Assembly: GCF_900182655.1 (NCBI RefSeq)
Contig: NZ_FXTC01000012.1
Coordinates: 62,001-126,000, forward strand
Direction of reading: 5' to 3'
Source of the DNA: Chryseobacterium rhizoplanae
Lineage (GTDB): Bacteria > Bacteroidota > Bacteroidia > Flavobacteriales > Weeksellaceae
Length of the DNA stretch: 64,000 nt
Positions within the stretch are counted from its first letter, which is position 1; each line of letters starts with the position of its first letter. Positions 1-64,000 of this stretch are shown here, one piece after another. The notes under the pieces were generated by a model that did no database searches, had not been told where the DNA came from, and worked only from the letters and a program-made list of their open reading frames with translations. The position numbers and the translations under genes were made by a program.

Positions 1-127
1 CCCCTTTACTGGAAGAATTAATATCCAGGACACTACTTGTATTAGGTGAGTTTGTATTAATGCCAACTTGTGCATTTGAGAAAATGCTTAACAGCATCAT
101 ACAAATGATATAAATAGATGTTTTCAT
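1..127 (-). CDS. Secreted protein, N-terminus only (cut by window edge)
   Basis: The ATG is at 125-127 on the minus strand and the frame stays open to the window edge, giving about 42 residues. They start with a hydrophobic signal peptide ending SNAQ, followed by VGINTNSPNTSSVLDI and SSKG. This matches the N-terminal pattern of the two genes upstream (AQVAIGKSSVNSSSVLEV and SGSVGINTSTPDPSAILHI), so it is a third paralogue. Only 11 bases separate it from the gene at 139-960, so the three probably share a transcript. Function is unknown. Such proteins are common in Chryseobacterium and are predicted to be exported. Confidence 0.75.
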   Translation of the reverse strand, partial: MKTSIYIICMMLLSIFSNAQVGINTNSPNTSSVLDINSSSKG

Positions 128-138
128 TGTTCAATTGA

Positions 139-960
139 TTATTGATTAAGTGCTGATCTTTGAATATCAACTTTAGCATTGGTAATAATGATTTCTCCGT
201 TATTAGGAGCTGTTCCTCCGGATCCGTTCTGGTAAGTCCCTCCTGCATCGTGAGCAATGGCGGGTACTAAAAGGATAGGGGTTGCTGAAGTAGTCACAAA
301 AGAGAAGCTCATATTGAGGGTATGGGTTTTATTGCTGGCTATCGACTGTGCATTGATGCTGATTGTTTTTCCATACTGATTTCCGGTAGACGGATCAATA
401 AGTTTTACCAGATACTGATGCAGGTGAACAGGCGTTCCTCCGATTCCGGCAGTAGTGCTTTCAAGCGCTGTTCTGATGTTCAGACATACATTCACCAGGT
501 AGCCGCTGTTTCCGGGAAGAGTAATGACTCCTGTAGAAGTGTTGTATAAAGCTCCGATATCATTCGATACAACAGTAAATGCAGCATCGTTGAAATTCTT
601 GTATGTGCCGTTGGTGAGACCTCCAAGTATTGTATAGTCAGAAGTGCGCTGAAGCATCATATAACTTACCAGATTATAGGTGTCAGACAACTGGGTCCAT
701 CTGTTGTTTTTCCATATATAAAGACCGGGGCTGATAGAATTGCCTTTATTGTATACCACCAGTCCTTCTGCCGGATTATTGACCGGAGAAGTGTTACTCA
801 AAACATCCACAATATCCACTCTTGGAAGAAGTACTCCTTTATTGGTTGCCTGTGAGACCTCCAGAACCGACGAGCTGTTTACGGAGCTTTTCCCAATAGC
901 AACCTGTGCATATATGATCTGGGCTATCATTAATAATAGCAGGATATAACTTTTTTTCAT
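139..960 (-). CDS. Secreted protein of unknown function (AQVAIG N-terminus)
   Basis: This 273-residue protein has a clear signal peptide (residues 1-18, ending IIYAQ). It continues with the flavobacterial VAIGKSSVNSSSVLEV and KGVLLPRV pattern, in which a first mature segment leads into a 'GVLLPR' strand. The C-terminal half is rich in Ser, Thr, Gly and Asn and looks beta-rich, like a surface-exposed fold. No catalytic motif is visible. It is the middle member of a tandem set, 15 bases after the end of the 976-2079 gene and 11 bases before the truncated paralogue at the left edge. The closing segment (EIIITNAKVDIQ) does not look like a T9SS type A or type B sorting domain, so the export route beyond Sec is unclear. 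Confidence 0.75.
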   Translation of the reverse strand: MKKSYILLLLMIAQIIYAQVAIGKSSVNSSSVLEVSQATNKGVLLPRVDIVDVLSNTSPVNNPAEGLVVYNKGNSISPGLYIWKNNRWTQLSDTYNLVSYMMLQRTSDYTILGGLTNGTYKNFNDAAFTVVSNDIGALYNTSTGVITLPGNSGYLVNVCLNIRTALESTTAGIGGTPVHLHQYLVKLIDPSTGNQYGKTISINAQSIASNKTHTLNMSFSFVTTSATPILLVPAIAHDAGGTYQNGSGGTAPNNGEIIITNAKVDIQRSALNQ

Positions 961-975
961 ATGTTGATTGTTTTT

Positions 976-2079
976 TTATAGCTGAGATATTTTAATATAA
1001 GAACCGGTAGGGATTACATTCACAAGATCATAGAATGTACTGTTCTGCATCCTGCCGAGATTTAATCTTAATCCTCCTATAATATTAGTATTCGCATTAG
1101 CAGGAACAGTATAATAATAAGACCAGGTAGCGAGATGGTTGGTATTGACTTTAGAAACAATAGGAACTTCTTTCCTTGTGGCACTCCCTGCTGTAAAGGT
1201 ATTCGTCGTATTATTATAGGTATCGCTGATGAAATCTATAAAATACCCCATCAGGTAATAGGTACTTCCTGAAAGCGGAGCTGTTCCTCCCTGGCCCGAT
1301 GGGCTTTCCTGAGGTGAATTTAAATTCAGATTAACCTCTACCAGATAATTTCCCTGCGGAAGAATCAGGGAATATCCTCCGGAACTGTTTGGAAGAACTT
1401 TAAATCCACTGATGTTTGAAACTCCTGAAACTGCCGGATTATTAGCCATAAGCTGAGTACTGGCACCCGCTACAGCATTGTCAAGGGCAGATAAGGATCC
1501 GGTAAAATCAAGATAGGCGACTTTGGGAGTGTTCTGAGCATCAATAGTACTTTGCCATGAATTGGTTGTGCTATTGAAAAAATGAAGCGCTTTGTTGTTG
1601 CTGTTAGTTCCTCCATTGAACCCAATAAGTCCGTTGGCAGGCGAAGCAACAGGGCTTGTTGTGCTCGTTAGGTTAGCAATATTCAGGTTGGGAAATAATA
1701 ATCCTTTATTACCTCCGGAAACAATTACTGTAGGAGCAGTAGTGTAGCCACTTCCTCCGTTGTTAATCGTTATACCTGTAACCTGACCGTTGGAAATTAC
1801 TGCTGTAGCACGGGCTTTTGAACCTCCGTTCACGACAGATCCTCCTCCATAAAAATTAATTGTTGGCAGGGAAGTATAGCCACTTCCTCCGTTGTTGATG
1901 GTAATTCCGGTAACAGCTCCTCCAGAAATGGCAGCAGTAGCTGTGGCCGGTGTTCCACTGAAGTTCTCAATGTGCAGAATAGCACTGGGGTCCGGTGTGG
2001 ACGTGTTGATTCCTACACTTCCGCTTTGGGCAAATGCCACTACCGCGAATAGTGTACTCACGAAATTAATAATTTTCAT
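976..2079 (-). CDS. Secreted protein with duplicated GGSGYT repeat
   Basis: This is a 367-residue exported protein. Its signal peptide ends VAFAQ, and it continues SGSVGINTSTPDPSAILHI, the pattern shared with the two downstream paralogues. Between about residues 44 and 125 it carries two copies of a Gly-rich unit (GAVTGITINNGGSGYTSLP and GQVTGITINNGGSGYTTAP). The shorter paralogue at 139-960 lacks this unit. After the repeats comes GGNKGLLFPNLNIANL, equivalent to KGVLLPRV in the neighbour, so the repeats sit as an insertion between two conserved segments. It is the first gene of the minus-strand tandem operon. No enzymatic motif is seen; an adhesin-like or surface structural role is only a guess. 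Confidence 0.75.
   Translation of the reverse strand: MKIINFVSTLFAVVAFAQSGSVGINTSTPDPSAILHIENFSGTPATATAAISGGAVTGITINNGGSGYTSLPTINFYGGGSVVNGGSKARATAVISNGQVTGITINNGGSGYTTAPTVIVSGGNKGLLFPNLNIANLTSTTSPVASPANGLIGFNGGTNSNNKALHFFNSTTNSWQSTIDAQNTPKVAYLDFTGSLSALDNAVAGASTQLMANNPAVSGVSNISGFKVLPNSSGGYSLILPQGNYLVEVNLNLNSPQESPSGQGGTAPLSGSTYYLMGYFIDFISDTYNNTTNTFTAGSATRKEVPIVSKVNTNHLATWSYYYTVPANANTNIIGGLRLNLGRMQNSTFYDLVNVIPTGSYIKISQL
1731..1932 (-). repeat. Two tandem copies of a GGSGYT-encoding unit within the 976-2079 gene
   Basis: Two copies of an approximately 120-base unit lie next to each other. The best conserved parts are near 1744-1800 and 1864-1920; both contain tagccacttcctccgttgtt on the plus strand and encode TGITINNGGSGYT on the minus strand. 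The copies have diverged mainly at third codon positions. This fits an older duplication kept under protein-level selection. Confidence 0.7.
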
Positions 2080-2577
2080 CTGTAGAATGTTTATGAAATA
2101 ATTTTAATTAAATCCTTGTGGAATAAGTATTAAATCAATTGAAAGGTACGTAAAAAAAACAATTGTTAAATGTGTTATGTATAGAATTAAATCTATAAAA
2201 TTATATATTTATCAATAAAAAGTGATATTATGTGTTTATAGTGTAATTTTTATCACTTGTTGTTGATAAACTATAATAGCGTAAATAGTTATGATTACAG
2301 TCTTTAATATGGCGGACTTAAATAAACTTAAGTTTTTATAAAATTTTATCGTTGAAAAAAAAATTAATTACTTACCGTTCAGTGAAATAAAAAAATAAAA
2401 ATTTAACATTTTAATCAATAAAACTTTTAGATTATCAATCATTTCAATGGTGCTTTATTGAAATTTTCCATGGTTTTTTGTTGTGTACTCAATAAGTGTT
2501 TTGAACGAAAAAATAACGTGTTAAAATCGTTCCTGTTTTTAAAACTTTTCCCGAAATTTGAAGTAAAATTTAAAATT
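2080..2577. other. Gene-free AT-rich region between divergent genes, with inverted repeats
   Basis: About 500 very AT-rich bases separate the minus-strand secreted-protein operon from mqo, so both promoters should lie here. I found no convincing open frame. Two structures stand out. One is an imperfect inverted repeat with 20-base arms at 2208-2227 and 2251-2270 (18 of 20 complementary). The other is an 8-base stem at 2441-2448 and 2457-2464 upstream of mqo. A clear TAnnTTTG element was not found for either direction. Confidence 0.5.
2208..2270. repeat. Imperfect inverted repeat, 20-base arms, 23-base spacer
   Basis: The left arm 2208-2227 contains ttatcaataaaaagtgata. The right arm 2251-2270 is its reverse complement except at two positions. 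The spacer is 2228-2250. It lies 130-190 bases upstream of the start of the tandem secreted-protein operon (2079). No T-run follows either arm, so it is not a standard terminator. A regulatory site or cruciform is possible, but no function can be shown. Confidence 0.6.
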
Positions 2578-4083
2578 ATGTCACAATCGCTTACAAGCAG
2601 AACACCGAAACCTAAATATGACGTTGTACTGATAGGCGGCGGAATCATGAGCGCCACTTTAGCAACGCTGCTTCATGAATTTGATCCAAATCTTGAAATC
2701 GCAATCTTCGAAAGACTTGGAAGGTTTGCCAAAGAAAGTACAGCAGCATGGAACAACGCCGGAACAGGGCACTCCGCATTTTGTGAGCTAAATTATACCC
2801 CGGAAAAATCAGACGGATCTATTGATATCACCAAAGCAGAAAGTATTGCAGAACAGTTTGAAATTTCAAAACAATTCTGGGCATATCTGCTCACCAAAGG
2901 CTATATTCATGAGCCAAAAGAATTTATCAATTCATGTCCGCACATGAGCCTGGTATTCGGTGAAAAAGATGCTGAATACCTTAAAAAACGCCATGATAAA
3001 ATGGCAGAATCTGTTCTGTTCTCAGGAATGGAATTTTCTACAGATCACGAGAAACTGAGAGAATGGATTCCTTTGGTAATGAGCAAAAGAAATCAGTCCG
3101 AAGTAATGGCGGCAACGAAGATGGATATGGGGACGGATGTGAACTTCGGAACACTGACAAGAAAAATGGGGAGACATCTTCTGGAAGATTCCAATGTTGA
3201 GGTTTTCCTATATCACGAAGTGAAAGACATAGATCCAAGAGAAGACGGGAAATGGGGAATGAAGGTAAAAGACAGAATTCATAGTCACAAGCAGGAAGTG
3301 GTGGCAGATTTTGTATTCATCGGAGCAGGAGGATATGCGCTTCCGTTATTGGACAGTTCAGATATTAAAGAAAGTGAAGGCTACGGAGGTTTCCCGGTTT
3401 CCGGACAATGGCTGGTAAGCCATAACCAGGAACTGGTAGAAAAACACCAGGCTAAAGTATATACACAGGCTACGGTAGACGCACCTCCAATGTCTGTACC
3501 ACACCTTGACCTTAGAATTATCGATGGTAAGAAAGCTCTCCTTTTCGGACCTTTTGCAGGATTCTCCACTAAATTTCTGAGAGAAGGAAGCTATCTTGAT
3601 CTTCCTGAAAGTGTAAACACCAAAAACCTGAAATCGCTTTTCGGAGCATGGTGGCATAATATTCCTCTGACGAAATACCTGATCCAGCAGGTTGCCATGA
3701 CGAAATCTCAGAGAATGCAGCATTTGAGAGAATTTGTCAAAGATGCCAAAGAAGAAGACTGGGAATTGAAAGTAGCAGGCCAGAGAGTTCAGGTCATCAA
3801 AAAAGATGAAAAAGAAGGAGGTAAGCTGGAGTTCGGGACTGAGGTAGTAGTGAACAAGAGCGGAACCATCGCTTCTTTGCTGGGAGCTTCTCCAGGCGCA
3901 TCTACAGCAGTATATGCTATGCTGAATGTGCTGGAAAAATGCTTCCCGGAAAAACTTCATGGCGAATGGAAAGGGAAATTGCTTGAAATGGTTCCTTCTT
4001 ACGGACAAAAGCTGGCTGAAAATCCTGAACTGACCAATGAAGTGAGAAATTATACAAAAGAAAAATTAGAATTAGAATATTAA
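2578..4083 (+). CDS. mqo: Malate:quinone oxidoreductase
   Basis: Mqo is a membrane-associated FAD enzyme that oxidises malate to oxaloacetate and passes electrons to quinone, an alternative or supplement to NAD-dependent malate dehydrogenase in the TCA cycle. The 501-residue length matches the family. The N-terminal dinucleotide fold is clear (YDVVLIGGGIMSATLATLL), followed by the family stretch AAWNNAGTGHSAFCELNYTP and, near the C-terminus, LLGASPGASTAVYAMLNVLE. The frame is open upstream to 2458, but those 40 residues are not part of the family. The ATG at 2578 starts MSQSLTSRTPKPKYDVV, which fits, so it was chosen. A degenerate inverted repeat follows the stop codon. Confidence 0.95.
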   Translation: MSQSLTSRTPKPKYDVVLIGGGIMSATLATLLHEFDPNLEIAIFERLGRFAKESTAAWNNAGTGHSAFCELNYTPEKSDGSIDITKAESIAEQFEISKQFWAYLLTKGYIHEPKEFINSCPHMSLVFGEKDAEYLKKRHDKMAESVLFSGMEFSTDHEKLREWIPLVMSKRNQSEVMAATKMDMGTDVNFGTLTRKMGRHLLEDSNVEVFLYHEVKDIDPREDGKWGMKVKDRIHSHKQEVVADFVFIGAGGYALPLLDSSDIKESEGYGGFPVSGQWLVSHNQELVEKHQAKVYTQATVDAPPMSVPHLDLRIIDGKKALLFGPFAGFSTKFLREGSYLDLPESVNTKNLKSLFGAWWHNIPLTKYLIQQVAMTKSQRMQHLREFVKDAKEEDWELKVAGQRVQVIKKDEKEGGKLEFGTEVVVNKSGTIASLLGASPGASTAVYAMLNVLEKCFPEKLHGEWKGKLLEMVPSYGQKLAENPELTNEVRNYTKEKLELEY

Positions 4084-4089
4084 TACCAA

Positions 4090-4132
4090 TAATGAGCAAG
4101 GAGTAGCAGCATCTATTACTCATTGCTCATTA
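4090..4132. repeat. Imperfect hairpin containing a dispersed TATTACTCATTGCTCATTA repeat
   Basis: The 19-mer tattactcattgctcatta at 4114-4132 recurs exactly at 9171-9189, in another intergenic region. Here its reverse complement (aatgagcaa, 4090-4098) also lies just upstream, making an imperfect hairpin after mqo. There is no long T-run, so terminator activity is doubtful. It looks like a dispersed intergenic repeat family. Confidence 0.55.
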
Positions 4133-4150
4133 CTTATTATTTATTAAAAG

Positions 4151-4549
4151 GTGGAAGAAGTAATTGTAAAACCTGTTATTGCCAAGGAAATCCTGGAATC
4201 TCTTCAGGCGAAAACGGAAGAGGAGAAGCAGGTAATAGTACACTGTTGCTTTCCGGCGTCACCGTTTTTAGGAAACCTGATCAGGATCTGGCATTCGACC
4301 TATCTTTTTGATAACCAGTCTGAGCATAGGAGTAAATTGATTCATGCAGAAAATATTTCAATTTCTCCTTACTGGACAGCGGTTCCTTTTATGAAAGACT
4401 TTTGGTTTACGCTGATATTTTCCGGGCTCCCGAAAGACTGCAAAAGTTTTGATTTAAAAGAAGTAATTCCTGAAGAAGGCGGCTTTTTTGTAGAATCAAT
4501 CAAAAGAAATTCTTCCGATGTGTATCGGGTAAAAATCTCAGAATCTTAA
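4151..4549 (+). CDS. Hypothetical protein (132 aa), possible GTG start
   Basis: I do not recognise a family. The frame starts with GTG at 4151 and encodes 132 residues with no signal peptide and no obvious membrane segment. There is an aromatic-rich central part (NLIRIWHSTYLFDNQS, SPYWTAVPFMKDFWFTLIF) and an acidic C-terminal part (DLKEVIPEEGGFF). It stops 5 bases before the ANT(6)-like gene at 4555, so the two are very likely co-transcribed. There is no ATG near the start, so GTG is the best choice. A cytoplasmic location is likely; nothing more can be said of its role. Confidence 0.65.
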   Translation: MEEVIVKPVIAKEILESLQAKTEEEKQVIVHCCFPASPFLGNLIRIWHSTYLFDNQSEHRSKLIHAENISISPYWTAVPFMKDFWFTLIFSGLPKDCKSFDLKEVIPEEGGFFVESIKRNSSDVYRVKISES

Positions 4550-4554
4550 TAACA

Positions 4555-5421
4555 ATGAAAGTAAGGGAAGAAAAACTGAAACAGATTATTCATTGGGCTG
4601 AAAACAATCCCGATATCCGTGCTGTTCTTCTGACCAGTTCACTGGTAAACCCTTATGCTCCTGTAGATGATTTAAGTGATCTTGATGTAGAGCTTGTTTT
4701 TGAAAACAGAACATCTTATGAATCCGGAAATGAATGGACCAGGCTTTTTGGTGACCCTATTTCCATGATTGAAGAAGATGACAGTGTTTTTGAGGGAAAG
4801 CATGCCATGAAAATGGTTTTGTATAAAGACCATGTGAAAGTTGACTTTAAGCTCTACCAGGTATCTGAATTTATTGAAGAAATCAATGAAGAAACTCTTC
4901 CCGAGGATTGGGATGTAGGGTATCAGGTTTTAATAGATAAAGATGGTCTGACAAGAAATATGAAACCGCCAACCTATCAGTCGATCATGATACATCAGCC
5001 TACGGAAAAAGAATTTCAACAGCTGTTCAATGATTTCTGGTGGGATACAACCTATGTGGCAAAGTGTCTTAAACGCGGGGATATTTTTTATGCCAAATTT
5101 ATGTCTGAAAATGTTCTGCGTACAGATTATCTTGTTCCTTTGATTGAATGGTATATTGCCGGAAATCATGACTGGAATACTATTACCACCAATAAACACG
5201 GAAGACTTTTCAAACAATATTTATCTTCGGACTTATGGAATAAAGTGGAAGCTACTTTCTCAGGAAATGATATTGAAGAAAACTGGAAAGCACTGCTTGC
5301 GTGTGCCGATCTGGTACATGAACTGGGAACTTCTTTGGCCCAAAAACTTCACTATATCTATCCGGTGAAACTGGAAGACGATATCCGCAACTATCTTACA
5401 GAAATACAATTATTGCCCTGA
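4555..5421 (+). CDS. ANT(6)-like aminoglycoside 6-adenylyltransferase family protein
   Basis: The 288-residue protein matches the streptomycin adenylyltransferase family (ANT(6), AadK/AadS-like) in length and layout. It has an N-terminal nucleotidyltransferase fold with LLTSSLVNPYAP and DLSDLDVELVF, where the paired Asp residues bind metal. A further KVDFKLYQ strand supplies the third carboxylate. The C-terminal helical half contains FWWDTTYVAKCLKRGD and LRTDYLVPLIEWYI, both typical of the family. Members add AMP to the 6-hydroxyl of streptomycin. Chromosomal versions occur in flavobacteria and may confer little resistance, so the substrate is not proven. It is the second gene after the unknown gene at 4151 and converges with the GMC gene, 2 bases away. 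Confidence 0.85.
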   Translation: MKVREEKLKQIIHWAENNPDIRAVLLTSSLVNPYAPVDDLSDLDVELVFENRTSYESGNEWTRLFGDPISMIEEDDSVFEGKHAMKMVLYKDHVKVDFKLYQVSEFIEEINEETLPEDWDVGYQVLIDKDGLTRNMKPPTYQSIMIHQPTEKEFQQLFNDFWWDTTYVAKCLKRGDIFYAKFMSENVLRTDYLVPLIEWYIAGNHDWNTITTNKHGRLFKQYLSSDLWNKVEATFSGNDIEENWKALLACADLVHELGTSLAQKLHYIYPVKLEDDIRNYLTEIQLLP

Positions 5422-5423
5422 TT

Positions 5424-7004
5424 TCAGGCAAATTCATTCTGTTTGATGAGGTTTTCAATACAGTATTCTGCAATCGCAGTAATCGTAACAAACGGATTGA
5501 CGCCAATGGTTCCGGGAATTAATGATCCGTCCAGGACATACAGGTTTTCATGATCTTTTAGCTTTCCATATTCATTGGTAGCTTCACCCAGAACACATCC
5601 TCCAAGCGGATGATAACAGATGTCAGCCCCGAAACCATTATTGAAAAGCAGATGGCTTCTCGTACCGCCATTGGCTTTATTCATTTTGCGGATAAAATAT
5701 TGGGCATTTTCCTTCATTTTAGCAGTATTGCTTTCGTCCCAGTTCAAAGTCAGGGATTGGCTGGCTTTGTTATATGCAACTTCTCCCTTTTTATCAACCC
5801 TGTTAATCAGCAGATATAAGGCCGTAGCGACATCCATTCCCATTGGTAAAGGAGCAATCTCTGTGAAAAACGGATGCTCTGGATCGTCCCAGTTGTCAAT
5901 GCCGCCTACCGGAATAGTAGATTGCTTGGCTCCTGTACCGCCAGACAAAGGTTTTACCCAGTTTCTTCCGGTCATAAAATTCCCGTTATTTCCCCATTTT
6001 TTTCCGATCTTTTCATGAACAGGGAAGTTGTTTTCTGCATGAGATTGCAGCAGAAGCTGTAAAGTTCCCATTGTTCCTGCGGAAAGAATCAGCTTTTTAC
6101 AGTTGAAAACTTTGTCGGCAATCAGAATTCCCGACGTATCAATCTGCTGAACATTTAATGTATAGCTTTTATCATCATTAAGTTGTATCGTTTGGACACG
6201 ATGAAGATCAAGAATTTCTAAATTTCCAGTTTCAAGCGCTTTTCTGAGATAGGTTTTATCCAGGCTGTTTTTTCCATAATTGTTGCCATAGATCACTTCA
6301 GTATTAAGAGCAGAACGGGGAACTTCATTGCGGAATTCTTTTTCCATATACTTAAAATCATACACATTTGGAACTCTCATGGTTTTAAAACCAGCTTTAT
6401 GAGCCTCTTCTTCACCTACTCTTGTGAATTTATAATAAGGACAGTCTTTGAGAAACTGTTCATCAATTACATTTACCTTGAGTTCTTCCCGTACCAGAGG
6501 AAAGTAATGACTGTAGAATTTTTCAGCATCAAGATCCGGAAAAACTTCCCTGAAATAACTTTCTTTGGGCGTAACAGCCATACCTCCGTTCACAAGAGAA
6601 CCTCCGCCAACACCTCTTCCTACCCAGATATTGATATGTTCAAAATCCAGACGGTCTAATATTCCGGTAAAAGGAGTCAGAGAAAAAATATTCATGAAAG
6701 GGGCAATGCTTTTCTTTTTCAGCCATGCAGAACTTTTCCCGGGTTTCAAAAGATTCGAGAACGGAATTCCTGCTTTCTCCCAGTTAAGACCCATTTCAAG
6801 CATCACTACTTTTTTTCCGGCTTCACAAAGGCGTAATGCAGATACAGCTCCTCCATAACCGCTGCCAATGATTATAATCGGAACATCAGTATTTTCTGTT
6901 ATCTGGCTGTTTTTTCTTTCCGCGGCCCGGAATAATTCGGATTGAAGAAAATAGAAACCTGATATTGCCAATGCACTGGTCCTGATGAAATTTTTTCTGT
7001 CCAT
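5424..7004 (-). CDS. GMC-family oxidoreductase, cholesterol-oxidase-like
   Basis: This 526-residue FAD enzyme starts MDRKNFIRTSALAISGF, an export signal resembling a Tat signal but with RK instead of RR. The FAD fold is clear at residues 41-63 (IIIIGSGYGGAVSALRL), followed by GRGVGGGSLVNGG near residue 130, the GMC signature region. The C-terminus has ICYHPLGGC and GTIGVNPFVTITAIAEY, as in bacterial cholesterol oxidases and related sterol or alcohol oxidases. The natural substrate is unknown; a sterol or other bulky alcohol is the family expectation. It is transcribed alone, convergent with the ANT(6)-like gene. Confidence 0.85.
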   Translation of the reverse strand: MDRKNFIRTSALAISGFYFLQSELFRAAERKNSQITENTDVPIIIIGSGYGGAVSALRLCEAGKKVVMLEMGLNWEKAGIPFSNLLKPGKSSAWLKKKSIAPFMNIFSLTPFTGILDRLDFEHINIWVGRGVGGGSLVNGGMAVTPKESYFREVFPDLDAEKFYSHYFPLVREELKVNVIDEQFLKDCPYYKFTRVGEEEAHKAGFKTMRVPNVYDFKYMEKEFRNEVPRSALNTEVIYGNNYGKNSLDKTYLRKALETGNLEILDLHRVQTIQLNDDKSYTLNVQQIDTSGILIADKVFNCKKLILSAGTMGTLQLLLQSHAENNFPVHEKIGKKWGNNGNFMTGRNWVKPLSGGTGAKQSTIPVGGIDNWDDPEHPFFTEIAPLPMGMDVATALYLLINRVDKKGEVAYNKASQSLTLNWDESNTAKMKENAQYFIRKMNKANGGTRSHLLFNNGFGADICYHPLGGCVLGEATNEYGKLKDHENLYVLDGSLIPGTIGVNPFVTITAIAEYCIENLIKQNEFA

Positions 7005-7136
7005 GAGCTTTATTTTTCAAAAAGTATGCTAGATCAGCTGGTGCTTATTGTATTTAAAACAGATTGTGTTTTTTTTATCAGAATTTTAACTTTTGTTGTT
7101 CCGGAAATTCATAGTTTTACTTATAATTTTATATTC

Positions 7137-7754
7137 ATGAAAAAATATATAATACTCTTTTTACTCCTTCCATTATGGGCTTTTTCTCAGAAAACGGTTT
7201 CAAAGGAAGAGAAAGATGTTCAGAAATTTCAGAAAGAGCTCAATGCTGAATATCTCAACCCAAAAGAGACTCCGTTAAGAGGAGATAATTTTAAAAACTT
7301 TAAAGGGCATCCTTTCTTCCCTTTTGATGCCAAATACAGGGTAACCGCAAAATTTGTTAAATCAAAAGATACAAAACCCTTTGAACTGCCTACTTCTTCA
7401 GGAAAAACAAAGACGTATCAGGAGTATGGAAAAGCCACATTTATGCTGGATAATAAACCCTATACGGTCACTTTATACCAAAGTCTGGCTTTAATTAAAC
7501 AGGATAAATACAAAGACTATCTTTTTCTTCCGTTCCGCGATGCCACCAATGAAAAAGAAACCTATGGAGGAGGGAAATATATGGATCTGAAGATTCCGAA
7601 AGGGAACACTATTGTGCTTGATTTTAATCAATCTTATCATCCTTTTTGTGCGTATAACGCTTATGATTACAATTGTCCTGTTGTTCCTGAGGAGAATAAA
7701 CTTCCCGTGGAAATTCGTGCAGGAGTAATGTATGAAGATATTTACCATCACTAA
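7137..7754 (+). CDS. DUF1684 domain-containing exported protein
   Basis: The protein has 205 residues from the ATG at 7137. It begins with a signal peptide (MKKYIILFLLLPLWAFSQ). The rest matches DUF1684: FPFDAKYRV near the middle, LFLPFRDATN, YGGGKYMDL, then YHPFCAYNAYDYNCPVVP and PVEIRAGVMY at the C-terminus, the strongest family hallmark. The frame is open further upstream, but the extension would place hydrophobic coding before the signal peptide, so the ATG at 7137 is preferred. The biochemical function of DUF1684 is unknown. The stop is 4 bases before the next gene's ATG, indicating an operon with the GNAT gene. Confidence 0.85.
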   Translation: MKKYIILFLLLPLWAFSQKTVSKEEKDVQKFQKELNAEYLNPKETPLRGDNFKNFKGHPFFPFDAKYRVTAKFVKSKDTKPFELPTSSGKTKTYQEYGKATFMLDNKPYTVTLYQSLALIKQDKYKDYLFLPFRDATNEKETYGGGKYMDLKIPKGNTIVLDFNQSYHPFCAYNAYDYNCPVVPEENKLPVEIRAGVMYEDIYHH

Positions 7755-7758
7755 AACT

Positions 7759-8232
7759 ATGATACATTTAGAATTCTATAAACCGGAGGATCTTTCCGGA
7801 GTCAGTTATGCTTTGGATGAAAATCAGATGCGTTTTACTGCCACTGCTCAACAGGCTTTGCAAAGTATCAGTGAACGGGATGATGACGACGCATTTCCGG
7901 TGACGATATTTGAGAATGAACTGCCTGTTGGTTTTTTTGTGCTTGATTTCGGGAAAGATAAATTTGAACTTACCGATGATGAAACATCTGTTTTACTACG
8001 TTCTTTATCTGTAAATCCCCGGATGCAGGGAAAAGGAATAGGGAAAATGGCTATGCTGGAAGTAGGGAATTTTGTAAAAACTCACTTCGGGGATTGCAAT
8101 GAAATTGTACTGGCCGTCAATCAGAAAAATGATTCTGCTTATCATATTTATCTTCAGTCAGGATATATTTTTGATGGTAAAACAAGAATTGGAAGAAGTG
8201 GCCCTCAATACCTGATGTACAAAAAACTTTAA
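7759..8232 (+). CDS. GNAT-family N-acetyltransferase
   Basis: The 157-residue protein is a single GNAT domain. The acetyl-CoA binding motif A is visible as LSVNPRMQGKGIGKMAMLEV (R/Q-x-x-G-x-G/A), followed by IVLAVNQKNDSAYHIYLQSG, the usual strand and helix that close the CoA site. The start at 7759 (MIHLEFYKPEDL) aligns with typical GNAT N-termini. The frame is open to 7732, but that start would overlap the DUF1684 gene by 23 bases. The substrate cannot be predicted. It is the second gene of a two-gene unit with the DUF1684 gene. Confidence 0.85.
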   Translation: MIHLEFYKPEDLSGVSYALDENQMRFTATAQQALQSISERDDDDAFPVTIFENELPVGFFVLDFGKDKFELTDDETSVLLRSLSVNPRMQGKGIGKMAMLEVGNFVKTHFGDCNEIVLAVNQKNDSAYHIYLQSGYIFDGKTRIGRSGPQYLMYKKL

Positions 8233-8276
8233 TAAAATTTTAAAATCATAATTTTTTATCTGCTGATATCTTTCCA

Positions 8277-8284
8277 TAACTTTG
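8277..8284 (+). promoter_or_regulatory. Candidate -7 promoter element TAACTTTG
   Basis: This is a perfect match to the Bacteroidetes -7 consensus TAnnTTTG, 21 bases before the SDR ATG at 8306. No clear -33 TTG is visible. Its position makes the in-frame TTG at 8282 an unlikely start codon and supports the ATG at 8306. Confidence 0.55.
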
Positions 8285-8305
8285 AGTAACATCAAATTAC
8301 AAAAC

Positions 8306-9115
8306 ATGGAAATATCACTTCGAAATCAGGTAGCTGTGGTTACAGGTGCCTCCAGCGGAATAGGTTCAGGAATCGCAAAATCATTAGCGGAAGCAGGAGC
8401 AACAGTCATTGTCAACCATTCTTCGGAAAGATCCTCAGAAGAAGCTAAAGCTGTTCTGAAAGAAATTACCGATGCCGGAGGAAAAGGGATCACCTACGCC
8501 TGTGACGTCTCTAAAGAAGATCAGGTAATCAAAATGTTTCAGGATGTTGTTTCTGAATTTCAAACTGTAGATATTCTTGTGAATAACGCAGGTATTCAAA
8601 AGGATGCAAAGTTCACTGAAATGACAATAGACCAATGGAATGCCGTCATTGGTGTCAATCTGACGGGACAGTTTCTATGTGCCAGGGAAGCTATCAAAGA
8701 ATTTTTACGAAGAGGAATAGATCCTTCACGTTCTGTTGCCTGTGGAAAGATTATTCATATCAGTTCTGTGCATGAAATTATTCCATGGGCCGGACATGCC
8801 AACTACGCATCAAGCAAAGGAGCTATCAGAATGTTGATGCAAACCCTTGCTCAGGAATATGGAGCAGCCAAAATCAGGGTCAATTCTATTTGTCCGGGAG
8901 CCATTCAGACTCCCATTAATCAGAATGCTTGGAATACGCCTGAAGCACTCAATTCTCTTCTTACCCTTATTCCTTATAACAGAATCGGACAGCCGAAGGA
9001 TATCGGGAACTTAGCTGCTTTTCTTGCCAGTGATCTTGCTGATTATATCACAGGAACCAGCATCTTCGTGGATGGTGGAATGACTACGTTTGAGAGCTTT
9101 TCCACAGGAGGTTAA
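8306..9115 (+). CDS. SDR-family oxidoreductase, glucose 1-dehydrogenase-like
   Basis: This is a classical short-chain dehydrogenase of 269 residues. It has the nucleotide-binding motif TGASSGIGSGIAKSL near the N-terminus, NNAG near residue 90, and the catalytic Ser/Tyr/Lys set in IIHISSVHE and YASSKGAIRML. This is followed by RVNSICPGAIQTPIN and a C-terminal DGGMTTFES. The overall pattern resembles bacterial glucose 1-dehydrogenases, which oxidise D-glucose with NAD(P), but SDR substrates are hard to assign. The glucosidase-like gene lies about 100 bases downstream on the same strand, so a sugar substrate is plausible. Three tandem AAAGTTT heptamers follow the stop. Confidence 0.85.
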   Translation: MEISLRNQVAVVTGASSGIGSGIAKSLAEAGATVIVNHSSERSSEEAKAVLKEITDAGGKGITYACDVSKEDQVIKMFQDVVSEFQTVDILVNNAGIQKDAKFTEMTIDQWNAVIGVNLTGQFLCAREAIKEFLRRGIDPSRSVACGKIIHISSVHEIIPWAGHANYASSKGAIRMLMQTLAQEYGAAKIRVNSICPGAIQTPINQNAWNTPEALNSLLTLIPYNRIGQPKDIGNLAAFLASDLADYITGTSIFVDGGMTTFESFSTGG

Positions 9116-9136
9116 AAAGTTTAAAGTTTAAAGTTT
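9116..9136. repeat. Three tandem AAAGTTT heptamers
   Basis: The heptamer AAAGTTT is repeated three times without change, starting directly after the SDR stop codon (9113-9115). No coding or terminator role is evident. Confidence 0.7.
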
Positions 9137-9170
9137 TGAGGTTGGTCTCATAGCTTTCAATGTGGTCAAA

Positions 9171-9189
9171 TATTACTCATTGCTCATTA
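9171..9189. repeat. Second copy of the dispersed TATTACTCATTGCTCATTA repeat
   Basis: This 19-base sequence is identical to 4114-4132, although the flanking genes are unrelated. It lies 24 bases before the glucosidase ATG and is followed by ttcattacttat, a degenerate continuation of the same TCATTA unit. Confidence 0.6.
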
Positions 9190-9212
9190 TTCATTACTTA
9201 TAATTATTGCTT

Positions 9213-11882
9213 ATGTCAGAAAAACAGAGAATTTCAGATGTTTCATGGAAAAAATGGGGCCCGTATGTAAGTAACCGGGAATGGGGCCTTGTTCGTGAAG
9301 ATTACAGTGAAAACGGCGATGCCTGGAATTATACCAGCCATGATACTGCAGAAGCCAAAACATACCGTTGGGGTGAGGAAGGCATATGCGGAATCTGTGA
9401 TGACCTTCAGAAGCTGGTATTCTCTGTCGGATTCTGGAATAAAAAGGATAAAATGGTAAAAGAACGGTTCTTTGGGTTGACCAACGGACAGGGAAATCAC
9501 GGTGAAGACGTGAAGGAATATTTTTACTACCTGGATTCTACACCTACGCATTCTTACATGAAAATGCTGTATAAATATCCGCAAAATACTTTTCCCTATG
9601 AAGATCTTGTAAAAACAAATGCTTCGAGAAGTAAGGATGAAACGGAATATGAACTGATTGATACCGGAATTTTTGATAACAATGAATACTTTGACATCTT
9701 TATTGAATATGCAAAAGAAAGTCAGAATGATATTCTGGTCAGACTTACCATTGTCAACAAATCTGAAAAAGAGGCTTCTCTCGTCATATTGCCTACGGTT
9801 TGGTTCAGGAATACCTGGAATTGGGGATATGACGACTATCAGCCAAAATTATATGCTGAAGATGCAGACCGGATTAAAGTAAATCATCAGGATATTGACA
9901 TCAAAAATTTGTATGCAAAACAATCTTTAAAAACCCTGTTTTGTAACAATGAAACCAATAATGAAAGACTTTACCAGTCACAAAATGAATCAAAATTCTG
10001 CAAAGACGGGATCAATAATTTTGTAATGACGGGTAACTCTCAGTCTGTAAATCCCAAAAATGTAGGAACAAAAGCCTCTTTTTTTATTGATGAAGATTTT
10101 AAAGCCGGGGAATCCAGAACATTTGAATTCAGATTATCAGATAAGGATTTACGAGAGCCGTTCGGTGATTTTGACACTCTTTTTGATCAAAGACAGAAAG
10201 AAGCCGATGAATTTTATGCCGAAATCCAGAAAGGAATCACTTCGGAAGATGAAAAACTGGTACAAAGACAGGCTTTTGCAGGAATGTTGTGGAATAAAAT
10301 GTTTTACCACTACAATGTTGAAAAATGGCTGAAAGGTGATCCGGCTGAAATGCCTCCTCCAAAATCGCGGGGAAAAATAAGAAATTATGAGTGGAAGCAT
10401 CTTAATAACGAACATATTATTTCCATGCCGGATAAATGGGAATATCCGTGGTATGCCACCTGGGATCTGGCGTTTCACACCATCAGCTTCTCCCTGATTG
10501 ATCCGGACTTTGCAAAGCATCAGCTGAAACTTTTCCTGTTTGAATGGTATATGCATCCCAATGGACAGCTTCCCGCCTACGAATGGAATCTCAGTGACGT
10601 GAATCCTCCGGTACATGCCTGGGCAGTTTTCAGAGTATTTAAAATTGATGAATATTTAAAAGATAAACCCGACCTGGAATTTTTGGAAAGCGCTTTCCAG
10701 AAACTATTGATGAACTTTACCTGGTGGGTGAATAAAAAAGATACCAATGGCAATAACATATTTGAAGGAGGTTTCTTAGGTCTTGATAATATTGGCGTTT
10801 TTGACCGGAATGCTGTTTTACCCAACGGAGAACAGCTGGAACAGTCAGACGGTACAAGCTGGATGGCTATGTTTGCCCTGAATATGATGAGGATTGCCCT
10901 GGAGCTGGCACTTTATAATAATGTGTATGAAGAGATGGCGATGAAGTTTTTTGAACACTTCCTGTCAATTGCCAATTCACTGGATAATATGGGGGATGAA
11001 GAATTCAGTTTGTGGGATGAACAGGATGAGTTTTTCTATGATGCCATAGCTTCTAATGACGGAACGCATATGTATTTAAGATTAAGAACCATCGTAGGGC
11101 TGATCCCGATGTTTGCTGTTGAGGTGATAGATGATGAGATGATTGAAAACCTGCCTAATTTTAAGAAAAGAATGAAATGGGTACTGGATAATAAACCGGA
11201 ACTGGCTTCTCTGGTTTCAAGATGGGAAGTCAAAGGTCAGGATTCCAAACACCTTTTGTCCTTGCTTCGCGGACACCGTTTGAAAAGATTGTTAAACAGA
11301 ATGCTGAATCCGGAGGAATTTTTGAGTGATTATGGGGTAAGGGCACTATCAAAAGAATATGAAAACAATCCTTATACTTTAACTTTGAATGAAACGGATT
11401 ATAGGGTGAAATATACTCCGGCAGAAAGTGACAGTGGACTATTTGGTGGGAACAGCAACTGGCGCGGCCCGGTGTGGTTTCCGATTAATTTTTTGATAAT
11501 CGATAGTCTTCAGCGTTTTTTCTTTTACTACAGCCCTGATTTTTTAGTGGAATATCCTACAGGAAGTGGAAACTATTCAAATCTGGATCAGATAGCAGAT
11601 GCTTTAAACAAAAGGCTTGCAAAGATTTTCTTAAAGGATGAAAATGGAAAAAGACCGGTTCATGGGCAATATGAAAGATTTCAGACCGATCCGGACTTTA
11701 AAGATTATATCCTGTTCTACGAATATTTTCATGGGGATAACGGCCGTGGAGTAGGAGCTTCCCACCAAACGGGCTGGACGGGACTTATTGCCAAAATCCT
11801 GCAGCCAAGATTTTCCAAAAAAGAAATTGCGGAATCTGAAACTGAAATGCCTGAAGATATTGAAAAGACAAAAGAACCATAA
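9213..11882 (+). CDS. GH63/MGH1-like glucosidase
   Basis: This large 889-residue protein has no signal peptide and is probably cytoplasmic. The C-terminal two thirds look like an (alpha/alpha)6 barrel of the GH63/mannosylglycerate-hydrolase-like group: WYATWDLAFHTISF near residue 415, PNGQLPAYEWNLSDVNPP, QSDGTSWMAMFALNM, and GGNSNWRGPVWFPINFL near residue 750. The N-terminal part is beta-rich (WGPYVSNREWGLVREDYS). Such enzymes hydrolyse alpha-glucosidic bonds in oligosaccharides; the exact substrate is unknown. The ATG at 9213 is preferred over the TTG two codons earlier. An SDR with glucose-dehydrogenase features lies upstream, suggesting linked sugar metabolism. Confidence 0.85.
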   Translation: MSEKQRISDVSWKKWGPYVSNREWGLVREDYSENGDAWNYTSHDTAEAKTYRWGEEGICGICDDLQKLVFSVGFWNKKDKMVKERFFGLTNGQGNHGEDVKEYFYYLDSTPTHSYMKMLYKYPQNTFPYEDLVKTNASRSKDETEYELIDTGIFDNNEYFDIFIEYAKESQNDILVRLTIVNKSEKEASLVILPTVWFRNTWNWGYDDYQPKLYAEDADRIKVNHQDIDIKNLYAKQSLKTLFCNNETNNERLYQSQNESKFCKDGINNFVMTGNSQSVNPKNVGTKASFFIDEDFKAGESRTFEFRLSDKDLREPFGDFDTLFDQRQKEADEFYAEIQKGITSEDEKLVQRQAFAGMLWNKMFYHYNVEKWLKGDPAEMPPPKSRGKIRNYEWKHLNNEHIISMPDKWEYPWYATWDLAFHTISFSLIDPDFAKHQLKLFLFEWYMHPNGQLPAYEWNLSDVNPPVHAWAVFRVFKIDEYLKDKPDLEFLESAFQKLLMNFTWWVNKKDTNGNNIFEGGFLGLDNIGVFDRNAVLPNGEQLEQSDGTSWMAMFALNMMRIALELALYNNVYEEMAMKFFEHFLSIANSLDNMGDEEFSLWDEQDEFFYDAIASNDGTHMYLRLRTIVGLIPMFAVEVIDDEMIENLPNFKKRMKWVLDNKPELASLVSRWEVKGQDSKHLLSLLRGHRLKRLLNRMLNPEEFLSDYGVRALSKEYENNPYTLTLNETDYRVKYTPAESDSGLFGGNSNWRGPVWFPINFLIIDSLQRFFFYYSPDFLVEYPTGSGNYSNLDQIADALNKRLAKIFLKDENGKRPVHGQYERFQTDPDFKDYILFYEYFHGDNGRGVGASHQTGWTGLIAKILQPRFSKKEIAESETEMPEDIEKTKEP

Positions 11883-11907
11883 AAGAATTCTACCAATGAG
11901 GATCGGC

Positions 11908-12594
11908 CTATTCAAATATCTGCTGGATAATTTCCAAAGAAGCAGGCGTCTTGAAGTCTGTGATATGATAATGATAGTACACCAAAAGGCTGTCCAGGAA
12001 ATCTTTTCTTAATGAAGAATGGATTTTGATGGCATAAAGATTTTCGGCACAGAGTGCTTCTTTCCACAATGCAGAAATTTCTTCGTTGAATTGCTGATGG
12101 CAGATCACAAGGGAAAAAGTTCCGGTTTCCGGATCTAAAAACTTACCGTCACCCAACAATGGAGCAACCCCTTGAATCTTTAAAACAGCCAGTAAAAAAA
12201 GCAGGTGTGCCTGGTAATTTCTGTTTGTCAGTTCATTGATAAAATGATCAATACCGGCATAGATAGGAATATTTTTATCCTCATATCTAAGGATGTGGCT
12301 CAGGAAATCTGAAATAAAGAAAATAACGGTATTTACTTTTATATCCGTATAAATGTCATTATTTTTTACCAGTTCAAATTTTGAAACAGTCGGAATACCA
12401 TTGCCACGGAGCGGATGTATTGAAAAATTCAGCTGGCTCAATGGCTGCAGCAGGGCTTTCTTTTTATTCTTTTTAGAATAAATTCCTTTTAGAAAATAGC
12501 TTTGAAAACCCTCTTCTTCAGTAAAACAATGCAATACCGCATCATTTTCTCCGTATTTTATAAACGAAAGTAAAAAACCGTTTTGTGAATTCAT
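11908..12594 (-). CDS. recO: DNA repair protein RecO
   Basis: RecO works with RecF and RecR to load RecA at gaps coated with single-strand-binding protein. The 228-residue protein has the N-terminal OB-fold pattern (GFLLSFIKYGENDAVLHCFTE, GFQSYFLKGI) and the helical C-terminal domain (HLLFLLAVLKIQGVAPLL). The zinc-binding cysteines of some RecO proteins are not evident. It starts only 2 bases after the porZ stop and is the last gene of the operon at 16576-11908. Placement of recO next to porZ may be common in flavobacteria, which I recall rather than checked. Confidence 0.9.
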   Translation of the reverse strand: MNSQNGFLLSFIKYGENDAVLHCFTEEEGFQSYFLKGIYSKKNKKKALLQPLSQLNFSIHPLRGNGIPTVSKFELVKNNDIYTDIKVNTVIFFISDFLSHILRYEDKNIPIYAGIDHFINELTNRNYQAHLLFLLAVLKIQGVAPLLGDGKFLDPETGTFSLVICHQQFNEEISALWKEALCAENLYAIKIHSSLRKDFLDSLLVYYHYHITDFKTPASLEIIQQIFE

Positions 12595-12596
12595 TA

Positions 12597-14861
12597 TTAA
12601 TTAACCACACCTATTTTGGCTGTAGCTTTATCAGATCCATCCTCATTGGTCATCAGAACAAAATACATTCCTGATGCTACTCTTACCCCTTTCTGATTAT
12701 TAAGGTCCCATTCATAATAACCTCCTCTTGCTACTGCAGAGTGTACCACATTTCCTGCCGCATCTACAATTCTTATATTGGTTTTTTCTGCAAGGCCTTT
12801 AAGCGTAACTTTCCCCTTAAAATTAGAATACACAACAGGGTTAGGATATACCACAACATCACCGAAATTGGAAGTTACATCAGCAACATCACCCTGATAG
12901 GTTACAATACCATTATACGTTACAAAATATACTTTTCCGGTTTTCTTATCAACTTTTATATCTGTAACACTATTGGTAGGAAGAGGTGAATTTTCTTTAG
13001 TAAAATGTTTTATTGTTTTCTGGCCGTCAGCAGAAAGGTAATATACACCACCACCATCAACAGAAACCCACTTGTAATTTCCTTCGTCTACTGCAATCTG
13101 AAGAATAGTTGATTCTCTGAAAAGCTCTTCACCCAGTCCGTTTTGTTCTATTACTATAGGTTCTACTTCAGGCTGTGGGGTTTTTATTTCAGACGCAGCG
13201 TTAGACATAACTCTTAAACCTGAGTCTGTACCAATCCATGCATCTCCGGACTTATCAAATGCTACAGATAAGATTCCTCCTGAACTGTTAAATCCATTAG
13301 AACTGCCCAGGATATAATCTGTATCATCGGAAAGGTTGGTTGCATTTTTATAGTCATATACCCAAAAGTTATTAGATCTCGGCAGTGGAGTCCATAACAT
13401 ATTTTCATGGTAAACCGTCTTTTGTATACCATCACTGGCAAGAACTATTTTCTTTATAAGAAAGTCGTCAGAGGCTTTATCATAGATTCCTATGGAAGGG
13501 TTTCCGTCATTAAATCCAAAAGAAACAAAAAGGTTGTTCTGGGTATCTGTCGCAAATCCTACAGGACGTCTGTAATAGGGTTGTGCCCCTAAATTATAAT
13601 ATTTTACCAGTTCAAAATCTTTGCTTGTTGCATTATATTTCATTTTATAGACCCCGTTATCCAACATGGTATAATTGGTAAAGAGAACTTCATTACTGTT
13701 ATAAGGGCTTATAATAGCATCCAATACGTTGATGAAGGTTGGACGATTGGGATTACTTTTATTGAAAAAAGAAGGATAAATCCAATCCGTACCGTTGAAA
13801 TAATAAAAACCAGGTTCCTGTGGCTGAATAAACGGATGGTTATAGTTATTTGCTCTGGCACCAGAAGAAACCAGAAGCTGATTATTATCAAAAAGGTTAA
13901 TATTATACGCAAAATTGAAGTAAGGACCCGATGGTTTAAAAGTATTGTTACTTTCATCCTTGATCCCTGATAATACAGTGCCTCCAAAGATTTTTCCACC
14001 AGCCGTTATGGCAGTGTTGCATTCTTCTCCAAGGCTTATCGCATTTTGTGATACTCCGTTTGTTCCGTAGGTATATACCCGATTGTCAGTAACAATAATA
14101 TTATTCGATGTAATAACGAGGTCACGGATATTTTCGAAACTTGTAGGAAGTTGTGTAGGAGTACCGTTGTTATAAAAATAAGCTGCTGTAGCGGATGAAT
14201 ATACCAGCTCAGATTCTGAGTCTATATGTTTGAATGCGCCTGGAGCTTCTGTAGTCCATGTAGAATATACCGGGAAGGTAGTATTCATCTGATGGCTCTT
14301 CAATCCTGTATTGGTTACAGAATATACCTTATTCCCAAATATGGTTGCTTCATTACTCGCTTCATAAACCCCGCCGCTCAGGAAAAATGTAGAATCTCCG
14401 AACTCTTTATTGTTCAGGTTAAATATGGAAAGTCCATAGCCTACAGAAATGACAGCCTGGTTTCCGGTTATAGAAATATGATTGATTTTTTTATTTCCGT
14501 TATATCCGGCAGCAATAGGAATATCAACAATATATTTGATTTCCTGCGGGGTGATAACGTCCATGGAGCCGTTTTCATACCCGATAAGTCCTGTTTTAGT
14601 CTGTGGGTTGTAATCGAAGGCTGTGATTCCGATATTATGCAGACCATTGGCTTTGGACAACTTCGTAATTTCTCCTGTTGATATTGTATAATAGAATATT
14701 CCATTTTCTGTAGCTGCAATAATTTTCCCATTGTCTTCTTTCATAGCTAAGACTTTGTTGTAGGAAAATAGATCTGCCCATTTTTTTGAAGAAATGACCT
14801 GCGCTTTTGTAAACTGCAGGGATGCTAAAATACCAAGAGAAATTATAGAGAGTTTTTTCAT
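12597..14861 (-). CDS. porZ: PorZ-like T9SS surface protein (type A sorting domain)
   Basis: The 754-residue protein has a signal peptide (ending FTKAQ) and a beta-propeller-like region beginning WADLFSYNKVLAMKEDNGK and AATENGIFYY. It ends with a T9SS type A sorting domain (VVVYPNPV near residue 670, then GMYFVLMTNEDGS and KIGVVN). This layout, two propeller domains plus a sorting domain that stays on the protein, matches PorZ. In Porphyromonas PorZ sits at the cell surface and provides anionic LPS to the T9SS sortase. In a flavobacterium the attached glycan may differ. It is third in the operon after the split 5'-nucleotidase genes (9-base gap) and before recO. Confidence 0.8.
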   Translation of the reverse strand: MKKLSIISLGILASLQFTKAQVISSKKWADLFSYNKVLAMKEDNGKIIAATENGIFYYTISTGEITKLSKANGLHNIGITAFDYNPQTKTGLIGYENGSMDVITPQEIKYIVDIPIAAGYNGNKKINHISITGNQAVISVGYGLSIFNLNNKEFGDSTFFLSGGVYEASNEATIFGNKVYSVTNTGLKSHQMNTTFPVYSTWTTEAPGAFKHIDSESELVYSSATAAYFYNNGTPTQLPTSFENIRDLVITSNNIIVTDNRVYTYGTNGVSQNAISLGEECNTAITAGGKIFGGTVLSGIKDESNNTFKPSGPYFNFAYNINLFDNNQLLVSSGARANNYNHPFIQPQEPGFYYFNGTDWIYPSFFNKSNPNRPTFINVLDAIISPYNSNEVLFTNYTMLDNGVYKMKYNATSKDFELVKYYNLGAQPYYRRPVGFATDTQNNLFVSFGFNDGNPSIGIYDKASDDFLIKKIVLASDGIQKTVYHENMLWTPLPRSNNFWVYDYKNATNLSDDTDYILGSSNGFNSSGGILSVAFDKSGDAWIGTDSGLRVMSNAASEIKTPQPEVEPIVIEQNGLGEELFRESTILQIAVDEGNYKWVSVDGGGVYYLSADGQKTIKHFTKENSPLPTNSVTDIKVDKKTGKVYFVTYNGIVTYQGDVADVTSNFGDVVVYPNPVVYSNFKGKVTLKGLAEKTNIRIVDAAGNVVHSAVARGGYYEWDLNNQKGVRVASGMYFVLMTNEDGSDKATAKIGVVN

Positions 14862-14870
14862 ATTATGCGG

Positions 14871-15818
14871 TTATGCTATGCTGCTGTCTATTGCCTGATT
14901 GTTCCAGGAAATATGCTGTACGTTTTTGTTTGTATCAAAATAAAAATCTATTCTACCCAAAAGGAGACCTGCCCATCCTACCTGATTGACAAGAACGTTT
15001 TTGCCCTGTCTGTTGGTATAAGATTGAGGTTCCGGTAAAAAAGTATGCGTATGGCCTCCCAGGATAATATCAATATTTTCTGTACTGGCCGCTAAAATTT
15101 TATCGCTTATTTTATTCGGTTCATCTTTATAATCATAACCGATGTGTGAAAGACAAATCACAAGATCACATTTCTGATCTTTTTTAAGATAATTGGAATA
15201 ATGCTGTGCTACATCTACCGGATCGGAATAAACGGTTTCTCCATACTGTTTTTTACCTACAAGGCCATCCAGCTGAATTCCCACTCCGAAAATTCCTACT
15301 TTGATTCCATTCTTGTTGAAGATCTTATACGGGGAAGTTTTCCCGTCGAGAACCGTATTTTTAAAATCATAATTGGAACAGATAAAAGGAAACTTCGCAT
15401 TGGGAAGTACTTTTAAAAATCCATCAAGTCCATTATCAAAATCATGATTTCCCATGGTAGAGGCATCATATTTCATCATGGACATTAATTTAAACTCCAG
15501 TTCTCCCCCGAAGAAATTGAAATAAGGAGTTCCCTGGAAAATATCTCCTGAATCAAGAAGCAGTACATTGCTTTCCTGATTTCTGATCTGCTGAATTAAG
15601 CTCGCCCTTCTTGCAAAACCTCCCTGGTTAGGATTTTTTGTATAGCTTGCATCGAAAGGTTCTATTCTGCTATGCTGGTCATTGGTATGAAGGATAGTCA
15701 GTTTATTTGCGGATTTAAAATCAAGAATTTTCAACTCTTCCGCCATCATCATATTGGGAGCTAAAGCCATTGCCAAAGATCCGCCTCCTATTGCTCTTAA
15801 AAAACTTTTTCTATCCAT
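14871..15818 (-). CDS. Exported metallophosphatase (5'-nucleotidase N-terminal domain)
   Basis: The 315-residue protein is the calcineurin-like half of a UshA-type 5'-nucleotidase. Metal-binding motifs are visible in order: LTILHTNDQHSRIEP near residue 40, LLLDSGDIFQGTPYF, TMGNHDFDNG, CLSHIGYD and LGGHTHTF. The N-terminus MDRKSFLRAIGGGSLAMALA is a Tat-like export signal with RK instead of RR. The C-terminal substrate-binding domain is absent; it is encoded by the gene just upstream, which shares one base with this one (TAATG). The pair probably acts as one periplasmic nucleotidase or phosphoesterase. porZ follows after 9 bases. Confidence 0.9.
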   Translation of the reverse strand: MDRKSFLRAIGGGSLAMALAPNMMMAEELKILDFKSANKLTILHTNDQHSRIEPFDASYTKNPNQGGFARRASLIQQIRNQESNVLLLDSGDIFQGTPYFNFFGGELEFKLMSMMKYDASTMGNHDFDNGLDGFLKVLPNAKFPFICSNYDFKNTVLDGKTSPYKIFNKNGIKVGIFGVGIQLDGLVGKKQYGETVYSDPVDVAQHYSNYLKKDQKCDLVICLSHIGYDYKDEPNKISDKILAASTENIDIILGGHTHTFLPEPQSYTNRQGKNVLVNQVGWAGLLLGRIDFYFDTNKNVQHISWNNQAIDSSIA

Positions 15819-16576
15819 TACTTCTTCCCGATAAAATTTAAACGAACATCTGAATTTACTACCACTTCAGGAGTTTTCTTAAAATAATCAATAAACAGAT
15901 CTCTCATTTTAATTCCTGTTGAGATGGATTCTCCTTTTGCAAAGAATTTCATATTGTCTCCTCCCAGTGCAAGATAGTCTGAAGTGGCAATATAATAATC
16001 TTTAGCCGGATCTACTGTTTTCCCGTTGATCAAGGATTTGATTACCTGTCCGTTATTGGTCTCAATATATAAGTGAGAAACAGGATTGTTGACCTGCGTT
16101 TTTGCATAATACTCAAAAAGTCCCTGTAAATCTGCTCCCTTCATTTTTACAATTACCACCTCATTTTCAAAAGGCATTACTTCAAATACATTTTTGAGTA
16201 AAATATCTCCTTTTCCGATAGTGGTACGGATTCCCCCGATATTGATCAATGCTGCATCTACATTTTGCTTAAGATGAGTTTTTATCCATTCATTTCCTCC
16301 TTCAAACGTATAGTCAGCTAAAAGATTACCCAGATTGCTGTTATCGCCCTGCTTGGTAAGATCTACATTGGTATGAGAGATCTTCTGGTTCATTTCTTTA
16401 TCCAGTTTTTGCTTATAAGGTTCAATAAATTTTGCAATCTCCTCATCATTTTTCAGCTCATTATTAATAGAGATATTTTTCTGGGTCTTTACATCCGCAA
16501 TTTGCAGCGTAGAAGCTGTTTTGCATGCTGTAAGGGTTGCCAGGGCAATTCCTATTAACAAGAATTTATTTTTCAT
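15818..16576 (-). CDS. Lipoprotein with 5'-nucleotidase C-terminal domain
   Basis: The 252-residue protein starts at the ATG at 16576 and has a lipobox (LATLTAC), so it is a predicted lipoprotein. The body matches the 5'-nucleotidase C-terminal domain: GNLLADYTFEGGNEW, DAALINIGGIRTTIGKGD, NVFEVMPFENEVVIVKMKG and YIATSDYLALGGDNM. In UshA this domain follows the metallophosphatase domain; here it is separate and comes first in the operon, overlapping the phosphatase gene by one base. The frame extends upstream to 16597, but a TATATTTG promoter element lies across that extension. Confidence 0.9.
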   Translation of the reverse strand: MKNKFLLIGIALATLTACKTASTLQIADVKTQKNISINNELKNDEEIAKFIEPYKQKLDKEMNQKISHTNVDLTKQGDNSNLGNLLADYTFEGGNEWIKTHLKQNVDAALINIGGIRTTIGKGDILLKNVFEVMPFENEVVIVKMKGADLQGLFEYYAKTQVNNPVSHLYIETNNGQVIKSLINGKTVDPAKDYYIATSDYLALGGDNMKFFAKGESISTGIKMRDLFIDYFKKTPEVVVNSDVRLNFIGKK

Positions 16577-16594
16577 AATATCTTTTAGTATATG

Positions 16595-16602
16595 CAAATA
16601 TA
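16595..16602 (-). promoter_or_regulatory. Candidate -7 element TATATTTG for the nucleotidase-porZ-recO operon
   Basis: The plus strand reads caaatata, giving TATATTTG on the minus strand, 18 bases upstream of the lipoprotein ATG at 16576. This matches the TAnnTTTG consensus. No clear -33 TTG is seen. It overlaps the longer reading frame and so supports the shorter start. Confidence 0.5.
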
Positions 16603-16656
16603 ACTATATGTATAATAAAACATTATTATTTATTACAAATTCTTACTGTAAATTAT

Positions 16657-16664
16657 TAAATTTG
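16657..16664 (+). promoter_or_regulatory. Candidate -7 element TAAATTTG for dapA
   Basis: TAAATTTG ends 19 bases before the dapA ATG and fits the TAnnTTTG consensus. A -33 element is not clear. With the element at 16595 on the other strand it makes a plausible divergent promoter region. Confidence 0.45.
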
Positions 16665-16683
16665 ACAAAAATAATTCTAACAG

Positions 16684-17556
16684 ATGAGCATTTTAAAAGG
16701 AGTAGGTGTTGCATTGGTAACACCCTTTAATGAAGATTTATCCGTTGACTTCGATAGTTTAACAAAACTAGTGGAGTACAATATCGAAAACGGAACCAAT
16801 TATTTGGTAGTATTGGGTACTACGGCAGAAGCCGCAACGCTTTCTGCAGAAGAGAAGAAACAGGTAATTGAGCATATCATTAAGGTGAATAATAAACGTC
16901 TTCCTTTAGTTTTGGGAATTGGCGGCAACGATACTCTTGACGTCAAGAAACAGATTGAAGAAGCAGATCTTTCTGCATTTGAAGCAGTACTTTCAGTATC
17001 TCCTTATTACAATAAACCGAACCAGGAAGGTCTTTATCAGCACTATAAAATGTTAGCTTCCACAGGGAAAAATATTATTATCTATAATGTTCCTTCAAGA
17101 ACCGGACAGAATGTAGAAGCAGATACAACCCTTCGTCTTGCCAAAGAATTCCCTAATTTATTCCTGATTAAGGAGGCTTCACCCAATATTTTACAGTATT
17201 TTGACATTCTGAGAAAGAAACCTGAAGGATTTTCATTGGTTTCCGGGGATGATGAATATACATTACCGGTAACACTGGCAGGAGGAGATGGTGTAATTTC
17301 AGTAATAGGACAGGCATATCCTAAAGAATTCTCTACCATGGTACAGTTGGCTTTTGAAGGAAAAGTGAAAGAAGCTTACGCAATTCACAATAGGCTGGTT
17401 GATATTACCCGTTTGATTTTTGCAGAAGGAAACCCTTGCGGTATTAAAGTAATACTGGCTGAAAAAGGGATTATTAAAAACTTCTTAAGACTTCCTTTGG
17501 TTGCTGCTTCAGAAGGTCTTCATGCAAAAATTAAAGCTGAAATGGCAAACATTTAA
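16684..17556 (+). CDS. dapA: 4-hydroxy-tetrahydrodipicolinate synthase
   Basis: DapA condenses pyruvate with aspartate semialdehyde, the first committed step to diaminopimelate and lysine. The 290-residue length is standard. Motifs: GVGVALVTPFNEDLSVDF at the N-terminus, VLGTTAEAATLS (the usual GTTGE is GTTAE here), YYNKPNQEGLYQHY, IIYNVPSRTGQN with the catalytic Tyr, and FLIKEASPN with the Schiff-base Lys. It is divergent from the nucleotidase-porZ-recO operon and is followed by a terminator-like hairpin, so it is probably transcribed alone. Confidence 0.95.
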   Translation: MSILKGVGVALVTPFNEDLSVDFDSLTKLVEYNIENGTNYLVVLGTTAEAATLSAEEKKQVIEHIIKVNNKRLPLVLGIGGNDTLDVKKQIEEADLSAFEAVLSVSPYYNKPNQEGLYQHYKMLASTGKNIIIYNVPSRTGQNVEADTTLRLAKEFPNLFLIKEASPNILQYFDILRKKPEGFSLVSGDDEYTLPVTLAGGDGVISVIGQAYPKEFSTMVQLAFEGKVKEAYAIHNRLVDITRLIFAEGNPCGIKVILAEKGIIKNFLRLPLVAASEGLHAKIKAEMANI

Positions 17557-17621
17557 TTTAATAATGAATTGAATTTTATATTACTTTAAAATTCAGCAGT
17601 TCATATTGAAAAATATAAAGG

Positions 17622-17650
17622 GTGGAAAGTTTAGGCTTTTCACTTTTTTT
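17622..17650 (+). terminator. Probable terminator after dapA
   Basis: An 8-base stem (gtggaaag with cttttcac, one G-T pair) with a 6-base loop is followed by seven T residues at 17644-17650. It lies 65 bases after the dapA stop. Confidence 0.5.
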
Positions 17651-17672
17651 AATCATAATAATACAATAAATC

Positions 17673-18185
17673 ATGAAATTAAGACAGGCAACAGTTGCAG
17701 ATATTCCTTTAATTCAGGATCTGGCACGAAGATCATGGGAAAATGCCTATGCAGACATTCTTTCGACAGAACAGATGGAATTTATGCTTTCCGAAATGTA
17801 TTCTGAAACAGAAATTCTGAATCACCTTCAGAATCCTCATTACCATTATTATCTTATTCAGGATGAAAATAATGATTCTTACGAAGGTTTTATCGGATAC
17901 GAACACCATTATGAAGAAAAAACAACTAAGCTGCACCGTATTTATCTGGTTCCGGAGAGTAAAGGAAAAGGATTCGGCAAAAAGGCACTTCAGTTTCTGC
18001 ATGAGAAAGTTTCTGAGAATGGAAATGAAAGAATTATTTTGAATGTGAACAAAAATAATTCTGCCAGAAGCTTCTATGAGTCCCAGGGATACAGGGTTTA
18101 TGGAGAGGGTGTTTTCGATATCGGGAACGGGTTTGTGATGGATGATTATATGATGGAATTTCTAATTCACTCATTATTGACTTAA
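17673..18185 (+). CDS. GNAT-family N-acetyltransferase
   Basis: This 170-residue single-domain protein starts MKLRQATVADIPLIQDLARR, typical of GNAT enzymes. Motif A is LHRIYLVPESKGKGFGKKAL, followed by IILNVNKNNSARSFYESQGY and a C-terminal VMDDYMMEF. The pattern is close to ribosomal-protein or small-molecule acetyltransferases of the RimI/PaiA kind, but the substrate cannot be assigned. It stands alone between a terminator-like hairpin at 17622 and another at 18347. Confidence 0.85.
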   Translation: MKLRQATVADIPLIQDLARRSWENAYADILSTEQMEFMLSEMYSETEILNHLQNPHYHYYLIQDENNDSYEGFIGYEHHYEEKTTKLHRIYLVPESKGKGFGKKALQFLHEKVSENGNERIILNVNKNNSARSFYESQGYRVYGEGVFDIGNGFVMDDYMMEFLIHSLLT

Positions 18186-18217
18186 AATTTTGTAACTTTA
18201 TCCTGTAATTCTATAAC

Positions 18218-18265
18218 AAGTGATTTCTTTTTTTAAATGATCTTTGCTTCAGAACCAAATCACTT
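18218..18265. repeat. Short inverted repeat AAGTGATTT / AAATCACTT
   Basis: Perfect 9-base arms lie at 18218-18226 and 18257-18265, in the spacer after the GNAT gene. The 30-base loop contains a T-run. It is either a regulatory site for the downstream AraC gene or chance pairing. Confidence 0.4.
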
Positions 18266-18346
18266 ATAACAATACATTCATATGCTTGGTTTTGAGCTGA
18301 CACAGCTTTTTATCAGTATATTTTTTTCATCCTTAGTGTTTAAATT

Positions 18347-18373
18347 CCTGTATTCTTAAATACAGGAGTTTTT
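18347..18373 (+). terminator. Probable terminator before the AraC-type gene
   Basis: The stem is cctgtatt / aatacagg (18347-18354 and 18359-18366) with a 4-base loop, followed by agttttt. It reads as a rho-independent terminator on the plus strand, about 160 bases after the GNAT stop. Confidence 0.6.
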
Positions 18374-18471
18374 GCGTCTATATGGTAAAAATAAAAAATT
18401 TACACCTATTTCACTTTTAAATGAAATAAATTATTATATTTACTAAATAAAACAGGCTTATATATACTAGG

Positions 18472-19053
18472 ATGAAAATGTATGTTAAATTTGATTTCAA
18501 TGCCCTTTGCAAAAAGGTATTGGACGAAAAACTTAAAGAACACGGGCTGAAGTACAGGCTGCTGAACTTCGGTGAAGTGGAATTTTATGAGCCCCTCACA
18601 AAAGAACAGCACAGTCTTTTTAAGCAAAATCTTGAAGATTATGGCATAGAAATCATAGAAAGCCAGAAGACTGCGCTGGTACAGAAAATAAAAGATGCTA
18701 TCGTAGAACTGGTCTTTTCTGACGAGATCATACTGGTAAAAGCATCCATATATATTTCTGAGAAACTGAACCACAGCTATGGATATCTTTCCAATCTATT
18801 TTCGGAAGTTGCTTATACATCTATTGAGAATTTTATTATTCTGCAAAAGATAGAGCATGCGAAAGCACTGATCATAAGAAACAAACAAAGCCTTACAGAA
18901 ATAGCCCATAAGCTGAATTACTCCAGTGTAGCGCATTTGAGCACCCAGTTTAAAAATACAACAGGAATCACTCCCTCCCAGTTTCAAAAGATTATTGGAA
19001 AAAGAAGAAGAGCTCAAAGCACGGTAATAAACCCTAAAATGCAGTATGAATAA
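18472..19053 (+). CDS. AraC-type helix-turn-helix transcriptional regulator
   Basis: The 193-residue protein has a C-terminal AraC/XylS DNA-binding region: HSYGYLSNLFSEVAYTSIENF (first helix-turn-helix), then QSLTEIAHKLNYSSVAHLST and FKNTTGITPSQFQK (second). The N-terminal 75 residues are not a sugar-binding cupin; they start with KFDFNALCKKVLDEKLKEHG and their ligand is unknown. The last 8 bases overlap the start of the receiver-like gene, so both are translated from one message. The start could also be the second Met, two codons later. Target genes are unknown. Confidence 0.85.
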   Translation: MKMYVKFDFNALCKKVLDEKLKEHGLKYRLLNFGEVEFYEPLTKEQHSLFKQNLEDYGIEIIESQKTALVQKIKDAIVELVFSDEIILVKASIYISEKLNHSYGYLSNLFSEVAYTSIENFIILQKIEHAKALIIRNKQSLTEIAHKLNYSSVAHLSTQFKNTTGITPSQFQKIIGKRRRAQSTVINPKMQYE

Positions 19054-19492
19054 AGAATTTCTGAACGTAATAGTAGCAGATAACGATGAAAACACCTTGA
19101 TTTTCTTTAAAAATATTTTGAAAGAGTTGAAAATCTCTATAAAAGTTCAATGCTTCTCTAACGGTAAAGATATGATGCTATATCTGAATAATAATGATGC
19201 CGTAGTTCCGGAAATTGTTTTTATAAAATATACCATTCCTGGAAAAGACAGCATGGAATGTCTGGAAGAAATTGAAGCAAACTCAAAATTCAATAATATG
19301 GTGACTGCTATTTTTTCTGAATCGATTTCAGAAGATGAAATTGAAGATATTTTTGTAAAAGGAGCTAATATTTTCATGAAAAAACCCGAGTCTTTTGAGG
19401 CGCTGAAAAAGGTGCTTACAGAAATTATTACAATCAATTGGCAGTATCATACTTCAGGATTGAATAAAGATCATTTTATTCTGAAAGTATGA
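19046..19492 (+). CDS. Receiver-domain protein lacking the phospho-acceptor Asp
   Basis: The 148-residue protein is a single CheY-like receiver domain. The acidic pocket is partly present (VIVADNDENTLIFF, residues 8-21) and the conserved Lys is in IFMKKPES. Where the phospho-acceptor Asp should be, the sequence is PEIVFIKYTIPGKDSMECLE, with Lys61 in place of Asp (codon aaa at 19226-19228). It therefore probably cannot be phosphorylated in the usual way. Translation is coupled to the AraC-type gene by an 8-base overlap, so the two may act together. No histidine kinase is nearby. Confidence 0.85.
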   Translation: MNKEFLNVIVADNDENTLIFFKNILKELKISIKVQCFSNGKDMMLYLNNNDAVVPEIVFIKYTIPGKDSMECLEEIEANSKFNNMVTAIFSESISEDEIEDIFVKGANIFMKKPESFEALKKVLTEIITINWQYHTSGLNKDHFILKV

Positions 19493-20103
19493 TGAATAAA
19501 GGTTTTATTAATTTAATATTAAGAAAATATTAATCGTATTTAATGCATACTATTCACAAATAAGTGAAAATTTTATAACTAATACTTAAAATAATATAAA
19601 AAGGATCTGAATTAATATACTGACATTTGTAAAAGTAATCTGAGACACAAATTTCATTATAAAGTAGAAGATACAGATGAATGAGAAGTAATTGTTTCTA
19701 AAAACAAAAATTATATAAATCACGATGTTAGTTAACAAAATGAATTATACTGATTTTCCAATTTTAAAGCACAGAAGATCTTTAAACAAAACGGTACAAT
19801 CATGAAAACTCAAAAGTAGTTGGAGATATTTTTATTCGTTTCATTCCCTCATCTCCACCGAAACTCAGTTAGTTTTTATAATAAGCAAGTTGGAAAAAAA
19901 TAATTCATTTTGTTTTTCATAATTTGTTTTAATAGTTAAGGTTTTAGCTTATCAAATAATATTGTTATATAGATATTTTCACACCACATCACAAAATATT
20001 AAGCCTTAACTATTAAAATGAATTTTTTGGATATCCAAAAAGTAATTTCTTCTAAATAACAGTTTTATAAGGGGGCCGCAGGAAGTATTTTTCTGCGGTT
20101 TTT
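19493..20103 (+). ncRNA. Gene-free region with long hairpin and terminator; possible structured RNA
   Basis: About 610 AT-rich bases contain no convincing protein gene. The right part is structured. An inverted repeat pairs 19921-19944 with 20001-20024 (21 of 24 positions complementary; the remaining three are G-T pairs). It is followed directly by the 18-base palindrome ttttt-ggatatcc-aaaaa (20024-20041) and a strong plus-strand terminator (20076-20105). A small RNA ending at the terminator is one explanation; a long 3' untranslated region of the receiver gene or a miniature mobile-element remnant are others. No promoter was identified, so the call is tentative. Confidence 0.3.
19921..20041. 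repeat. 24-base inverted repeat followed by an 18-base palindrome
   Basis: The arms are 19921-19944 and 20001-20024, with a central 15-base perfect match (ttttaatagttaagg with ccttaactattaaaa) and a 56-base loop. The palindrome 20024-20041 is centred on ggatatcc and starts in the last base of the right arm. Confidence 0.75.
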
Positions 20104-20105
20104 TT
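20076..20105 (+). terminator. Strong rho-independent terminator
   Basis: The stem ccgcag / ctgcgg (20076-20081 and 20093-20098) is followed by seven T residues, reading on the plus strand. The nearest annotated plus-strand gene ends 583 bases earlier, which implies a transcript through this gene-free region. Its end touches the recG stop codon on the other strand. Confidence 0.75.
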
Positions 20106-22191
20106 ATGAAATTTTACTCCATTTGTTTTTTCCTTTGTAGTATCTGATATAATAGTTTTTAATGATCAGATTATCAGGTCTGGACAGCATTGGATCAGCT
20201 TCCAGAATTTTTTCTACCGTATTTTTTGTCGTTTTAATGATCGCCGAATCATTAATCAGGTCTAATCTCTTAAAATCTACCACACCACTTTGCTGGGTAC
20301 CCAGAATATCTCCAGGACCCCGAAGCTGCATATCCACTTCAGAAATTTTAAAGCCGTCATTGGTTTCAGTCATTGTCTTAATACGCGTTCTGCTTTCTTT
20401 CGATAATTTATCTGATGTCATCAGGATACAGTAACTCTGTTCAGCACCTCTTCCTACACGTCCTCTCAGCTGATGGAGCTGTGAAAGGCCAAACCTTTCT
20501 GAGCTTTCAATAACCATTACAGAAGCGTTAGGGACATTCACCCCGACTTCAATCACGGTAGTTGCCACCATAATTTCAGCTTTCCCCGAAGCAAAATAAG
20601 CCATTGCCGCATCTTTCTCATCCGGTTTCATTTTCCCATGAAGCATGGTCACATTGTATTCTGAGAAATAATCCATGACATGTTCCAAACCTTCCACCAG
20701 ATTTTTGTAATCTAAGGTTTCAGATTCCTCAATAAGCGGATATACAAAGTAAACCTGCCGGCCTTTCTTAATTTCGTCTTTACAGAAGTTATAAACATAA
20801 AGTCTGTCTTTTTCACGTCTGTGAGCAGTAATGATGGGCTTTCTTCCCACAGGCATTTCATCAATCACGGAAACATCCAGATCAGAATAAAAACTCATGG
20901 CAAGTGTTCTTGGAATAGGAGTAGCGGTCATCACCAGAATATGAGGCGGTATTTTATTTTTGGCCCAAAGCTTAGCCCGCTGGGCAACTCCGAATCTATG
21001 CTGCTCATCAATAATTGCGAGTCCCAGATTTTTAAACTTCACCTTATCTTCTAAAACAGCATGGGTCCCTACCAGAATTGAAAGTGTACCATTTTCCAGT
21101 TCTTCATGGATAATTCTCCTTTCTGCTGCTTTGCTGGATCCGGTCAGAATGCGGATATTGATTCCTGTTTTTTCTAACAGTTCTTTAATACCATTATAAT
21201 GCTGCTGGGCAAGAATTTCCGTAGGAGCCATCAGACAGCTCTGAAAACCGTTGTCCATAGCAATAAGCATGGTTAACAAGGCCACCATCGTTTTCCCTGA
21301 TCCTACATCACCCTGCAAAAGCCTGTTCATCTGAATCGGCCTTTTCATATCAATCCGGATTTCCTTTAATACTCTTTTCTGTGCATTGGTAAGCTCAAAA
21401 GGAAGGTGTTTTTCATAGAAGTTATTAAAATGATCTCCAATAATTGGGAAAGGATTACCATAAGCCTGTGTTTTATGGTGAAGTTTTTTCAATCCATATC
21501 CTAATTGAAAAAAGAACGATTCTTCAAATTTTAATCTGTAATCTGCCTTATCAAAATGCTCTTTATCTTTTGGAAAATGAACATTCAGAAAAGCATGCTG
21601 TCTTGACATGAATTTAAAGGTTTTCATCAGATATTCCGGGAAATTCTCTTCAATAAGACTCGGAATTTCTTTGCAGATATTTCTCAGTGCATTCTGAAAA
21701 AACCTTTGACTTAATCCTCTTTTAGTCAGTTTTTCTGAACTCGGATAAATAGGTTTAAGTCTTGTATCTCCTTCTTTATTTTCTTCAGCTTCTATTTCGG
21801 GATGCGGCATAGAAAACTGACGGTTGAAAACATTGATTTTCCCGAAAATATAAACCTCTTTGTTAATTGGAAGCTGTTCTTTCAGCCATTTTGAATACTG
21901 GAACCACACCAGATCCATGCTGCCTGTTTCATCATTGAATTTCGCAGATAATCTTTTAGTCTTTCCGGTCTGGATTTCCTGAACATGAGTGATTCTTCCC
22001 CTCAATTGTATTTCCTGGCTGCTTTCTTCCTGAAGCTGAGAAACGGTATAAATTTTACTTTTATCCAGATAGCGGATAGGGTAGAAGTTCAGCATATCTT
22101 CAACAGTGGTTAGGCCCAATACACTTTTAATGAGTTTGGCTCTTTCCGGACCTATTCCTTTTACGTATTCTATGGAGGTTTCGAGATTCAT
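20104..22191 (-). CDS. recG: ATP-dependent DNA helicase RecG
   Basis: RecG is a branch-migrating superfamily 2 helicase that regresses stalled replication forks and processes Holliday junctions. The 695-residue length is normal. The N-terminal wedge domain starts YVKGIGPERAKLIKSVLGL. The helicase core has LLQGDVGSGKTMVALLTM (Walker A), LAIIDEQHRFGVAQR (motif II), VMTATPIPRTLAMSF (motif III) and ESSERFGLSQLHQLRGRVGR (motif VI). The C-terminus is DMQLRGPGDILGTQQSGV. It is a single gene on the minus strand; the thioredoxin-like gene upstream ends in its own terminator. Confidence 0.95.
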   Translation of the reverse strand: MNLETSIEYVKGIGPERAKLIKSVLGLTTVEDMLNFYPIRYLDKSKIYTVSQLQEESSQEIQLRGRITHVQEIQTGKTKRLSAKFNDETGSMDLVWFQYSKWLKEQLPINKEVYIFGKINVFNRQFSMPHPEIEAEENKEGDTRLKPIYPSSEKLTKRGLSQRFFQNALRNICKEIPSLIEENFPEYLMKTFKFMSRQHAFLNVHFPKDKEHFDKADYRLKFEESFFFQLGYGLKKLHHKTQAYGNPFPIIGDHFNNFYEKHLPFELTNAQKRVLKEIRIDMKRPIQMNRLLQGDVGSGKTMVALLTMLIAMDNGFQSCLMAPTEILAQQHYNGIKELLEKTGINIRILTGSSKAAERRIIHEELENGTLSILVGTHAVLEDKVKFKNLGLAIIDEQHRFGVAQRAKLWAKNKIPPHILVMTATPIPRTLAMSFYSDLDVSVIDEMPVGRKPIITAHRREKDRLYVYNFCKDEIKKGRQVYFVYPLIEESETLDYKNLVEGLEHVMDYFSEYNVTMLHGKMKPDEKDAAMAYFASGKAEIMVATTVIEVGVNVPNASVMVIESSERFGLSQLHQLRGRVGRGAEQSYCILMTSDKLSKESRTRIKTMTETNDGFKISEVDMQLRGPGDILGTQQSGVVDFKRLDLINDSAIIKTTKNTVEKILEADPMLSRPDNLIIKNYYIRYYKGKNKWSKIS

Positions 22192-22270
22192 TTTCAGATT
22201 TCAGGATGCGGGTTTTTGATTTTTTTGATCCTTATTTTTTGACAAAAGAAATAAAGGTTCGAATTTCGGT

Positions 22271-22304
22271 AAAATTAAAAAGACTTCCAAAAAATTGGAA
22301 GTCT
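22271..22304 (-). terminator. Terminator after the thioredoxin-like gene
   Basis: A perfect 10-base stem (agacttccaa at 22281-22290, ttggaagtct at 22295-22304) with an AAAA loop is followed on the minus strand by TTTTTAATTTT. It lies 45 bases past the stop at 22350. Confidence 0.7.
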
Positions 22305-22349
22305 GTATGGTGAATTTTTAGCATTAAATCCTAAAATCGGATCTCTAAA

Positions 22350-22883
22350 TTAATCTTTGATTTTAGATTTGAACTTTTTCTGGTAATCTTCCCATTGTTC
22401 TCTGGTTTTAATCTTTTTGAACAAATCTTTTGAGATCAGTTCAAGATAGGGTTCCAGTTCCTTGGCAGATAATTCTCCCTGAAGAATGGTAATGGGATCT
22501 CCATGTTCATCCAGAAATACAGTACTCGGAACAGCACCTACATTCATATACTGTGTAAATTCATGCAATGAATTTTTTCCTTTTCTGTGTTCAGTATTGG
22601 GATTTGAAAATGTTCTTCCAAAGATATCAATACTCTTTTTTTCTTCTGCATTAAACTTTACAGGATAATAATTCTCGTTCAGATTCTGAGCAATTACAGG
22701 ATGTCCGTACGTTTTTTTGTCCATTATTTTACATGGGCCGCACCAGTCTGCATAAAAATCAATCAGTATTTTTTTAGGATTTTCCTTTTGGGCTTTTAAA
22801 GCTTCCTCAATGGTCATCCATTGTACCTGGGCAAAACTAAAGTTTAATAAAAGTAAGAGAACTATGCTTAAAATTTTCTTCAT
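22350..22883 (-). CDS. Exported thioredoxin-fold protein
   Basis: The 177-residue protein has a signal peptide (ending SFAQ) and a thioredoxin fold with the active-site motif WCGPCKIMDKKTY near residue 47, in the setting KILIDFYADWCGPC. A cis-proline-like VGAVPSTVFLDEHGD follows near residue 115. It is likely a periplasmic thiol-disulphide reductase or isomerase. The lysine-rich C-terminal tail after ELISKDLF is unremarkable. It lies between recG and the first POT transporter gene on the minus strand, 41 bases after the transporter stop. Confidence 0.85.
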   Translation of the reverse strand: MKKILSIVLLLLLNFSFAQVQWMTIEEALKAQKENPKKILIDFYADWCGPCKIMDKKTYGHPVIAQNLNENYYPVKFNAEEKKSIDIFGRTFSNPNTEHRKGKNSLHEFTQYMNVGAVPSTVFLDEHGDPITILQGELSAKELEPYLELISKDLFKKIKTREQWEDYQKKFKSKIKD

Positions 22884-22924
22884 ATTGTGATATTTAGGTA
22901 AAAATAAGCATAATTACTTATTTT

Positions 22925-24436
22925 TTATTTTACATCCTGCATTAATTTTTTCACGTACGGAGATATCAAAATTAATACCACTCCGGCAATTACCGCGTAT
23001 AATCCCAATTGTTTATATCCATCAGTATAAGTGATCAATTCATCATAGTTGGTAGAACCTTCTTTTGCCGTAGCAAGACTGGCTCCGATAATCCCTGCAA
23101 CATATTGTCCATAAGCAGAAGCAAGGAACCACATTCCCATCATCATCCCCTGAAGATTCTTGGTAGAAAGCTTTGTCATAATAGACAATCCGATAGGAGA
23201 GAGGCATAATTCCCCAAGGGTAATGATTAATAATGCCAGGGTAAAGAAGTTCAATGAAGTAATTCCCTGAAGGTCTGCAAATAGCCGGGTAGCAAACAGA
23301 ACATAATATCCTAATCCCAGGAAAATAAATCCTAATCCGAATTTAATAATGGTATTAGGTTCAATTTTTCTCTTATTAAGCCAGATCCAAAGAAGCCCGA
23401 TCAATGGTGCAAGGAAAATAATGAAGAAAGCTCCTCCTGAATTATTCACACCATTCGGGTCTAATCCAAAAAGATCTTTGTTCAGGTTTTTAGCGGCAAA
23501 AATGCTTAAAGAACCTCCGCTTTGTTCGTAAATTCCCCAGAATATGATGGAGAAAATAATGAAAACCAAAGCTGCCCAAAGCTTTTTGCGTTCTGAAGCA
23601 GTTACTTTAGACATTTCATAGAATAAATAGATTAAGGTTAATGGCCCGATGGTCCACATGAAATAATCCGTATATTCTGTTTTAGCAACCATTGTCATAA
23701 TGATAGGTACAAAAATCAATGACAAGACATATACTCCATATTCTTTCCATTTTGGAATTGGAGCTGCCTTTGTCTCTGCTAAAGGATGTCCGGGTTGTAA
23801 ACCAATAGTACCTAATGTTCTTTGCGTAAATACAAAGTTAATCAAGCTGATCACCATTACTATTGCAGCTAATCCGAAAGCAATATGCCATCTCATTTCT
23901 TCTGCAATAACATTACTTAGGAATTCTCCTTTACCAATAGCAATACACAAATAACCACCTAACAATGCTCCAAGATTAATTCCCGCATAGAAAAGCGAAA
24001 AACCTGCATCAGCTCTTGAATCATTAGGTTTATAAAGTTGTCCCACCATGGATGAAATATTAGGTTTAAAGAAACCTGTCCCTACTACGGTGAATGCTAT
24101 TCCGAGGAAAAAGAATTTATGGGGATCTGTAGCAAGAATTAAACTTCCTACAATCATCAGGAGACCTCCCCAGAACAGGGATTTTCTGAATCCTAAAATT
24201 TTATCGGCAAAAAGACCACCTACAAAAGTAAAGGCATATACGAAAGCCTGGGTGGCACCATATTGAAGGTTGGCTTCCTTTTCATGGAAATTAAGCTGTG
24301 AGATCATAAAGAAGACCAGCATTCCACGCATTCCGTAGAAACAGAAACGTTCCCACATTTCAGAGAAAAAAAGGCTCCAGATCTGTCTGGGATATTTTCC
24401 TTTGAAATCTTGTATTTCATCTAAAGTTAAGCTCAT
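22925..24436 (-). CDS. POT-family proton-coupled peptide transporter (copy 1)
   Basis: The 503-residue protein has about 12-14 membrane segments. The POT signature is present at the N-terminus as IWSLFFSEMWERFCFYGMRG (ExxERFxYYG type), followed by GGLFADKILGFRKSLFWGG and GTGFFKPNISSMVGQLY. The family imports di- and tripeptides with protons across the inner membrane. Two further copies lie at 25046 and 26932 on the same strand. A broken DUF1016 gene lies between this copy and the next. A later POT segment, TLGELCLSPIGLSIMTKLS, is also clear. Confidence 0.93.
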   Translation of the reverse strand: MSLTLDEIQDFKGKYPRQIWSLFFSEMWERFCFYGMRGMLVFFMISQLNFHEKEANLQYGATQAFVYAFTFVGGLFADKILGFRKSLFWGGLLMIVGSLILATDPHKFFFLGIAFTVVGTGFFKPNISSMVGQLYKPNDSRADAGFSLFYAGINLGALLGGYLCIAIGKGEFLSNVIAEEMRWHIAFGLAAIVMVISLINFVFTQRTLGTIGLQPGHPLAETKAAPIPKWKEYGVYVLSLIFVPIIMTMVAKTEYTDYFMWTIGPLTLIYLFYEMSKVTASERKKLWAALVFIIFSIIFWGIYEQSGGSLSIFAAKNLNKDLFGLDPNGVNNSGGAFFIIFLAPLIGLLWIWLNKRKIEPNTIIKFGLGFIFLGLGYYVLFATRLFADLQGITSLNFFTLALLIITLGELCLSPIGLSIMTKLSTKNLQGMMMGMWFLASAYGQYVAGIIGASLATAKEGSTNYDELITYTDGYKQLGLYAVIAGVVLILISPYVKKLMQDVK

Positions 24437-24459
24437 AATGATATATGATTAAGTTCTAA

Positions 24460-24567
24460 TTAAGGGTTTTTATCTTTCTGATCCAGTTCAAAACGGATTC
24501 TGTCCTGGTCAATAATTTGTTTTAATTCTTCTTCTTTGGGGAGGTACAGCAGGTATTTGCTAGCGAA
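24460..24567 (-). pseudogene. Out-of-frame C-terminal remnant of a DUF1016 (YhcG-like) gene
   Basis: Read one frame away from the upstream DUF1016 fragment, this stretch encodes 35 residues then a stop: FASKYLLYLPKEEELKQII and the rest of a charged tail. From memory, FASKY.LYLP.EEEL is the C-terminal end of YhcG-type PDDEXK nucleases. It directly follows the N-terminal fragment, so the middle of the gene, including the nuclease core, has been deleted and the frame shifted. Confidence 0.75.
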
Positions 24568-24983
24568 TTGATTTGTCTTTTGAGATCCCTGTAGTTCCAG
24601 TTATTTTGAACAGATTCGTTGATATAATAATTCATTTTATCACTATTGTCCAGCTTTATCAAGAGTCTGTAGTGGGTCCAGCTCAATTGTTGACGCAATG
24701 CGTCAACAATTGGAAACACTTTGTAAAACTTTCGCATATTGGATAAGTTGGTATAATCAAATCCTTTTCCAAATTCTAAGGTAAGCTTCTGAGAAAGTTT
24801 TTTCAGTGTATATTTTCCGTATTCTGCACGTTCCTTTCCCTGTTGCTCATCTTCCACAATAAGTTTTCCGATTTGCCAGTAGGTAAGCAATAAAGTAGAA
24901 TTCGCTATCCGAAAAACCTTTTCGCGCGACTGTCTAATGATTTCCTTTACGGATTGGAATAAAGAATCTTCGGAAATTTCCAT
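24522..24983 (-). CDS. Truncated DUF1016 (YhcG-like) N-terminal domain protein
   Basis: The open frame encodes 153 residues matching the DUF1016 N-terminal domain: TYWQIGKLIVEDEQQGKERA, YGKYTLKKLSQKL, GFDYTNLSNMRKFY, LSWTHYRLLIKL and MNYYINESVQNNWNYRDLKR. Intact relatives have about 340-370 residues with a C-terminal PDDEXK nuclease domain. Here homology stops at QIN and the last residues (SLANTCCTSPKKKN) are frameshifted sequence. The correct C-terminal end of the family is found in another frame immediately downstream. The gene is therefore a decayed remnant. It could still be translated, but without a nuclease. It contains a 29-base palindrome. Confidence 0.8.
   Translation of the reverse strand: MEISEDSLFQSVKEIIRQSREKVFRIANSTLLLTYWQIGKLIVEDEQQGKERAEYGKYTLKKLSQKLTLEFGKGFDYTNLSNMRKFYKVFPIVDALRQQLSWTHYRLLIKLDNSDKMNYYINESVQNNWNYRDLKRQINSLANTCCTSPKKKN
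24684..24712. repeat. 29-base palindrome inside the DUF1016 fragment
   Basis: Perfect 14-base arms (caattgttgacgca and tgcgtcaacaattg) are separated by one A. The palindrome is inside coding sequence (residues IVDALRQQL) and would form a strong hairpin in RNA or a cruciform in DNA. Confidence 0.85.
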
Positions 24984-24989
24984 CGTACG

Positions 24990-25020
24990 AAAATAAAAAA
25001 AACCTCTGACTTAGCAGAGG
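24990..25020 (-). terminator. Terminator after POT transporter copy 2
   Basis: The stem cctctg / cagagg (25003-25008 and 25015-25020) has a 6-base loop. On the minus strand it is followed by a run of T residues (TTTTTTTTATTTT). It lies 26 bases after the stop at 25046, separating the transporter from the DUF1016 fragment. Confidence 0.75.
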
Positions 25021-25045
25021 TTTTATTCATATTTTGTTAATACAC

Positions 25046-26800
25046 TTAGTTTACACCGTGCATCATTTTCTTTAAGATAGGTGAAATTAAACCTAAGATT
25101 ACAGAAGCAATACCACAAAGTACTACGAATACCATGAAGAATTCAAATAGATTGTGAATTTCAAATCCTACAAAAGTAGGGTTATGTAATGGAAGCTGAG
25201 CTTTATCAAAAGCAGCTACCTGATCTGCAGTTAAAGTTACTTTTTTATCTAATACATCCTGTAGATTAACGCCCAGTTCTTCAGCTTTCTTAAATTTATC
25301 ACCTGTTGCAGGGATAAGCGCTCCTAATGAACCTGCCAATGCATAACCGGCAGCGTTAGAAATGAAGAATACACCATATAATAATGAAGCGAATCTTTTT
25401 GGAGCCAGTTTACCTACTAATGATAAACCAATTGGAGAAAGACAAAGCTCACCACAAGTCTGGATGAAGTATAAAAGCATTAACCATTTGATTGCCAATA
25501 ATCCTGAGTTTCCAAGATCTTTTACATTGTGGGCAATGATGAAATAAGAAAGAGCAATTAATGCCAATCCCATAGCTTGTTTGAATGGAGATACCGGCTC
25601 TTTTCCTTTTGCTCTTAGTTTATCCCAACACAAACTGAAAGGAACAGCCAAAAGAACTACGAAAATTCCATTGAAAATCTGAACCATTGAAGGAGGCATA
25701 TTCCATCCGAAAATGTTTCTGTCCGTTTGGTTATCCGCGATAAATGTTAATGAAGATCCTGCCTGTTCAAAAGCTGCCCAGAAAAAGATGATGAAGAATG
25801 AAACGATATAGATTACCCAGATTCTTTGTCTCTCAACTTTGTTTTCTGCAGAAGACATAATCAGGAAGGCAAGAGAAATCCCTGCCGCGTAGATGAAAGG
25901 ATAAATAATTCCTTTGATCAGCTGTCCCATTTCTACTGAGTTGAATCCAAACTCCCCTACAAGAAGGTATCTGAAAGCAAAGAATAAAATAACAAATATT
26001 CCGCCTGTGATTCCTAGAGCCTGCCCTGAGAATTTAGCAGTCTGTGTTTCTCCTTCCTCGAAATCGGCACTTGTATTGTTTTTTGGCAATCCTCCGATAG
26101 GTCTTCCTTCCGGAGTTACTACATATTTGTTTTTAAGAATAAAGAATGTTATTGTTCCGATTACCATCGCAATAGAAGCAGCTAAGAATCCCCATTTGAA
26201 AGCGAAGATATCTCTTACTCCGGTCGCAGCATCTTTTACATCTCCTACGTATGGACAGATAAACTGACCTAAGAATGCTCCGATGTTGATCCCCATATAG
26301 AAAATGGTAAAAGCTGAATCCAGTTTAGATTTTTCCTGTTTTGGATAAAGACTCCCTACCATTGAGGAAATATTCGGTTTAAAGAATCCATTACCGAAAA
26401 TGATAACGAATAATGCCAGCCACATAATCAGTTTAGCACTTCCGATGTCTGCTGAAAAAGTTGAAGCACTGATAAATAATAAGAACTGGCCAATAGCCAT
26501 TAACGATCCACCAATGATGATCGCGAATCTGTTTCCAATATACTTATCAGCAATAAATCCTCCCAAAAGAGGTGTTAAATAACATAACGCTAGAAATCCA
26601 CCATAGATGATCGCCGCATCAGCTTCTTTTATTAATAAGGAATTTACCATGAAGAGCGTCAAAAGTGCTCTCATCCCATAAAAGTTGAAACGCTCCCACA
26701 TTTCTGTTCCGAAAAGAACCCATAATCCTTTAGGATGCCTGGAATTCTTATTCTCTACAAATTCATCCGGTTTCGGGCTCAGTGCTTCAATATTATCCAT
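25046..26800 (-). CDS. POT-family proton-coupled peptide transporter (copy 2)
   Basis: The 584-residue transporter carries the POT signature LWVLFGTEMWERFNFYGMRA near residue 28, then GGFIADKYIGNRFAIIIGG, GNGFFKPNISSMVGSLY and a late TCGELCLSPIGLSLVGKLAP. It is longer than copy 1, mainly because of a longer N-terminus and a loop near residues 470-540 (GDKFKKAEELGVNLQDVLD). Expected function is di- and tripeptide uptake. It has its own complete promoter (26829-26858) and its own terminator, so the three POT genes are separately expressed rather than one operon. Confidence 0.93.
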   Translation of the reverse strand: MDNIEALSPKPDEFVENKNSRHPKGLWVLFGTEMWERFNFYGMRALLTLFMVNSLLIKEADAAIIYGGFLALCYLTPLLGGFIADKYIGNRFAIIIGGSLMAIGQFLLFISASTFSADIGSAKLIMWLALFVIIFGNGFFKPNISSMVGSLYPKQEKSKLDSAFTIFYMGINIGAFLGQFICPYVGDVKDAATGVRDIFAFKWGFLAASIAMVIGTITFFILKNKYVVTPEGRPIGGLPKNNTSADFEEGETQTAKFSGQALGITGGIFVILFFAFRYLLVGEFGFNSVEMGQLIKGIIYPFIYAAGISLAFLIMSSAENKVERQRIWVIYIVSFFIIFFWAAFEQAGSSLTFIADNQTDRNIFGWNMPPSMVQIFNGIFVVLLAVPFSLCWDKLRAKGKEPVSPFKQAMGLALIALSYFIIAHNVKDLGNSGLLAIKWLMLLYFIQTCGELCLSPIGLSLVGKLAPKRFASLLYGVFFISNAAGYALAGSLGALIPATGDKFKKAEELGVNLQDVLDKKVTLTADQVAAFDKAQLPLHNPTFVGFEIHNLFEFFMVFVVLCGIASVILGLISPILKKMMHGVN

Positions 26801-26828
26801 TTCTATTGTTAATTTTTGTTAAGACTGA

Positions 26829-26858
26829 CAAATATAGTTTATTTTGGGTTTTTGGCAA
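26829..26858 (-). promoter_or_regulatory. Bacteroidetes-type promoter for POT copy 2
   Basis: On the minus strand TTG (26858-26856), a 19-base spacer and TATATTTG (26836-26829) match the -33/-7 consensus. The -7 element ends 28 bases before the ATG at 26800. Confidence 0.7.
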
Positions 26859-26879
26859 GGTTTTAATTTTATTTTTAAA

Positions 26880-26908
26880 TAAAAAAGCTGCGGAACTATT
26901 CCACAGCT
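26880..26908 (-). terminator. Terminator after POT transporter copy 3
   Basis: The stem agctgcgg / ccacagct (26886-26893 and 26901-26908, one mismatch) is followed on the minus strand by a T-run. It lies 23 bases after the stop at 26932. Confidence 0.65.
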
Positions 26909-26931
26909 ACTTATCTTTATAATATCAATGA

Positions 26932-28587
26932 TTAATGTCCTTTTTCCTTCATAATTTTATTCAGTCTTTTTAACATAGAAAGACCTAAAAGTGTAGCAAA
27001 TATTAACAAACCGAAGTTAACAAGGAAATAATTCGTTTTGTTTTCGTAATTATACCACGTACTCGCCAGGATTCCGGAAAGCTTATTTCCCACAGAGTTG
27101 GCAAGGAAGAATCCTCCCATCATCAATGCGGTAATCCTTGCAGGAGAAAGTTTTGAAACGAATGAAAGTCCCATTGGAGACAAACATAATTCTCCGATGG
27201 TAATTACCCCGTAGCTGGCAACAAGCCATAAAGGAGATACTTTTACAGCTCCATTATCTCCGGCCATTACTGCTAAAACCATTACCAGACAGGAAAGTCC
27301 GGAAATAAATAACCCTAAAACAATCTTGGTAGGAGTTAGAGGTTCTTTTCCTTTTCTTCTCAACAATGCCCAGAACCCGACAATCACTGGTGTCAGTGCA
27401 ATAACCCAGAACGGATTGATAGACTGGAATAATTCTGTATTGTACAGATAAACTTTATTTTCAGGGTTTTTCTCAAGGGTAGCACGCTGTTCAGGAGATA
27501 TATTTTTAAAATAAACATCTTTGCCCATTTCTTTCTTCGTCTCTCCTTTGTCATCTTTTTGAGATCGGAACTGATTATCATAAACGGGTACTTCTTTGTT
27601 TTCATAGCTCTTACCTTCCACCATATAAATACCTTCCAATGGTTTTTCAAGAGAAGCAGGAACACTTCTGTCCGTATAATAATTTGCCCATCTCGTTAAA
27701 GCTGTACCATTCTGTTTGAAAACAGCCCAGAAGAACATACTGATCAGGAATACAGAAAGTAATGCTCCGATAGAAGCTTTTTCGTCAGGTTTGGCTTTAA
27801 AGTAAAGAGATGCGTAAAAGTAGATTACAGGTATACAAGCAAAAATAAAGGCATCTGTACTGTCACTTCCAAAAATATTGTTAGGAACAAACCAGCCTAT
27901 TACTCCAGCAATAATGGCAGGAACAAAAACTTTAAGCATAATTTCCGAAAGCTTGGTATCTCCTTCCTGTACAGGTTTCATCTGTGCAGCATGGATATAA
28001 TGCTTTCTTCCGATGGTAAAAATCACCATACCGATAAGCATTCCCACTCCGGCAGTGATGAAAGCCTCACCCCAGCCAAATTTATTACGCATAAATGCTG
28101 CAATAATGTTACAGATAAATGCTCCGATATTGATTCCCATATAGAAAATATTATATCCGGAGTCTTTATTCGCTTTATAAGGTTCTTCAGAATAAAGGTT
28201 TCCTAATAATGTTGAGATCGTCGGCTTAAAGAAACCGTTTCCTATGATAATTAATGCCAGTGAAGCATAAAACAGAGGTAAATCTTTAAATACTCCCATT
28301 CCTATATATCCGGCAGCCATTAAAAAACCTCCCAGGTAGATAGATTTAATATATCCTAAAACTCTGTCTGCCAGGAATCCACCAATGAAGGGCGTCAGAT
28401 AAGTTAAGGCAATATAAGTTCCGAAAATGTCATCAGCAGTTTTATCCGGAAGTCCAAGTCCGCCTTTCATACCCGTAGGCTCAATAACATACAGAACAAA
28501 GATTCCAAGAATCAGGTAATACCCGAAACGCTCCCACATCTCAGTGAAAAAGAGGAAGGGCAGCCCTTTAGGATGTTTAGTCTTCAT
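26932..28587 (-). CDS. POT-family proton-coupled peptide transporter (copy 3)
   Basis: The 551-residue protein has the signature LPFLFFTEMWERFGYYLILG at its N-terminus, GGFLADRVLGYIKSIYLGG, GNGFFKPTISTLLGNLY and a late TIGELCLSPMGLSFVSKLSP. A hydrophilic loop near residues 305-375 (YTDRSVPASLEKPLEG) sets it apart from the other two. The ATG at 28587 gives MKTKHPKGLPF, as in copy 2 (RHPKGLW). A longer frame to a TTG at 28611 is rejected because a promoter-like element overlaps it. Predicted role: peptide uptake. The three copies are divergent enough to be old paralogues. Confidence 0.93.
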   Translation of the reverse strand: MKTKHPKGLPFLFFTEMWERFGYYLILGIFVLYVIEPTGMKGGLGLPDKTADDIFGTYIALTYLTPFIGGFLADRVLGYIKSIYLGGFLMAAGYIGMGVFKDLPLFYASLALIIIGNGFFKPTISTLLGNLYSEEPYKANKDSGYNIFYMGINIGAFICNIIAAFMRNKFGWGEAFITAGVGMLIGMVIFTIGRKHYIHAAQMKPVQEGDTKLSEIMLKVFVPAIIAGVIGWFVPNNIFGSDSTDAFIFACIPVIYFYASLYFKAKPDEKASIGALLSVFLISMFFWAVFKQNGTALTRWANYYTDRSVPASLEKPLEGIYMVEGKSYENKEVPVYDNQFRSQKDDKGETKKEMGKDVYFKNISPEQRATLEKNPENKVYLYNTELFQSINPFWVIALTPVIVGFWALLRRKGKEPLTPTKIVLGLFISGLSCLVMVLAVMAGDNGAVKVSPLWLVASYGVITIGELCLSPMGLSFVSKLSPARITALMMGGFFLANSVGNKLSGILASTWYNYENKTNYFLVNFGLLIFATLLGLSMLKRLNKIMKEKGH

Positions 28588-28608
28588 ATATTCAATTTTC
28601 AAATTTCC

Positions 28609-28616
28609 CAAAAATA
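28609..28616 (-). promoter_or_regulatory. Candidate -7 element TATTTTTG for POT copy 3
   Basis: TATTTTTG on the minus strand lies 21 bases upstream of the ATG at 28587 and fits TAnnTTTG. No -33 TTG is evident. It supports the ATG over the upstream TTG. Confidence 0.4.
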
Positions 28617-28812
28617 GGTTTTTAATTTTAATTGATAAAATAAATAAAACTGCCGTAAATGATTAATGAAATAAATAAGAAATATCAATGTGCATACGAG
28701 TTTTCTTTATCCAAAAACTTGTACATATTTTACAAATTAAAGGAAAATGAATAAGCATAAAACATGCATATGTATTTCCTTTTCAAGTGATATTTGTTTT
28801 CTATTTTCGGTA

Positions 28813-28828
28813 ATGTCAATAGTGACAT
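28813..28828. promoter_or_regulatory. Inverted repeat ATGTCA-ATAG-TGACAT upstream of the peptide gene
   Basis: Perfect 6-base arms with a 4-base centre lie 24 bases upstream of the preferred ATG of the GG-leader peptide. Size and position fit an operator for a dimeric regulator, but no regulator gene is adjacent. Confidence 0.35.
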
Positions 28829-28852
28829 ATAATGATAAAAAAACATTTTATT

Positions 28853-29026
28853 ATGAAAAAATTAAAGAAACTTTCGAGAGAGAATTTAAAAAATGTTCAA
28901 GGAGGTAGAAAAGATTTTTGTCAGCCGGGAGCTGGTGATGTATGTGGACAATATGGATTGGAATGTGGCTTTTGGTATACGGTACAAAATGGCCAGGTGG
29001 TTGAGTCTCATAATGCTTGTATGTAA
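28853..29026 (+). CDS. GG-leader bacteriocin-like small peptide
   Basis: The 57-residue precursor starts MKKLKKLSRENLKNVQGG, the double-glycine leader that I recall from Chryseobacterium 'bacteriocin-like' peptides. Cleavage after GG would release 39 residues starting RKDFCQPGAGDVCGQYG, with four Cys in total (FC, VC, EC and AC), possibly two disulphides. An in-frame ATG at 28832 would add seven residues before the leader and is less likely. No peptidase-transporter or modification enzyme is adjacent; two GLPGLI genes follow. Antimicrobial or signalling function is only inferred from the leader. Two hairpins, one with a long T-run, follow the stop. Confidence 0.75.
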   Translation: MKKLKKLSRENLKNVQGGRKDFCQPGAGDVCGQYGLECGFWYTVQNGQVVESHNACM

Positions 29027-29053
29027 TGATGTTAACCTGAATAACAGGTTTTT

Positions 29054-29085
29054 AAAGAGATACAATTAGTATCTCTTTTTCTTTT
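29054..29085 (+). terminator. Terminator after the GG-leader peptide gene
   Basis: A 10-base stem (aaagagatac, gtatctcttt) with a 5-base loop is followed by a T-rich tract. A smaller hairpin (aacctg / caggtt, 29034-29050) precedes it. Together they isolate the peptide transcript from the GLPGLI gene. Confidence 0.75.
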
Positions 29086-29115
29086 TCTCTAATACTGAAT
29101 ACTACTTAAACTGTC

Positions 29116-29910
29116 ATGAAAGCATTACTTTTTATCTTATTATTCATATCGAATATTTTGGCTGCACAGAATATTACTTTTATATATGAACTTATCTTTA
29201 GAACTGAAAAAAAAGATGTAAAACAAGAATATTATTATCTGGATGTTCTGGGTAAGCAATCTGTTTTTAGATCAGAAAAAGCACGTGAAGCAGACTCATT
29301 AATGCAAAAAAATGGGTATTGGCAGAGGCGTCAACCTATTTTTGAGAATATGTATTCATTCAAAAACTTAATCAGTAATACAGTTTATAAAAGTATTACA
29401 CACCCGTCAATGTATGATTTATATTATATTAACATTGATGATAGACTACAATGGCAGATTCTGTCTGATACAATGAAAATTGGTGATGTGGAATGTCAGA
29501 AAGCGGTAACAGAGTATGGTGGACGCAAATGGATTGCCTGGTTTGATCGTGCAAGCCCACTACAGGATGGACCTTATATATTTTATGGACTTCCGGGATT
29601 AATTGTTAAGCTTTCTGATGATAAGGGTGATTTTGATTTTGACCTTATAAAAATAAAAAAATCTGATAAAAATAATATGTTCTATTTGCGAAAAGGGAGA
29701 GAAATAAATTGGGATATTTATAAGAAATTGCAAAGTGATTATTATAATGATCCCTTTGCTGAAGTAAAAGCCAGAAATATTAAAACAAAAGTTGGTGATG
29801 TCAATGGAAATCCTGTAAATTTAAGCTTCAAAGAAATTACGGGAAATATTCAAAAACAACTTAAAGAAAGTAATCCCATAGAGCTGGATAAAGCTGTAAA
29901 GTATCCTTAG
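29116..29910 (+). CDS. GLPGLI family protein (copy 1)
   Basis: The 264-residue exported protein has a signal peptide (ending NILAAQ), then NITFIYELIF. The family hallmark is YIFYGLPGLIVKLSDD near residue 155, preceded by CQKAVTEYGGRKWIAWF. GLPGLI proteins are Bacteroidetes-specific and of unknown function; some occur near peptide or TonB-linked genes. The C-terminus (NPIELDKAVKYP) is almost the same as in the next gene, indicating a duplication. The 127-base gap to copy 2 contains a possible gene remnant. Confidence 0.85.
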   Translation: MKALLFILLFISNILAAQNITFIYELIFRTEKKDVKQEYYYLDVLGKQSVFRSEKAREADSLMQKNGYWQRRQPIFENMYSFKNLISNTVYKSITHPSMYDLYYINIDDRLQWQILSDTMKIGDVECQKAVTEYGGRKWIAWFDRASPLQDGPYIFYGLPGLIVKLSDDKGDFDFDLIKIKKSDKNNMFYLRKGREINWDIYKKLQSDYYNDPFAEVKARNIKTKVGDVNGNPVNLSFKEITGNIQKQLKESNPIELDKAVKYP

Positions 29911-29956
29911 CGAATAAAATCACTGGCTTATCCTTTTAATCAATATCTTTATCAAT

Positions 29957-30031
29957 GATACGGAATACCCGGTTCAGTATGAAAGAGCAGATCCGGAGTT
30001 CTTTATCCCGGAATTATTATCAGAAAATTAA
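29957..30031 (+). pseudogene. Possible C-terminal remnant of an unidentified gene
   Basis: Between the GLPGLI copies one frame encodes DTEYPVQYERADPEFFIPEL and four more residues, then TAA. The composition is coding-like, unlike the surrounding AT-rich spacer, and there is no start codon. I do not recognise the family. It may be the tail of a gene lost when the GLPGLI genes duplicated. Confidence 0.3.
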
Positions 30032-30037
30032 ATTATT

Positions 30038-30862
30038 ATGAAAAGCTTATTATTTATATTGCTGGGAACATTTATTTGTTTTTCACAAAGTAACAGATTT
30101 ATATATGAAGTAACTTCTAAGAAGGATTCTACCTCTGAAAATAGGATGAAAGAAAATTTTAATCTTGATATTACGCCCGATGATATAATTTATTACAATA
30201 GATTATACTATGTTAATGATTCATTGTTTGCAGCTAAAAATCAATACGGATATAAAGGGTATAAACTGACTTCATTTCTGATAAAAAAAAATAATAGTAA
30301 TGAATATCAAAACTATGAATACATAGGAGATGTAAACTTCTATAAAATTAGCGAAAAAGCAGAGCAGAACTGGAAAATTTCAGATAGTACCAAAACATTT
30401 GGAGGATATCAGGTTCAAAAAGCTATAACGGAGTTTGGAGGAAGAAGCTGGGTGGCATGGTTTTCCAAAGATATTCCGATGCCTTATGGTCCCTATAAGT
30501 TTAATGGGTTACCCGGATTGATTATGGAACTATATGATACCAAAAGGAATTATTATTTCAAAATTATTAAAAGTGAAAAAATTCCTGAGGATTATAAACG
30601 GGTTTCATTAGATAATTGTATTTCCAGAGCAATTCCTGTGGATTATACAAAATTGAATAAGTTAAGATTAGAACTGTATGACAACCCTTTCAAATATATA
30701 ATGAATGGAAGACTGAACTTGTCAGAAGGAAAGAAATTACAGCTTGATGATGGGACGATCCTTACAAAAGAGGAACTGAAACCTGCAGAAGCAAATGAAA
30801 GAATAAAATTTAAATCCTTTAATAATCCTATTGAACTGGATAAAGCAGTAAGATATCCTTGA
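30038..30862 (+). CDS. GLPGLI family protein (copy 2)
   Basis: The 274-residue protein has a signal peptide (ending CFSQ) and the family core KFNGLPGLIMELYDTKRNY near residue 160, preceded by QVQKAITEFGGRSWVAWF. It is a diverged paralogue of copy 1; both end NPIELDKAV-YP. The distance from copy 1 is 127 bases, so co-transcription is possible. Function is unknown. A strong bidirectional terminator separates it from the convergent S9 peptidase. Confidence 0.85.
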   Translation: MKSLLFILLGTFICFSQSNRFIYEVTSKKDSTSENRMKENFNLDITPDDIIYYNRLYYVNDSLFAAKNQYGYKGYKLTSFLIKKNNSNEYQNYEYIGDVNFYKISEKAEQNWKISDSTKTFGGYQVQKAITEFGGRSWVAWFSKDIPMPYGPYKFNGLPGLIMELYDTKRNYYFKIIKSEKIPEDYKRVSLDNCISRAIPVDYTKLNKLRLELYDNPFKYIMNGRLNLSEGKKLQLDDGTILTKEELKPAEANERIKFKSFNNPIELDKAVRYP

Positions 30863-30895
30863 TGAAAGCTTCTTTCAGAATATTTTTAAAATACT

Positions 30896-30928
30896 AAAAA
30901 ACCTTTCAGAGCTTCTGAAAGGTTTTTA
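30896..30928. terminator. Bidirectional terminator between GLPGLI copy 2 and the S9 peptidase
   Basis: An 11-base stem (aacctttcaga, tctgaaaggtt) with a 3-base loop has an A-run on its left and a T-run on its right, so it works for both convergent genes. Confidence 0.8.
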
Positions 30929-30947
30929 TTTAGATATAATATGATAT

Positions 30948-33077
30948 TTATAAGTTATTCAGGATAAAATCCGTCATTTTCTGATACAACTGAGGTCTTG
31001 TCTGCCCACCATAGATTCCGTGGTTTTTATCCGGATAAGCCATGAAATCAAACTGTTTTTTGTTTTGAATTAAAGCCTCGGAGAATTCCATAGAATTCTG
31101 GAAGTGAACGTTATCATCTGCCGTTCCGTGAATCAGGAGGAATTTACCTTTCAATAAGTTTGCATATTCCGTAGGAGAGTTTTTATCATATCCATCAGGG
31201 TTTTCCTGAGGCGTTCTCATAAACCTTTCCGTGTATACAGAGTCATAATATCTCCAGTTGGTTACCGGTGCTACGGCAATTCCCATTTTGAAAACATCCG
31301 CACCTTTAGTCATTGCCAGACTGGTCATATACCCACCAAAGCTCCATCCGAACATTCCGATTCTGCTTTTGTCAACATAAGATTGGCTTCCAAACCACTT
31401 TGCTGCAGTGATCTGATCCTCAATCTCATATTTCCCTAAATTCATATACGTTACTTTCTTGTATTTTGCTCCTTTGTAACCCGTTCCACGACCGTCTACA
31501 CAAGCTACGATATATCCTTTTTGTACAAGATGGTTGAACCACATTGCATTTCCATTATCCCATGAATTCGCAACCTGCTGAGAGCCCGGTCCGGAATACT
31601 GGAACATAAATAAAGGGTATTTTTTATTCGGATCAAAGTTTTTAGGCTTCATAATCCATGCATTCATCTGATCGCCTGCCGCATTCGGAATGGTGATGAA
31701 TTCTTTTTCAACAAAATTATCCGTTTTTAATTTCTGTAACTGATCATTGTTATTCTGAAGCTCTTTTACCGCTTTTCCGTTCCCGTCTTTTAAAACATAA
31801 GTGTAAGGTTTTGCAGCTGTAGAAGAGGTCTCAATGAAATAATTATAGTTCTTGCTGAAATTGGCAGAGTTGTTTCCTTCTGCATTGGAGATCAGCTGAG
31901 ATTTTCCGTTTTCAATATTTACTTTGGAAACAACTTTATTGATGCTTCCTTTTTCAGTAGTCTGAACGTAAATTTCTTTTGATTTTGGATTGAATCCATA
32001 ATAATCTGTTACCTCCCAGTTTCCTTTTGTGATCTGCTTTTTAAGCTTACCATCTTTATCATACCAGTAAAGATGGCGGTTTCCGTCTCTCTCAGAAGCC
32101 CAAAGGAATGAATCGTCTTCAAGGAATTCCAGGGTAGGACTGTCAGTATCAATCCATTTATCATCCGTCTCAGTAAACAACTTCTGAACAGCTCCTGTTT
32201 TAGTGTTTACTTTTAAAATATCTGAAGCATTCTGGATTCTCTCAGAAGTAATTAAAACAATTTCATCCGGTTTTGCAGTCTGGAATACATTCGGGATGTA
32301 ATAATTCTTGAAAGAACCTAAGTTCAGCTGTATTGTTTTCCCGTTATCCAGACGGTAAAGCTGTGCAGAAACAACAGAGTTTTTCTCTCCGGCTTTTGGG
32401 TATTTATAACGCATTTCGGCCGGGTAAAGACTTTTTCCGTAGATAGGAATATAGATTTCCGGTACTTGTCCTTCGTCAGATTTTACAAATACAATCGCAT
32501 CAGAATTTTTGGTCCACTCATACTGTCTCGCATGTCCGAATTCTTCCTCATAAACCCAATCTGCCAAACCATTCAATATTGAATTCTTTTTACCATCAGT
32601 AGTAATCTGTGTGATTTTTCCTGAAGCAAGGTCCTGATAGAACAAGTTGTTGTCAGAAATGAATGCCACTTTTGTTGCATCCGGTGAAAATGTAGGCTCC
32701 TGAACTGTTTTACCGTCATTAAGACTGATCACTTTTCCGGATTTTAAATCTTTTACATCGAATTTCCCAAGGAAAGAATGTCTGTAAATAGGCTGGCTGC
32801 CGGTCTGTAAAAGGATTTTAGACTCATCATCAGAAAAAATATAGCTTTCAAACTTTCCATCTACAAGGTTTCCCTCTTTCTGTGAAGTTTTATAAGAATA
32901 TTTTGCAATTCCTGAGGGTTCTATCACAAGATAATTTTCACCGTTTTTCATGGAAGTGATTCCTGCGATCCCTTTTCCACGGTAGTATCCTGAATATATT
33001 TTATCTAAAGTAATTTCCTGTGCCGATACATTTTGGAATACAGCAGCAATGGTAAGAGTTAATAGGAGTTTTTTCAT
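30948..33077 (-). CDS. Exported S9 family peptidase, dipeptidyl peptidase IV-like
   Basis: The 709-residue protein has a signal peptide (MKKLLLTLTIAAVFQNVSAQ), an eight-bladed propeller-like region and a C-terminal alpha/beta hydrolase. The catalytic Ser is in MFGWSFGGYMT near residue 577, the Asp in HGTADDNVHFQNS and the His in DKNHGIYGG. The conserved DWVYEEEF (substrate amino-terminus binding Glu pair) is present near residue 180, as in DPP4 and prolyl tripeptidyl peptidases. It would release dipeptides or tripeptides after proline in the periplasm. The POT transporters nearby could import the products. The ATG at 33077 is preferred because a promoter element overlaps the longer frame. Confidence 0.92.
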   Translation of the reverse strand: MKKLLLTLTIAAVFQNVSAQEITLDKIYSGYYRGKGIAGITSMKNGENYLVIEPSGIAKYSYKTSQKEGNLVDGKFESYIFSDDESKILLQTGSQPIYRHSFLGKFDVKDLKSGKVISLNDGKTVQEPTFSPDATKVAFISDNNLFYQDLASGKITQITTDGKKNSILNGLADWVYEEEFGHARQYEWTKNSDAIVFVKSDEGQVPEIYIPIYGKSLYPAEMRYKYPKAGEKNSVVSAQLYRLDNGKTIQLNLGSFKNYYIPNVFQTAKPDEIVLITSERIQNASDILKVNTKTGAVQKLFTETDDKWIDTDSPTLEFLEDDSFLWASERDGNRHLYWYDKDGKLKKQITKGNWEVTDYYGFNPKSKEIYVQTTEKGSINKVVSKVNIENGKSQLISNAEGNNSANFSKNYNYFIETSSTAAKPYTYVLKDGNGKAVKELQNNNDQLQKLKTDNFVEKEFITIPNAAGDQMNAWIMKPKNFDPNKKYPLFMFQYSGPGSQQVANSWDNGNAMWFNHLVQKGYIVACVDGRGTGYKGAKYKKVTYMNLGKYEIEDQITAAKWFGSQSYVDKSRIGMFGWSFGGYMTSLAMTKGADVFKMGIAVAPVTNWRYYDSVYTERFMRTPQENPDGYDKNSPTEYANLLKGKFLLIHGTADDNVHFQNSMEFSEALIQNKKQFDFMAYPDKNHGIYGGQTRPQLYQKMTDFILNNL

Positions 33078-33095
33078 TTTCAATTTTAATGATTC

Positions 33096-33103
33096 CAAAT
33101 TTA
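33096..33103 (-). promoter_or_regulatory. Candidate -7 element TAAATTTG for the S9 peptidase
   Basis: TAAATTTG on the minus strand, 18 bases before the ATG at 33077, fits TAnnTTTG. The -33 part is unclear. Confidence 0.4.
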
Positions 33104-33248
33104 ATAATTCTTACTTATATAACCATATAAAATGCAAAATCAGGATTTGATATCCTTTTTTATGTTATAATAATTTCAATAATGAAATTTTTGAAAAAAG
33201 GCAATTTGGCAAAAGAATTGAATATATAATAACTATAAATCAAATCAA

Positions 33249-33731
33249 ATGATAATTATGGAAACGAATGCATACAACCAGAAACTGAACCGTTATGTAT
33301 TAAACGACCAGATTGTTTATACAGGTTTTTCCAGTTTTAATGACGCTGAAGAATGCGCCCATAAAAAAGGAGGAACATTGGTAGAAGTAGTGTTTAGAGA
33401 TGGGAATGATAATCCCGAAATTACTGATGAAGCAGGTTTGATAGAGAAAAAACTTCATTACCATGTGGATGCAGGCGATGAATACAAATTTATTCATTCC
33501 TCAGATCCCGGATTCAGAAAATATGCGGATGAGTTGCAAAAAATTAAAGCGAGACAACAGCAATCTCCACCCGATGAAAGATATTTTGCCAATTTTGAAA
33601 TTGAAAATGCGGAAGACCCGATCATTGTGATCAAAAATGATCATTTTGAATCGGTAACATCAAGAGAGCGTTCAAAGTATTTGAAACATGCCTGTGTTTA
33701 TGAAATAGGGGTTTCCCTGCCAAAATCTTAA
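33249..33731 (+). CDS. Hypothetical protein (160 aa)
   Basis: I do not recognise this family. It is a soluble, charged protein of 160 residues (157 if the ATG at 33258 is used). It has no signal peptide. The N-terminal part (NDQIVYTGFSSFNDAEECAH) and a C-terminal ITSR-like segment (ESVTSRERSKYLKHA) are separated by a Gln- and Pro-containing linker (ARQQQSPPDE). It lies 13 bases upstream of the DUF6496 gene and is probably in the same operon. A role in stress or DNA-associated processes is only suggested by that neighbour. Confidence 0.7.
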   Translation: MIIMETNAYNQKLNRYVLNDQIVYTGFSSFNDAEECAHKKGGTLVEVVFRDGNDNPEITDEAGLIEKKLHYHVDAGDEYKFIHSSDPGFRKYADELQKIKARQQQSPPDERYFANFEIENAEDPIIVIKNDHFESVTSRERSKYLKHACVYEIGVSLPKS

Positions 33732-33744
33732 AAAAAATCAAATC

Positions 33745-33933
33745 ATGAGCAAGACTAAATATTCAGAAAAAGCTCAGGACAAAGTAGGAAAAGTGATGCA
33801 CGAATTCAAGGAAGGAAAACTGAAATCTTCTTCCGGAAAGAAAGTGACAAGCAGAAAGCAAGCCGTAGCTATCGGCATTTCTGAAGCTAGAGAAAAGGGA
33901 CTTAAAACGCCTGCAAAGAAAAAAAGTAAATAA
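33745..33933 (+). CDS. DUF6496 domain small basic protein
   Basis: This 62-residue Lys-rich protein contains KVMHEFKEGKLKSSSGKKV and TSRKQAVAIGISEAREKG, the core of the DUF6496 family, and ends with a histone H1-like tail (TPAKKKSK). Such proteins are small, very basic and possibly nucleic-acid binding; the function is not established. It follows the hypothetical gene at 33249 by 13 bases and is closed by a strong GC-rich terminator. Confidence 0.85.
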   Translation: MSKTKYSEKAQDKVGKVMHEFKEGKLKSSSGKKVTSRKQAVAIGISEAREKGLKTPAKKKSK

Positions 33934-33943
33934 ACTTATAGAG

Positions 33944-33972
33944 AAAAGCCCGGCAATTTTCCGGGCTTTTTT
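33944..33972 (+). terminator. Terminator after the DUF6496 gene
   Basis: A 10-base stem (aaaagcccgg, ccgggctttt) with a 7-base loop is followed by T residues. The A-run on the left could also serve the convergent phosphorylase gene at 34000. Confidence 0.8.
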
Positions 33973-33999
33973 ATGAAGTGTAATGAATTCGTATTTATC

Positions 34000-35664
34000 C
34001 TATTTCGTTTCATTATAAAGCACTTTGTAGTACTCATCTGCCATCCTGTCGCTGTTGAAGTGATCTTTCACATCATTCATTGCATTGTGCTGGATTTTTC
34101 TCCATTCATCAGGATGATCATAATAGGTTGGAAGAATTTCGTTTTCAAGGATTTCATATAATTTGTTTAAATCATAGTTGTCCTGTTCATAGATGCTCAT
34201 GTTCATATAATCTGCTTTCGGAACAACGAAAGAGTTTTCTCTATGTTTGGCAAATTCCGGAATCCAGCCGTCGTCAGTGGATAAATTTACGGAACCGTTC
34301 ATGGCGGCGGTCATACCGGAAGTTCCTGAAGCTTCCCTTGGAACCCTGGGGTTGTTAAGCCATAGATCCGAACCTTGTTTTAAAGATTTACTTAAAGCAA
34401 GTTCATATCCTGTAAGAACAGCCATACTTTTATGATTTTTACTTTCCTCGACGAGAGTATTAAATGTGGAAATGGCGGAATAGTCCATTGGATAAGGCTT
34501 TCCTGCCCAAATGATCTGTACCGGATATTTCGGGTTGTTCAGAAGCCTGTAGAATCTTTCTTTATCATGCAGAAGAAGTTCCGCTCTTTTGTAGCCCGCA
34601 AATCTTCTTGCCCAGACAATGGTAAAAATATTAGGGTTGAATAAATTTCCCGTTTGATCTGCAACAATACTGAAAAGCTTTTTCTTCAAATACTTTTTAC
34701 GGTAGTCGAAAACAGTTGCATCATTTTCGTCTTTGGCATTGTACAAAGGTTTATCAGACCAATATTTAAATTCCTGTGCATTAGTGATAGAGGTAATCTC
34801 ACAGATGTCAGAATATTTATTCCACATGGCTCTGGAAACCACACCATGAAGCTGGGAAACGCCGTTGGCAATTCTGGCCATCCTCAATGCACAAAGGGAA
34901 TGATTGAAGCGGTCATCATTGGAACCTTCAATCTTTTTTACTTCTTCCATGCTGTAGCCGGAGAAATAAGACATATCATAACATAATCTGAAACTATGTT
35001 TTTCATTTCCTGCTTCTTCAGGCGTATGCGTTGTGAAAACCAGCTTTTCCTTAACTTTATTGAGGTCTCCGTTATATTTTTTCAACAGGTAAAAAGCTGC
35101 CGGAAGTCCGTGAGCTTCATTAAGATGGTAAACATCTCTTTCAATATTCAATTCGTCCAATAGTTTGGCTCCTCCTTTTCCTAATAAAATATATTGGGCA
35201 AGTTTGGTAGATTCATTGGCATCATATAATTTGTGACAGATTGTTTTGGAAACGTGATCGTTTTCCGGGACATCTGTGGAAAGGAAAAACATGGGTGCCG
35301 TATTGAAAGTTTCAGGATCAAGGTACCATACTTTTACCCAAACCGGAGCACTGTGGATTTCGATTTGAAATTTTATTCCGGTGTCTTCCAGAAAGCTGTA
35401 CATTTTCCTTGTCCATACAGGCTGTAAAGTCTGATCATGATTTCTTGCCTGGTCATAATAACCAAACTTCCATAGAATACCGACTCCTATAAGGTCCTGC
35501 TTAAGATTGTAAGCGCTTCTCATATGAGATCCTGCCAGAAAGCCAAGTCCTCCCGAATATATTTTAAGTACCTGCTCAAGAGCAAATTCCATCGAGAAAT
35601 AGGCGGTTTTTTTGGAGTATTGAGGATTGATATTGTAAGGTATTCTGAAGTTCCTAAAATCCAT
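34000..35664 (-). CDS. glgP: Alpha-glucan phosphorylase family protein (short GT35 form), PLP lysine replaced
   Basis: The 554-residue protein matches short-form alpha-glucan phosphorylases, which release glucose 1-phosphate from glycogen-like glucans. It has YFSMEFALEQVLKIYSGGLG near the N-terminus, HLNEAHGLPAAF, TTHTPEEAGNEKHSF, FTIVWARRFAGYKRAELL and WLNNPRVPREASGTSGMTAA. In classical glycogen phosphorylases the last motif is EASGTGNMK, where Lys forms the Schiff base with PLP. Here that position is Thr452 (codon at 34309-34311). Activity is therefore uncertain, although this may be a lineage-wide variant. It is a single gene with its own candidate promoter. Confidence 0.85.
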   Translation of the reverse strand: MDFRNFRIPYNINPQYSKKTAYFSMEFALEQVLKIYSGGLGFLAGSHMRSAYNLKQDLIGVGILWKFGYYDQARNHDQTLQPVWTRKMYSFLEDTGIKFQIEIHSAPVWVKVWYLDPETFNTAPMFFLSTDVPENDHVSKTICHKLYDANESTKLAQYILLGKGGAKLLDELNIERDVYHLNEAHGLPAAFYLLKKYNGDLNKVKEKLVFTTHTPEEAGNEKHSFRLCYDMSYFSGYSMEEVKKIEGSNDDRFNHSLCALRMARIANGVSQLHGVVSRAMWNKYSDICEITSITNAQEFKYWSDKPLYNAKDENDATVFDYRKKYLKKKLFSIVADQTGNLFNPNIFTIVWARRFAGYKRAELLLHDKERFYRLLNNPKYPVQIIWAGKPYPMDYSAISTFNTLVEESKNHKSMAVLTGYELALSKSLKQGSDLWLNNPRVPREASGTSGMTAAMNGSVNLSTDDGWIPEFAKHRENSFVVPKADYMNMSIYEQDNYDLNKLYEILENEILPTYYDHPDEWRKIQHNAMNDVKDHFNSDRMADEYYKVLYNETK

Positions 35665-35690
35665 AAATGTGCGTTTGTGTTAGAAAAAGA

Positions 35691-35698
35691 CAAAGGTA
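35691..35698 (-). promoter_or_regulatory. Candidate -7 element TACCTTTG for the phosphorylase gene
   Basis: TACCTTTG on the minus strand lies 26 bases upstream of the ATG at 35664 and matches TAnnTTTG. The -33 part is not obvious. Confidence 0.45.
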
Positions 35699-35868
35699 TT
35701 AATTATGAAAATAAACTTTACATTAATTAACAGATAAATTAATTTTAAAACTAAGTGTTGAATTGTTTTTTTACTTATCTTTAAGTGTGTAAAATTTTGA
35801 TTATCAAAAACTTTTAACGATGAAAGCCCAGGGCTGCATGTGTTCTTAAATAAATAAAAAAATCACAC

Positions 35869-36666
35869 ATGAAAAAGACGTTTTCTGAGGAAGATCTGAT
35901 AAAGAATCTGAGTTTATATTACCTGAACAGGCATTTGAAAAAAAAGCCCATAGAGAAGTATCACCGTACCATAGACGAATCTCCGCTTCATGACCGTGAA
36001 AAGTACAGAAAGAAATCCGAGATTCTGCTTCTCAATTCTTTTATGCATCACTTCCCCGAAGTGAAATTTGAAAACCTTACCTGCGAGAGCCCGGACTTTA
36101 TCGCAAAGTTAAACGACAAAAAAATTGGAATAGAACTGACTGAAGTAATCAATCATCTGGAAATGAAGAAAGTGGAAAGCACTTTGAATAAAATGTTCCG
36201 TCGGGCAGAAATATTATTAGAACAGGAAGACACTACGAAATATCGTGGTGTTTATTTTTTAGAATTCCATTCGGAAACCAAATTTGATCATCTTGAAGCA
36301 CAGCAGGAAAATATCATTAGTATCTATAAAAGCATCAAAAAAAACAAACCCATGGGTTGTGTAAAAAGTATCAGAAAATCTTTTCACCGAAGAAATGTCT
36401 TTATTACTCATGAATACAGTATGAGCCTTTTTGATGAACTCTGCTCGGAGAAAATTCTGGAACTCATTGAAAAGAAAAATGAAAAATTTCCTTATTATGA
36501 TACCTCGGTAGATGAATGCTGGCTGGTGATTGTTTCAGATATGAATTCTATTGCGTCAAGATATACCTTTATTCAGGATAAGGAACATTTGAAAGAAGTG
36601 AAAAGTCCTTTCCATAAAATATTTCACCTCGAAAACCTGTGTGGGAATATTACCAGTATAAAATAA
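35869..36666 (+). CDS. Hypothetical protein with PD-(D/E)XK-like motif
   Basis: This 265-residue soluble protein belongs to no family I can name. Residues 72-93 read CESPDFIAKLNDKKIGIELT and on. The spacing of D76, E89 and T91, with a preceding helix containing E51 (KKSEILLLNSF), resembles the PD-(D/E)XK nuclease fold with the usual Lys replaced by Thr. The rest is charged with no membrane segments. It stands alone, flanked by 200-base AT-rich spacers, with no methylase or restriction partner. A restriction-like or repair nuclease role is only a structural guess. Confidence 0.7.
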   Translation: MKKTFSEEDLIKNLSLYYLNRHLKKKPIEKYHRTIDESPLHDREKYRKKSEILLLNSFMHHFPEVKFENLTCESPDFIAKLNDKKIGIELTEVINHLEMKKVESTLNKMFRRAEILLEQEDTTKYRGVYFLEFHSETKFDHLEAQQENIISIYKSIKKNKPMGCVKSIRKSFHRRNVFITHEYSMSLFDELCSEKILELIEKKNEKFPYYDTSVDECWLVIVSDMNSIASRYTFIQDKEHLKEVKSPFHKIFHLENLCGNITSIK

Positions 36667-36867
36667 AGTTTTTGATTTTTGTTGTATTTAGCTATTTCGT
36701 GCTTTAAGTTGTGTTTGTGTAAACTATTTTAAATTATTTCGTGTTTTAATTTGAAATAGTTTAAAATTATCTAGATTTTATTGTTTGTAATTAAAATATG
36801 GGTATATTTGGTGTGCGTTGAATATCAATATGATGTATAACTAATAAACCATAAAAACATGTAATCT

Positions 36868-38970
36868 ATGAGAAAACTTTTACTTTTTATACTTCTGTGC
36901 ATCTCTCATACTTATTATTCTCAGGCAGATTGTGCGACTGCATTATCCGTCTGCGGAAACTCAAATATCACTTACAGCCCTACAGGATATGGTAATATAA
37001 AAGAACTGGTGAACTCGGGAAGTTGTATAGATTTTACCGGAGAACACAATTCTATTTGGTATAAAATTACGATTGCTACCGGAGGTACCCTTACTTTTGA
37101 TCTGGTTCCGAATAATCCGGATGCCGATTATGACTGGGCCATTTTTGGTCCTAATGTAACTTGTGGAAGCTTGGGATCACCCATACGTTGTAATGCTGCA
37201 ACCGTTATCGGGCCAGGCCCGGCTACAGGATTAAATATGACAAGTACTCTTCTAAGTGCAGCCGGAGGTTCTTTGACTCCTTATTGTAAATATATGGATG
37301 TTTTGCCGGGGCAGACGTATTATTTGTTTATTGATAACTGGGTAAGCAGCACCAGTTCTACAACGGCTCCGTTTTCTTTGACGTGGGGCGGAACTGCCAC
37401 ACTGGCTTCACCGTTTACAGACCCTAATATCCAGACACAGCCATTTACTCCTCCTGGAATTCCTGCAGCCAATCCTGCCGATCCGAGAGAAGTGGTAATA
37501 TGTTCAAGTACGGCTCAGTTTGATTTTTCTACATTGTCTGCGGGAATTCTTAATGGAAATCAAAACTTTAATGTAAGTTATCATTTGAGCCAGAATGATG
37601 CTTTAACAGGGAATAATCCTATTACGGCTCCAATCACGGTAAATACAACCACTGTTTATTATTACAGTATCAATTATACCGATCCAACCAATGCTACCAA
37701 TCCGCTTAATAAGTGTAAGCAGGTTGGAACATTTAAATTCAAAAACGGTTCTATTACAGTTAAGAATGTAACATTAACCGAATGTAACAATAATAATGCA
37801 GGTACAGCTTTATTTGATTTAACTACAGCAGATGTTATTGGAAACCCGAATGTCACTAAAAAATACTATCACACGATGGCGGATCTCAATGCCGGTATCA
37901 ATGAGATCACTACTCCTATGGCATTTGTATCCGCGGAAGGGATTGTTTATGTAAAGGTCATCTCAGAATTTGGCTGTACTGCAGTGGCACAGATCACTTT
38001 GAAATTTTATCCGGTTGTCGTTGTGAATGAAGCGACATTAAGATCATGTTTCATTGAGGCGAATCCATCCACTGCCTCTTTCAATCTTGTAAATGCTTCA
38101 GTAACAGGTCAGACCAATCCGACCAAGAAATACTATCCTTCATTGACGGATGCTGTTAATCAGACGAATGAGATTCTGAATGCTAATAATTATATTGCCC
38201 CTAATGGATTTGTATATGTAAGAGTTTCCAATGCCCAGGGATGTTATACAATAGCCAGAATTACTTTAGTTGTTATTGCTCCGGTATATTCTACTACTCT
38301 TAAAGATGTAACCATTTGTGCAGAAGATCAGACCACGCTGGATGCTGGTCCGGGATTCAAAAGTTACGAATGGAGCACAGGAGCTACTACCCAAACAATC
38401 AAAGCAGGAATTGGAGTGTATTGGGTAAAACTTAAAACCGGAGAATGTATTACAACCCAAACAGTAAAGGTACTTCCTTCTGAACAGCCGGTTGTTTCCG
38501 GAATTGATATCTCAAATAATACAATTACAGTTTCAGTAACAGGAGGAAATCCGGCGTATAAATATTCAATAGACAATATTATCTGGCAGGATTCTAATGT
38601 ATTTAATAATCTTTCAAGAGGAGATCATAAAGTTTACGTAAAAGACGCTTACGATTGCGATCCTATAGAAATAGGAGTCGTTGTACCTAATTTAGTTAAC
38701 GTGATTACCCCGAACGCGGATGGAGTGAATGATGTGATTGATTATTCAGCATTAGGCAATAAACAAAACTTGATCATGAATATTTTTGACCGTTACGGAA
38801 ACAAAATCTTCCAGGCTGACAGATCAAATGGTTATAGATGGGATGGTACGCAGGGCGGAAGAAGAGTACCTACCGGAACTTACTGGTATTCTATCACATG
38901 GAATGAAAATGATAAAAATAATACAGCAATCAAATTTACAGGTTGGGTATTGGTAAAAAACAGAGAATAA
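36868..38970 (+). CDS. T9SS type B sorting-domain (gliding-motility-associated C-terminal) protein
   Basis: The 700-residue exported protein has a signal peptide (ending TYYSQ) and an N-terminal domain with CATALSVCGNSNITYSP and IWYKITIATGGTLTFDL, like the carbohydrate-binding-type domains of flavobacterial adhesins. Two repeats follow near residues 300-380 and 390-470 (VTLTECNNNNAGTALFDL and ATLRSCFIEANPSTASFNL). The C-terminal about 85 residues are a T9SS type B (CHU_C) domain: NVITPNADGVNDVIDY, MNIFDRYGNKIFQ and PTGTYWYSITW. It should be secreted by the GldKLMN system encoded at 50.5-55.3 kb and kept on the surface. Ligand unknown. Confidence 0.92.
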   Translation: MRKLLLFILLCISHTYYSQADCATALSVCGNSNITYSPTGYGNIKELVNSGSCIDFTGEHNSIWYKITIATGGTLTFDLVPNNPDADYDWAIFGPNVTCGSLGSPIRCNAATVIGPGPATGLNMTSTLLSAAGGSLTPYCKYMDVLPGQTYYLFIDNWVSSTSSTTAPFSLTWGGTATLASPFTDPNIQTQPFTPPGIPAANPADPREVVICSSTAQFDFSTLSAGILNGNQNFNVSYHLSQNDALTGNNPITAPITVNTTTVYYYSINYTDPTNATNPLNKCKQVGTFKFKNGSITVKNVTLTECNNNNAGTALFDLTTADVIGNPNVTKKYYHTMADLNAGINEITTPMAFVSAEGIVYVKVISEFGCTAVAQITLKFYPVVVVNEATLRSCFIEANPSTASFNLVNASVTGQTNPTKKYYPSLTDAVNQTNEILNANNYIAPNGFVYVRVSNAQGCYTIARITLVVIAPVYSTTLKDVTICAEDQTTLDAGPGFKSYEWSTGATTQTIKAGIGVYWVKLKTGECITTQTVKVLPSEQPVVSGIDISNNTITVSVTGGNPAYKYSIDNIIWQDSNVFNNLSRGDHKVYVKDAYDCDPIEIGVVVPNLVNVITPNADGVNDVIDYSALGNKQNLIMNIFDRYGNKIFQADRSNGYRWDGTQGGRRVPTGTYWYSITWNENDKNNTAIKFTGWVLVKNRE

Positions 38971-38991
38971 CAATAAATATAATACATAGAT

Positions 38992-39023
38992 AAAACCACT
39001 TCGTTTGAAGTGGTTTTTATTTT
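38992..39023 (+). terminator. Terminator after the T9SS type B protein
   Basis: An 11-base stem (aaaaccacttc, gaagtggtttt) with a 4-base loop is followed by TTTATTTTT. Confidence 0.8.
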
Positions 39024-39057
39024 TAAAGTTTTTAAATTAGGTATCAAAATAAAAAAA

Positions 39058-39648
39058 ATGAAAGACCTGTTTGTAAAACGTTTTGAATATTATAAATCTC
39101 TGGGAGATAAAACATTTGGCCAGCTTACTGATGAACAGATGTTCTGGCAGTATAATGAGGAGAGTAATTCTATTGCCGTTATTGTGAAGCACATTGCAGG
39201 AAATATGCTTTCAAGATGGACCAATTTTCTTACTGAAGATGGAGAGAAGTCATGGCGTAACCGTGATGGAGAGTTTGTCAATACATTTACTACTAAAGAA
39301 CAAGTGCTGGATTTTTGGGAAAAAGGCTGGGAATGTTTTTTTGATGCCCTTGAAAAAATCAATGATGACAACCTTTATTCAACTACTTATATCAGAGGGG
39401 AAGCTCACCCTGTTATTGATGCTGTTCTCCGCCAGCTGGCTCACTATCCTTATCATATCGGTCAGATTGTTTATATCGCTAAAATGATAAAAAATGAAGA
39501 TTGGAATACACTGTCTATTGCCAGAAACCGTTCTCAGGAATTTAATACAGAAATGAAAAACAAGTTTTTAAATGGTGAGCCAGGCACCAATTCATCACCC
39601 GTCTGCTTTCAAAACAGCCCTGAAATAAGGGACGAATATAAACAATAG
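39058..39648 (+). CDS. DinB-superfamily (DUF1572) protein
   Basis: The 196-residue protein is a four-helix bundle of the DinB/DUF1572 type. The likely metal-binding histidines are in VKHIAGNMLSRW near residue 44 and QLAHYPYHIGQIVYIAKM near residue 135. The family is thought to include thiol-dependent transferases, but the substrate of this member is unknown. The ATG at 39058 gives MKDLFVKRFEYYKSLGDK, as in relatives; the longer frame would run through the terminator of the preceding gene and is rejected. The mtaB gene follows after its own promoter. Confidence 0.85.
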   Translation: MKDLFVKRFEYYKSLGDKTFGQLTDEQMFWQYNEESNSIAVIVKHIAGNMLSRWTNFLTEDGEKSWRNRDGEFVNTFTTKEQVLDFWEKGWECFFDALEKINDDNLYSTTYIRGEAHPVIDAVLRQLAHYPYHIGQIVYIAKMIKNEDWNTLSIARNRSQEFNTEMKNKFLNGEPGTNSSPVCFQNSPEIRDEYKQ

Positions 39649-39660
39649 ATTCAATCAATC

Positions 39661-39689
39661 TTGGATTCTTATTAAAATTACTATCTTTG
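39661..39689 (+). promoter_or_regulatory. Bacteroidetes-type promoter for mtaB
   Basis: TTG at 39661-39663, an 18-base spacer and TATCTTTG at 39682-39689 give a full -33/-7 match. The ATG follows 25 bases later. Confidence 0.75.
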
Positions 39690-39714
39690 CACCCATAAAA
39701 TTCAGGAGTAACAA

Positions 39715-41061
39715 ATGTCTACTTTTCATAGAACTGCCGCGTTTCATACACTTGGCTGCAAATTAAATTTTGCGGAAACATCTACTATTGCCCGTCAATT
39801 AACAGATGCAGGTTATGATAAGGTAAGTTTTGATGAAAAAGCAAACGTGTATGTTATCAATACATGTTCCGTGACAGAAAATGCTGACCGTGAGTGTAAA
39901 CTGCACGTGAAAAGAGCTATGAAAGCCAATCCGGAAGGACTGGTAGTTATTGTTGGATGTTATGCACAATTGAAACCTGAAGAGATTTCCCAAATTGAAG
40001 GAGTTGATCTTGTTTTAGGAGCAAAAGAAAAATTCAATATTCTGAGCTACCTGGATGATTTGGAGAAATCTGAGAATGAAGGAGTAGTGCACTCATGTGA
40101 AATTGAAGAAACAGACTTCTTTATCGGAAGTTATTCTATTGGTGACAGAACCAGAGCTTTCCTGAAAGTACAGGATGGTTGTGACTATAAATGTACATAC
40201 TGTACGATCCCGTTAGCAAGAGGAATTTCACGTTCCGATACTATTGAAAATGTTCTCAGAAACGCTACAGAAATTGCCGCAAAAGACATCAAAGAAATTG
40301 TGCTTACAGGGGTGAATATCGGTGATTATGGTAAAGGGGAATTCGGAAATAAAAGACACGAACATACTTTCCTTGATCTTATTTCGGAACTTGATAAAGT
40401 AGAAGGAATTGAAAGAATCCGTATATCTTCTATTGAACCGAACCTTTTGAAAGATGAAAGTATTGAACTGGTTTCTAAAAGTAAAAGCTTTGTTCCGCAT
40501 TTTCATATCCCGTTACAGTCCGGAAGCGATGATCTCCTGAAAAAGATGAAACGCCGTTACCTGACAAAACTGTACAATGACAGAGTCAACAAGATCCGCG
40601 AGGTAATGCCTGATGCGGCTATTGGTGTAGACGTTATTGTAGGATTTCCGGGAGAAACAGAGGAGATATTTATGGAAACCTATAATTTCCTTAATGAGCT
40701 TCCTATCACTTACCTTCACGTATTTACCTATTCTGAAAGAGAAAATACGGAAGCCGCTGCAATGGAAGGTGTTGTTCCGGTAGCTGAAAGAAAAAAACGT
40801 AATAAAATGCTTAGAATTCTATCTGAAAAGAAGAAAATGGCATTTTATCAGACACAACTTGGAAAATCGCTTCCTGTTCTTTGGGAGCATGAAAATAAAG
40901 ACGGGAAAATGTTTGGCTTCACAGAAAACTATGTGAGAGTCCAGAAAGACTTTGATGCTGCATCCGTAAACCAAATCGAATTTCTGAATTTAGAAAAAAT
41001 CCTGTCAGATGGCACGGTTTCTGTGCAGTCCTCTTATCAAAACTTTTTAGCAAAAGCGTAG
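39715..41061 (+). CDS. mtaB: tRNA (t6A37-C2)-methylthiotransferase MtaB
   Basis: MtaB is a radical-SAM enzyme that adds a methylthio group to t6A at position 37 of ANN-decoding tRNAs. The 448-residue protein has the N-terminal UPF0004 domain with its three Cys (HTLGCKLN, VINTCSVTE, VIVGCYAQL) and the radical-SAM cluster motif in VQDGCDYKCTYCTIPLARG near residue 150. A TRAM-like C-terminus follows. These two Fe-S cluster sites are diagnostic of methylthiotransferases, and the SVTENADRECK region favours MtaB over MiaB. It has its own promoter. Confidence 0.93.
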   Translation: MSTFHRTAAFHTLGCKLNFAETSTIARQLTDAGYDKVSFDEKANVYVINTCSVTENADRECKLHVKRAMKANPEGLVVIVGCYAQLKPEEISQIEGVDLVLGAKEKFNILSYLDDLEKSENEGVVHSCEIEETDFFIGSYSIGDRTRAFLKVQDGCDYKCTYCTIPLARGISRSDTIENVLRNATEIAAKDIKEIVLTGVNIGDYGKGEFGNKRHEHTFLDLISELDKVEGIERIRISSIEPNLLKDESIELVSKSKSFVPHFHIPLQSGSDDLLKKMKRRYLTKLYNDRVNKIREVMPDAAIGVDVIVGFPGETEEIFMETYNFLNELPITYLHVFTYSERENTEAAAMEGVVPVAERKKRNKMLRILSEKKKMAFYQTQLGKSLPVLWEHENKDGKMFGFTENYVRVQKDFDAASVNQIEFLNLEKILSDGTVSVQSSYQNFLAKA

Positions 41062-41115
41062 GCTCTTTGCTAAAATTCTACTAAATTTATTTTTAAACTT
41101 TTAAATACTACATTC

Positions 41116-42630
41116 ATGAGAGATAAGTTTTTATCTTGGGGAATTGTATTAGTAATTGCTACATGGATTATAGCAATACTGATCAGAGCGCATTATTGGA
41201 TACCAACACTGTTATCCGCAATTTATGCATTAGGTGTATACAATGCTTACCAATCGAAACATGCTATTTTGAGGAACTTTCCTGTATTGGGATACTTCAG
41301 GTATTTTTTCGAGAGTATTTCACCTGAAATGCAGCAATATTTTATTGAAAGGGAGACAGATGGGAAACCGTTTCCAAGAAATCAGCGTTCTGCAGTATAC
41401 AGACGTGCGAAAAATTTAAGTGATACCGTAGCTTTCGGTACACAGCTGGAAGTTAATCACAGAAAATATGAAGGGATCAAGCATTCTATTTATGCAAAAT
41501 CACCGTCAGAAGAGCTTCCGAGAGTATGGGTAGGAGGAGAACAGTGTACACAGCCTTACCACGCCTCATTATTTAATATCTCAGCCATGAGTTTCGGAGC
41601 ATTGAGTGACAGAGCTCAGATCTCCCTGAACAGAGGGGCCAAAAAAGGAAATTTTTATCACAATACAGGAGAAGGAGGAATTTCGCCACACCATATGGAA
41701 GGAGGTGATTTATGCTGGCAGATCGGAACAGGATACTTTGGATGCCGTGACGAAGAAGGAAAGTTTAATCCGCAGCTTTTTGAAAAATATGCTACACTTC
41801 CTAATGTGAAAATGATTGAGATCAAACTATCACAGGGAGCAAAACCAGGACATGGAGGAGTTCTTCCCGGTGTAAAAAATACTCCGGAAATTGCAGCGAT
41901 CCGTCACGTAACGCCTGGAATGACTGTTATTTCACCACCATCACATACCTCATTCTCTGATGCAGCCGGATTGCTGAGGTTTGTACAGCAGCTGAGAGAA
42001 CTTTCAGGCGGGAAACCTGTAGGTTTTAAGCTTTGTATAGGGGATACCAAAGAATTTGAAGACATCTGCGTTCAAATGAATGTTTTGAAAATTTATCCGG
42101 ACTTTATTACCATAGACGGAGCGGAAGGAGGAACAGGAGCTGCACCGCCGGAATTCTCAGATGGAGTAGGGATGCCATTGGAACCGGCCTTGATATTTGT
42201 GAACAGAACGCTTAATAACTATAATGTAAGACACAAACTAAGAGTGATTGCCAGCGGAAAAGTTCTTACCAGTCTGGATATTCTGAGAGCAATTTCGATG
42301 GGAGCTGATATGTGTAACAATGCAAGAGGGTTTATGTTCTCTCTGGGATGTATTCAGGCATTGAGATGTAATACAAACAACTGTCCTACAGGAGTTGCTA
42401 CCCAGGATAAAATGCTTATTAAAGGACTTGATGTGACGGATAAGGCAGAAAGAGTATATCATTTCCATAAAAACACGCTTCATACCTGCAATGAGCTGAT
42501 TGCCGCAGCAGGAAGAAGTTCTTACGAAGAAGTAGATGCTACCATGTTTATGAGAGGAGATGAATTTGACCACCTTGCAGATCTTTATTTCCCGGATATC
42601 TTAGGAAATGTGAAGCAGAAGGCAAGATGA
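41116..42630 (+). CDS. FMN-binding glutamate-synthase-like protein
   Basis: This 504-residue protein has two N-terminal membrane segments (WGIVLVIATWIIAILI and LLSAIYALGVY), then a domain like the glutamate synthase large-subunit centre. It shows MSFGALSDRAQISLNRGA, GEGGISPHHMEGGDL, SQGAKPGHGGVLPG, IDGAEGGTGAAPPEF (FMN and 2-oxoglutarate region) and MCNNARGFMFSLGCIQALRC with NNCPTGVAT, the 3Fe-4S cysteines. It lacks the glutaminase domain of true GOGAT, so its physiological reaction is unknown. The membrane anchor suggests it takes electrons from a membrane partner. A bidirectional terminator follows. Confidence 0.9.
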   Translation: MRDKFLSWGIVLVIATWIIAILIRAHYWIPTLLSAIYALGVYNAYQSKHAILRNFPVLGYFRYFFESISPEMQQYFIERETDGKPFPRNQRSAVYRRAKNLSDTVAFGTQLEVNHRKYEGIKHSIYAKSPSEELPRVWVGGEQCTQPYHASLFNISAMSFGALSDRAQISLNRGAKKGNFYHNTGEGGISPHHMEGGDLCWQIGTGYFGCRDEEGKFNPQLFEKYATLPNVKMIEIKLSQGAKPGHGGVLPGVKNTPEIAAIRHVTPGMTVISPPSHTSFSDAAGLLRFVQQLRELSGGKPVGFKLCIGDTKEFEDICVQMNVLKIYPDFITIDGAEGGTGAAPPEFSDGVGMPLEPALIFVNRTLNNYNVRHKLRVIASGKVLTSLDILRAISMGADMCNNARGFMFSLGCIQALRCNTNNCPTGVATQDKMLIKGLDVTDKAERVYHFHKNTLHTCNELIAAAGRSSYEEVDATMFMRGDEFDHLADLYFPDILGNVKQKAR

Positions 42631-42646
42631 TCGTAATATATTACAT

Positions 42647-42679
42647 AAAAAAACACCGCTATTGAGACGGTGTTTTTTT
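42647..42679. terminator. Bidirectional terminator between FMN protein and FKBP-like lipoprotein genes
   Basis: The stem aaacaccg / cggtgttt (42651-42658 and 42668-42675) has a 9-base loop, A residues to the left and T residues to the right. It serves both convergent genes. Confidence 0.75.
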
Positions 42680-42694
42680 ATTATGTGATTACTT

Positions 42695-43474
42695 TTATTG
42701 TTGTTGTTCGGATGTTTGTTTTTCACCATCTGGTCTGCTCTCTCTTCCATAAATCTGAAAGTTGAATACAAAAGATTTATTTCTGTAAGAAGTATTCAAG
42801 TACGGATAATGAGGGTTTCTGGCAAAAGCAGCTCTTGAAGGAACAATAATCACTCCCTGCAAGTTATAAGGAGCCTCACTAGAAGGATTATTGAATGCTT
42901 TGAACTTCTGTAAAGCTTCTCTGAAACCAGGAATCTGGTAATATTTTGCTTTTTTTGCAGCATCAGTTGTACCAGCCTCCAGTATTGATCTCTTTGTATA
43001 ATAAAACATAGGGTCAATAACAGGAATACCAGTTCCGTCAATGGTATTTAAAAAAGCAGCTTTTGACGTAAATGAAGTGTTTCCGTCAGAATTAACAGCC
43101 AGATAAGAGTAAGCTCTTCCCATGATTTTGATAATATCATCGTCTTTGATTGTAGATTCATAAGCAGGAGTGGGGTTAGCAGGAGGCTGGGCTCCGCTTC
43201 TGACAATATAGATTGTTCCTGAAGGAAGCGTTACAGGCGACAATTCAGATAGTTTCTTTTCGTTATCATCCGCAGTATCCGTAGAACTGAAAGCTTTTAT
43301 ATTACCCTGTGCATCCAGATAATTCTCATCCATCAATTTCTTAATGGCTTGATCATCATATGTGTTTTGTGTTGCAATGTCTTCCGGCTCTACATAAACG
43401 TCTGGCGTATCATCTTTTTTACAGGCGGAAAAACACAAAGATCCTGCAAGGATATATAAAAATATTTTTTTCAT
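42695..43474 (-). CDS. Lipoprotein with FKBP-like C-terminal region
   Basis: This 259-residue lipoprotein (lipobox GSLCFSAC) has an acidic N-terminal part (DDTPDVYVEPEDI). The end resembles an FKBP-type peptidyl-prolyl isomerase: QIPGFREALQKFKAF and LQGVIIVPSRAAFARN match the core pattern V-PGF-EGL.. and IPS..AYG. The middle is not typical and some active-site aromatics are not obvious, so isomerase activity is uncertain. In Bacteroidetes, lipoprotein FKBPs such as GldI take part in folding of exported proteins. Divergent from the S4-domain gene. Confidence 0.7.
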   Translation of the reverse strand: MKKIFLYILAGSLCFSACKKDDTPDVYVEPEDIATQNTYDDQAIKKLMDENYLDAQGNIKAFSSTDTADDNEKKLSELSPVTLPSGTIYIVRSGAQPPANPTPAYESTIKDDDIIKIMGRAYSYLAVNSDGNTSFTSKAAFLNTIDGTGIPVIDPMFYYTKRSILEAGTTDAAKKAKYYQIPGFREALQKFKAFNNPSSEAPYNLQGVIIVPSRAAFARNPHYPYLNTSYRNKSFVFNFQIYGRESRPDGEKQTSEQQQ

Positions 43475-43529
43475 TTCAAAAAACTTTAATTACTTTACAA
43501 ATAATATAACGGCAAAAGTATAAAAAAAT

Positions 43530-43967
43530 ATGAGAATAGATAAATTTTTATGGAGCATTCGTTTTTATAAGACGAGAAATATTGCAGCAGAGGAGATTAA
43601 GAAGAATAGAGTTTCTATAGGAATGTCTGCCGTAAAGTCATCTAAAGAGGTAAAAGAAGGAGATACTATTAAAATCCGTAAGAATCAGATTGATTATAAA
43701 ATAAAAGTAATTCAGATTCCTAAAAGCAGGATAGGAGCCAAGCTGGTGCCTCTTCATATTCAGGACGTGACAGATAAAGAACAATATGAACTGTTGAAAC
43801 TTCGTAAGATGTCACAAGACTATTACAGAAACAAAGGAGAGGGAAGACCTACGAAGAAAGACAGAAGAGAAATGGACGATTATGTAGGTAACGATATTGA
43901 TTCTGACTTTACAGACTGGGATGATTTCTTTGGAGAGACAGATAATGGGGAAGAAAACGAAGATTAA
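43530..43967 (+). CDS. S4 RNA-binding domain protein (Hsp15-like)
   Basis: The 145-residue protein starts MRIDKFLWSIRFYKTRNIA, the S4-domain start of Hsp15-type heat-shock proteins, followed by EIKKNRVSIG and VKEGDTIKIRKNQIDYKIKV. A lysine-rich stretch and a very acidic C-terminal tail (DSDFTDWDDFFGETDNGEEN) follow. In E. coli Hsp15 binds free 50S subunits carrying a nascent chain, helping to recycle stalled ribosomes. The gene is divergent from the FKBP-like lipoprotein gene and convergent with aroK, sharing a terminator. Confidence 0.88.
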   Translation: MRIDKFLWSIRFYKTRNIAAEEIKKNRVSIGMSAVKSSKEVKEGDTIKIRKNQIDYKIKVIQIPKSRIGAKLVPLHIQDVTDKEQYELLKLRKMSQDYYRNKGEGRPTKKDRREMDDYVGNDIDSDFTDWDDFFGETDNGEENED

Positions 43968-43972
43968 TATAA

Positions 43973-44006
43973 AATAGAAAAGCTCTAGAGATAGAGCTTT
44001 TCTATT
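43973..44006. terminator. Bidirectional terminator overlapping the 3' end of aroK
   Basis: A 15-base stem (43973-43987 with 43992-44006) with a gaga loop contains the aroK stop codon (43985-43987). It ends both the S4-domain gene and, on the other strand, aroK. Confidence 0.7.
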
Positions 44007-44500
44007 ATTTCGTTGACAATATCTTCCGGTTCTCTGGAATCTGTACCTACAGTGAATTGTGCTTTACTGTAAAACTGATTTCTTTCAAATAAATGTTTAG
44101 CGATGAATTCCGGGAGGTCTTCATCGGATATATTGGCAATCAGCGGTCTTTTTTCTTTCTGTTTTGAAAGCCTTTCAACCAATGTTCCTACCGAACTTCT
44201 TAAAAAAACACTTTTGGAATTATGATTGATGATCTCCATATTATTGTAATAAACAGGAGTTCCTCCGCCAAGACTTAAAACTACATTTTCTTCCGAAGCC
44301 AATATCTCTTCCAGGGCCTCTCTTTCCAGCTTTCTAAAGTAAATCTCACCCTTCTTTTCAAAAATTTCCGGGATGGTTAATTTATTTCTTCTGGAAATCT
44401 CTTTATCGAGATCAATCAGTTTAAAATCGATTTTTTCGCTTAATATTTTGGAAATGTGAGATTTGCCACTTCCCATGTATCCGATCAATGAAATTACCAT
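43985..44500 (-). CDS. aroK: Shikimate kinase
   Basis: Shikimate kinase phosphorylates shikimate at O-3 in the aromatic amino-acid pathway. The 171-residue protein has the P-loop GYMGSGKSHIS at residues 7-17, the shikimate-binding DLDKEISRR and FRKLEREAL, the GGGTPVYY loop and the lid with RPLIAN. All are typical of AroK. It is a single gene read away from the tRNA cluster; its last codons lie inside a terminator hairpin. Confidence 0.95.
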   Translation of the reverse strand: MVISLIGYMGSGKSHISKILSEKIDFKLIDLDKEISRRNKLTIPEIFEKKGEIYFRKLEREALEEILASEENVVLSLGGGTPVYYNNMEIINHNSKSVFLRSSVGTLVERLSKQKEKRPLIANISDEDLPEFIAKHLFERNQFYSKAQFTVGTDSREPEDIVNEIIEKLYL

Positions 44501-44532
44501 GAATTTTTTTTAAACAAATTTGCGAAAAAGTT

Positions 44533-44561
44533 TTGAGATAAAGAAAAAAGTCATATCTTTG
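44533..44561 (+). promoter_or_regulatory. Bacteroidetes-type promoter for the tRNA cluster
   Basis: TTG (44533-44535), an 18-base spacer and TATCTTTG (44554-44561) match the -33/-7 consensus. The first tRNA begins 54 bases after the -7 element. Confidence 0.8.
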
Positions 44562-44615
44562 CACCACTTAAAACAAGGGACATTACTTAAATGAAAACTT
44601 GATGAGTAAGTGACC

Positions 44616-44688
44616 GACTCGGTAGCTCAGCTGGTAGAGCAATACACTTTTAATGTATGGGTCCTGGGTTCGAATCCCAGCCGGGTCA
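44616..44688 (+). tRNA. tRNA-Lys (anticodon TTT), copy 1
   Basis: The cloverleaf is complete: a 7-base acceptor stem (gactcgg with ccgggtc), D arm, anticodon loop cttttaa with TTT at positions 34-36, and T loop ttcgaat. The discriminator base is A and the CCA end is not encoded. It is identical to copy 2, and the shared sequence extends into the first flanking bases on both sides. Confidence 0.97.
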
Positions 44689-44724
44689 CAAGCAATAAAA
44701 ATTACTGGATTTTGTAATTTTATT

Positions 44725-44807
44725 GCCTGCGTGGTGAAATTGGTAGACACGCCATCTTGAGGGGGTGGTTTCCTAAGGATGTGCTGGTTCGAGTCCAGTC
44801 GCAGGCA
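44725..44807 (+). tRNA. tRNA-Leu (anticodon GAG)
   Basis: The acceptor stem gcctgcg / cgcaggc, anticodon loop ttgaggg (GAG) and a long variable arm of about 15 bases show a class II leucine tRNA reading CUC and CUU codons. It lies between the two lysine tRNAs in the same transcript. Confidence 0.95.
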
Positions 44808-44862
44808 CTGCAAAGAAAAATTTATAATTAATATTGAAATTTATTTCATTTTAATTGTGGCC

Positions 44863-44935
44863 GACTCGGTAGCTCAGCTGGTAGAGCAATACACTTTTAA
44901 TGTATGGGTCCTGGGTTCGAATCCCAGCCGGGTCA
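44863..44935 (+). tRNA. tRNA-Lys (anticodon TTT), copy 2
   Basis: The 73 bases are identical to 44616-44688, with the same cc before and caag after. This suggests a recent duplication or ongoing gene conversion. Confidence 0.97.
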
Positions 44936-44989
44936 CAAGTTTACTGAAAAGTAAATTTTTTTCATATTAATATTTTGTGATTTGGTGTT

Positions 44990-45023
44990 TCAAAGGCTTC
45001 CTTCAGGAGGCCTTTGATTTTTT
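44990..45023 (+). terminator. Terminator after the tRNA cluster
   Basis: A 12-base stem (tcaaaggcttcc, ggaggcctttga, one G-T or mismatch) with a ttca loop is followed by TTTTTT. It lies 55 bases after the last tRNA. Confidence 0.8.
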
Positions 45024-45041
45024 ATATTCTACTGTAATAAA

Positions 45042-45070
45042 TTAAAAAAAACTCTGACATCATCAGAGTT
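45042..45070 (-). terminator. Terminator after panC
   Basis: An 8-base stem (aactctga, tcagagtt) with a 5-base loop is followed on the minus strand by a run of T residues. It lies 31 bases after the panC stop. Confidence 0.75.
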
Positions 45071-45101
45071 TTATCTTATAAAAATAGGTGTTCTTATTGT
45101 C

Positions 45102-45950
45102 TTAATCTAAATGCATATTGTCAATTAATCTCACACCATCTACCACTACTACAATGAATGCTCTGAATTTTCTGTCTTTATAGAAGAAGTCAGTTTCCTG
45201 TAGGGTATTTTCATCGGCTATCAGGAAGTACTCCAGCTTCATTCCCTGCTGATTGTCAAAAATGTCCGTGACTCTTTCCTTTATTTCTGGTATGCTAACG
45301 GTTCTGAACCAATCGTTTACTTTTTTTAAAGTCTCATAAATGACTTTGGAAGCTTCTTTTCGGTCTTCATGTAGTCTCTGGTTTCTTGAGCTTAATGCCA
45401 ATCCGTTGTCTGCTCTGTAGATGGGAACTCCTGATATCTTAACGGGAAGATGCTTTTTATCCACCATCTTTTTAATAATAGCAAGCTGCTGAAAGTCTTT
45501 TTCTCCAAAATAAGCATTGTCAGGCTGTATTTGTCTGAAAAGCTCTTCTACAACAGTCCCTACACCGTCAAAATGTCCGGGTCTGGATTTTCCTTCCATC
45601 TCATTTTCCAATCCATCAAAATCATAGTGCTGGCTTTCGGTTTTTTCAGGGTAGATATCTGCTACCTCAGGGATGTAAACAGCATCTACAAGGCCTGAAG
45701 TTTGAAGGATAAGAATATCCCTGTTAACATCTCTTGGGTATTTTTCAAGATCTTCAGAATTATTGAACTGGGTTGGATTTACAAAAATTGAAGAAATAAC
45801 AAGGTCATTTTCTTTTCTTGCCTCTTCATACAGAGAAAGATGGCCCTTATGTAAAGCGCCCATCGTAGGTGCGAAGCCAATTCTTTTCCCCATTTCTTTC
45901 TGTCTTTCAATAAAATCCTGAAGGACTTTCCTGTTTTTTATAACTTCCAT
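45102..45950 (-). CDS. panC: Pantothenate synthetase
   Basis: PanC joins pantoate and beta-alanine using ATP to form pantothenate, the precursor of coenzyme A. The 282-residue length is standard. Motifs: GFAPTMGALHKGHLSLYEEA with the HxGH signature at residues 34-37, ISSIFVNPTQFNN, YFGEKDFQQLAIIKK and ALSSRNQRL. It is divergent from the half-length glycogen-synthase-like gene and probably uses the TATTTTTG element upstream. Confidence 0.95.
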   Translation of the reverse strand: MEVIKNRKVLQDFIERQKEMGKRIGFAPTMGALHKGHLSLYEEARKENDLVISSIFVNPTQFNNSEDLEKYPRDVNRDILILQTSGLVDAVYIPEVADIYPEKTESQHYDFDGLENEMEGKSRPGHFDGVGTVVEELFRQIQPDNAYFGEKDFQQLAIIKKMVDKKHLPVKISGVPIYRADNGLALSSRNQRLHEDRKEASKVIYETLKKVNDWFRTVSIPEIKERVTDIFDNQQGMKLEYFLIADENTLQETDFFYKDRKFRAFIVVVVDGVRLIDNMHLD

Positions 45951-45970
45951 AGTTTATTTTAATGCTATTT

Positions 45971-45978
45971 CAAAAATA
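45971..45978 (-). promoter_or_regulatory. Candidate -7 element TATTTTTG for panC
   Basis: TATTTTTG on the minus strand, 20 bases before the panC ATG, fits TAnnTTTG; the -33 part is unclear. Confidence 0.4.
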
Positions 45979-46074
45979 CTAAAAATATCGCATAATAATA
46001 TGCACTTTTAATAATTTGGAAAAGGGAATTTTCGTAAAAAAATGTTAATTAAAATAATGTTGGATGTTTTTTTG

Positions 46075-46082
46075 TAATTTTG
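46075..46082 (+). promoter_or_regulatory. Candidate -7 element TAATTTTG
   Basis: TAATTTTG lies 39 bases before the ATG at 46122. It covers the in-frame TTG at 46080, so that codon is unlikely to be the start of the downstream gene. Confidence 0.5.
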
Positions 46083-46121
46083 CACATTAAAGCATTTTTA
46101 CAAAAATTAGATAGAAAGTTT

Positions 46122-46892
46122 ATGCCGAATCAAAAAATACTGTACATTACTACAGAGATGTATCCATATCAGGAAGATACAAATATGGCTGCAGTGGTAA
46201 ACAAAATGGCACTTAAGATGCACCAAGAAGGCAATGATGTAAGAGTTTTTATGCCAAGATTTGGACAAATAAGTGAGAGAAAATTCCAGCTTCATGAGGT
46301 AATCCGTCTTTCAGGAATGAATATTATTATCAATGACCTGGACCAGCCTCTGATCATTAAAGTAGCGTCTCTTCCGGGGGAAAGACTTCAGGTTTACTTT
46401 ATTGACAACGAAGAATACTTCAAAAGAAAGCAATACTATTTTGATGATGAAGGAAATCCTTTCGACGACAATGACGAAAGAGCCATTTTCTTTGCCAGAG
46501 GAGTTATTGAAACCATTAAAAAGCTAAACTGGGTACCAGATGTAATTCATTTAAACGGATGGATGGCTTCTTTTGTTCCAATTTATCTTAAAACTTACTA
46601 CGAATCAGATACTTATTTCAAAGATGCAAAAATTGTACTTTCTCTTTACAATGAGAAGGATGCTGATTTGGATAAAAAGATCGACGAAAAACTGCAGTTT
46701 GATAATATTTCAGGATTAAAAGCGTTAGATAACCCAACAATTAAAAGCTTTGTTATCGAAAGTATGAACTATGTAAACGCTGTTGTGAAAGGTGACGAGT
46801 TTCTGGATGAAGACCTGGATAAGGCTTTCAACGAAACTACTGCCGAGAAGTCGGAATATCTTGACATAGATTCTATAAATCAACTTTATTAA
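46122..46892 (+). CDS. Half-length glycogen/starch-synthase-like protein
   Basis: This 256-residue protein corresponds only to the N-terminal Rossmann half of GT5 glycogen synthases. It starts MPNQKILYITTEMYPYQ and has VVNKMALKMHQEGNDVRVFM, EGNPFDDNDERAIFFARG and PDVIHLNGWMASFVPIYLK, all GT5 features. The ADP-glucose-binding K-x-G-G loop near the N-terminus is replaced by QEDTNMAAV, and the C-terminal domain is missing. It is therefore unlikely to make glycogen on its own. It lies 13 bases before the DUF4270 gene, then glmS, suggesting an envelope- or sugar-related role. The start is set by a promoter element that overlaps the longer frame. Confidence 0.85.
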   Translation: MPNQKILYITTEMYPYQEDTNMAAVVNKMALKMHQEGNDVRVFMPRFGQISERKFQLHEVIRLSGMNIIINDLDQPLIIKVASLPGERLQVYFIDNEEYFKRKQYYFDDEGNPFDDNDERAIFFARGVIETIKKLNWVPDVIHLNGWMASFVPIYLKTYYESDTYFKDAKIVLSLYNEKDADLDKKIDEKLQFDNISGLKALDNPTIKSFVIESMNYVNAVVKGDEFLDEDLDKAFNETTAEKSEYLDIDSINQLY

Positions 46893-46905
46893 AAACACAT
46901 TTTTA

Positions 46906-48543
46906 ATGACTCATAATCTTAAAAGGACCTTCGCCATGCTTTTATTGGCGATTTTCGGAAGTGCAATCCTTTATAACTGTGAACCGGATCCAGATTCTCT
47001 TGGTGAACAGTTGTTCAATGATGATGCAGCACAAGGTAATGAAATTGCATATCCAGTTATCGCATACAATTACAACAATAACGATTCAATCAGAAGTGAT
47101 GCTGCCAGATTAATCAGCGGAGTGAATGAATCCGGTGCAGCCTCATATGTTGGTGTTCTTGGAGCTTTTACTGAAAGTCAGTTTGGAATGCAGAGAGCAT
47201 CTTATGTTACTCAGCTGAGAATGCCGGTAGATAATTATGATTTTAACGGAGCGAATCCAAAAGTAGACTCCGTTGTTCTTGTAGTAAGACCACCAGCCAA
47301 TACTACTGCAAGTACTTATTTCTTTGAAAGCGATTCATTAAAAACAAATACATTTGAGAAAAGTGATTTTCCGGTAGATGGAGTGGCTACAGCTGTTTCA
47401 ATTGAGAAGAAAACTTATCCTGTTCGTAAATACGGTAAAATAGGGGGTGCTTCAAAATCAATGAAAATCAATGTACATGAAGTTACTACGTTCTTAGATT
47501 CAAATGATGATACTTTTAAACGTTCCAATAAGACAATAAGCACGGGTGAATTGTTAGGATCAGGAGTGTTTGACGGTAACATTAATTCTATATCTATTAC
47601 TAAGAAATCTGATAATTCAGTTGTGTTTACAGGGAATCTTGGTTTCAGAATGAAATTGAGCAATACAAACTTTTTCCAGACTCATATTCTTGATAAAAAA
47701 GGAAAGCCTGAACTTCAGGATGCTTCTAACTTTATCAGATATTTTAAAGGAATAAAAATTTCTGTGGATGAAACGGATAAATATCTTTATCAGTTCTCTC
47801 CTAATGATCTGCAGCTTATCATGTATTACAAATATGATAAAACAGATAATGGAACAACAACAAGACCACAGACAAATCTTGTCTTCAATTTAGGAGGTTC
47901 TAATGCTCATATCGGATTATATGAATACAGCAGAATTAACTCATCTGTTGAAAAAGCATTGGCTGCAATTAATACTTCTGAAGGTGATGAAAAGCTTTAT
48001 GTTCAGGGAATGGGTGGTCCTTCTGTAGTAATGAAAATTAAGGATGAGACCATTGCAGACCTTAAGAAGATTTATGTTGAAAAGAAAGCAGGTATTTTAA
48101 GTGCAAAGATAAGAGTATATGTGGATCCTTTAAGCTGGAAGAATACGAACTCAACGGAAGATCGTAGATTTTCAATTCTAACCAATACATTAAATAGTAA
48201 TGGTACTATTGATTTCTCAAAATTAGCTTATACTTCAGACTTGTCAACAGGACTTGGGTTGTATAATTACAACAAGGATAAAGATTATTATGACATTGTA
48301 GTAACAAAAACAATCAAGGATCTTGTTGAAGATGTAAAAGACAGTGATGGGAACTTCATTAAGAATAAACCACTAATAATCAGTGCCGGAACATTTGCTG
48401 CAAATGCTACAGGAACCCTTTTAGGAGTTCGTAATACAACCAGAGCATTTGATATGAACAGAATTATTCTTACAGGTATAGATAAAACGAATACCAATCC
48501 AAAGAGAATCCAGCTGATGGTGACTTATGGTACGAAAAAATAA
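46906..48543 (+). CDS. DUF4270 domain lipoprotein
   Basis: The 545-residue protein begins with a signal peptide and lipobox (AILYNC followed by EPDPDSLGEQLF), typical of DUF4270 lipoproteins of Bacteroidetes. The remainder is beta-rich, with DSVVLVVRPPANTTAST and YLYQFSPNDLQLIMYYKYD, and ends with an RIQLMVTYGTKK-like strand. The function of DUF4270 is unknown; an outer-membrane location is likely. It comes 13 bases after the half-length GT5-like gene and 37 bases before glmS, so these three are probably one operon. Confidence 0.88.
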   Translation: MTHNLKRTFAMLLLAIFGSAILYNCEPDPDSLGEQLFNDDAAQGNEIAYPVIAYNYNNNDSIRSDAARLISGVNESGAASYVGVLGAFTESQFGMQRASYVTQLRMPVDNYDFNGANPKVDSVVLVVRPPANTTASTYFFESDSLKTNTFEKSDFPVDGVATAVSIEKKTYPVRKYGKIGGASKSMKINVHEVTTFLDSNDDTFKRSNKTISTGELLGSGVFDGNINSISITKKSDNSVVFTGNLGFRMKLSNTNFFQTHILDKKGKPELQDASNFIRYFKGIKISVDETDKYLYQFSPNDLQLIMYYKYDKTDNGTTTRPQTNLVFNLGGSNAHIGLYEYSRINSSVEKALAAINTSEGDEKLYVQGMGGPSVVMKIKDETIADLKKIYVEKKAGILSAKIRVYVDPLSWKNTNSTEDRRFSILTNTLNSNGTIDFSKLAYTSDLSTGLGLYNYNKDKDYYDIVVTKTIKDLVEDVKDSDGNFIKNKPLIISAGTFAANATGTLLGVRNTTRAFDMNRIILTGIDKTNTNPKRIQLMVTYGTKK

Positions 48544-48580
48544 ATACAATAAATACAAAATACACTAGACAAAATTTAAT

Positions 48581-50434
48581 ATGTGCGGAATAGTAGGATA
48601 TACAGGTTTTCAAGACGCTTACGAAATTGTAATTAATGGTCTTAGAAGATTAGAATATAGAGGGTATGACAGTGCCGGAATTGTTTTAGAAGGTTCAAAC
48701 AATAAGCTTGAAGTAGAAAAAACAAAAGGCAAGGTTGAGGATTTGGTGAATATTTCGAAAGAATTAAAAGGGAAATATAAAATTGGAATGGGGCACACGC
48801 GTTGGGCAACCCACGGAGTTCCAAGTGATAGAAATTCCCATCCGCACTTGTCAAACAACGGAAAAATAGCTATTGTACATAATGGTATTATCGAAAACTA
48901 TGATACCATTAAAACAATGCTTACTGAGAAAGGCTTTACTTTCAAATCAGAAACAGATACTGAGGTGTTGGTAAACCTTGTTCAATACTTTATGGATCTT
49001 AATCCTGAAACGGATTTCCCTACAGCAGTAAGATATGCATTAAATGAAGTATATGGAGCGTATGCTATCACTGTACTTCATGAAGATTATCCGGGCGTAC
49101 TGGTAGTAGGAAGATTAGGTTCTCCTCTGGCAATAGGTATCGGGGAAAAGGAATATTTTATTGCATCTGATGCTTCTCCTTTCGTAGAATTTACAAAAGA
49201 AGCCATCTATCTTGAAGAAGGGCATATGGCAACAATCTCTCTTGAAAATGGAGTAGATATCAGAACCATCAATGAGAACTCTAAAATTGAGCCGGAAATT
49301 CAGGAGCTTAAAATGAGCCTGGAGCAGATCGAAAAAGGTGGATACGAGCATTTCATGCTTAAAGAAATCTTTGAACAGCCTAAGTCTGTACACGATACAA
49401 TGAGAGGGAGACTTCTTGTAGACGAAGGAGTGATCAAAATGGCAGGAATCTGGGATCATGTTGAAAGGTTTAAAAATGCCAACAGAATCATCATTATTGC
49501 CTGTGGAACTTCCTGGCATGCGGGTCTTATCGGAGAATATCTGATTGAAGAATATGCAAGAATTCCTGTTGAAGTAGAATATGCATCAGAATTCAGATAC
49601 AGAAATCCAATCATTACAGATAAAGATGTGGTGATTGCCATTTCTCAGTCCGGAGAAACAGCTGATACGATGGCTGCTTTGAAACTGGCAAAAGAAAAAG
49701 GTGCATTTATATATGGTATATGTAATGTTGTAGATTCTTCAATTGCAAGAATTACAGATGCAGGTTCATACACGCATGCTGGTCCTGAAATCGGGGTGGC
49801 TTCTACAAAAGCATTTACAGCACAGCTTACTATCCTTACTTTAATTGCATTTAAATTAGGAAAACACAACGGAAACTTAGGAAACGCTGAATTTATGAGC
49901 TTAATTGCTGAGCTTGATGCTATTCCTAAGAAAATTGAAGATGTGCTGAGTACGACCCACGAGCTGACTCAAAATATTGCAAAAGACTTTGTGAAAGCTA
50001 CAAACTTCCTTTATTTAGGAAGAGGATACAATTATCCGGCTGCCCTTGAGGGAGCGTTAAAATTAAAAGAAATATCTTACATCCATGCAGAAGGATACCC
50101 GGCTGCAGAAATGAAGCACGGTCCAATTGCCCTGATCGATGAAAATATGCCAATTGTAATTATAGCGCCTAAAAAAGGTCACTATGATAAAATTGTAAGT
50201 AATGTTCAGGAAATTAAAGCGAGAAAAGGAAAAATTATCGCTGTAGTTAATAAAGGAGACCGTCAGGTGAGTGAAATGGCAGATTATGTTATTGAAATCC
50301 CTGAAACTTCAGAATGTTTCTCACCTATCGTTGCTTCCGTACCTCTGCAACTGCTTGCTTATTATATTGCAGTATATAGAGGGGCAAACGTAGATCAACC
50401 GAGAAACCTTGCAAAATCTGTTACCGTGGAATAA
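48581..50434 (+). CDS. glmS: Glutamine-fructose-6-phosphate aminotransferase (isomerising)
   Basis: GlmS makes glucosamine 6-phosphate from fructose 6-phosphate and glutamine, the entry to peptidoglycan and LPS amino sugars. The 617-residue protein starts MCGIVGYTGF with the catalytic Cys exposed after removal of Met, has GHTRWATHGVPSDRNSHPH in the glutaminase domain, and two SIS domains (IIACGTSWHAGLIGEYL, ISQSGETADTMAALK). It ends NLAKSVTVE. No glmS ribozyme is seen in the 37-base leader, as expected for this phylum. gldK follows after 108 bases. Confidence 0.96.
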   Translation: MCGIVGYTGFQDAYEIVINGLRRLEYRGYDSAGIVLEGSNNKLEVEKTKGKVEDLVNISKELKGKYKIGMGHTRWATHGVPSDRNSHPHLSNNGKIAIVHNGIIENYDTIKTMLTEKGFTFKSETDTEVLVNLVQYFMDLNPETDFPTAVRYALNEVYGAYAITVLHEDYPGVLVVGRLGSPLAIGIGEKEYFIASDASPFVEFTKEAIYLEEGHMATISLENGVDIRTINENSKIEPEIQELKMSLEQIEKGGYEHFMLKEIFEQPKSVHDTMRGRLLVDEGVIKMAGIWDHVERFKNANRIIIIACGTSWHAGLIGEYLIEEYARIPVEVEYASEFRYRNPIITDKDVVIAISQSGETADTMAALKLAKEKGAFIYGICNVVDSSIARITDAGSYTHAGPEIGVASTKAFTAQLTILTLIAFKLGKHNGNLGNAEFMSLIAELDAIPKKIEDVLSTTHELTQNIAKDFVKATNFLYLGRGYNYPAALEGALKLKEISYIHAEGYPAAEMKHGPIALIDENMPIVIIAPKKGHYDKIVSNVQEIKARKGKIIAVVNKGDRQVSEMADYVIEIPETSECFSPIVASVPLQLLAYYIAVYRGANVDQPRNLAKSVTVE

Positions 50435-50542
50435 AAAGTTGTTGTAAATAAAATAAATTTAGATTTCTTCCGTTATTTCAAAAAAAATCTTAAAAGTTTC
50501 TTAAAAAAATTATATATTTACGGCTTAATTATAAAAATTAAC

Positions 50543-51967
50543 ATGAAAAGGATATTTCTTTTATTATTGTCTGCGTCGGTAGCATCGGTATCTTGTTCAG
50601 GTGGTGGCAGCTCTTCTGTAGGGAAGCCAGGAACAAAAGGAGAATTGATACCAAGAGAAAAAACTAAATCATTTGTTGCGGAAAGACCATACGGAATGGT
50701 CGCTATTCCTGCAGGTTCATTTGTTGCTGGTTTAGCAGACCAGGATCCAACAAATACTCCTGAAAAAGCAGCATTGAAGACAGTTACTGTTTCTTCTTTC
50801 TTCATGGATGAAGCAGAAACTACCAACTCGGAGTACAGAGTATTTATCAACTATGTAAGAGACTCTATCGCGAGAACTTTACTTGCTGAAGCTGCCGGAG
50901 AAGGTGGTGATGAAGGCGGACGTAAAGGAGCTAGCATAGGGGATTATGCATATCTTGCTAAAAAAGAAGAAAATTTAACACCTTATCAAGAATATATGGA
51001 AGGCCAGGGTGGCCGGGAAGACGGAAGTTATGATGCCAGCAAAAGATTAGATTGGAAAATCCCTTTGCACTGGAGCACAACGAAATATCCGGATGTAGAA
51101 TACGCAGAAGTTTTAGAATCTATGTATCTGCCTTCTTCTTCCAGAATTGGAAACGAAAGAATTTTAGATGTAAGCAAGCTTAAGTATACTTACCGTTGGG
51201 GAGATATGGACGCTGCAGTTGCAGATAACGAAAGAGGAGCTAATTACCTGAAAAGCGAAAGTATCGCGATCTATCCTGATACTACAGTTTGGGTAAAAGA
51301 TTTCCACTTTGCTTACAATGAGCCATTGTTTGAACAGTATTTCTGGCACAAGGCTTACAAAGACTATCCTGTTGTTGGGGTAACCTGGGATCAGGCAAGG
51401 GCTTATTGTAACTTCAGATCTAAATTGAAAACAGATTACAACGAAAGTTTAAAAAGAAAAAAACAAAGACCATTAGAATTCCGTCTTCCAACAGAGACAG
51501 AATGGGAATATGCTGCCAGAGGAGGAATGCAGAATGCTACTTACCCTTGGGGTGGTCCATATTTAATGGATGACAGAGGATGTTACCTTGCCAACTTCAA
51601 ACCGAAGAGAGGTAACTACATGGAAGATGAGAAAAAAGGTACTTATACATATACAGCTCCAGTTAAGAAATTTAAGAAAAATGGGTTTGGGTTATTTGAT
51701 ATGGCTGGAAACGTTTCTGAGTGGACATTATCTTCGTTTAACAATTCATCAGCTGGATTCACTTCTACATTAAATCCTTCTACTAAGGATAAAAAAGATA
51801 CGAAGAAATCTGTAAGAGGTGGATCTTGGAAAGATATAGGATATGCACTAATGACAGGTGCTAGAGATTGGGAAAGAAAAGATTCCGCAAGAAGCTATAT
51901 CGGATTTAGAACTGTACAGGATATTCCTGAAGCAGCTGTTAAGCCAAGAAGAGTTAACAGAAATTAA
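50543..51967 (+). CDS. gldK: T9SS ring lipoprotein GldK/PorK
   Basis: GldK is an outer-membrane lipoprotein that with GldN forms the large periplasmic ring of the type IX secretion system. The 474-residue protein has a lipobox (ASVASVSC) and a formylglycine-generating-enzyme-like fold: YGMVAIPAGSFVAGLADQD, VSSFFMDEAETTNSEYRVF, VTWDQARAYCNFR, LPTETEWEYAARGG, MAGNVSEW and RGGSWKDIG. It is the first gene of the gldK-L-M-N cluster; 53 bases separate it from gldL. A weak TATATTTA element (50513-50520) upstream might drive the cluster. Confidence 0.96.
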   Translation: MKRIFLLLLSASVASVSCSGGGSSSVGKPGTKGELIPREKTKSFVAERPYGMVAIPAGSFVAGLADQDPTNTPEKAALKTVTVSSFFMDEAETTNSEYRVFINYVRDSIARTLLAEAAGEGGDEGGRKGASIGDYAYLAKKEENLTPYQEYMEGQGGREDGSYDASKRLDWKIPLHWSTTKYPDVEYAEVLESMYLPSSSRIGNERILDVSKLKYTYRWGDMDAAVADNERGANYLKSESIAIYPDTTVWVKDFHFAYNEPLFEQYFWHKAYKDYPVVGVTWDQARAYCNFRSKLKTDYNESLKRKKQRPLEFRLPTETEWEYAARGGMQNATYPWGGPYLMDDRGCYLANFKPKRGNYMEDEKKGTYTYTAPVKKFKKNGFGLFDMAGNVSEWTLSSFNNSSAGFTSTLNPSTKDKKDTKKSVRGGSWKDIGYALMTGARDWERKDSARSYIGFRTVQDIPEAAVKPRRVNRN

Positions 51968-52020
51968 TCAGACAATTTTTCAATAACAATTTTATTTAAC
52001 ATTAAAAAAACTAACTCAAT

Positions 52021-52719
52021 ATGTTTAAGACTAAAGATGCTTGGATGAATTTCTTTTATTCATTCGGTGCTGCAATTGTAATTCTTGGAGCTTGGCTTAA
52101 AATTACTCACATTACCTTGGGACCAATTAACGGTAACATCGCTCTTACCGTGGGACTTATTACTGAGGCGATTATCTTTATCATTTTTGCATTTGACCCT
52201 CCAAAATCTGAAGAGTCTTATGCCTGGGAAAATGTTTATCCTGAATTATTAGATAAGCATGCTAACCCAAATCCATTACACTCTAATGTATCTTCCAGAA
52301 ATAACAATGCTGCAGCTCAATTTGCAGAATTAGAAAATTCTCTTTCTAACAAATTGGACAAAATGCTTGAAGATGCTAGATTAGATGTTCAATTATTTGA
52401 AAGACTGAGAACAGGAATTGATAAATTTTCAAACTCTGTTGATCAGATCAATCAAACGGTTGACGTATCTGCTTCTACTCATAAATATAATGACCAATTA
52501 AATAAAGCTGCTCAGCATATGGAAAGCATGAACGCTCTTTATGCAATGCAACTTGAAAGTGGTAAAAAACAATCAGAATTTGCTAACAAATATGTAGCAG
52601 ATATGCAGAAATCTGCAGAGCAATCTGAGAAATTCAATCAAGAGCTACAAGGTTTAACTTCTAATCTTAATAACTTAAATAGAGTTTATGGTGGTATGTT
52701 AACTGCTATGAAGTCTTAA
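52021..52719 (+). CDS. gldL: T9SS motor inner-membrane protein GldL/PorL
   Basis: GldL and GldM form the proton-driven motor that powers the T9SS and gliding. The 232-residue protein has two N-terminal membrane helices (FFYSFGAAIVILGAWLKI and NIALTVGLITEAIIFIIF) with a glutamate in the second (TEAIIF), matching the residue known to be needed for proton use. A long cytoplasmic coiled-coil-like tail follows (LENSLSNKLDKMLEDARLD). gldM follows after 52 bases. Confidence 0.96.
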   Translation: MFKTKDAWMNFFYSFGAAIVILGAWLKITHITLGPINGNIALTVGLITEAIIFIIFAFDPPKSEESYAWENVYPELLDKHANPNPLHSNVSSRNNNAAAQFAELENSLSNKLDKMLEDARLDVQLFERLRTGIDKFSNSVDQINQTVDVSASTHKYNDQLNKAAQHMESMNALYAMQLESGKKQSEFANKYVADMQKSAEQSEKFNQELQGLTSNLNNLNRVYGGMLTAMKS

Positions 52720-52771
52720 TTCCTAACCATTTCTAAATTTAACTACTTAATCAAAAAACAAAGAAAAGAGA

Positions 52772-54361
52772 ATGGCACAAGGAAAACAGACCCCTCGTCA
52801 GAAGATGATCAACCTGATGTATTTGGTGTTCATCGCGATGATGGCCCTAAATATTGATGCAGAAATCATCAGATCATATTATGACTCTACCAGAGCATTG
52901 AATGAAACCAGAACTTTAACAGAAAAAAAGAACGAGAAGATCTTTGAAAGGACGTTGGAAGCTAAGGCTCAGCAAGTTCCGGATACCTATGCACAGCCTT
53001 GGGCTCAGTACAAAGTATTGAAAACCAAAATTGATGCCTTGGTAAACTCTGCTCAGGATGTTAAAAATTTGTTGAAAAAACAATCTGAGTTTCACGATAA
53101 AGATAAGGACGGAAAAGATATTGATGTAAGTGAAAACTTTGCCGCACTTAACAACAACGAAGCAACTACTGAATATTTCTTCAAAGAAGGAGATGAAAAT
53201 ACTCCATCAAAGAATGCATTAGATCTGAAAGCTAAAATTGATGATGTAAGAAACTATATCAATTCTACTTTTGGAAGTAATGGGCAGTTACAGGATTTAG
53301 TAGCAAGAGCTAACAAGTCTCTTATTGCGGAGTATCCTAAAGGAACATCTCCAAATGAAAAGACCTGGTTTCAGAATAAATTTTACCATCAGCCGCTAAT
53401 TGCTGCAATATCTAACTTGGAGATTATCCAAAATGATGCCAGAAACGTTCAGTCTGATGCATTGGCGCTATTACTTCAGGAGAAAGTAGATGCGAATATT
53501 AAATTCTCAAGCTATGAGCCTATTGTTTCAGGTCCGGTTGATATCCAGGCAGGAAAACAGGCTGAAGTAAAAGTAATGTTAGGAACTTATTCTAACAGCA
53601 ATAAAATCAGCATCTCTGGTGTAAGCAGAGTTGAAAATGGTAAAGGTATTACACAGATTTCAGGTTCTGGAATTGGTGAACATAAATTAGGAGGTACAAT
53701 TACATTAACAGATGCTTCAGGTAAGCCACAATCTTTCCCTTGGACGCATACTTATAATGTAATCGCAGGACCTAGAGAAGTAAAACTTGAAAAAGGATTA
53801 TTGCTTTCTGCCGATAAAATGAACGTAATGTATAGAGGACTTGAGAACCCTGTTTCAGGATCAATCTTAGGTGCTGATAATTCTAAACTTTCATTATCTG
53901 CTGCAGGAGCTACTGTAAAAGGTAAAGGTCCAGGTAAATGGGATGTAACTCCTACTACAGGAAATGTAGTGAAGTTAACATTATCAGGAACAGATCCATA
54001 TGGTAAAACAGTTTCTCAGGTATTTGAGTACAGAATTAAGAATATTCCTAGACCTCAGGGTCAGATCAGAGGTAAAGCTGTAAACTTTATGCCGGCAGGT
54101 TCTATCCCTAACCAGATTGTATCAGCTACTTTACCTGACTTTGACTTCCCTGTTTCGTTTACTGTAAATAGCTTCATTATCAAGCTTCCAGGAAAAGCAG
54201 GTACTCTGATTCAAGGTAGTTCACTATCAGGAGCAGAAGGAATGCTTAGAAACCTTAGACCTGGTGATGTAGTTCAGATTTATGATATTCAGGCTACGGC
54301 TACAGGATTGGGTAACCAGAGACTTAAGGAAATTTCACCTGTAATTATTAATGTACAATAA
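52772..54361 (+). CDS. gldM: T9SS motor periplasmic shaft protein GldM/PorM
   Basis: GldM has one N-terminal membrane helix (MINLMYLVFIAMMALNID) and a long periplasmic part that dimerises into a shaft reaching the GldK/GldN ring. The 529-residue length fits. The start RQKMINLMYLVFIAMMALN is diagnostic of the family, and the later repeated beta domains (QAGKQAEVKVMLGTYS, YNVIAGPREVKLEKGLLLS) match the D2-D4 domains. gldN begins 22 bases after the stop. Confidence 0.96.
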   Translation: MAQGKQTPRQKMINLMYLVFIAMMALNIDAEIIRSYYDSTRALNETRTLTEKKNEKIFERTLEAKAQQVPDTYAQPWAQYKVLKTKIDALVNSAQDVKNLLKKQSEFHDKDKDGKDIDVSENFAALNNNEATTEYFFKEGDENTPSKNALDLKAKIDDVRNYINSTFGSNGQLQDLVARANKSLIAEYPKGTSPNEKTWFQNKFYHQPLIAAISNLEIIQNDARNVQSDALALLLQEKVDANIKFSSYEPIVSGPVDIQAGKQAEVKVMLGTYSNSNKISISGVSRVENGKGITQISGSGIGEHKLGGTITLTDASGKPQSFPWTHTYNVIAGPREVKLEKGLLLSADKMNVMYRGLENPVSGSILGADNSKLSLSAAGATVKGKGPGKWDVTPTTGNVVKLTLSGTDPYGKTVSQVFEYRIKNIPRPQGQIRGKAVNFMPAGSIPNQIVSATLPDFDFPVSFTVNSFIIKLPGKAGTLIQGSSLSGAEGMLRNLRPGDVVQIYDIQATATGLGNQRLKEISPVIINVQ

Positions 54362-54383
54362 GGTTAATTTGTAAAATCATATT

Positions 54384-55322
54384 ATGAAAAAATATATTAG
54401 CACCCTTTTAGTTTTAGTTTCGGGATTCGCATTTTCCCAAACTATTCTGAATGCTGCTTCTCCCGAAGAATTCAGACAAATGAGATCTGAATCAATGAGA
54501 AAAGCAGGGGATACTGTTATCAGCAATAAAGTAAAGCCTCTTGAATATGGTTTCGTTGATGACAAAGATATTTACAAAAGTATGTTTGTTTGGGAAATCA
54601 TTGATATGAATGATAAGATCAACCAGCCATTCTATTATGACAATCCGGATGGTCTTCTTTCAAGCTCTACAAGATCTTTATATCAATTATTACTTGATGG
54701 AGCCCTTAAAGGTGACATTAAGGAAGTTTATGATGACGAAAACTTTGTGACAAGACTTTCACCTGAAGCCATTCAGAAAAGATTGGAAAGCATAAGACTT
54801 GACGAAGAAGCTATAGATATTCTTAACTCTGGAAGAACACTTACAGAAGATGAGAAAAAAAGATTAACAGATATCATCAGAACTACAACTGATAAAGTAA
54901 AAGTTCTTAAAGTAATGGGTATGTGGTTTATCGATAAGAGAGACGGTCAAATGAAATACAGACCTCTTGGAATCGCAGCTATGGGACCAGATCCTACATC
55001 TGTTGGAAGAATTGGTCCTGACGGTCAGCCTTTAGCTGGTGCTGATGAATTGATCGACTTATTCTGGATCTATTATCCAAGTGCTCGTGATATTTTAGCA
55101 AACAATTATGTTTTCAACAGAAAAAATTCTTCTGCCGACTTATCTTTTGATGATATCATCAATGCAAGAAGATTCTCTTCTATTATCTACAAGTCTTCAA
55201 GCGGCTTAGGAGATGGTACTATTAAGGACTATATTCCTAAAAATGCTGATGAACAGATTGAAGAAAGCGATAGAATCAAAGCACAGATTCTTGACATGGA
55301 AAATGATATGTGGAATTACTAG
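54384..55322 (+). CDS. gldN: T9SS ring protein GldN/PorN
   Basis: The 312-residue periplasmic protein (signal peptide ending AFSQ) partners GldK in the T9SS ring. Typical features are VWEIIDMNDKINQPFYY, LSSSTRSLYQLLLDG, KVLKVMGMWFIDKRDGQMKYRPLGIA and LFWIYYPSARDILANNYVFN. It is the last gene of the gldKLMN cluster, closed by a strong terminator. Confidence 0.96.
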   Translation: MKKYISTLLVLVSGFAFSQTILNAASPEEFRQMRSESMRKAGDTVISNKVKPLEYGFVDDKDIYKSMFVWEIIDMNDKINQPFYYDNPDGLLSSSTRSLYQLLLDGALKGDIKEVYDDENFVTRLSPEAIQKRLESIRLDEEAIDILNSGRTLTEDEKKRLTDIIRTTTDKVKVLKVMGMWFIDKRDGQMKYRPLGIAAMGPDPTSVGRIGPDGQPLAGADELIDLFWIYYPSARDILANNYVFNRKNSSADLSFDDIINARRFSSIIYKSSSGLGDGTIKDYIPKNADEQIEESDRIKAQILDMENDMWNY

Positions 55323-55342
55323 ATTTCACTTGATATTTATAG

Positions 55343-55373
55343 AAAACCTGAGTATTTTTACTCAGGTTTTTTT
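55343..55373 (+). terminator. Terminator after gldN
   Basis: A 12-base stem (aaaacctgagta, tactcaggtttt) with a tttt loop is followed by TTT. It closes the gldKLMN transcript. Confidence 0.85.
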
Positions 55374-55461
55374 ATGATGAAATCGCCCTTTGTTTATTGC
55401 CAATCAATAATCAATGAGATAGACGATTACATATAACCTTTAAACAAATGAAATTTCTCAT

Positions 55462-56496
55462 ATGAAAGATGTAGATTATATTATTGTAGGAGACGGATAT
55501 GCAGGACTTTTTCTGGCTCATCAGCTGATTAAAAACAATAAGTCCTTTGTGATCTTTTCCGAAGGGAGAAAAAGTGCTTCACAGGTTTCAGCCGGAATTA
55601 TCAATCCTGTTGTTCTCAAGAAGTTTACGACTTTCTGGAAAGCACAGGAACAAATAGACTTTCTTAAAGACAGTCTCAAAGAAATAGAATCCTATACCGG
55701 AGAAAATTATCTGATCAATGCTCCCATTCATAGAATTTTTCATGATGAGAATGAACAGAATCTTTGGCTGAAAAAATCAGGGAATGAAGAATTATCAGCT
55801 TTTCTTGATAAAAATTTTGATTCTTTAAACGGGGTAAAAAACGATTTTCAGACCGGAAAGGTGAATCAGTCTGCCAGACTCGATGTTAATGGATTTTTTA
55901 ATGGTTTATTCAATTATTTGGAAAAAAATAGCCATTTAATAAAAGAAAGATTCGATTATGCCCGATTGAACCCTTCCGAATCTGTTTATAAAGACTTTTC
56001 TTTCAAAAATATTATATTCTGCGAAGGAATGGGAGTGAAAGATAATCCATACTTTTCAGAAATTGCTGTGGTTCCCAATAAAGGACATCATATAAAAGTG
56101 AAACTTTCCCAACCGATTCCGGAAAACATCACCATTAAAAAGAAGCACTTCTTATTTCCCACCGGAAACGGACTTTATTTTTATGGTGGAACCTACGACA
56201 GAGATCAGCTTCATCACCATATCGATGATTCAGCGGTCACTCAACTGGTTAATGGACTTTCTGAGTTCTATCCCTATGATTTTGAAGTGGAAGAAGTGCA
56301 TTTTGGCTTCCGTCCTACTGTAAAAGACAGAAGGCCAATCATTGGAAGACATCAAACATGGGACAATTTGTATGTTTTTAATGGAATGGGGGCCCGTGGT
56401 ATTCTGAATGGATGCTATTTCTCACGCGATTTATTCCGTTTTATTGAAAACGATATCCCTTTGCATCAAGAAGTGTCATCAAAAAGGTTTCAATAG
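55462..56496 (+). CDS. FAD-dependent oxidoreductase (DAAO family)
   Basis: The 344-residue soluble protein has an N-terminal FAD fold (VDYIIVGDGYAGLFLAHQL, GxGxxG) and a C-terminal FGFRPTVKDRRPIIGRH and FNGMGARGILNGCYFS, typical of D-amino-acid-oxidase-like enzymes. Substrate binding residues do not point to a specific amine. It lies 139 bases after gldN beyond a terminator and 26 bases before the SemiSWEET gene, so the two may be co-transcribed. Relatives include glycine oxidase and the FAD domain of MnmC; which reaction this one performs is open. Confidence 0.87.
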   Translation: MKDVDYIIVGDGYAGLFLAHQLIKNNKSFVIFSEGRKSASQVSAGIINPVVLKKFTTFWKAQEQIDFLKDSLKEIESYTGENYLINAPIHRIFHDENEQNLWLKKSGNEELSAFLDKNFDSLNGVKNDFQTGKVNQSARLDVNGFFNGLFNYLEKNSHLIKERFDYARLNPSESVYKDFSFKNIIFCEGMGVKDNPYFSEIAVVPNKGHHIKVKLSQPIPENITIKKKHFLFPTGNGLYFYGGTYDRDQLHHHIDDSAVTQLVNGLSEFYPYDFEVEEVHFGFRPTVKDRRPIIGRHQTWDNLYVFNGMGARGILNGCYFSRDLFRFIENDIPLHQEVSSKRFQ

Positions 56497-56522
56497 TGTA
56501 GATATTCAAAACCACAAAACTT

Positions 56523-56783
56523 ATGGACGTAAATGTATTAGGTATCATTGCCGGTTTTCTTACTTCGGTTTCGATGATTCCCCAGCTCGTAAAGGTGATC
56601 AAAGAAAAGAATGTGGAAGATATTTCTCTGGTCATGCTTCTGGTTCTTATTTCGGGACTTTCACTGTGGGTCTGGTACGGGATTAAAAAAGACGAACTGC
56701 CTATTATTTTATCCAATGGATTTGCCGTTCTGGTCAATGTCAGCTTACTGATCTGCTATTTTATTTACAATAAAAAGAAATAA
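56523..56783 (+). CDS. SemiSWEET sugar transporter
   Basis: The 86-residue protein is a three-helix SemiSWEET/PQ-loop unit: IIAGFLTSVSMIPQLVKVIK (PQ motif) near the start, SLVMLLVLISGLSLWVWYG and FAVLVNVSLLICYFIY. Members form dimers that let sugars such as sucrose or glucose cross the inner membrane. The sugar of this one is unknown. It follows the FAD oxidoreductase gene by 26 bases and ends in a bidirectional terminator. Confidence 0.92.
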   Translation: MDVNVLGIIAGFLTSVSMIPQLVKVIKEKNVEDISLVMLLVLISGLSLWVWYGIKKDELPIILSNGFAVLVNVSLLICYFIYNKKK

Positions 56784-56793
56784 AGTCTAACAC

Positions 56794-56832
56794 AAAAAAA
56801 GACGCCTCAGAATTGAAGCGTCTTTATTTTTT
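56794..56832. terminator. Bidirectional terminator after SemiSWEET
   Basis: The stem aaagacgc / gcgtcttt (56798-56805 and 56818-56825) with A residues before and a T-rich tract after serves the SemiSWEET gene and the convergent META lipoprotein gene. Confidence 0.75.
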
Positions 56833-56849
56833 ATTTAAGTGAAATACGA

Positions 56850-57284
56850 TTATTGAAGAACAAATTTAGCTAAAGGAGCCATTCTTGCCTTGTTTAAAGT
56901 AAGCGTGTTACCATTTACAGAGTAGTTATCTGCAGCAAGGACTGCTTTTGTGAACTGGTTTTCAATATCCAGATCTTCACAGGCCATCATCGTAGACATT
57001 CCCTGATTGAATTTTATTCTCATGATTTCAGGTTTGATCTCGAAAGTTCCTCCAAATCCGTTACATCCGGCATGACCTTCATATCTCATTCCATCCATAT
57101 TAAGTTTGAAATGAGGATTGTTTTTAGGATTTTTAAGATCAATCGGTTTTCCGTTAAGCTCGGTAAGTTTCCAGGTTTTCCCGGTAATATCAGTAGTCGC
57201 TTTTTGTGCGGTTTGTGTTTTACATGAAACAACAAGGAATGTTACAATAACAAGTGCCGATAAGTAATAATATAAACTTTTCAT
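56850..57284 (-). CDS. META domain (HslJ-like) lipoprotein
   Basis: The 144-residue lipoprotein (lipobox FLVVSC) has a META domain: GKTWKLTELNGKPIDL, YEGHAGCNGFGGTFEI and KFNQGMSTMMACEDLDIENQ, as in HslJ. The domain is linked to heat-shock and novobiocin resistance in E. coli, though its mechanism is unknown. The ATG at 57284 gives a proper lipoprotein signal; the longer frame does not and would overlap the neighbouring lipoprotein gene. The upstream MliC-like lipoprotein gene ends 37 bases earlier. Confidence 0.9.
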   Translation of the reverse strand: MKSLYYYLSALVIVTFLVVSCKTQTAQKATTDITGKTWKLTELNGKPIDLKNPKNNPHFKLNMDGMRYEGHAGCNGFGGTFEIKPEIMRIKFNQGMSTMMACEDLDIENQFTKAVLAADNYSVNGNTLTLNKARMAPLAKFVLQ

Positions 57285-57321
57285 AATGCTTATTTTTTTT
57301 AAATGAATGCTAGTCCTTATG

Positions 57322-57714
57322 CTAATACGATGCCATTTTTGCCGGACCAGACTCTTTTTTTGCCTGTTTAAGATGGAACAGTACCATGTCCACATTCTTT
57401 TTTAGGAAAGTTATATTTCCCTTAATATCAGAATATTGATACTCTTCATTGGAAGCTGTATACTCAGGTAAAGCATTACTTTTTTTAAGGTCAAAAGTTT
57501 TGCCGTTTAAATGTATTGTTGCGGTATTTTTAGTATTGTTGATCGTTACTTCTATCTTTTCTCCATAGCTGTCAACATACACATCTTTGAAAATTTCGTC
57601 TGTATTTTCGGGAGCAGCAGCGGTAATGGTTTCAGCTTCTTTTCCGGGATGTTTACACGCTGTTAGGGAAAGAATGGTCAATCCCAGAAGGATTGGTGTT
57701 AATAAATTTTTCAT
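57322..57714 (-). CDS. Lipoprotein, possibly MliC-like
   Basis: The 130-residue protein has a lipobox (LSLTAC) and, in residues 45-120, a compact beta pattern: YGEKIEVTINNTKNTATIHL, then PEYTASNEEYQYSD and KGNITFLKKNVDMVLF. This resembles the MliC lysozyme-inhibitor fold (a SG-x-x-Y turn before a WxKG-like strand), but the key Ser and Lys are only loosely matched (ASNEEY, FLKKN). It may protect against lysozyme; that is inference. It precedes the META-domain lipoprotein gene by 37 bases on the minus strand. Confidence 0.7.
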   Translation of the reverse strand: MKNLLTPILLGLTILSLTACKHPGKEAETITAAAPENTDEIFKDVYVDSYGEKIEVTINNTKNTATIHLNGKTFDLKKSNALPEYTASNEEYQYSDIKGNITFLKKNVDMVLFHLKQAKKESGPAKMASY

Positions 57715-58350
57715 AGTGATAAGTGATTTTAAAGTGTTTCATGAATTGTGATATTAATACTATATAAATTTACGAATATTTTTAATAAATATATGTTAAT
57801 TTTACATAAAGTAACAGTAATTTTAAATTTATATATTTTTAACTCACTGTTTTTTGAAACATTATTCACGAAACAGGAAGTAATAGTTATTGTAGAAAAT
57901 TGTGGATAATCGTTGTTAATGGAGGGATTTTAACAGACTTGTTTTCAGTAGTATAATATACTTTTTTTTCATTTTTCATTTGTTGTGTAAATTTTTGGCA
58001 AAAATAATTCAAAAAGAAGAGAATAACAATAAGTTAATGTTAATAATCAGAAATCATGACAAAGTTTAGGTTTGACTACGGAAATTTTCAAAAATGGCAT
58101 ACCAGGCTATTAAAATGTTCAAAAAAGTAACAACGTAAAAATTAAAATTTCCTTAATTCAAAAAAATGGCTTGATTTTTGAAAATTTAAACCTGCACAGA
58201 TGAGATGTCAGAATTGCTGGAATTACCTTTGGATAAAGGAACTATTTAATATTTATTATGTTTTCAGATTCAGGTAATTTAAAGGATAGTTAAATTTTGT
58301 TAATCTACTATGATAATATCATAATCTGGGTGTACATTTGCCACTTCAAA
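57715..58350. other. Gene-free AT-rich region between divergent genes
   Basis: About 636 bases lie between the MliC-like lipoprotein gene and the small membrane protein gene. They contain many A and T runs, a perfect but isolated TACCTTTG element at 58224-58231, and the TACATTTG element at 58333-58340. One 24-codon frame (58056-58130) is too short to support as a gene. No clear hairpin, repeat or RNA gene was found. Confidence 0.4.
58333..58340 (+). promoter_or_regulatory. Candidate -7 element TACATTTG
   Basis: TACATTTG ends 10 bases before the ATG at 58351 and matches TAnnTTTG. The transcript would start close to the ATG, so the leader would be very short. It rules against the longer reading frame from 58297. 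Confidence 0.4.
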
Positions 58351-58737
58351 ATGAGAAACTTTATAGTATACTTTTTAACGGGTCTTTTTCTGCTCTTTGT
58401 AGTAGAAAGCAGACTTGATGTTAAAACGCTTCGAAATGACTATTCCGGTCATGTTTCTCATCATATGCCAAAAAGAGCCAACCGTTTGAATCAGACTTTT
58501 GAAAAACTCTCTGTTCAGCAAATGGCCGATACCGTAGACAATTCCACACTTGAACTTGCTGAAAATGATTTCCAGCTGTCTGATGTATGGCAGGCCATTG
58601 TTGTTTTTGCAGGAGTTTTCAGCCTGGTCTATATTTTTGGATTAAAAAGCTACAAACGGTTCAGACCGGATATTCATGGCTTTGTGTTTGGTCTTACAGC
58701 CAAAAGATTCATTCTGATCCGCTCTATTAGAATTTAA
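58351..58737 (+). CDS. Small predicted membrane protein upstream of the RND operon
   Basis: I do not recognise the family. The 128-residue protein has an N-terminal hydrophobic segment (FIVYFLTGLFLLFVVES) that could be a signal anchor, a polar middle with SHHMPKRANRLNQTF, and a second membrane segment (AIVVFAGVFSLVYIFGL) followed by a basic tail. It stands 144 bases before the RND adaptor gene in the same direction, so a link to the efflux pump is possible but not shown. Confidence 0.6.
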   Translation: MRNFIVYFLTGLFLLFVVESRLDVKTLRNDYSGHVSHHMPKRANRLNQTFEKLSVQQMADTVDNSTLELAENDFQLSDVWQAIVVFAGVFSLVYIFGLKSYKRFRPDIHGFVFGLTAKRFILIRSIRI

Positions 58738-58881
58738 AATTTTCTCGATTTATTCCTATTTCTGCCTGATTCCGGGTAGAAATACTTTGCGTTGTGTATG
58801 CCGGTAATCATCATATCGTACCCCTTTTATTACCGTTTTATTTCTATCAAAACATTAACGATTTATATAAACTCTAGAATT

Positions 58882-59967
58882 ATGATAAAGAGAGTTGCTT
58901 CGGGAATTGCGTTGAGTGCCCTTCTGTTGGCGGTTGGCTGCAATAAGAAAAAAGAAGAAAAAGAAGAAGTTACCGTATACCCGGTGACGTCCCCTGTAGT
59001 AATGGATACTGTAATCAACAAAGAATACGTAGCCCAGATTCAATCCGTAAAAAACATTGAAGTAAGAGCGCAGGAAAAAGGGTTCCTGGAAAAAATCTTT
59101 GTAGATGAAGGACAGTACGTTCAGGCGGGACAGACCTTGTTCCGAATTATGCCTAAACTGTATCAGGCAGAATTATTAAAAGCAAAAGCAGAGGTAGAAC
59201 AAGCTTCTATCGAACTGAAAAATGCAAGTACATTAGCAGGAAACAATATTGTTTCTAAAAATGAGAAAGCTATGGCAAAAGCCAAACTGGATGCTGCCAA
59301 TGCGGAAATGAAACTGGCTCAGATCCATCTTTCATTTACTGATATCAAGGCACCGTTCTCAGGTGTTATCAACAGAATTCCTTTAAAACTTGGAAGTCTT
59401 GTGGATGAAGGTGATTTGTTGACTTCATTGTCTGATAATACAAGTGTCTATACTTATTTTAATGTTTCAGAACCGGAATATTTAAGCTATCAGACTCACG
59501 CTGCAGACAGAGGAAGCAATCAGGTATCCCTGATCACAGCAAACGGTGAAACCTATTCGCAGAAAGGAGAAATCCAAACTATTGAAGGGGAATTTGATAA
59601 TGAAACAGGGAATATTGCCTTCCGTGCCAAGTTCCCAAATCCTGATAAGCTTTTGAGAAATGGAGAAACAGGAAAAATACAGATGTCAATGCCTGTTCAT
59701 AATGCTTTAATTATTCCACAGAAAGCTACTTATGAAATTCAGGATCAGAAATATGTATTTGTCATTGATAAAAACGGGGTTGCTAAATCCCGAAATATCA
59801 AAATTGCTTATGAACTTCCGGATCTTTATGTAGTAGGTTCAGGAATTTCAAAAGGAGATCAGATTCTTTTGGAAGGAGTTCAGAAAGTGAAGGATGATCA
59901 AAAGGTGAAAACAAAATTCCAGAATCCTGAGAAAGTTCTTCAGTCATTGAAATTAAAAGCAGAGTAG
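58882..59967 (+). CDS. RND efflux periplasmic adaptor lipoprotein
   Basis: The 361-residue membrane-fusion protein has a lipobox (LLLAVGC) and the usual adaptor order: the barrel-sandwich half IEVRAQEKGFLEKIFVDEGQ and VQAGQTLFRI, a helical hairpin (AELLKAKAEVEQASIELKNA), the second half FTDIKAPFSGVINRIPLKLG with SLVDEGDLL, then the beta-barrel and membrane-proximal domains. It links the inner-membrane RND pump to the outer-membrane channel. The permease gene starts 21 bases downstream. The ATG at 58882 is preferred because only it gives a lipoprotein signal. Confidence 0.93.
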   Translation: MIKRVASGIALSALLLAVGCNKKKEEKEEVTVYPVTSPVVMDTVINKEYVAQIQSVKNIEVRAQEKGFLEKIFVDEGQYVQAGQTLFRIMPKLYQAELLKAKAEVEQASIELKNASTLAGNNIVSKNEKAMAKAKLDAANAEMKLAQIHLSFTDIKAPFSGVINRIPLKLGSLVDEGDLLTSLSDNTSVYTYFNVSEPEYLSYQTHAADRGSNQVSLITANGETYSQKGEIQTIEGEFDNETGNIAFRAKFPNPDKLLRNGETGKIQMSMPVHNALIIPQKATYEIQDQKYVFVIDKNGVAKSRNIKIAYELPDLYVVGSGISKGDQILLEGVQKVKDDQKVKTKFQNPEKVLQSLKLKAE

Positions 59968-59988
59968 TGGTCTCTAAAATGAAGCAGT

Positions 59989-62900
59989 ATGTTTAAAAAA
60001 TTCATTCGCAGACCAGTTCTGTCTATAGTAATCTCATTGATTATTGTATTTATGGGGATATTGTCGTTGGTAAAACTTCCGGTGACACAGTTCCCATCCA
60101 TTTCTCCGCCTAAAGTAAATATTACCGCAGAATATCCGGGAGCTAACAACGAATTGTTGATTAAATCCGTAGTGATCCCTTTGGAAAGAGGATTAAACGG
60201 AGTTCCGGGGATGAAATATATGACCTCCGATGCAGGTAATGATGGAGAAGCCTCCATTCAGCTTGTATTTGATCTGGGGACAGATCCCAATGTAGCTGCA
60301 GTAAACGTTCAGAACCGTGTATCTTCGGTAGTGAATAAGCTGCCGCCTCTTGTCGTACGTGAAGGGGTAAAGATCACGCGTGAGGAACCCAACATGTTGA
60401 TGTACATTAACCTGTATAGTGATGATCCTAAAGCTGACCAGAAATTCCTCTTCAACTACGCAGATATCAACGTGATGTCTGAATTGAGAAGGGTAAGTGG
60501 TGTTGGTTTTGCCGACATCCTGGGAACCCGTGAATATGCGATGCGTATCTGGCTTAAACCGGATAGATTAACAGCTTATAATATTTCAGCTGATGAAGTA
60601 ATGGAATCTCTGAATGAGCAAAGTTTGGAAGCTTCTCCAGGTAAAACAGGGGAAAGTTCCGGAAAGCGCTCTCAGTCATTTGAATATATATTAAAATATT
60701 CGGGTCGTTTCAACAACGAAAAAGATTACGGAAATATCATTTTAAAAGCAAAGCCGGATGGAGAATCGGTAAGATTAAAAGATGTAGCTGATATAGAATT
60801 CGGAAGTTCCATGTATGATATTTATTCTACATTGAACGGGAAGCCTTCTGCAGCGATTACGGTAAAGCAATCCTATGGATCCAATGCAAGTGACGTTATC
60901 AAAAATGTAAAAGCATTGATGAAAGATCTTGAAAAGAATAACTTCCCTAAAGGAATGCATTACGATATCAGTTATGACGTTTCCAGATTCCTGGATGCCT
61001 CCATGGAGAAAGTAATTCATACCTTATTTGAGGCCTTCGTTTTGGTGGCTATCGTGGTATTCTTATTCCTTGGAGACTGGCGTTCAACGTTGATTCCAGC
61101 ACTGGCCGTTCCGGTTTCATTGGTAGGAACATTTGCGGTGATGTCAGCCTTTGGAATTACCCTGAATATGATTTCCCTCTTTGCCCTGGTAATGGCGATC
61201 GGGGTTGTAGTAGATGACGCGATTGTGGTCATTGAAGCCGTACACGCCAAAATGGAAGAAAAACATCTTTCTCCGTTAAAAGCAACAGAAGAGGCAATGC
61301 ACGAAATCAGTGGGGCGATTATCGCAATTACATTGGTAATGGCATCTGTATTCATTCCGATTGCATTTATGTCCGGACCGGTTGGGGTATTCTATCGTCA
61401 GTTCTCTATTACAATGGCTTCGTCCATTATCCTTTCAGGAATTGTAGCTCTTACTTTGACACCGGCATTGTGTGCTTTGATCTTGAAAAATAATCACGGA
61501 AAAGCTAAGAAGAAAACTCCGATTACTATTTTCCTTGATAAATTCAATAATGTATTTACAAAAGGAGCCGGGAGATATGAGAAGATGCTTAACAAAACAG
61601 TAACGAAAAAAACAATCACATTGCCGTTACTGTTAGCATTCTGTGCCTGTACATTCTTCCTGAGTAACTCTTTGCCTTCAGGATTTATTCCGGCTGAGGA
61701 CCAGGGGATGATCTATGCTATTATCCAGACTCCTCCGGGATCTACATTAGAAAGAACCAATCAGATTGCTAAAGAACTTTTAAGAGAATCTGAAGATATT
61801 GATGGAGTGCAGTCTGTTTCATCCCTTGCAGGATATGAGATTTTGACAGAAGGTACCGGATCCAACTCTGGAACGTGTCTGATCAACTTGAAAAGCTGGG
61901 AAGAACGTAAAGAATCCGCCGCTGAAATCATTGAAAAACTCGAGGAAAAAGCAAAGAATATCCCAGGTGCCAATATAGAATTCTTCCAGCCGCCGTCCGT
62001 TCCCGGATATGGAGCTGCCGGAGGTTTTGAACTTCGTTTACTCGATAAAGCTGGAAGTGGAGACTACCATAAAATGGAACAGGTAAGTAATGACTTTGTG
62101 AAGGAGCTTAAGAAGCGTCCGGAACTTGGATCTGCATTTACTTTCTATTCTGCGAGTTTCCCGCAATATATGCTTAAGATTGATAATGATCTTGCAGAAC
62201 AAAAAGGGGTGACCATTGAAAAAGCAATGGATAACTTATCTACATTGATCGGGTCCAACTATGAGACGAGTTTCATCCGTTTTGACAGACCATATAAAGT
62301 AATTGTTCAGGCAGGGCCTCAATACCGTGCCTTACCAACAGATATACTGAAATTATACGTTAAAAACGATAAAGATCAGATGGTTCCGTATTCAGACTTT
62401 ATGAGATTAGAAAAGGTATATGGATTATCTGAGATTACACGACACAATATGTATAACTCTGCAGAGGTGAGTGGAACTCCGGCACCTGGATACAGTAGTG
62501 GACAGGCGATTCAGGCGATTCAGGAAGTTGCGGATAAAACGCTTCCAAGAGGATTTGGTATCGACTGGGCAGGTATTTCTAAGGATGAAGTAAGCCGTGG
62601 GAATGAAGCGGTATTTATCTTCCTGGTATGTTTAGGATTTGTTTATCTGATTCTTGCTGCTCAGTATGAGAGTTTTATTCTTCCGTTACCGGTAATCTTA
62701 TCTCTTCCAACGGGTATTTTCGGAGCCTTTTTATGTTTAAAACTTTTAGGGTTGGAAAACAATATCTATGCGCAGGTAGCAATGGTCATGCTTATAGGAC
62801 TATTGGGTAAAAACGCAGTGTTGATTGTAGAATTTGCCGTACAGAAGAAAGCAGAAGAAGGAATTTCTGTAGCAAAAGCTGCTATTGAAGGCGCTGCCAT

Positions 62901-63180
62901 TCGTTTCCGTCCGATTCTGATGACGTCGTTTGCATTCATTGCCGGTTTGATTCCATTGGTTATTGCAACAGGACCAGGAGCCGTTGGTAACAGAACAATT
63001 GGTACTGCAGCAGCAGGAGGGATGTTGATCGGAACCATTTTCGGATTGATGATTATCCCTGGATTGTATTACATCTTCGGAACCATTGCAGACAAGTCCA
63101 GACTGGCGAGATATGAAGAAGAGAATCCTTTAACAGAACAAACCGAACCTTATGAACATGATGGAAAATTCGAAGACTAA
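59989..63180 (+). CDS. RND multidrug efflux permease (HAE1 family)
   Basis: The 1063-residue inner-membrane pump has the HAE1 start FKKFIRRPVLSIVISLIIVF and VKLPVTQFPSISPPKVNI. The proton-relay region is in helix 4 (AIGVVVDDAIVVIEAVHAKM), and the second repeat contains AMVMLIGLLGKNAVLIVEFA. Large periplasmic loops between helices 1-2 and 7-8 are present. It uses the proton gradient to expel drugs, dyes or bile-like compounds; its actual substrates are unknown. The outer-membrane gene overlaps its last bases. Confidence 0.95.
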   Translation: MFKKFIRRPVLSIVISLIIVFMGILSLVKLPVTQFPSISPPKVNITAEYPGANNELLIKSVVIPLERGLNGVPGMKYMTSDAGNDGEASIQLVFDLGTDPNVAAVNVQNRVSSVVNKLPPLVVREGVKITREEPNMLMYINLYSDDPKADQKFLFNYADINVMSELRRVSGVGFADILGTREYAMRIWLKPDRLTAYNISADEVMESLNEQSLEASPGKTGESSGKRSQSFEYILKYSGRFNNEKDYGNIILKAKPDGESVRLKDVADIEFGSSMYDIYSTLNGKPSAAITVKQSYGSNASDVIKNVKALMKDLEKNNFPKGMHYDISYDVSRFLDASMEKVIHTLFEAFVLVAIVVFLFLGDWRSTLIPALAVPVSLVGTFAVMSAFGITLNMISLFALVMAIGVVVDDAIVVIEAVHAKMEEKHLSPLKATEEAMHEISGAIIAITLVMASVFIPIAFMSGPVGVFYRQFSITMASSIILSGIVALTLTPALCALILKNNHGKAKKKTPITIFLDKFNNVFTKGAGRYEKMLNKTVTKKTITLPLLLAFCACTFFLSNSLPSGFIPAEDQGMIYAIIQTPPGSTLERTNQIAKELLRESEDIDGVQSVSSLAGYEILTEGTGSNSGTCLINLKSWEERKESAAEIIEKLEEKAKNIPGANIEFFQPPSVPGYGAAGGFELRLLDKAGSGDYHKMEQVSNDFVKELKKRPELGSAFTFYSASFPQYMLKIDNDLAEQKGVTIEKAMDNLSTLIGSNYETSFIRFDRPYKVIVQAGPQYRALPTDILKLYVKNDKDQMVPYSDFMRLEKVYGLSEITRHNMYNSAEVSGTPAPGYSSGQAIQAIQEVADKTLPRGFGIDWAGISKDEVSRGNEAVFIFLVCLGFVYLILAAQYESFILPLPVILSLPTGIFGAFLCLKLLGLENNIYAQVAMVMLIGLLGKNAVLIVEFAVQKKAEEGISVAKAAIEGAAIRFRPILMTSFAFIAGLIPLVIATGPGAVGNRTIGTAAAGGMLIGTIFGLMIIPGLYYIFGTIADKSRLARYEEENPLTEQTEPYEHDGKFED

Positions 63181-64000
63181 AAATATAATCACAGCCATCG
63201 CCTTATCGCTTGTACTTGCAAGTTGTAAGGCGCCCATGGCGACTGTCATAAAAGACGAGGTAAAAGAAAATATTCCTCAGAACTTTAATCAGGAAGAACA
63301 GCAGGATGCGAATAACAATAGCGGAACAACTCCATGGAGACAGTTCTTTACGGATCCAAATCTGGTAACCCTGATCGAAACAGCTTTAAAAAATAATCAG
63401 GAACTATTAATTACCCTTCAGGAGATTGAAATTGCTAAAAGTGGGGTTTTAGCTAAAAAAGGAAGGCTTACTCCAACGGTTTCAGCAGGAATAGGTGCCG
63501 GGTTGAAAAAAGCTGGCCGTTACACTAGTGAAGGAGCAGGTGATGCCACGACAGAAATAGAACCCGGAAAAGAAATGCCGGATCCGCTTGGAAACTTTGA
63601 AGCAGGATTAAATGCAAGCTGGGAAATCGATATCTGGAAAAAACTCAGAACCGAAAAAGAATCTGCAGTAGCCCATTATCTTTCTACCGTAGAAGGTAAA
63701 AACTTTGTCCTGTCTAATCTTATTGAAGAAGTTGCTGATAATTATTATGAATTGCTGGCCCTTGATAATCAATTGGATATTATACAGCAGTATATCAAGC
63801 TTCAGCAGAGAGCGTTGGAAATTTCCAAAATTCAGAAAGAAGCTGCGGCTGCAACGGAACTGGCAGTGAAGAAATTTGAAGCAGAATTGGCGAAATCCAA
63901 AGCTGCCGAATATACGATCCGTCAGCAAATTACTGAGAAGGAAAACGAAATTAATGCATTGTTAGGAAGATATCCACAACCGATTGTGAGAACAAAGGAA
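63152..64000 (+). CDS. RND outer-membrane factor (TolC-like lipoprotein), 5' part
   Basis: The frame opens at the ATG at 63152 (alternatives at 63158 or 63161), overlapping the permease gene by 20-29 bases, and remains open to the window edge, giving 283 residues. It has a lipobox (LVLASC followed by KAPM) and the outer-membrane efflux layout: TTPWRQFFTDPNLVTLIETA, NNQELLITLQEIEIAKSGVL, LNASWEIDIWKK and a long helix with LIEEVADNYYELLALDNQL. This is the OprM/CusC-type family. The C-terminal half lies beyond the window. Confidence 0.92.
   Translation, partial: MNMMENSKTKNIITAIALSLVLASCKAPMATVIKDEVKENIPQNFNQEEQQDANNNSGTTPWRQFFTDPNLVTLIETALKNNQELLITLQEIEIAKSGVLAKKGRLTPTVSAGIGAGLKKAGRYTSEGAGDATTEIEPGKEMPDPLGNFEAGLNASWEIDIWKKLRTEKESAVAHYLSTVEGKNFVLSNLIEEVADNYYELLALDNQLDIIQQYIKLQQRALEISKIQKEAAAATELAVKKFEAELAKSKAAEYTIRQQITEKENEINALLGRYPQPIVRTKE

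Follow-up and report, generated by a model that had tools for sequence, protein, structure and literature searches.

The window gene is a nuclease-less remnant of DUF1016/YhcG

What is left of a DUF1016/YhcG gene in Chryseobacterium rhizoplanae, and why what is left should hold a perfect palindrome within its coding sequence, is the question raised by the locus described here. The window is the whole stretch of DNA that was analysed, 64,000 nucleotides of contig NZ_FXTC01000012.1 (Table 1). A sequence-only reading had described at this place a DUF1016 gene disrupted by the loss of an internal segment together with a frameshift. In support of this, a full-size allele without lesions was found in 53 of 135 Chryseobacterium species between the ORFs that flank the window gene, which encode putative POT transporters. 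The remaining 153-aa protein matched the Pfam DUF1016_N profile at 151 bits (cut-off, 32.8) over residues 12 to 140. When an intact homologue was used as the tblastn query, its residues 1 to 151 were found in the window ORF and its residues 291 to 329 were matched at 24579-24463 in another frame with 95% identity, confirming the C-terminal end of the family that had been described there. The nuclease core between them is deleted. The YhcG_C nuclease domain (PF06250) is absent from the window gene, and the sole PF06250 match in the genome is in another gene, on contig C1.

The size of the loss had been overestimated at 180 to 200 residues; compared with the closest intact allele, the window copy is short of about 466 bp (about 155 residues). 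Deletion through microhomology had also been suggested. The bases ttcgct(agc) at 24567-24559 do fit either side of the joint in the window, but the nearest intact relative does not bear the suggestion out, since the two deletion ends are only partly alike there and no exact microhomology was scored. The N-terminal domain is a clear member of the DUF1016/YhcG family (COG4804, PF17761 plus PF06250), intact alleles of the locus are full length, and the window copy differs from the family in having no nuclease core. What remains is thus a DUF1016/YhcG gene without its nuclease. As a broken gene it is ordinary, and its interest comes from the palindrome.

Table 1. Positions of the features of the DUF1016/YhcG locus in the window
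Feature	Position	Strand	Remarks
Remaining ORF, 153 aa	24522..24983	-	DUF1016_N domain, then a few out-of-frame residues past the joint
Predicted recognition helix, codons 77-89	24717..24755	-	Codons counted from the ORF start; helix taken from the model of homologue L035
Palindrome in the coding sequence, 29 bp	24684..24712	.	Perfect; 14-nt arms, 100% complementary, 1 nt apart
Deletion joint, ttcgctagc	24559..24567	-	Nuclease core gone here
C-terminal DUF1016 remnant	24460..24579	-	Other frame, with its own stop codon; tblastn
POT-type transporter ORF, downstream	22925..24436	-	Right flank in the locus survey
POT-type transporter ORF, upstream	25046..26800	-	Left flank in the locus survey
Further POT-type ORF	26932-28611		Near the DUF1016 remnant

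Intact, eroded and empty alleles in Chryseobacterium

The locus was surveyed in 148 genomes of the genus, which were searched with the two flanking transporter genes and not with DUF1016, so that the survey was independent of which part of DUF1016 survives. The downstream flank was matched in 147 genomes, 12 of which had no paired upstream-flank match on one contig and were excluded; G034 had neither flank. The 135 species counted, with both flanks on one contig and in one orientation, comprised 56 full-size loci (53 intact and clean, 3 with a point lesion, either a frameshift or a stop), 34 eroded loci of 245 to 796 bp, 42 empty gaps of 79 to 159 bp without DUF1016 similarity and 3 larger gaps that held other DNA with no DUF1016 match. 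Tblastn matches to DUF1016 were obtained for 33 of the eroded loci; the other, G088, gave none and was classed as eroded from the DNA alignment alone. Intact, eroded and empty states were interspersed on the tree of the upstream flank, a tree with one very long branch (G095) and with 48 of its 132 inner branches starred.

The 34 eroded loci fell into 21 distinct main joints, the largest groups holding 7 and 4 species, and the window joint formed a cluster of its own. On whether relatives carry the same short protein as a conserved gene, the survey gave a mixed answer: the window joint recurs in no other eroded allele, but short alleles with the N-terminal codons and without the nuclease core are common, including the groups of seven and four species. 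In the seven-species group (G016, G036, G044, G066, G069, G089 and G144), both ends of the joint lie within 12 nt and the species are interspersed with intact relatives; this joint may have spread by recombination or arisen recurrently. Deletions beginning exactly at the palindrome were considered and are not general, as the left end is in most cases tens of bases away on its 3' side.

An account in which the window gene is an ordinary dead pseudogene, produced when a single random deletion struck a dispensable gene and happened to spare the palindrome, has about an even chance of being correct and is compatible with the interpretation preferred below. The frameshifted C terminus, the private joint and the frequent erosion at the locus all favour it, and some eroded alleles have stops in the N-terminal part (G091 and G095) or high dN/dS values, each against the nearest intact allele, in G007 (1.11) and G122 (0.93). 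The placement of the deletions is not random, however: the left end was 3' of the palindrome in 18 of the 21 distinct joints, where uniform placement with the same lengths expects 7.3 (p = 5e-6, taking the joints as independent and ignoring second deletions). Low N-terminal dN/dS values, computed without codons 76 to 101, likewise argue against simple death in two sets with a common joint, namely, 0.15 in four species with a common 437-bp deletion, compared with 0.08 for seven intact sisters, and 0.05 for three of the species in the group of seven. For the window allele itself the value was 0.03 against the nearest intact allele, which mostly reflects the time before the deletion. Judged by eye, the palindrome stretch is kept in 27 of the 34 eroded alleles, in several of them in decayed or damaged form; it was lost by second deletions in G007, G010, G081 and G122. 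The window gene on its own is likely, though not proven, to be a plain pseudogene.

Most homologues examined have a palindrome inside the coding sequence

In the window the palindrome, which the sequence-only reading had passed over, falls in the codons for IVDALRQQL, directly ahead of LSW. Its core, TGACGCAnTGCGTCA, was found at a single place in the window genome with up to 1 mismatch allowed, and among the 148 genomes of the genus the exact 15-mer core occurs once per genome in the 61 that have it. This one copy per genome rules out a dispersed element of the REP kind. Intact alleles of the locus keep the symmetry with different bases, as in TTGACGC/GCGTCAA and GTGACGC/GCGTCAC.

Homologues from other genera showed the same arrangement. 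Usable ORFs, a few of which are truncated, were obtained from 13 such homologues, and in all 13 the best palindrome of the gene fell in this segment. The paralogues L001 and L004 of the window genome, for which no ORF was obtained in this comparison, are outside this count and have palindromes of their own, as have the viral homologues L251 to L253. Escherichia coli K-12 yhcG carries three tandem palindromes at the corresponding place, and the single alleles inspected from O157 and O102 carry one and two, respectively. Among the 28 ORFs obtained from L263 to L291 (L277 gave none), a palindrome scoring at least 7 was seen by eye in or next to the segment in 24; in L263, L265, L276 and L291, none scoring 7 or more was seen in or near it. 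In L286, the segment scored 4 and a palindrome with 14-bp arms lies just upstream.

In 91 non-redundant homologues (less than 75% identity outside the segment), the segment had a mean palindrome score of 10.2, whereas its synonymous-codon shuffles averaged 4.6 and the best-scoring palindrome outside it in the same gene averaged 7.3. With 60 shuffles each, which sets a floor of 0.016 on p, the segment was more palindromic than its shuffles (p < 0.05) in 80 of the 91 and missed this level in 11; it beat the rest of the gene in 66 and equalled or beat it in 75. The two arms also change together. Among 27 homologues below 75% identity, positions 7-23, 8-22 and 9-21 matched in 23, 25 and 23 cases, against shuffle maxima of 18, 16 and 15, and all four pair types occur. 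Some of the statistics include homologues from which the idea arose. Most homologues examined therefore carry a perfect or near-perfect coding palindrome a few codons past a helix-turn-helix-like segment, and its sequence varies widely among members with the symmetry kept.

A second copy of the core, scoring at least 8, was present inside the gene in 18 of 78 genes. Similar copies within 600 bp upstream were found for 2 of the 78 and downstream for 1, compared with 1 and 0 for a reversed-core control, and the palindrome was rejected as a general promoter operator on the basis of the upstream counts.

A palindrome acting in RNA, as a conserved hairpin of the DUF1016 mRNA that serves processing or translational control and has nothing to do with DNA recognition, would likewise keep its symmetry while its sequence diverged. 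On the sense strand, G-T mismatches did exceed A-C mismatches (15 versus 9 in 83 non-redundant palindromes and 51 versus 37 in 78 related 29-mers), as a paired stem would lead one to expect, but the excess is small, and 34 of the 51 are at one position (T6-G24). No Rfam family matched at the gathering threshold between 22500 and 27500 of the window. An RNA hairpin predicts neither the coupling to protein residues nor the palindromes at gene-less loci that are described in the following sections, and we regard it as improbable.

The half-site covaries with residues of the upstream helix

Among homologues of the main length class (66, or 62 after a gap filter), bases 7 to 9 of the half-site covary with helix residues 77/78, 81 and 85. 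TTG occurs mostly with YT..S/T..K and GTG mostly with ES..R..S, GGT goes with ER..N..A/S, and CGA or CGT goes with xR..E..Q; helix types vary at GGA sites, and ES..R..S was also seen with GCG and ATG. With Y77, T78, S81 and K85, the window protein has the TTG-associated type. When columns were ranked, with palindrome-coded residues 90 to 99 set aside, residues 81 and 78 had the two highest z values among 291 variable columns (n = 27), and the top four columns at n = 62 were 78, 81, 77 and 85. The helix residues led the columns down to 75% identity, and residues 88 and 89, which are nearer the palindrome, were weaker. Below 65% identity (n = 19), 78 alone of the four residues stood out, with z values of 1.3, 1.1 and 0.1 for 81, 77 and 85. 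Pairs with at least 80% identity in the remaining sequence were also compared. All four helix residues agreed in 97% of 3661 pairs with the same half-site and in 9% of 4453 pairs with differing half-sites, while agreement in neighbouring stretches held at 75 to 80%.

At the Chryseobacterium locus, where nearly all alleles are of two types, the helix type was concordant with the half-site in 75 of 75 TTG or GTG alleles, with helix classes set after the data had been seen and with 3 of 78 alleles excluded for having other half-sites; the species tree required 23 half-site changes. Helix and half-site switched together in every one of the 12 independent pairs that lie on supported branches (p = 0.0005). 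The control residue 88 followed the half-site in 5.8 of the 12 pairs and never opposed it (median p = 0.03), which indicates that some linkage exists. Exchange of a short block carrying both helix and palindrome could mimic coevolution within the genus. Block exchange is probably not the whole cause, given that further types occur outside the genus and that residue 88 is coupled less strongly.

Mutation without function was considered as a source of the symmetry. Template switching corrects imperfect inverted repeats and gives paired changes in both arms without selection, so that the paired arm changes in themselves would be expected. This process leaves unexplained both the coupling to the helix and why distant bacteria and viral contigs have the palindrome at the same codons, and it is a very improbable explanation of the whole.

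A possible ParB/Noc-like fold of the N-terminal domain

The intact homologue L035 was modelled with AlphaFold2 from 49 sequences (pLDDT, 80.0; pTM, 0.45). Helices of the model include 56-71, 77-89 and 102-108, the second of which would hold the covarying residues. Residues about 27 to 148 of the model aligned to Noc, ParB and Spo0J chains, DNA complexes among them, with Z scores of 6.9 to 8.4, in a range where values below 8, or below about 13 for helical folds, may reflect just a common arrangement. Foldseek gave ParB/Noc-type matches probabilities of 0.97 to 0.99 at E values of 0.06 to 0.07, and the Pfam HTH_ParB profile scored 18.9 bits against the window protein, under its cut-off of 22.6. 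By model comparison, the nuclease domain of L035 resembles EndoMS/NucS (Z about 12). No solved structure matched L035 by sequence. In the portions of the literature consulted, the recognition helix alpha-4 of ParB enters the major groove of the palindromic parS, and the specificity residues are in that region (PMC7383237). The YhcG nuclease domain was placed nearest to YraN-like Holliday-junction resolvases, with a helical N-terminal domain of no known fold (Kosinski et al. 2005, PMC1189080). Judged from the L035 model, the window ORF appears to end close to the end of this predicted binding domain.

Taking the covariation and the model together, we consider that the DUF1016 N-terminal domain probably binds the palindrome in its own gene as a ParB/Noc-like dimer and that such binding may serve self-tethering or self-control. 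Self-recognition is the part to which we commit; the use is a guess. The protein would consist of a ParB/Noc-like DNA-binding domain with a PD-(D/E)XK nuclease attached, and a dimer of the domain would occupy the palindrome within its own coding sequence. Sitting on its own gene, the protein might limit expression or hold the nuclease there. Core deletions such as the one in the window would then remove the nuclease and leave the binding domain and its site.

The palindrome is often present where the gene is absent

A putative palindrome relic was present in 16 of the 42 empty Chryseobacterium gaps (within 4 mismatches of 17; p ≤ 0.010 against mononucleotide shuffles, with relic types picked from the alleles seen), and 3 further candidates with p values of 0.030 to 0.035 are probably due to chance. 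The exact 15-mer was present in six empty gaps (G058, G073, G123, G129, G130 and G131). In E. coli, two loci without yhcG (L363 and L364) were examined, and each has a gltD-nanQ gap of 67 bp that consists largely of AATTCGCCAGACAGTGTCTGGCGAATT, which is identical to the first palindrome of the yhcG alleles in L255, L258, L259 and L262; the first palindrome of K-12 differs slightly. In the record of E. coli HH97 (L365), part of the N-terminal region runs up to the palindrome and is followed there by an empty-type flank. A locus that lacks the gene thus often has a related palindrome. An extra palindrome just 3' of the gene was present in 5 of 5 yhcG-bearing E. coli loci examined.

These loci bear on the main functional rival, which shares the binding claim with the preferred interpretation and differs on the use of binding. 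DUF1016 may be a homing-like selfish gene whose nuclease cuts the palindrome in gene-less or damaged alleles, with repair from an intact allele restoring the gene and with deletion alleles as by-products. Several observations fit such a gene: its scattered presence at one fixed place, where closely related species have intact, eroded or empty alleles; the single copy of the exact core in each genome that has it; the gene-less sites with a palindrome in both Chryseobacterium and E. coli; and the joining of the HH97 fragment to an empty-type flank at the palindrome. The 5' part of the HH97 record, however, looks heavily altered, ordinary recombination in the flanks could also spread presence and absence, and intact genes hold an uninterrupted site, unlike classical homing genes. 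Judged from these sequence comparisons, homing is unlikely, if less so than an RNA hairpin.

Several further palindromes were noted. The empty site of G058 (L243) has perfect arms of 26 bp, exceeding any coding copy among the 91 homologues listed. At gltD-nanQ in L255, L256 and L262, truncated yhcG breaks inside the third palindrome, near transposase genes; the matches to K-12 yhcG stop at its base 406 or begin at its base 385. Palindromes with the core TTGACGCAnTGCGTCAA occur without DUF1016 similarity in L366 (1167), L367 (1209), L368 (1278) and L369 (125), some with longer symmetric arms. Off-locus exact matches in G053, G060, G011 and G116 had no DUF1016 similarity in the surrounding 2.4 to 2.5 kb by tblastn with one query.

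Relation to known systems

DUF1016 was found in many bacteria and in viral contigs, with yhcG as the K-12 copy; a scan of viral contigs with K-12 YhcG as the query gave no match. The portions of the literature searched state no established function for DUF1016, and no description of a coding palindrome in the family, or of its link to a helix, was found there, mostly in papers available without subscription. PADLOC, which models known and candidate phage-defence genes, covers this family with its PDC-S02 profiles, a name that presumably stands for "phage defence candidate," and one of them matched the intact homologue L035 (E = 2.4e-136). Of the 25 PADLOC rows listed for L035, PDC-S02 models of 107 to 175 positions account for 11, with two on the C-terminal part, and such short models would fit the frequent shortened alleles.

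DUF1016 may resemble ParB/Noc with parS/NBS in the predicted fold of residues about 27 to 148, it likewise has a palindromic site, and the coupled residues fall in the helix-turn-helix region, where the literature consulted places the specificity residues of ParB/Noc (PMC7383237). Unlike ParB/Noc, DUF1016 has an attached PD-(D/E)XK nuclease, and in most members examined its site lies within the gene and changes in sequence among members. A parS site of Bacillus subtilis lies in spo0J. Homing endonuclease genes are likewise patchy at a fixed site, and gene-less alleles of DUF1016 often carry the site, but the intact DUF1016 gene contains its site without interrupting it; clean full-size alleles have the in-gene palindrome, with the exception of G035, where no strong one was found. 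REP and Rickettsia palindromic elements are also short palindromes, and those of Rickettsia lie inside coding sequences; unlike REP, the DUF1016 palindrome is tied to one gene family, with a single-copy core in the genomes searched.

If these genes do carry their own binding site, sequenced DUF1016 members would reveal their own DNA target, with specificity readable from sequence, and they would provide a natural record of how a protein helix and its DNA target evolve together within one gene. A wider and more doubtful extension is that DUF1016/YhcG genes might be self-addressed elements, each a ParB/Noc-like reader plus nuclease with a matching palindromic address in its own frame. Reader and address would change together, tandem modules would come and go, a bare address could be recognised again, and gene, nuclease-less binder and bare site would be stages of one cycle. 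We put this forward tentatively, as less likely than not.

Other DUF1016 copies in the same genome

Two more places with a DUF1016_N domain were found in the window genome, on contigs C1 and C17. The C1 paralogue is intact (324 aa; L001, 1474-2448, minus strand) and holds nearly the same palindrome core at two places, near aa 89 and near aa 150; judged by eye, its neighbours look like a conjugation-type region. The C17 paralogue (L004, ORF 1459-1779) is a short ORF of 106 aa that consists of the N-terminal part with its own palindrome. It breaks a few bases past the palindrome, and a stretch in another frame resembles, by eye, a C-terminal remnant.
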